Shown here piece after piece: positions 1-13,373 of a stretch of 13,373 nucleotides of DNA (its first letter is position 1; every line of letters begins with the position of its first letter). Location: the NCBI GenBank assembly GCA_027604665.1, contig JADGIZ010000455.1:1-13373 (forward strand). Reading direction: 5' to 3'. A program made the translations under genes and the position numbers. Below the pieces are notes generated by a model. That model was not told the origin of the DNA. It saw only the letters and a program-made list of their open reading frames with translations, and did not search any database. The stretch comes from Polyrhizophydium stewartii (taxonomy: Eukaryota > Chytridiomycota > Chytridiomycetes > Rhizophydiales).

Positions 1-32
1 ACCCCCGCCTGCGACGCACCTCGCTCTGACGC

Positions 33-3000
33 ATGCACCCTGCCGCGCGTCCTCCGCGACGCTGGCTCGCCCACCGCGCGCCACGCCGGCTGCGCTTCGT
101 CGGCCGTGGCAGCCTGCTCCACTCCAAGGGGTTCAGCCTCGCCCGCGCCGACGTCCATATTGACCCGGAGCAGCTCAAGAACGACGGCGTCTGCGCCATC
201 CACCGAGCCGACTGGAACGGCGAGCACGTTGCGGTCCAGATCCTGCTCGAGAACCACGACCCAACGCACGTTGCCCTCATCGAGACGCAGGCGGAAAAGT
301 GGTTCGGCGTCAATCACCAGAACGTCCTGCGCCTCGGCGGCATCTGCATCGAGCCCGGCGAGCACCCGTTTCTCGTCATGCAGTTTCTCAAAGAGCACAA
401 CCTCGTGTCCTATCTCGAGGAGCACCCAGAGACCGATATGCAAACGCTCTTCACCATTCTTCTGCGCGTTGCCCTTGGCGTTCAGTACCTGCACTACCGC
501 GCACCGGGCTGCCCCATCATCCACCGAGACCTCGAGTCCAAGCACGTTCTGCTCAACGAAAACGCGCGTACCGTCAAGGTCGGCTTTGGCATGGACCTGC
601 TCGAGCTGTTGTCAGCTCGCGTCGTGCGCCGCTCTCGATGGCTACCGCCAGAGTCTGCGCTGCCAAACTATGTCCCGGCCACACCCCTGGACGTTTACGC
701 CTTTGGCATGATTGCGATCGAGGCCATCACGCGCACGACGCCGTCGCCGGACCCCGTGCAAATCCGCCAGCCCGCCAACGTGCCCTCCAGCGTCTGGTTC
801 CTGCTGATGCGCTGCATCAGCCCGAATCCAGCGTCGCGGCCAACCTTTCACGAAATCGTCAATGTGTTCTCGGAGGCTGCGCCGGTGCAGACCAGTGCGT
901 GCCGACCACAAGCCTTGCGTAGCTCGTTGCGTTTCGCTGACTCGCCCTTGATCTGCCATGCGTGTTTGTAGCATCTGCGGAAGCAGCATCGAGAGAGTCG
1001 GCAACCGACCTCGACATCATTGTCGCCGCGTTCCCGCTATGGGTGCAACTGGTCGACCTCGCGCAGAACGCGTATCTCCCGGCAGGCGGCATGATGGACG
1101 TGATCGATCAAACGACCTCCCAGCTTGTGCAGCACCCTCGCCTTGTCTGGGACCGCGACCACCGGCTCACTTCCCTGTGCGTGCAAAACACGGCCTGGCT
1201 GTCGAGCGAGGAAACAATCTGCTCACACAATTCGCCCTTTGTCCCCGTGTTGTCGCAGTCGTCTCGGCCAGCTTGGTCTGTCTGGCCCGATCCCCAAAGA
1301 CGTTGGCCGCCTGACACACATCGAGGAGCTGTGCGTTCTTCTCATATCGATTCTCTTGACTGCGCAGCTCGCTGTAACACGACGACTTCACTCTGTACAG
1401 ATGGCTGCATCACAATGACTTTTTCGGCGAGCTGCCCTCGGAGCTCGGCAACTTGACCAGGCTGCAGTCGCTGTGAGTTGCCGTCGCTGCATCTGCTGCT
1501 TCATTTCGATCGCGGTCGGTGCTCACGCAAGCTCGGCACGGCAGAATCATCAATCACAATCGGCTTTCGGGTCGCATCCCGAATCGCATCTTCCAACACA
1601 TGCGTGACCTCTCGGTCCTGTAAGTTAATCAGCAACATCCATGATTCTCCAAAACCGCACGTGCGCTGACGGCGACCGTCGCACAGCAACTTGAGCGTGA
1701 ATCGCTTTGAAGGCGCCATACCAAGCAGTCTATTCTCCCTTCGGCAACTGCGTGCCTTGTGAGTGCCACGAGAAGATGTGGGTTTCAGCCTCTTGAACCT
1801 GACGCTCGAGCCTCTGTTTGCCAGCGATCTGTCATCCAACTTGTTTGTTGGCGAGATTTCCGACGAAATCAGCCAACTGGAGAACCTCGAGATCATGTGA
1901 GTGCCACAATTTTCGCATGCTGATGTGCACGGATTCCTGTTGTGCTGAATCTACGGGTGCCAAGCATGCTCTCGTACAATCAAATCGAGTCTCTGCCTGC
2001 GGAAATCGGGGCGCTTCAGAAGCTGATGCACATGTGCGCATACAAGGTTGCGAAACCCGTGTGCGATGGAAGCTGACTGCATGCGTGGGACAGATGGATC
2101 GACAACAACTGCATCTCACAAATCCCGCCAGAGATCGGAAAGTGCTCCCAGCTCGAGCGCATGTGAGCGGCGATGTGCTTATTGCTGCTCATTACTGAGC
2201 CGCGAAAGCTGACAGAACCGCTTTCCAGCAATCTCAGCTCGAACCCAATTGCAAGGATTCCACGCGAGATTGGCCGTCTGGCCTCCCTGAAGCTGCTGTG
2301 AGTTGGCAGCCTTGCACTGCTCTCATCCGAACGGCGACTCTGACCGCCGCATCAGCATGCTTGCCAACTGCCAGATCACCGAAATCCCGAGCGAGATTGG
2401 CCGCCTGGAGCTCGTTGAGTTCCTGTGAGCCTTTTGCGCCGCAAAACAGTCCAAGCACGATACGACGCTGACTTTTGCATGATTCGAAGGGATCTGAGCA
2501 ACAACAGAATCCGCGTGCTTCCAAAGCAGATTGGAAAGATCAAGAAGCTCAAAACTCTGTGAGCACAGCACTCGATGTCGTGGCTTAAAGTTTCCGCTTC
2601 ATTCTAACCAAGCGGGGACATGCAGAGCAATCAGTAACAACAAAATCAAGATCATCCCACGCGAGGTTGGAGAGCTCACCGAGCTCACGACGCTGTGCGT
2701 ACTCTTCTGTGCAGCGGTAATCGCATGTGGCCCAACCGCTGGTGCTGACCAAACTGCTCTGCAGTGCCCTTACCAACAACCGAGTCAAGGCGATCCCGCC
2801 CGAGATCGGCAACCTCAAGGCGCTGCTTGGACTGTCCGTTTCGTGTGCTTCTCTGAGCCTTTGGTTCCGCCCAGTCTGTTGACCCTGGCTTGTGACTGGC
2901 AGATCGCTTGCGTCCAACCGCATTTCGCACATTCCTCCGCAAATCGGCGCACTCGACAGCCTGACGATCCTGTGCGGCAATTTTGCTGGATTGAGCGCAC

Positions 3001-5825
3001 GTACTTGTGTCCGCATCTGACGCACTCGCCGCAACAGCGAACTCGAGCAAAATCAGATCACGACAATCCCGCGTGAAATCGGGAACCTTCGGTGTCTGCA
3101 GCAGCTGTGGGTTGCTTGAACTGACCTTTGCCGAGCCAAGGCATCTAAACTGATCCGTGGTCTGCGCAGCGTGCTGTCATCCAACCGCATCACCGAGATC
3201 CCGCCCGAGATCGGTGCCCTCTCCAACCTCACGACGCTGTAAGCCTGTTTCCTGTGCTCGCTTTGTCTGTCGCGCGCACTGCGCCTTGCTGACTCGGCTT
3301 CCTGCCAAACAGGGATCTCTGCAACAACTTGATAGCGTCGATCCCAACGGAAATCGGAAATCTTTCGCTTCTTGCTTATCTGTGCGTTGCAGTGCTGCAA
3401 GAACATCAGATGGAAGCTCGAATCTTGACTGACGCTGCCGCCGATTGACGTGTCGATCCAGGCTACTTGAAAAGAACAGGCTCACGGAACTGCCTGAACA
3501 GATCGGGAATCTGCTGCACTTGAACAAGATGTCAGTCGGCGTTTGTCGTTGGTGTGCCTCTCAGCACGCTCCAGACTGACTGTCGGCTGGTGCAGATGTC
3601 TGGGCGGAAACCGCCTGTCCTCGATCCCCGACGCGATTTGCCAACTGGTTCAGCTCGAATATCTGTATGCCTTTGCGTGCATGACATGCTCGCCGAGTGC
3701 GTTTGATCAGAGCTGACGCGTGCCCATCGGCGGCCTTTGAACAGCATGGTGCAACGCAACTATCTGACTGAGCTGCCCGAGAGCCTGGGCAACTTGCAGC
3801 GGCTCAAAACGCTGTGGGTGTCGTCTGTGTCGCCCAAGCGCATCTGCTGGATCCAGTGCGGCTGACGTCGATCGTACACCCCAGCCACATCAGCGACAAC
3901 CGCATCCAGCGTATTCCTGAAAGCGTCCTCAACTTGCGGAACCTGACCATCCTGTGCGTCGAGTGCGGCGAACCAGTGCCCGCCAATCTTCAGCCTCGCT
4001 TGCTGACGCTCACCCGCCAGCTGGATCGGCAACAACCGGCTGTCCGTGACGCCCAAGCTGCCAGCTAATTTCAGCAGCCTCTACGCACTGTAAGTCGTCG
4101 GCCACGCCGCTCGCCGACGCGAAAGAAAGGCACGACTGACGATGATGCAGGTCGATTGGCCATAATCCAATCTCGAGCCCGCCCTCTGGCTTCGCGCATC
4201 TAAACCAGCTCACGGTGCTGTAAGCCGACTCGCTTCTTGGCAGCTCGTGCGTGAAGGCCGGTTGCTGATGCAATTGTGACGGCAGCGACTTTGACTTTGT
4301 GCGCTGGAGTGTGTTTCCCCGAGAGATCTTTGACCTCACTCAACTCTCGATTCTGTGCGTTGCTGCGGCTTGTCGCGAGGATGGCAGCAAAACGTGCTCT
4401 GCTGACATGTGCACATCAGATTCCTTGGCTTCGGAGGTCTCACGGAGCTGCCGCCCGAGATTGGCCGGCTGCGCCACCTGACAAAGCTGTGCGTCTTGTG
4501 TTTGATGCGCTTGACGCAGAGTCCGGACTGACCGCGGGGCATGATCGGCTGTAGTAACCTCAAGGGCAACGAGCTTACTGTCCTTCCTGCGGAGATTGGC
4601 GAGCTCAAGCAGCTTGTCAAGCTGTGCGTCTTGCGGCCGGGCGGCCTTGGAAACGGGTACTTGGGCGAAACGATGCTGACATGTGCCGCGCACCGCAGGC
4701 GCTTGAACGAGAATAAGCTCGTGGCCCTGCCGCCCGAGATTGGCTCGCTCCCCTTGCTTTCCAAGCTGTGCGCCAGCAGTCGCGTGTGTGTGTGCGCTAA
4801 CGACACAAGCAAGCTGACCCTCGTGCTCGCGCAGGTGGCTGAGCAGCAACGAGCTCACGTCGCTGCCTCCTCAGATATCCAACTTGATCAGCCTGACCCA
4901 TCTGTGAGTGACTGACGACCCCGCTGTCGAGAAAGCATCTGCTGACGCGCTGCTGGAAAGTTCGCTCGACAACAACCAGCTGATGTGGATCCCCAGCGAG
5001 CTCGGCAACTTGATCCACCTCAAAGAGCTGTGAGCCATGTTTGCATCCGGCTGCGCCGAGGACAGAGAGTCGGAGGATGCTGACTCGCTGCGGTCATAGC
5101 ACATTCAACAACAACCCCATCTCGGAGATCCCCGCTGAGCTTGGCGAGCTGCCTGAGCTCGAGTGCCTGTGCGTGCATCGCGTGCTCTTCGTCGGCGCAC
5201 TCAACGAGCTGGCGATGCTGTGCGTCTGACACACGTTTTTGTGACGGACTGCAGGCAACTCGACTGGGAGTCGGTCGACCGCATCCCGCCCAAGTTGCGC
5301 CACTTTCTGTTCGACAGCCGCAGCCTGAGCCCGGACAGCGACGTGGGCGATCTGATTCCGCCGAGCGATATGGATGGCGTGCATTTGTTGCATCCTCTGG
5401 ACATGGGCGGCTTTGACAGCCGCAGCAGCAGCAGCATCCACACGAGCGACACGAACGACCAGGCGAGCGACGGTGCCGACAGCGGCAGCGGCTCGGGCAC
5501 CGGCTCGGGCTCGGGGTCCGGCACCGGCTCGGGTTCTGGCTCGGGTGCGGGCTCTGGATCGGGCTCCGGCTCCGGCTCTGGCAGCGGCACCGGCTATGGA
5601 TCCTGCAGCGGTACCGGGTACGGATCCGGCAGCGGTACAGGCTACGGATTGGGAAGCGGATCTGGGTCCGCCATCCACCACACAGCGGGCAGCGGCAACG
5701 GCAGTGGCAACGGCAGCGACGATATGGCGCTCGACGACCAGTGCAGCAACTTTGACAACGGCACGGTCGACATGAGCGTCGCCAGCTACGAGAAGGACAA
5801 CGAGATGAGCAGCGACTCCAACTGA
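33..5825 (+). CDS. TKL-type pseudokinase fused to a 29-repeat LRR solenoid with a Gly/Ser-rich tail (32 exons)
   Basis: Spliced model of 3657 nt (1218 aa). Exons: 33-894, 972-1176, 1259-1330, 1401-1472, 1545-1619, 1687-1758, 1825-1896, 1965-2033, 2094-2162, 2229-2297, 2356-2424, 2490-2558, 2626-2694, 2765-2833, 2903-2971, 3038-3106, 3170-3238, 3313-3381, 3462-3530, 3596-3664, 3745-3813, 3885-3953, 4021-4089, 4151-4219, 4286-4354, 4420-4488, 4555-4623, 4699-4767, 4835-4903, 4961-5029, 5100-5168, 5255-5825. Domains: pseudokinase about aa 45-282, cap 288-355, LRRs 356-1029, Gly/Ser tract about 1105-1167, acidic end. No transmembrane segment or signal peptide is visible, so it is probably cytosolic; a scaffold or sensor role is inference. 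The frame stays open through all 32 exons, which argues against a pseudogene. The start is uncertain: an in-frame stop lies at 27-29, but residues 1-27 are Arg/Pro-rich and may be untranslated or intronic (possible acceptor CAG at 110-112), so the true 5' end may lie outside the window. Confidence 0.82.
165..878 (+). other. Pseudokinase domain within the LRR gene, encoded in one uninterrupted exon
   Basis: The protein kinase fold is clear. There is an HRD loop (H164, R165, D166), a TKL-like RWLPPE in place of the usual APE region (W203-E207), a DVYAFG motif (D220-G225) and an SRP arginine (R269). Several catalytic positions are changed. The VAxK lysine is Gln69. The catalytic-loop K and N of HRDLKxxN are Glu168 and His171. 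DFG reads GFG (G184-G186). No GxGxxG loop is present before Gln69. Loss of both the ATP-anchoring lysine and the metal-binding DFG aspartate predicts a domain without normal phosphotransfer. It could still bind nucleotide or act as an allosteric platform. The domain type is seen directly; inactivity follows from kinase-family knowledge. Confidence 0.85.
972..1176 (+). other. Cap region between pseudokinase and first LRR (exon 2)
   Basis: Exon 2 encodes 68 residues (aa 288-355) that link the kinase domain to the repeats. The segment ends in RLTSL, which leads directly into the first LRR. Its arrangement (an acidic start, a hydrophobic AAFPLW segment, then a short strand) recalls the N-terminal caps of GxIP-type LRR proteins, but the usual cap cysteines are absent. 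It is preceded by the only phase-1 intron of the gene (895-971), whereas every later intron is phase 2. An alternative reading makes ATG 962 the start of a separate LRR gene. The good donor, branch and acceptor of intron 895-971 make the fused model more likely. Confidence 0.6.
1259..1896 (+). repeat. LRR exons 1-5 of the array, 24/25-residue GxIP type
   Basis: Five exons (1259-1330, 1401-1472, 1545-1619, 1687-1758, 1825-1896) are 72, 72, 75, 72 and 72 nt long, and each encodes one leucine-rich repeat. The first four carry the longer form with an extra residue before IP or LP (LSGPIP, FFGELP, LSGRIP, FEGAIP). The fifth has FVGEIS. This is the GxIP (plant-type) LRR class. Each exon begins with one base that completes a codon and ends with the first two bases of a Leu codon (Phe at the end of 1758; Ile at 1896). 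The separating introns are 66-73 nt. Confidence 0.85.
1965..5168 (+). repeat. 24 consecutive LRR exons of exactly 69 nt, one 23-residue repeat each
   Basis: Exons 8-31 are each 69 nt long and each encodes one 23-residue LRR of the form LxxNxIxxIPxEIGxLxxLxxL. Examples are N-Q-I-E-S-L-P-A-E-I-G at 1965-2033 and N-R-I-T-E-I-P-P-E-I-G at 3170-3238. The flanking introns (57-86 nt) are GT-AG and phase 2, and fall at the same repeat position. The repeat-plus-intron unit averages about 134 nt. The repeats at 4151-4219 and 4286-4354 are the most divergent: the first has PPSGF where IPxEIG is usual, and the second lacks the Asn of LxxN. This 23-residue class resembles intracellular SHOC2-like LRRs rather than the GxIP repeats upstream. 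Confidence 0.9.
5481..5721 (+). repeat. Gly-Ser/Thr-Gly coding minisatellite
   Basis: Degenerate hexamer repeats (ggctcg, ggcagc, ggcacc variants) encode alternating Gly-Ser, Gly-Thr and Gly-Tyr at about aa 1105-1167 of the LRR protein, with a shorter Gly-Ser/Asn patch at 5686-5721. The reading frame is kept to the stop at 5823-5825, and an Asp/Ser-rich end follows. A tract of this kind is expected to be a flexible, disordered tail and to vary in length between strains. Long readings in other frames here are shadows of the repeat composition. Confidence 0.85.
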
Positions 5826-6116
5826 AGCCGCCACTCCTGCGATTCTCCTTGGCCACCGTTGCTTGTCGCCGCACAAGATCAAGTTCTCTAGCACACCACC
5901 GCATTTGTTACTCTTTGAGCAATCGCGTGTGTGCTCGCGTGCAGCCATAGCGCATTTATCCAAACTCTGTTCTTTTCACGTTTTTTGTCGTACTTTTTTC
6001 GCAGCTGGGTCAGAGTCGGCCGCTGTTTTCTGGCTTGCACTATTCTTCACTACCAATCCAAACTAAAATGCATGTGATGACGAATCGCGCGCATGCGTGC
6101 AGTCAGAGTTGTGCCG
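5826..6116. other. Convergent intergenic spacer
   Basis: This 291-nt spacer lies between two stop codons that face each other. It is richer in A and T than the flanking coding sequence, with T runs near 5980-6000 and an A-rich stretch near 6057-6067. It must hold the 3' ends and polyadenylation signals of both genes. No exact AATAAA was seen, and no gene or RNA feature is recognised. Confidence 0.6.
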
Positions 6117-9100
6117 CTATGTATGAGCGTCGTCGAGAGCCCATAGGCACGGCAGGCTTGGGTCGGACACGCTCGTGCCGTTTGCTGTGCAGCGCGACTG
6201 AATCCCGTCGTCGAGCCAGTTGAAGTACATGGCCCACACCACATGGCGCTCAAAGTCGTCGAGGCGGCGCGATACGGCAAGCACGTCCTCGCGTGCCTCG
6301 CGCACCGATGCGTGCCAGCTCGTCAGCGTGGCGTGAGATGCCGCGAGCTCGGGATCAGAGAATGTGCGCGAGAGACGCTCGCCTGGCGCAAGCTGCAGCA
6401 CGGCGGGGAGAGCCGCCGTGCTGTCGCCGACAGTGATGCCAAACGCAAGATCGAGAAACTCGCGCATGCGCGGCGAGAAACCTGGGGTCGTGGTGGAGTG
6501 CAGCTCGGTGCTCCAGTCGATTGCTGAAGCGGTTGTTGCCCCCAGAGGTGCTTGGCTTGCGCATGCTGGCGGAATTAGCGCGCTCGCGCCGCGGGATGCA
6601 GGTTGCGTCGATCCTCGCCAAACCAGTATGCTCAAGTTCAACAGAAGCGAGATGACTCCTACAACGACGACTGCGTATGCCACGAGCGGACTCAGCACAA
6701 TGCCGCCCGAGTTGTTGCTCTGTTGTGAGGCAGCTGCCGAGTCTTGACCTGGCGCCGCAGCAGATGCTGTTGCTGTCGCACTTGCTCCTGCTTGCTCCAA
6801 AGCACCAGACGTAGCCGCCTTTCCGCCGGAGATCTCGGCCTGCAGGATGGACACAATGTCTGCGCATGTTTCGGCAAGGCCCTTGAGCCCCGCCGATTTG
6901 ATCACGCCTGTAACACAGATCTCGGTTCAGCATCCGAAGCCGACGCTGTTACGAGCCGGCCTTGGACGTACTCTTCATCATCGTGCTCTTGCAAAAGTTG
7001 ATCCCGATTGACAGGGCTAAGCGGCACGTGTCCTCTGTCACCCAGGTGATGCAGTAGCGCATCATTGGGTTGAAGCAGTCGCCAAACGGCAGCTGCGGAG
7101 TAGATGTCTTGGCTTCGACAATATACATGCTGAAGGAGCTTGTCAGTCAGTGTGGATGGGTCAAGAGGCCAGAGGACGGCGGCGCGACTGACATCCATTC
7201 TGTCTTCTTGATCAGCGTCTGCGCTTCCTTGACGTCGGCCTCCTTGACCTTGACCATTGGGTTGTTCATCGCCAGCGTGTACGAAATCTCGCGGCTGGGC
7301 TCAGCGAACTCGTTCCAGACGCCTTCTTGTCGTTCTGAGCCAAGGAGTGTCAGCAATCAGCTCCATGTAGGCATTTTTGATGAACAGAAGCAGCCAAAGC
7401 TCACTCGATCCGCCGCGGCGCTTGTCTAGCTGCTCCCACACACGCGCTGATTTGTCGCCAAAGAGCAGGTCAAAGATCTTTTTTGCCGGCGCATTGAGCA
7501 CCACATCGACCTCTTTCTTTTCAAGGTGCTCTTTGCATCCACACTGCACCTCGGCTGTCGGAAGCGTCACAGAGTCGGGCGGTTTGTACTCGCCTGTTTT
7601 GCCCGCGCCGCCACTGCTGCGGTCATGACGGTGAAGCGTCAGTTGTGCGGACAGCAAAACCACAGCGCGATTTGGGGAGCATGCGCACCTGGAGTCGCCG
7701 AGTGCCGTGTTGGAGGCAGCTTCGCCCACCCCATCGCCCTCTTCACCCGACCTGCGAGCAACCGAGATGCCGTCCTTGTCGGTTCCGCCCTTTGCGACCG
7801 CCACGGACTGGTTATGCAGCTCCTGCGCAGACACTGGTGTTGCAGACTGCGCATTGTTCCACGCCCGTGTGAGCGGCGTGTGCACGCGGTCGGGCTTGCC
7901 GTACATCTTGAATATATGCTGGCGTGCGATGGGTGTGAGCACGCGAAGCTGAAACGCAATCTCATCATCATTAGCCCACCGTGGCTTCGGCCGTCGCGAT
8001 TTGGATGTTGCCATGCAGCGACCCGTTCTTCTTGACGATCGACGTGACTTCCTTGAAGCGGATTGAGAGCTGCAGAACAGATCAACATCCAGCAGATCGA
8101 CAAGCGCCAGAATGACCCAATTCGCCCTTACGAGCGTCACAAAGCCAAAGATGTTGGCATAGAAGCATACTCTGTGCGGCGTGATGTACATGCGGCCCTG
8201 GATCACAATGTCGCGCTGCAGCATGATCGAGCAGGCTGGCAAGTGTTGCAGACAGATCAGCGGGTGGGTTGGTGAGCGGGTGTCATCAGGTGGTGCGCAC
8301 CATCAGTCAGGAACTCTGTCGCAGGCACTGATTTGAAGTGTCGGTGCAACTCGACGTTCTTCTTTTCCATGGCTGGATCCGAGTACACGACCGGGCTGAC
8401 CAATGAAGCACGTGAGCATTTTTGTTAAGCAGGCAGATCCGGAAGCCAGACTCACTCTGGTTTGTCGCTCGCGGCTTCGACTATTGGAGGAGTCGGGCAC
8501 GCGCCGCTCACCAGCGACGACTGGCTGCGCTGGGTTGTGTCAACCTCCGACTCAGTTCCGGCCTCGGATCCCTCGACGTGGACGGCTCGTTGCGTGGTGG
8601 ACCGAGACTGGCGTCGGATCTTGATCTGATGCAGCGTCTCGCCGCCGTCGCTCTCATCCTCGCTGCTGGGCTCGAACGCGCCTTGGTCGATCATGTCCAG
8701 CACCGGCGTTGCGCTGGTCGCGAGGGCGTACTTGGCTGCCTCAAACGAGCTGATCCACGCACGCGCATCCTCATCGCTCTCGGCCTGCAGCAGAAACGAC
8801 TTTCTGCGAACGTCCAGAGTCACCAAGACCCGCGGGTGCGTTAGATCCGTCGTGTTTGATCGCAAGCTCGCACTAGCGTCCGGCATGCCTTGTCGACGTC
8901 TGCACCTCAAAGCAGAAGCGTCTTTCATCGGCCTTGGCGGGTCGAGCGTTGCACAGCAGCACGCTGATGGGCGTGGTGACCATGAGCTTGCCCCTGTGTC
9001 TGCCCGAGGTCGCCACGGTGGCATACGAGAAGCCGCCCTTGCGGATCATAAAGTACCGGCGCAGCCACGTGGACCCGGACACCGACTTGCGGAACAGATA

Positions 9101-10384
9101 GCCTTCGCGCTCGGGAGCCTGCTTGGCAGGCGGCTTGGCTGCGTCCGCGTTGTCTTTTGGCTTTGGGCGAGCTGCCTCGACAGCAATCTGCTCGCATTTC
9201 AATGCCGCAGAGTCAGCACCAGCGAATGCTTGGAACCAGGTAGCTGTTTGCGCTATTCATGCCTTTTCGACTTCTTTGCGAACTTGCCCCAACTCCTTGA
9301 GCGTCATTTCCTTTGTGTCGGCGAACATGTCCAGCCTTGCCCGCAGAGCTTGCGACGCAGGCTGCATGCCGCGGAACATCTCCCAGCCGGCATCGAGGTA
9401 GTCGCTGTGCGCCGCGGTGAAGCCAAGCAGCATCTCGGGGATTCGCCCGTCGAGGTTGTACTTGAAGACGATGATCTGAGCGACATAATCGAGAGATGCC
9501 TTGATGTGTGCCTGGCGCGCCTCGAAAAGCACGTATGCCTCCTGTGCGCAAGGGTCGTCAGTGGTCGTGAAGCGGCGGTGAAGGGATGGTCATAGGGGGC
9601 TCGCCTCGGTCAAGGCACTGGACTCCTTGGTGCGAGACTGAGCGCCGTATCTGGCCGCTGCCACCTCGACCTTCTCGACGGCGCGGTCATATGCGCGGCG
9701 TGCCTCCTTTCAAGGCGAGTGCATGCGTTTGTCAGATGCTGCTGCCGGCTGATGCTTGTTCGCGGGAACAAGCGCACCTTGACCTCCTTGATGGTCTTGA
9801 TGATGAGATTCTGGATGCCGGCGATGACACGTTCCTGGATGCTCTCGACCTGCACGCAAGGTCGGTCAGCTGGCGGCTGGCGCGCCGCGATCGCGCGGAT
9901 CGAGCTTGCCAGCTTCTGGCGCATTGTCGTGAGGGTGACGATTGATTCGGACACGGTGCGCATTGTGGTGAAGTCGGCTGCGCGAGGATTTTGAGCGCCA
10001 TTACGCGGAGGAATGGACAGGTCGGCGCTGGGCACCCACTTATTAGGCCTGCACACCTGTAGTTGACGATGCGCCGCGATATGGCGATCGCGGCGTCCTT
10101 GACCTCTATCGGCCGCGATTTGGGCGTACGCCGAGCGCGGAGGATCAGCGCCGGCGAAAGCAGTGTTGCTCGGGCCATGTGGCGTGGCCAAACGCACGAG
10201 CGAACGACTCGATGTACAGCTTGTTGGTGACTAGGATGCTGTCGAGCCAGCGCTCGAGCTCATCCAGCTCGTCAGAGAACTGATTGACGCTGGAGCGGAA
10301 GTAGGGCGAATCCGTGACTGCCTCCTCAAACGAGATGTTGAGTGTGTGCTCGCCGGCATCGGCGCATTTGAGGGTGTCTGGCAT
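6117..10384 (-). CDS. SIP3: Sip3/Ysp1-family (LAM-type) sterol transfer protein: BAR-PH-GRAM-VASt-TM
   Basis: Spliced model of 1080 aa. Exons in transcript order: 10384-10198, 10105-10040, 9977-9910, 9849-9778, 9706-9605, 9541-9263, 9187-8889, 8803-8456, 8395-8301, 8235-8132, 8069-7980, 7918-7689, 7616-7405, 7334-7193, 7129-6972, 6907-6117. Domains: BAR aa 10-258 (AVTDSPYFRSS, ERWLDS, later KESSALTEEAY and FEARQAHIKASLDY); PH about 285-385 (EGYLFRK, WLRRYFMIR, LLQAESDEDARAWI); acidic Ser-rich linker; GRAM about 484-594 (QGRMYITPHRVCFYANIFGF); VASt about 672-822 (REISYTLAMN, PFGDCFNPMMRY); one transmembrane helix about 888-914; 165-residue tail. In yeast, LAM proteins of this kind sit in the ER and move sterol at membrane contacts. 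The length is near that of yeast family members (about 1200 aa). An in-frame ATG at 10441 would add 19 residues; 10384 is preferred because it lies next to the conserved BAR start. The donor of exon 2 (10040 versus 10055) is uncertain. Confidence 0.87.
8804..8888 (-). other. Candidate GC-AG intron 7 of the Sip3-like gene (85 nt)
   Basis: The donor is AAG|GCATGC and the acceptor TTCGCAG, with CTAAC inside the intron. Phase-2 splicing joins CFEVQTSTR to KSFLLQAES, which matches the last two strands and the helix start of a PH domain. The unspliced reading meets TAG. A GT alternative in the same phase (GTCGAC) fits the donor pattern of this locus poorly. Confidence 0.6.
9188..9262 (-). other. 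Candidate GC-AG intron 6 of the Sip3-like gene (75 nt)
   Basis: The donor is AAG|GCATGA and the acceptor GAGCAG, with GCTGAC about 24 nt upstream of it. An in-frame TGA follows just inside the intron, so splicing is required. GT alternatives (GTTCGC, GTCGAA) are weak. The junction joins RKEVEK to IAVEAARP between the BAR and PH domains. An acceptor 3 nt earlier is equally in frame. Confidence 0.55.
9542..9604 (-). other. GC-AG intron 5 of the Sip3-like gene (63 nt)
   Basis: The donor is GAG|GCGAGC and the acceptor GCACAG, with CTGACG upstream of it. The unspliced reading meets a TGA 15 nt after the donor. Phase-0 splicing restores KESSALTEEAYVLFEARQ, which is a conserved segment of Sip3-type BAR domains. 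The only nearby GT (GTGCCT) is in the wrong phase. This is the best supported of the four GC-AG introns. Confidence 0.72.
9850..9909 (-). other. Candidate GC-AG intron 3 of the Sip3-like gene (60 nt)
   Basis: The donor is CTG|GCAAGC and the acceptor GTGCAG, with CTGACC about 15 nt before the acceptor. No GT donor is available in a suitable place. Splicing is phase 0 and joins MRQKL to VESIQERV. The 60 nt carry no in-frame stop, so retention would add 20 residues; removal gives a more BAR-like helix. Confidence 0.55.
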
Positions 10385-10439
10385 TCCGAGGGTCGGTTGA
10401 GTTGGCGAGATCCGCCAGGGTTTTCCCGATCCACCAAAC
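10385..10439. promoter_or_regulatory. Very short head-to-head spacer, presumed bidirectional promoter
   Basis: Only 55 bp separate the preferred start of the minus-strand Sip3-like gene (10384) from the plus-strand SMYD4-like start (10440). No TATA box or other known element was recognised. Core promoter elements and 5' leaders must therefore overlap the neighbouring gene or its first exon. The minus-strand alternative ATG (10441-10439) would overlap the plus-strand ATG (10440-10442) in the palindrome CATG. Confidence 0.4.
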
Positions 10440-13107
10440 ATGCCCCCGACGGACGGCGGCGGGCCGCTCTCCGAGGCGCGCATCGGCAAGCACGACGATC
10501 CGCTGCAAGCGGAAGAGACGGCGCCGCTGATAGAGGCTGCCCGGGCGGCAGCCGCTGACCTTGCCGAGCGGGCCTCTCGGTGGGCCGCATCGTCGCCCTG
10601 TGTCGAGCTCGCCGACATTGCCGCGGTCCTCAACGCTGCTCGGCGACGCCTCTGGGGCGGCGGACAGCCGCCTGCTGCAGTCGCTGCCCTTGGCGTGCGC
10701 ACTTCCCCAAGCGTCTGCGGCCGCACAACCTCGGGAGCCCCGGCTGCACATGGCTCCAAGTCGTGTGCCGTCGCGGCCGAGTGCAAGCTTCTGGGGAACA
10801 AGTCGCACGGCCACGGAGACGCCCAAGAGGCGCTGCGGGCTTGGACTTGGGGCATCCGCCATGCTCTCGCGCAGCCGCACGACTGCGAGCACGCGGGAGC
10901 TGCGGCAGCGCTCTTTGCGAACCGCGCGATGCTGCTGCTCGACGCCGGTCTTGTCGAGCACGCCTATCTCGACACCGAAAGAGCTTTGGCGGCTGGATAT
11001 CCGCGGTCGTCTGTGCACAAGCTTCTGCGTCGCCGTGCGCAGTGCGTTGCGCAGCTGGCATCGACGCCGAGGACGTCCCGCTCGGATATCCCTGGATCCC
11101 TTGGGTGGAACCCCGAGCGGGCGTATCTTGAGGCACTTGATGCAGCGTTGCGGAACAACGCAGTCGACTTTGTCAAGGCCATCGCCGACGACTTGAATGC
11201 GCTTGCCGCTGCGGGCTCTGCTGCCAAGACACCGCTTTCAAATCTGCCCGTCCAACCGCCGCCGATCGAGCCATTCGTCAGTCCTGAGATTGCAGTTGAG
11301 ATGCGCGATGGCGAGCGGTGCGTCGTGGCACTCAAGGACATTCCCGCGGGCACGACCATGTTGGTTGAGTCGCCTGTCGCCTGGGCCTTGGAGCCGACGC
11401 TGCGTGGCAGATACTGCGCCTACTGCACGCGGCACGCAGAAAGTATCGGCATATTGTGAGTTTGTTTTGTGCTGATGCGGGCTGTGTTGATTCTGATGCC
11501 TTATCGCATTCAACAGCTGTCCAGACTGCAGCCGCGACGAGCCGTATTGCTCTGAAGTGTGCCGCGCCAAGCATCTGCCTGTGCACGCACGCGAGTGCCG
11601 CTATCCGGTTTACGAGCGGCTGGACTCGGTGGCGGTGACGGCCTTGCGGCTGTTCTTTGCCTCGCAGGATGATCGGAAAGTGCCTGCCCTTCGGAAGGCG
11701 TGCGCATGGCCGCCGATTTCGAAGCGCATCCGAGCCAGCAGGGATGGGCTGAACATTGATGGTTTTAGTGACGATGGTGTTTATCAAGGTAATCAGCGCA
11801 TTTGATGAGTGAGGGACGGCGCTTGACAGCCAAGCTGACTGGCAGCCTCAGACGACACGCTCGCGATAGCGGCTTTGTGCAGCGGCGTCGCCAGGCAGGG
11901 TCGGGACGAAGTCTCGCATCTCATTTCCCTTGCGCTGTTGCTCGGTGCAACGGTTCCCGAGTTTGCGGACTCGGCAGCTCTGTCCCAACTGCTCATGTTG
12001 ATGCTGCAGACGAGGTGTGCCGCGCAATGTCCAAAGTGGGCTTGCTTGATTGTCTAATGCGGTGGATGACACCTCCACTCAGCGTCAACTGCGTCGGCGT
12101 CTCGCGACAAGAGACGGCTGGTGGCGAGGCGTCCGAAGCGATCGAGACGCACACGGAGGCGAGGCTTGGCAAAGCGATTTATGCAACCATGAGCCTGGTG
12201 AATCACAGCTGCGCGCCAAACGCGGCGCACCACTTTGAGGATTCGGCGCTGCGTCTGCGGACGATCGAGCATGTACGCCGAGGCGACCAGATCACGATAT
12301 CTTATGTGAGCAGCCAGACGGCGGCATGGACTGGAGCTTGCTGAGTTGCAGGAGAGCTGACTTGGCTCGCTTCAGGGACCGACGGCGGCAAGAATGGGGC
12401 GGGACGAGCGGCGCGCGCTGCTGTCCCGTGCGTGGGGATTCGAGTGCAGGTGCTCGGCGTGTTCCGGCGTCGAAGCCGATATGCGCGACCGCCTGCAAAA
12501 CGCATTCCGATGCAGCGGATGCCCATTCCCGCTGCGGGAGGACGAGACTCGGTGTCCGCGGTGCGGGCATGCGGTGGATACCGGGCGGCAGGACGCCCTC
12601 AGCGCCGTGTTCGAGCAGATGCTGCGACTGCGCGACGCCGCTGCTGGCGGCGGACGGCCGGCGCGGCAGGTGCTTGCTGCGCTGGATGACGTCGAGCGTC
12701 GCGTGGCGTCGATTGTGCACCCGCACGGGCGGAACGCGGGGCGGATCTACGACAAGCTTGCGATGGTGGCGGCGATGCTCGCGGAGCGCGAGGGCGACGC
12801 GACGGTGCTCGGCCGGGCGGCGGCGCTGGTGGAGCGGTCGCTCGAGTCTGTGCGAGCGGTGTTCGGGCCGCGCAGCGTCGAGTACGCGCACGAGCTGGAG
12901 AAGCTGCACAGCGTGCTTGTGCAGTTGAGTGCACGTGCCAGAGCGGATGCATGTGCGGATGCGAGTCTTGGCCGCGGGCTGACGCGCGGCGGCGGGGGGG
13001 GGTGCAGGACGGATGCGAGCCGGGCGGCGTCCGTGCGGCGTGAGGCGGACGCGCTGCTCGCGCTGCACTACGGCGGCGGCGGCGGCGGCGGCGGCAGCGG
13101 GGGATGA
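10440..13107 (+). CDS. SMYD4: SMYD4-like protein: TPR, split SET with MYND zinc finger, post-SET
   Basis: Exons 10440-11455, 11517-11788, 11852-12014, 12083-12305 and 12376-13107 give 801 aa, close to human SMYD4 (804). SMYD proteins are SAM-dependent lysine methyltransferases. TPR-like helices lie at about 113-208 (KLLGNKSHGHGDAQEALRAW). The SET N part starts near 283 (ERCVVALKDIPAGTTML). The MYND ligands are C326, C329, C340, C343, C350, C354, H362 and C366, split by the first intron. The SET core has NHSCAPN at 524-530 and ISY ending at Y558. The segment YGPTAARMGRDERR matches the SMYD4 post-SET lead-in, followed by C582, C584 and C587. Extra cysteines C604, C607, C618 and C621 suggest a further zinc ribbon. 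A C-terminal helical region ends in poly-Gly. The acceptor of exon 3 may instead give 11846 (+2 aa). No substrate can be assigned. Confidence 0.9.
12994..13002 (+). repeat. G9 homopolymer inside the last SMYD4-like exon
   Basis: Nine consecutive G bases fall in codons for Gly. A one-base slip here would change the last 36 or so residues and the stop. The frame as read continues through a helix-like segment (EADALLALHY) to TGA at 13105-13107, so the given length is plausible. Confidence 0.9.
13072..13095 (+). repeat. (GGC)8 trinucleotide repeat encoding poly-Gly
   Basis: Eight perfect GGC units encode eight Gly near the C-terminus of the SMYD4-like protein, followed by Ser-Gly-Gly and the stop. 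The repeat is likely to vary in length without loss of frame. Confidence 0.95.
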
Positions 13108-13289
13108 CGGCGGTCGGCGGCCGGCGCCCGCGTGACGGGCGGCGGCGGGCATTTCGGGGCTGCGGGTGCGGCCAAACGCCGCCGCGGCGAGATAAAAGAG
13201 GCGATCTCGCGTGCGCGGCCTTTGCTGCAGCCAACGCACCACCGCCCGCACCGCACCCGCCACCAGCAAGTCCGCATCCAACCGCAGCC
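13108..13289 (+). other. GC-rich intergenic region between SMYD4-like and SCPx-like genes
   Basis: This 182-nt spacer is strongly GC-rich apart from an A-rich element at 13191-13200. It must contain the 3' end of the upstream gene and the promoter of the downstream one. No polyadenylation motif or structured RNA is recognised. Confidence 0.5.
13192..13198 (+). promoter_or_regulatory. TATA-like element of the SCPx-like gene
   Basis: ATAAAAG stands out in a very GC-rich background, 91 nt before the ATG at 13290. Position and composition fit a TATA-type core promoter element with a leader of about 60 nt. No start-site evidence is available from sequence alone. Confidence 0.4.
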
Positions 13290-13373
13290 ATGGGCAAAGT
13301 GTTCATCATCGGCGTCGGCGTCACCAAGTTCGAGAAGCCCGGCCGCCGCAAGGTGCGCGCCGCCGCGCTGCTG
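13290..13373 (+). CDS. SCP2: SCPx/SCP2-type thiolase, N-terminal exon (partial)
   Basis: The first exon, 13290-13352, encodes 21 residues with VFIIGVGVTKFEKPGRRK. This is the characteristic N-terminus of the SCPx/SCP2 thiolase family (3-ketoacyl-CoA thiolase related, usually peroxisomal, acting in beta-oxidation of branched or sterol-derived acyl-CoAs). After AAG at 13352 comes GTGCGC, a donor of the type used throughout this window. Reading through instead gives VRAAALL, which does not match the aromatic/acidic continuation expected in the family, so a phase-0 intron starting at 13353 is inferred. The rest lies beyond the window. It cannot be decided whether a C-terminal SCP2 domain is present. 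Confidence 0.78.
   Translation, partial: MGKVFIIGVGVTKFEKPGRRKVRAAALL

Follow-up and report, generated by a model that had tools for sequence, protein, structure and literature searches.

Genes in which each LRR occupies an exon of its own are known from several eukaryotic lineages, as the initial annotation of the locus described here had anticipated, with published cases in rice, brown algae, and Tetrahymena. In rice LRR-kinase genes, introns are reported to split the first Leu of the xxLxLxx motif in phase 2, short 72-nt exons correspond to one repeat each, and exon duplication together with intron loss has been proposed by the authors (PMC3050792). Brown algal ROCO genes are described as having one LRR per phase-2 exon and shuffled exons, and have been suggested to be immune receptors; their exons are 72 bp, and the LRRs lie ahead of a ROC-COR GTPase (PMC11378527). 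The account of Tetrahymena LRR genes gives tandem equal-length exons with extreme phase-2 bias, intragenic multi-exon repeat units, and inferred unequal crossing over; it concerns thousands of genes with 90-bp exons and, in T. thermophila, introns near 257 bp, and mentions fusion to other domains, including protein kinase, in some cases (PMC6564038). Human NLR-family LRR exons are likewise modular, in the context of a vertebrate NLR (PMC6642158).

We analyzed a window of 13,373 nt that makes up an entire contig (C454) of the 12.86-Mb, 690-contig genome of the chytrid Polyrhizophydium stewartii. Its predicted kinase-LRR gene has the split Leu, phase 2, and one LRR per exon in common with the published rice LRR-kinase genes; rice exons are 72 nt, whereas those of the window are mostly 69 nt in long unbroken runs, with the kinase-like part first and the LRRs last. 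Window exons of 69, 72, and 75 nt also depart from the exact 90 bp of the Tetrahymena type. In contrast to the brown algal genes, the 10 Pfam matches obtained for the window protein (the gene's 5′ end lies off the contig) include no ROC-COR domain, and NACHT and NB-ARC are likewise absent from them. Plant LRR receptor-like kinases have extracellular LRRs, then a membrane helix, and then the kinase, an order that the window protein does not follow, as its kinase-like domain precedes the LRRs. The kind of gene is already known; what appears new is that it occurs in a chytrid, with the kinase-like part ahead of the LRRs, in unbroken runs of such length, and with growth and fusion side by side in the same genome. 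Titles and abstract openings among the matches listed in a literature search, whose scope lay outside most subscription journals, held no description of phase-2 LRR modules in fungi.

Gene model of the window locus

A dynamic-programming search that chains exons by scoring donor, branch site, acceptor, and LRR residues returned exactly the set given in the initial annotation, 29 one-LRR exons at positions 1259 to 5168 (29 of 29 with a single LRR), measuring 72, 72, 75, 72, and 72 nt and then 69 nt in an unbroken run of 24. With flanking exons added, the predicted model comprises 32 exons and 31 introns of 57 to 86 nt (mean, 68.9), with a spliced frame open from the kinase exon to a stop at 5823 to 5825 and a predicted protein of 1,218 residues. 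A 30th exon of 54 nt, appended under looser scoring, was taken as spurious. Splice borders are inferred from the sequence; LRR exons in the following list come from exon chaining, and the introns and the linker and C-terminal exons come from the gene model.

33..894 (+), exon with protein-kinase-like domain (model residues 61 to 278; PF07714, PF00069; motifs VAVQ, HRDLESKH, GFG); 5′ side of gene cut by contig end
895..971 (+), intron 1, phase 1
972..1176 (+), linker exon, ends LTSL, cap ahead of first LRR
1177..1258 (+), first of 30 phase-2 introns, 82 nt
1259..1330 (+), LRR exon 1, 72 nt
1401..1472 (+), LRR exon 2, 72 nt
1545..1619 (+), LRR exon 3, 75 nt
1687..1758 (+), LRR exon 4, 72 nt
1825..1896 (+), LRR exon 5, 72 nt
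1965..2033 (+), LRR exon 6, 69 nt, starts the run of 24
2094..2162 (+), LRR exon 7, 69 nt
2229..2297 (+), LRR exon 8, 69 nt
2356..2424 (+), LRR exon 9, 69 nt
2490..2558 (+), LRR exon 10, 69 nt
2626..2694 (+), LRR exon 11, 69 nt
2765..2833 (+), LRR exon 12, 69 nt
2903..2971 (+), LRR exon 13, 69 nt; 3′ end and donor similar to last-intron relic
3038..3106 (+), LRR exon 14, 69 nt
3170..3238 (+), LRR exon 15, 69 nt
3313..3381 (+), LRR exon 16, 69 nt
3462..3530 (+), LRR exon 17, 69 nt
3596..3664 (+), LRR exon 18, 69 nt
3745..3813 (+), LRR exon 19, 69 nt
3885..3953 (+), LRR exon 20, 69 nt
4021..4089 (+), LRR exon 21, 69 nt
4151..4219 (+), LRR exon 22, 69 nt
4286..4354 (+), LRR exon 23, 69 nt
4420..4488 (+), LRR exon 24, 69 nt
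4555..4623 (+), LRR exon 25, 69 nt
4699..4767 (+), LRR exon 26, 69 nt
4835..4903 (+), LRR exon 27, 69 nt
4961..5029 (+), LRR exon 28, 69 nt
5100..5168 (+), LRR exon 29, 69 nt, ends the run of 24
5169..5254 (+), last phase-2 intron, 86 nt
5192..5224 (+), putative relic of LRR exon 3′ end and donor, within last intron (27/33 nt identical to LRR exon 13 end)
5255..5825 (+), C-terminal exon: short cap, Gly/Ser-rich tail, stop TGA at 5823..5825

The intron at 895 to 971 is in phase 1. Every one of the 30 introns between 1177 and 5254 is in phase 2 and splits a common repeat codon, which upholds the earlier claim to that effect; the codon is that of the first Leu-type residue (Leu or its replacement) of xxLxLxx. 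The uniform 69-nt length follows from this single intron position and from repeats of uniformly 23 residues; regular LRR spacing in related proteins is 23 residues in P0001 and P0121 and 24 in P0004 and P0005, as measured with a motif that detects only part of their repeats. Since all 29 LRR exons are symmetric, any of them could arithmetically be skipped in frame.

Splice signals recur along the array. Of the 30 phase-2 introns, 25 have CT as the last two exon bases ahead of the donor, 4 have AT, and 1 has TT; donors are GTGCGT (9), GTGAGT (5), GTGAGC (4), and others (12); and a CTRAY branch-like motif occurs in 26 of 30, a raw count with no chance baseline. Retention would bring an in-frame stop in 23 of these introns and in the phase-1 intron as well, and only one of the seven phase-2 introns lacking such a stop (4624 to 4698, 75 nt) is divisible by three. 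Across 60 dinucleotide shuffles of positions 1101 to 5400, no chain exceeded 6 exons and no run of 69-nt exons exceeded 1, and the reverse strand gave a chain of 2. Elsewhere in the window, a homolog search with the neighboring open reading frame at 10440 to 11456 gave no match at E values up to 0.001.

Module arrays and their probable turnover in the genome

Searching the 12.86-Mb genome with a pattern for the end of an LRR exon and its donor yielded 287 matches versus 35 for a reversed control, and a second, overlapping pattern yielded 192 versus 26. Because the first pattern recovers only 12 of the 29 LRR exons in the window gene, several hundred one-LRR exons are likely present genome-wide, as a rough estimate. 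The kinase and linker part has 86 matches in the genome, the window's own included. One-LRR-per-exon arrays occur on contigs C161, C57, C117, C135, and C409, and 72-nt versions occur on C75, C110, and C176; all arrays besides that of the window are models from one script rather than annotations, and non-LRR stretches held in the C57, C75, and C110 chains were taken as spurious. An upstream kinase-like domain was found for C161, C57, C135, and C409, and a linker only for C117. The C161 model has 57 LRR exons, of which 51 are consecutive and 69 nt long and one precedes a GC-AG intron, so that the run of 24 in the window, initially regarded as extreme, is not the longest in this genome. Other LRR genes are uninterrupted or have several repeats per exon: that on C464, that on C310 (a single frame with four repeats), and that on C575 (first repeats inside the kinase exon).

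Repeat units larger than one module are present on C161, where nine exon-intron units (∼1,240 bp) occur in three full, diverged copies and one partial copy. The full copies are pairwise 87.7, 91.7, and 94.4% identical and differ, in the same pair order, at 53/621, 39/621, and 18/621 exon positions and at 99/614, 64/614, and 51/619 intron positions. On average, exons nine apart (lag 9) have an identity of 0.86 and exons 18 apart (lag 18) one of 0.81, compared to 0.47 to 0.52 at the remaining lags up to 21. Tandem Repeats Finder returned no row in C161:9000-18999 or in the window LRR array, presumably because its longest period was 500 and the copies have diverged. One exon (C161:18669-18737) looks chimeric: its upstream intron (0.83 to 0.85 versus 0.66) and first twelve bases belong to the third module type, whereas its remainder (58/69 versus 43 to 44) and downstream intron (0.84 and 0.77 versus 0.61) belong to the sixth, as would be expected had a crossover inside the exon or at its edge deleted three modules. 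Exon borders therefore need not coincide with recombination borders.

The C161 copies are evidently under constraint; dN/dS between them is 0.40, 0.37, and 0.80. Replacements are enriched at five positions that the LRR consensus assigns to the concave strand face (23/135 versus 26/459; Fisher P = 1.1e-4, with the 27 exon pairs not independent). In the C161-C117 comparison, exon similarity exceeds intron similarity in 7 of the 9 first units though not in all, and differences at codon positions 1, 2, and 3 number 27, 22, and 63 of 187 over the 8 of 9 exon pairs that are equal in length.

The suggestion in the initial annotation that the array grew by exon duplication thus stands in part. Duplication is seen in the C161 paralog, but the unit there is a nine-exon block with its introns, and the window gene itself gives no clear sign of duplication beyond a possible exon-end relic. 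Its 24 equal exons share 47% mean identity, with 65% for the best pair, and in a lag analysis limited to these exons (20 lags) only lag 1 reached P < 0.05 (0.015) and none was significant after correction. With exons this divergent, duplication in the window gene, if there was duplication at all, must be old, and we infer an older array whose duplicates have since diverged. The relic at 5192 to 5224 in the last intron may be one trace of duplication: its identity to the 3′ end and donor of LRR exon 13 (27/33) compares with a maximum of 24 among the 406 pairs of true exon ends of this gene, and the sole match of the LRR-exon-end pattern in the window that is not at an exon end falls there.

Repeats next to the kinase-like part tend to behave differently from later ones. 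Across six arrays, the best match of a repeat has the same index in 83 of 120 cases for the first four repeats versus 87 of 576 for later repeats, with the overall same-index figure raised by the inclusion of close relatives (C161 and C117; C57 and C135); the window gene alone gives a weak 10/20 versus 16/103. This comparison used 56 of the 57 C161 exons (omitting the exon before the GC donor), left out the cap exon that opens the C57, C117, C135, and C161 arrays together with the final exon chained on C57, and took only C409 exons shorter than 90 nt.

Intron content also varies within a single array. On C176, single-LRR 72-nt exons give way to one 1,872-nt stretch (11365 to 13236), followed by single exons again, and the array also has two 144-nt exons. 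The stretch is exactly 26 × 72 nt, comprises 26 repeats uninterrupted by a stop, and is bounded on either side by phase-2 splice sites; these sites and the open frame served to define its borders, the script having split it into spurious pieces. Because these borders keep the module phase, loss of adjacent introns would be the simplest reading. Recombination has been reported as a cause of internal intron loss in Cryptococcus (PMC2395259). First-Leu codons in the stretch are CTC:CTG 12:3, versus 4:10 for the next Leu (Fisher P = 0.009); this codon test for intron loss was set aside, as the control C464 leans alike (5:3 versus 3:4).

The kinase-like domain and its relatives

The window protein matches PF07714 (E = 9.2e-26) and PF00069 (E = 1.1e-16), with LRRs after the kinase-like domain and a Gly/Ser-rich C-terminal tail. 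The contig starts just ahead of this domain, and the N terminus of the protein consequently lies off the contig. The residue set of active TKL-type kinases (VAIK Lys, HRD Asp, DFG Asp) is incomplete: Lys is replaced by Gln (VAVQ) and DFG by GFG, and the HRD Asp is kept. With VAVQ and GFG in place of the usual Lys and DFG, the window protein is probably a pseudokinase, though the retained HRD Asp leaves room for catalytic activity. Paralogs on C310 and C575 keep all three residues (VAVK, HGD, DFG), and HGS or HSS replaces HRD in those on C161, C57, and C135.

Among the 120 matches listed, the top match and the three highest coverages (72 to 73%) are hypothetical proteins of Entophlyctis helioformis; the best relatives of the LRR-kinase protein are thus from a chytrid, in agreement with the fungal-type host genome assumed at the outset. 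P. stewartii proteins (P0121 to P0123) were found via the N-terminal part of an E. helioformis relative. Together with E. helioformis P0001, P0004, and P0005, these hypothetical proteins have a kinase-like domain (partial in some) followed by LRRs, most of them 23 or 24 residues long, and their first repeats are similar to those of the window protein, although the Entophlyctis proteins are only 30 to 33% identical to it. In the relatives, an N-terminal region that looks helical precedes the kinase-like domain; any equivalent in the window gene would fall outside the contig, and the C161, C57, and C135 paralogs carry parts of the region ahead of their kinase-like domains.

Against P0122 and P0123, the MLKL_N model (PF22215) scores 19.5 and 19.0 bits, below its cutoff of 27; two of the six members of the relatives' N-terminal alignment match. 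No MLKL_N match was obtained in P0001, P0004, and P0005 (E up to 0.1) or in P0121 (E up to 0.01), and a PDB profile search with the relatives' N-terminal region gave six matches (E values, 0.015 to 1.1) that include no MLKL chain. We take the subthreshold match as a lead and not as a classification. It is possible but unlikely that the family combines an MLKL-like helical bundle, a dead kinase, and an LRR array in which the copying and fusion of one-repeat modules bring rapid change, yielding diversifying intracellular receptors that could trigger cell death; the lack of an MLKL_N match in four of the six relatives scanned whole counts against this reading. If true, such a family would be a fungal counterpart of plant and animal LRR receptors. 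Fungal NLRs have been described as bearing repeats other than LRRs (PMC9815663).

Origin of the arrays and its implications

The explanation that we consider likely is a chytrid-type kinase-like plus LRR family whose phase-2 module arrays change by unequal recombination and by the absence of introns, with the window gene as an older array encoding a recognition or scaffold protein. The repeated DNA unit would be a module consisting of one LRR exon and one short phase-2 intron, cut in the first Leu of xxLxLxx. Unequal recombination between modules would copy or delete whole repeats in frame, often several at once, as suggested by the copies observed on C161. The first few repeats beside the kinase-like part would tend to hold their position while the rest turn over, the pattern of the six arrays, and runs of introns could be absent, giving multirepeat exons of exact module multiples such as the C176 stretch, for which loss is the presumed direction. 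Domain order and motifs suggest that the protein most likely acts in intracellular recognition or as a scaffold, in which the LRR solenoid would bind a partner and the probably dead kinase-like domain would relay its state.

A different, rather unlikely account is that the module persists because it permits regulated exon skipping, by which one gene would produce many LRR isoforms. All 29 LRR exons are symmetric and would keep the frame when skipped, and there are precedents, as skipping has been proposed for brown algal ROCO genes (PMC11378527) and shown for NLRP3 (PMC6642158); the same symmetry, however, is expected anyway from a history of duplication.

We regard it as quite unlikely that the introns were gained, with an uninterrupted LRR array first and subsequent insertion into one codon per repeat, singly or as a mobile intron type. 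The same genome does hold uninterrupted-repeat LRR genes (C464, C310, C575) and the 26-repeat stretch of C176, and window introns are slightly more alike than shuffles (mean score, −1.8 versus −4.8; SD, 3.7), but this excess may reflect shared splice signals. All introns in the arrays read share one codon and phase, and duplication on C161 copied exons along with their introns, both of which argue against gain. The context usually given for intron insertion sites is AG/G, which differs from the CT/N exon flank found here. Window introns moreover include no near-copies, the best pair scoring 10 (shuffle maximum, 5.5) versus 68 for the best C161 pair. In the oldest arrays, gain at a preferred codon may nonetheless have taken place.

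Inheritance of the structure from a very old one-LRR-per-exon gene common to plants and other eukaryotes is improbable: rice LRR-kinase introns are reported to split the same Leu in phase 2, but the domain order is opposite, with the kinase-like part first in the window gene, and most modules are 69 nt and not 72 nt. That the locus is an artifact, a pseudogene or a set of misread intervals with no spliced exons, is hardly credible despite the degenerate look of the kinase-LRR paralog on C253, given one open frame over 32 exons, recurring splice signals, the third-position excess between C161 and C117, and dN/dS below 1 in the C161 copies.

The P. stewartii arrays extend phase-2 LRR modules to a fungal lineage. 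One small genome displays array starts that tend to hold their position, duplicated nine-module blocks, an apparently chimeric exon, runs of 24 and 51 equal exons, and a 26-repeat stretch, and with these states side by side, the role of in-register introns, whether as cause, by-product, or passing state of repeat-gene growth, becomes testable in related chytrids. If the family consists of receptors, early-diverging fungi would possess an extensive and unexplored repertoire for recognition.

Introns and C-terminal tail of the kinase-LRR gene

Retention of an intron would introduce an immediate in-frame stop at 13 of the 30 predicted phase-2 introns of the window gene (window 1177 to 5254). A GTRAG donor in phase 2 reads through as a stop codon directly after the split codon, so that retention ends the frame at once; GTGCG donors, which are frequent among these introns, give no immediate stop when retained. 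The last intron (5169 to 5254) carries at window 5192 to 5224 a putative relic of an LRR exon end together with its donor, for which the nearest counterpart is LRR exon 13 (27 of 33 nt; window 2903 to 2971, plus strand). Downstream of the LRRs, a Gly/Ser-rich low-complexity tail (window 5471 to 5720) shows periodicities of 6, 12, 18, and 24 nt.

Neighboring genes

Two further features lie in the window:
7301 to 8242, minus strand: ORF of a neighboring gene that matches the GRAM domain (E = 3.2e-7)
10440 to 13107, plus strand: gene region that includes ORF 11802 to 12344

The plus-strand ORF 11802 to 12344 contains NHSCAPN, a motif reminiscent of SET-domain proteins, and Pfam returned no match for two other ORFs of 10440 to 13107.

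Variant arrays and related genes

On contig C176, 26 LRRs occupy a single stretch of exactly 26 × 72 nt (11365 to 13236) within an array of single-LRR exons, and on C161 the intron after a modeled 69-nt LRR exon (14288 to 14356) uses a GC donor. The kinase-LRR copy on C253 retains few intact LRR exons in its model and looks degenerate. In the Polyrhizophydium protein model P0121, a part resembling class C receptors (PF00003, PF01094) is linked with sequence of the window gene's kinase-LRR family, an architecture that may be a gene-model fusion. C75 and C110 carry a second gene group, whose products are possibly cell-surface LRR proteins: it has a cap with Cys, one LRR on each 72-nt exon, and a stretch of hydrophobic residues.
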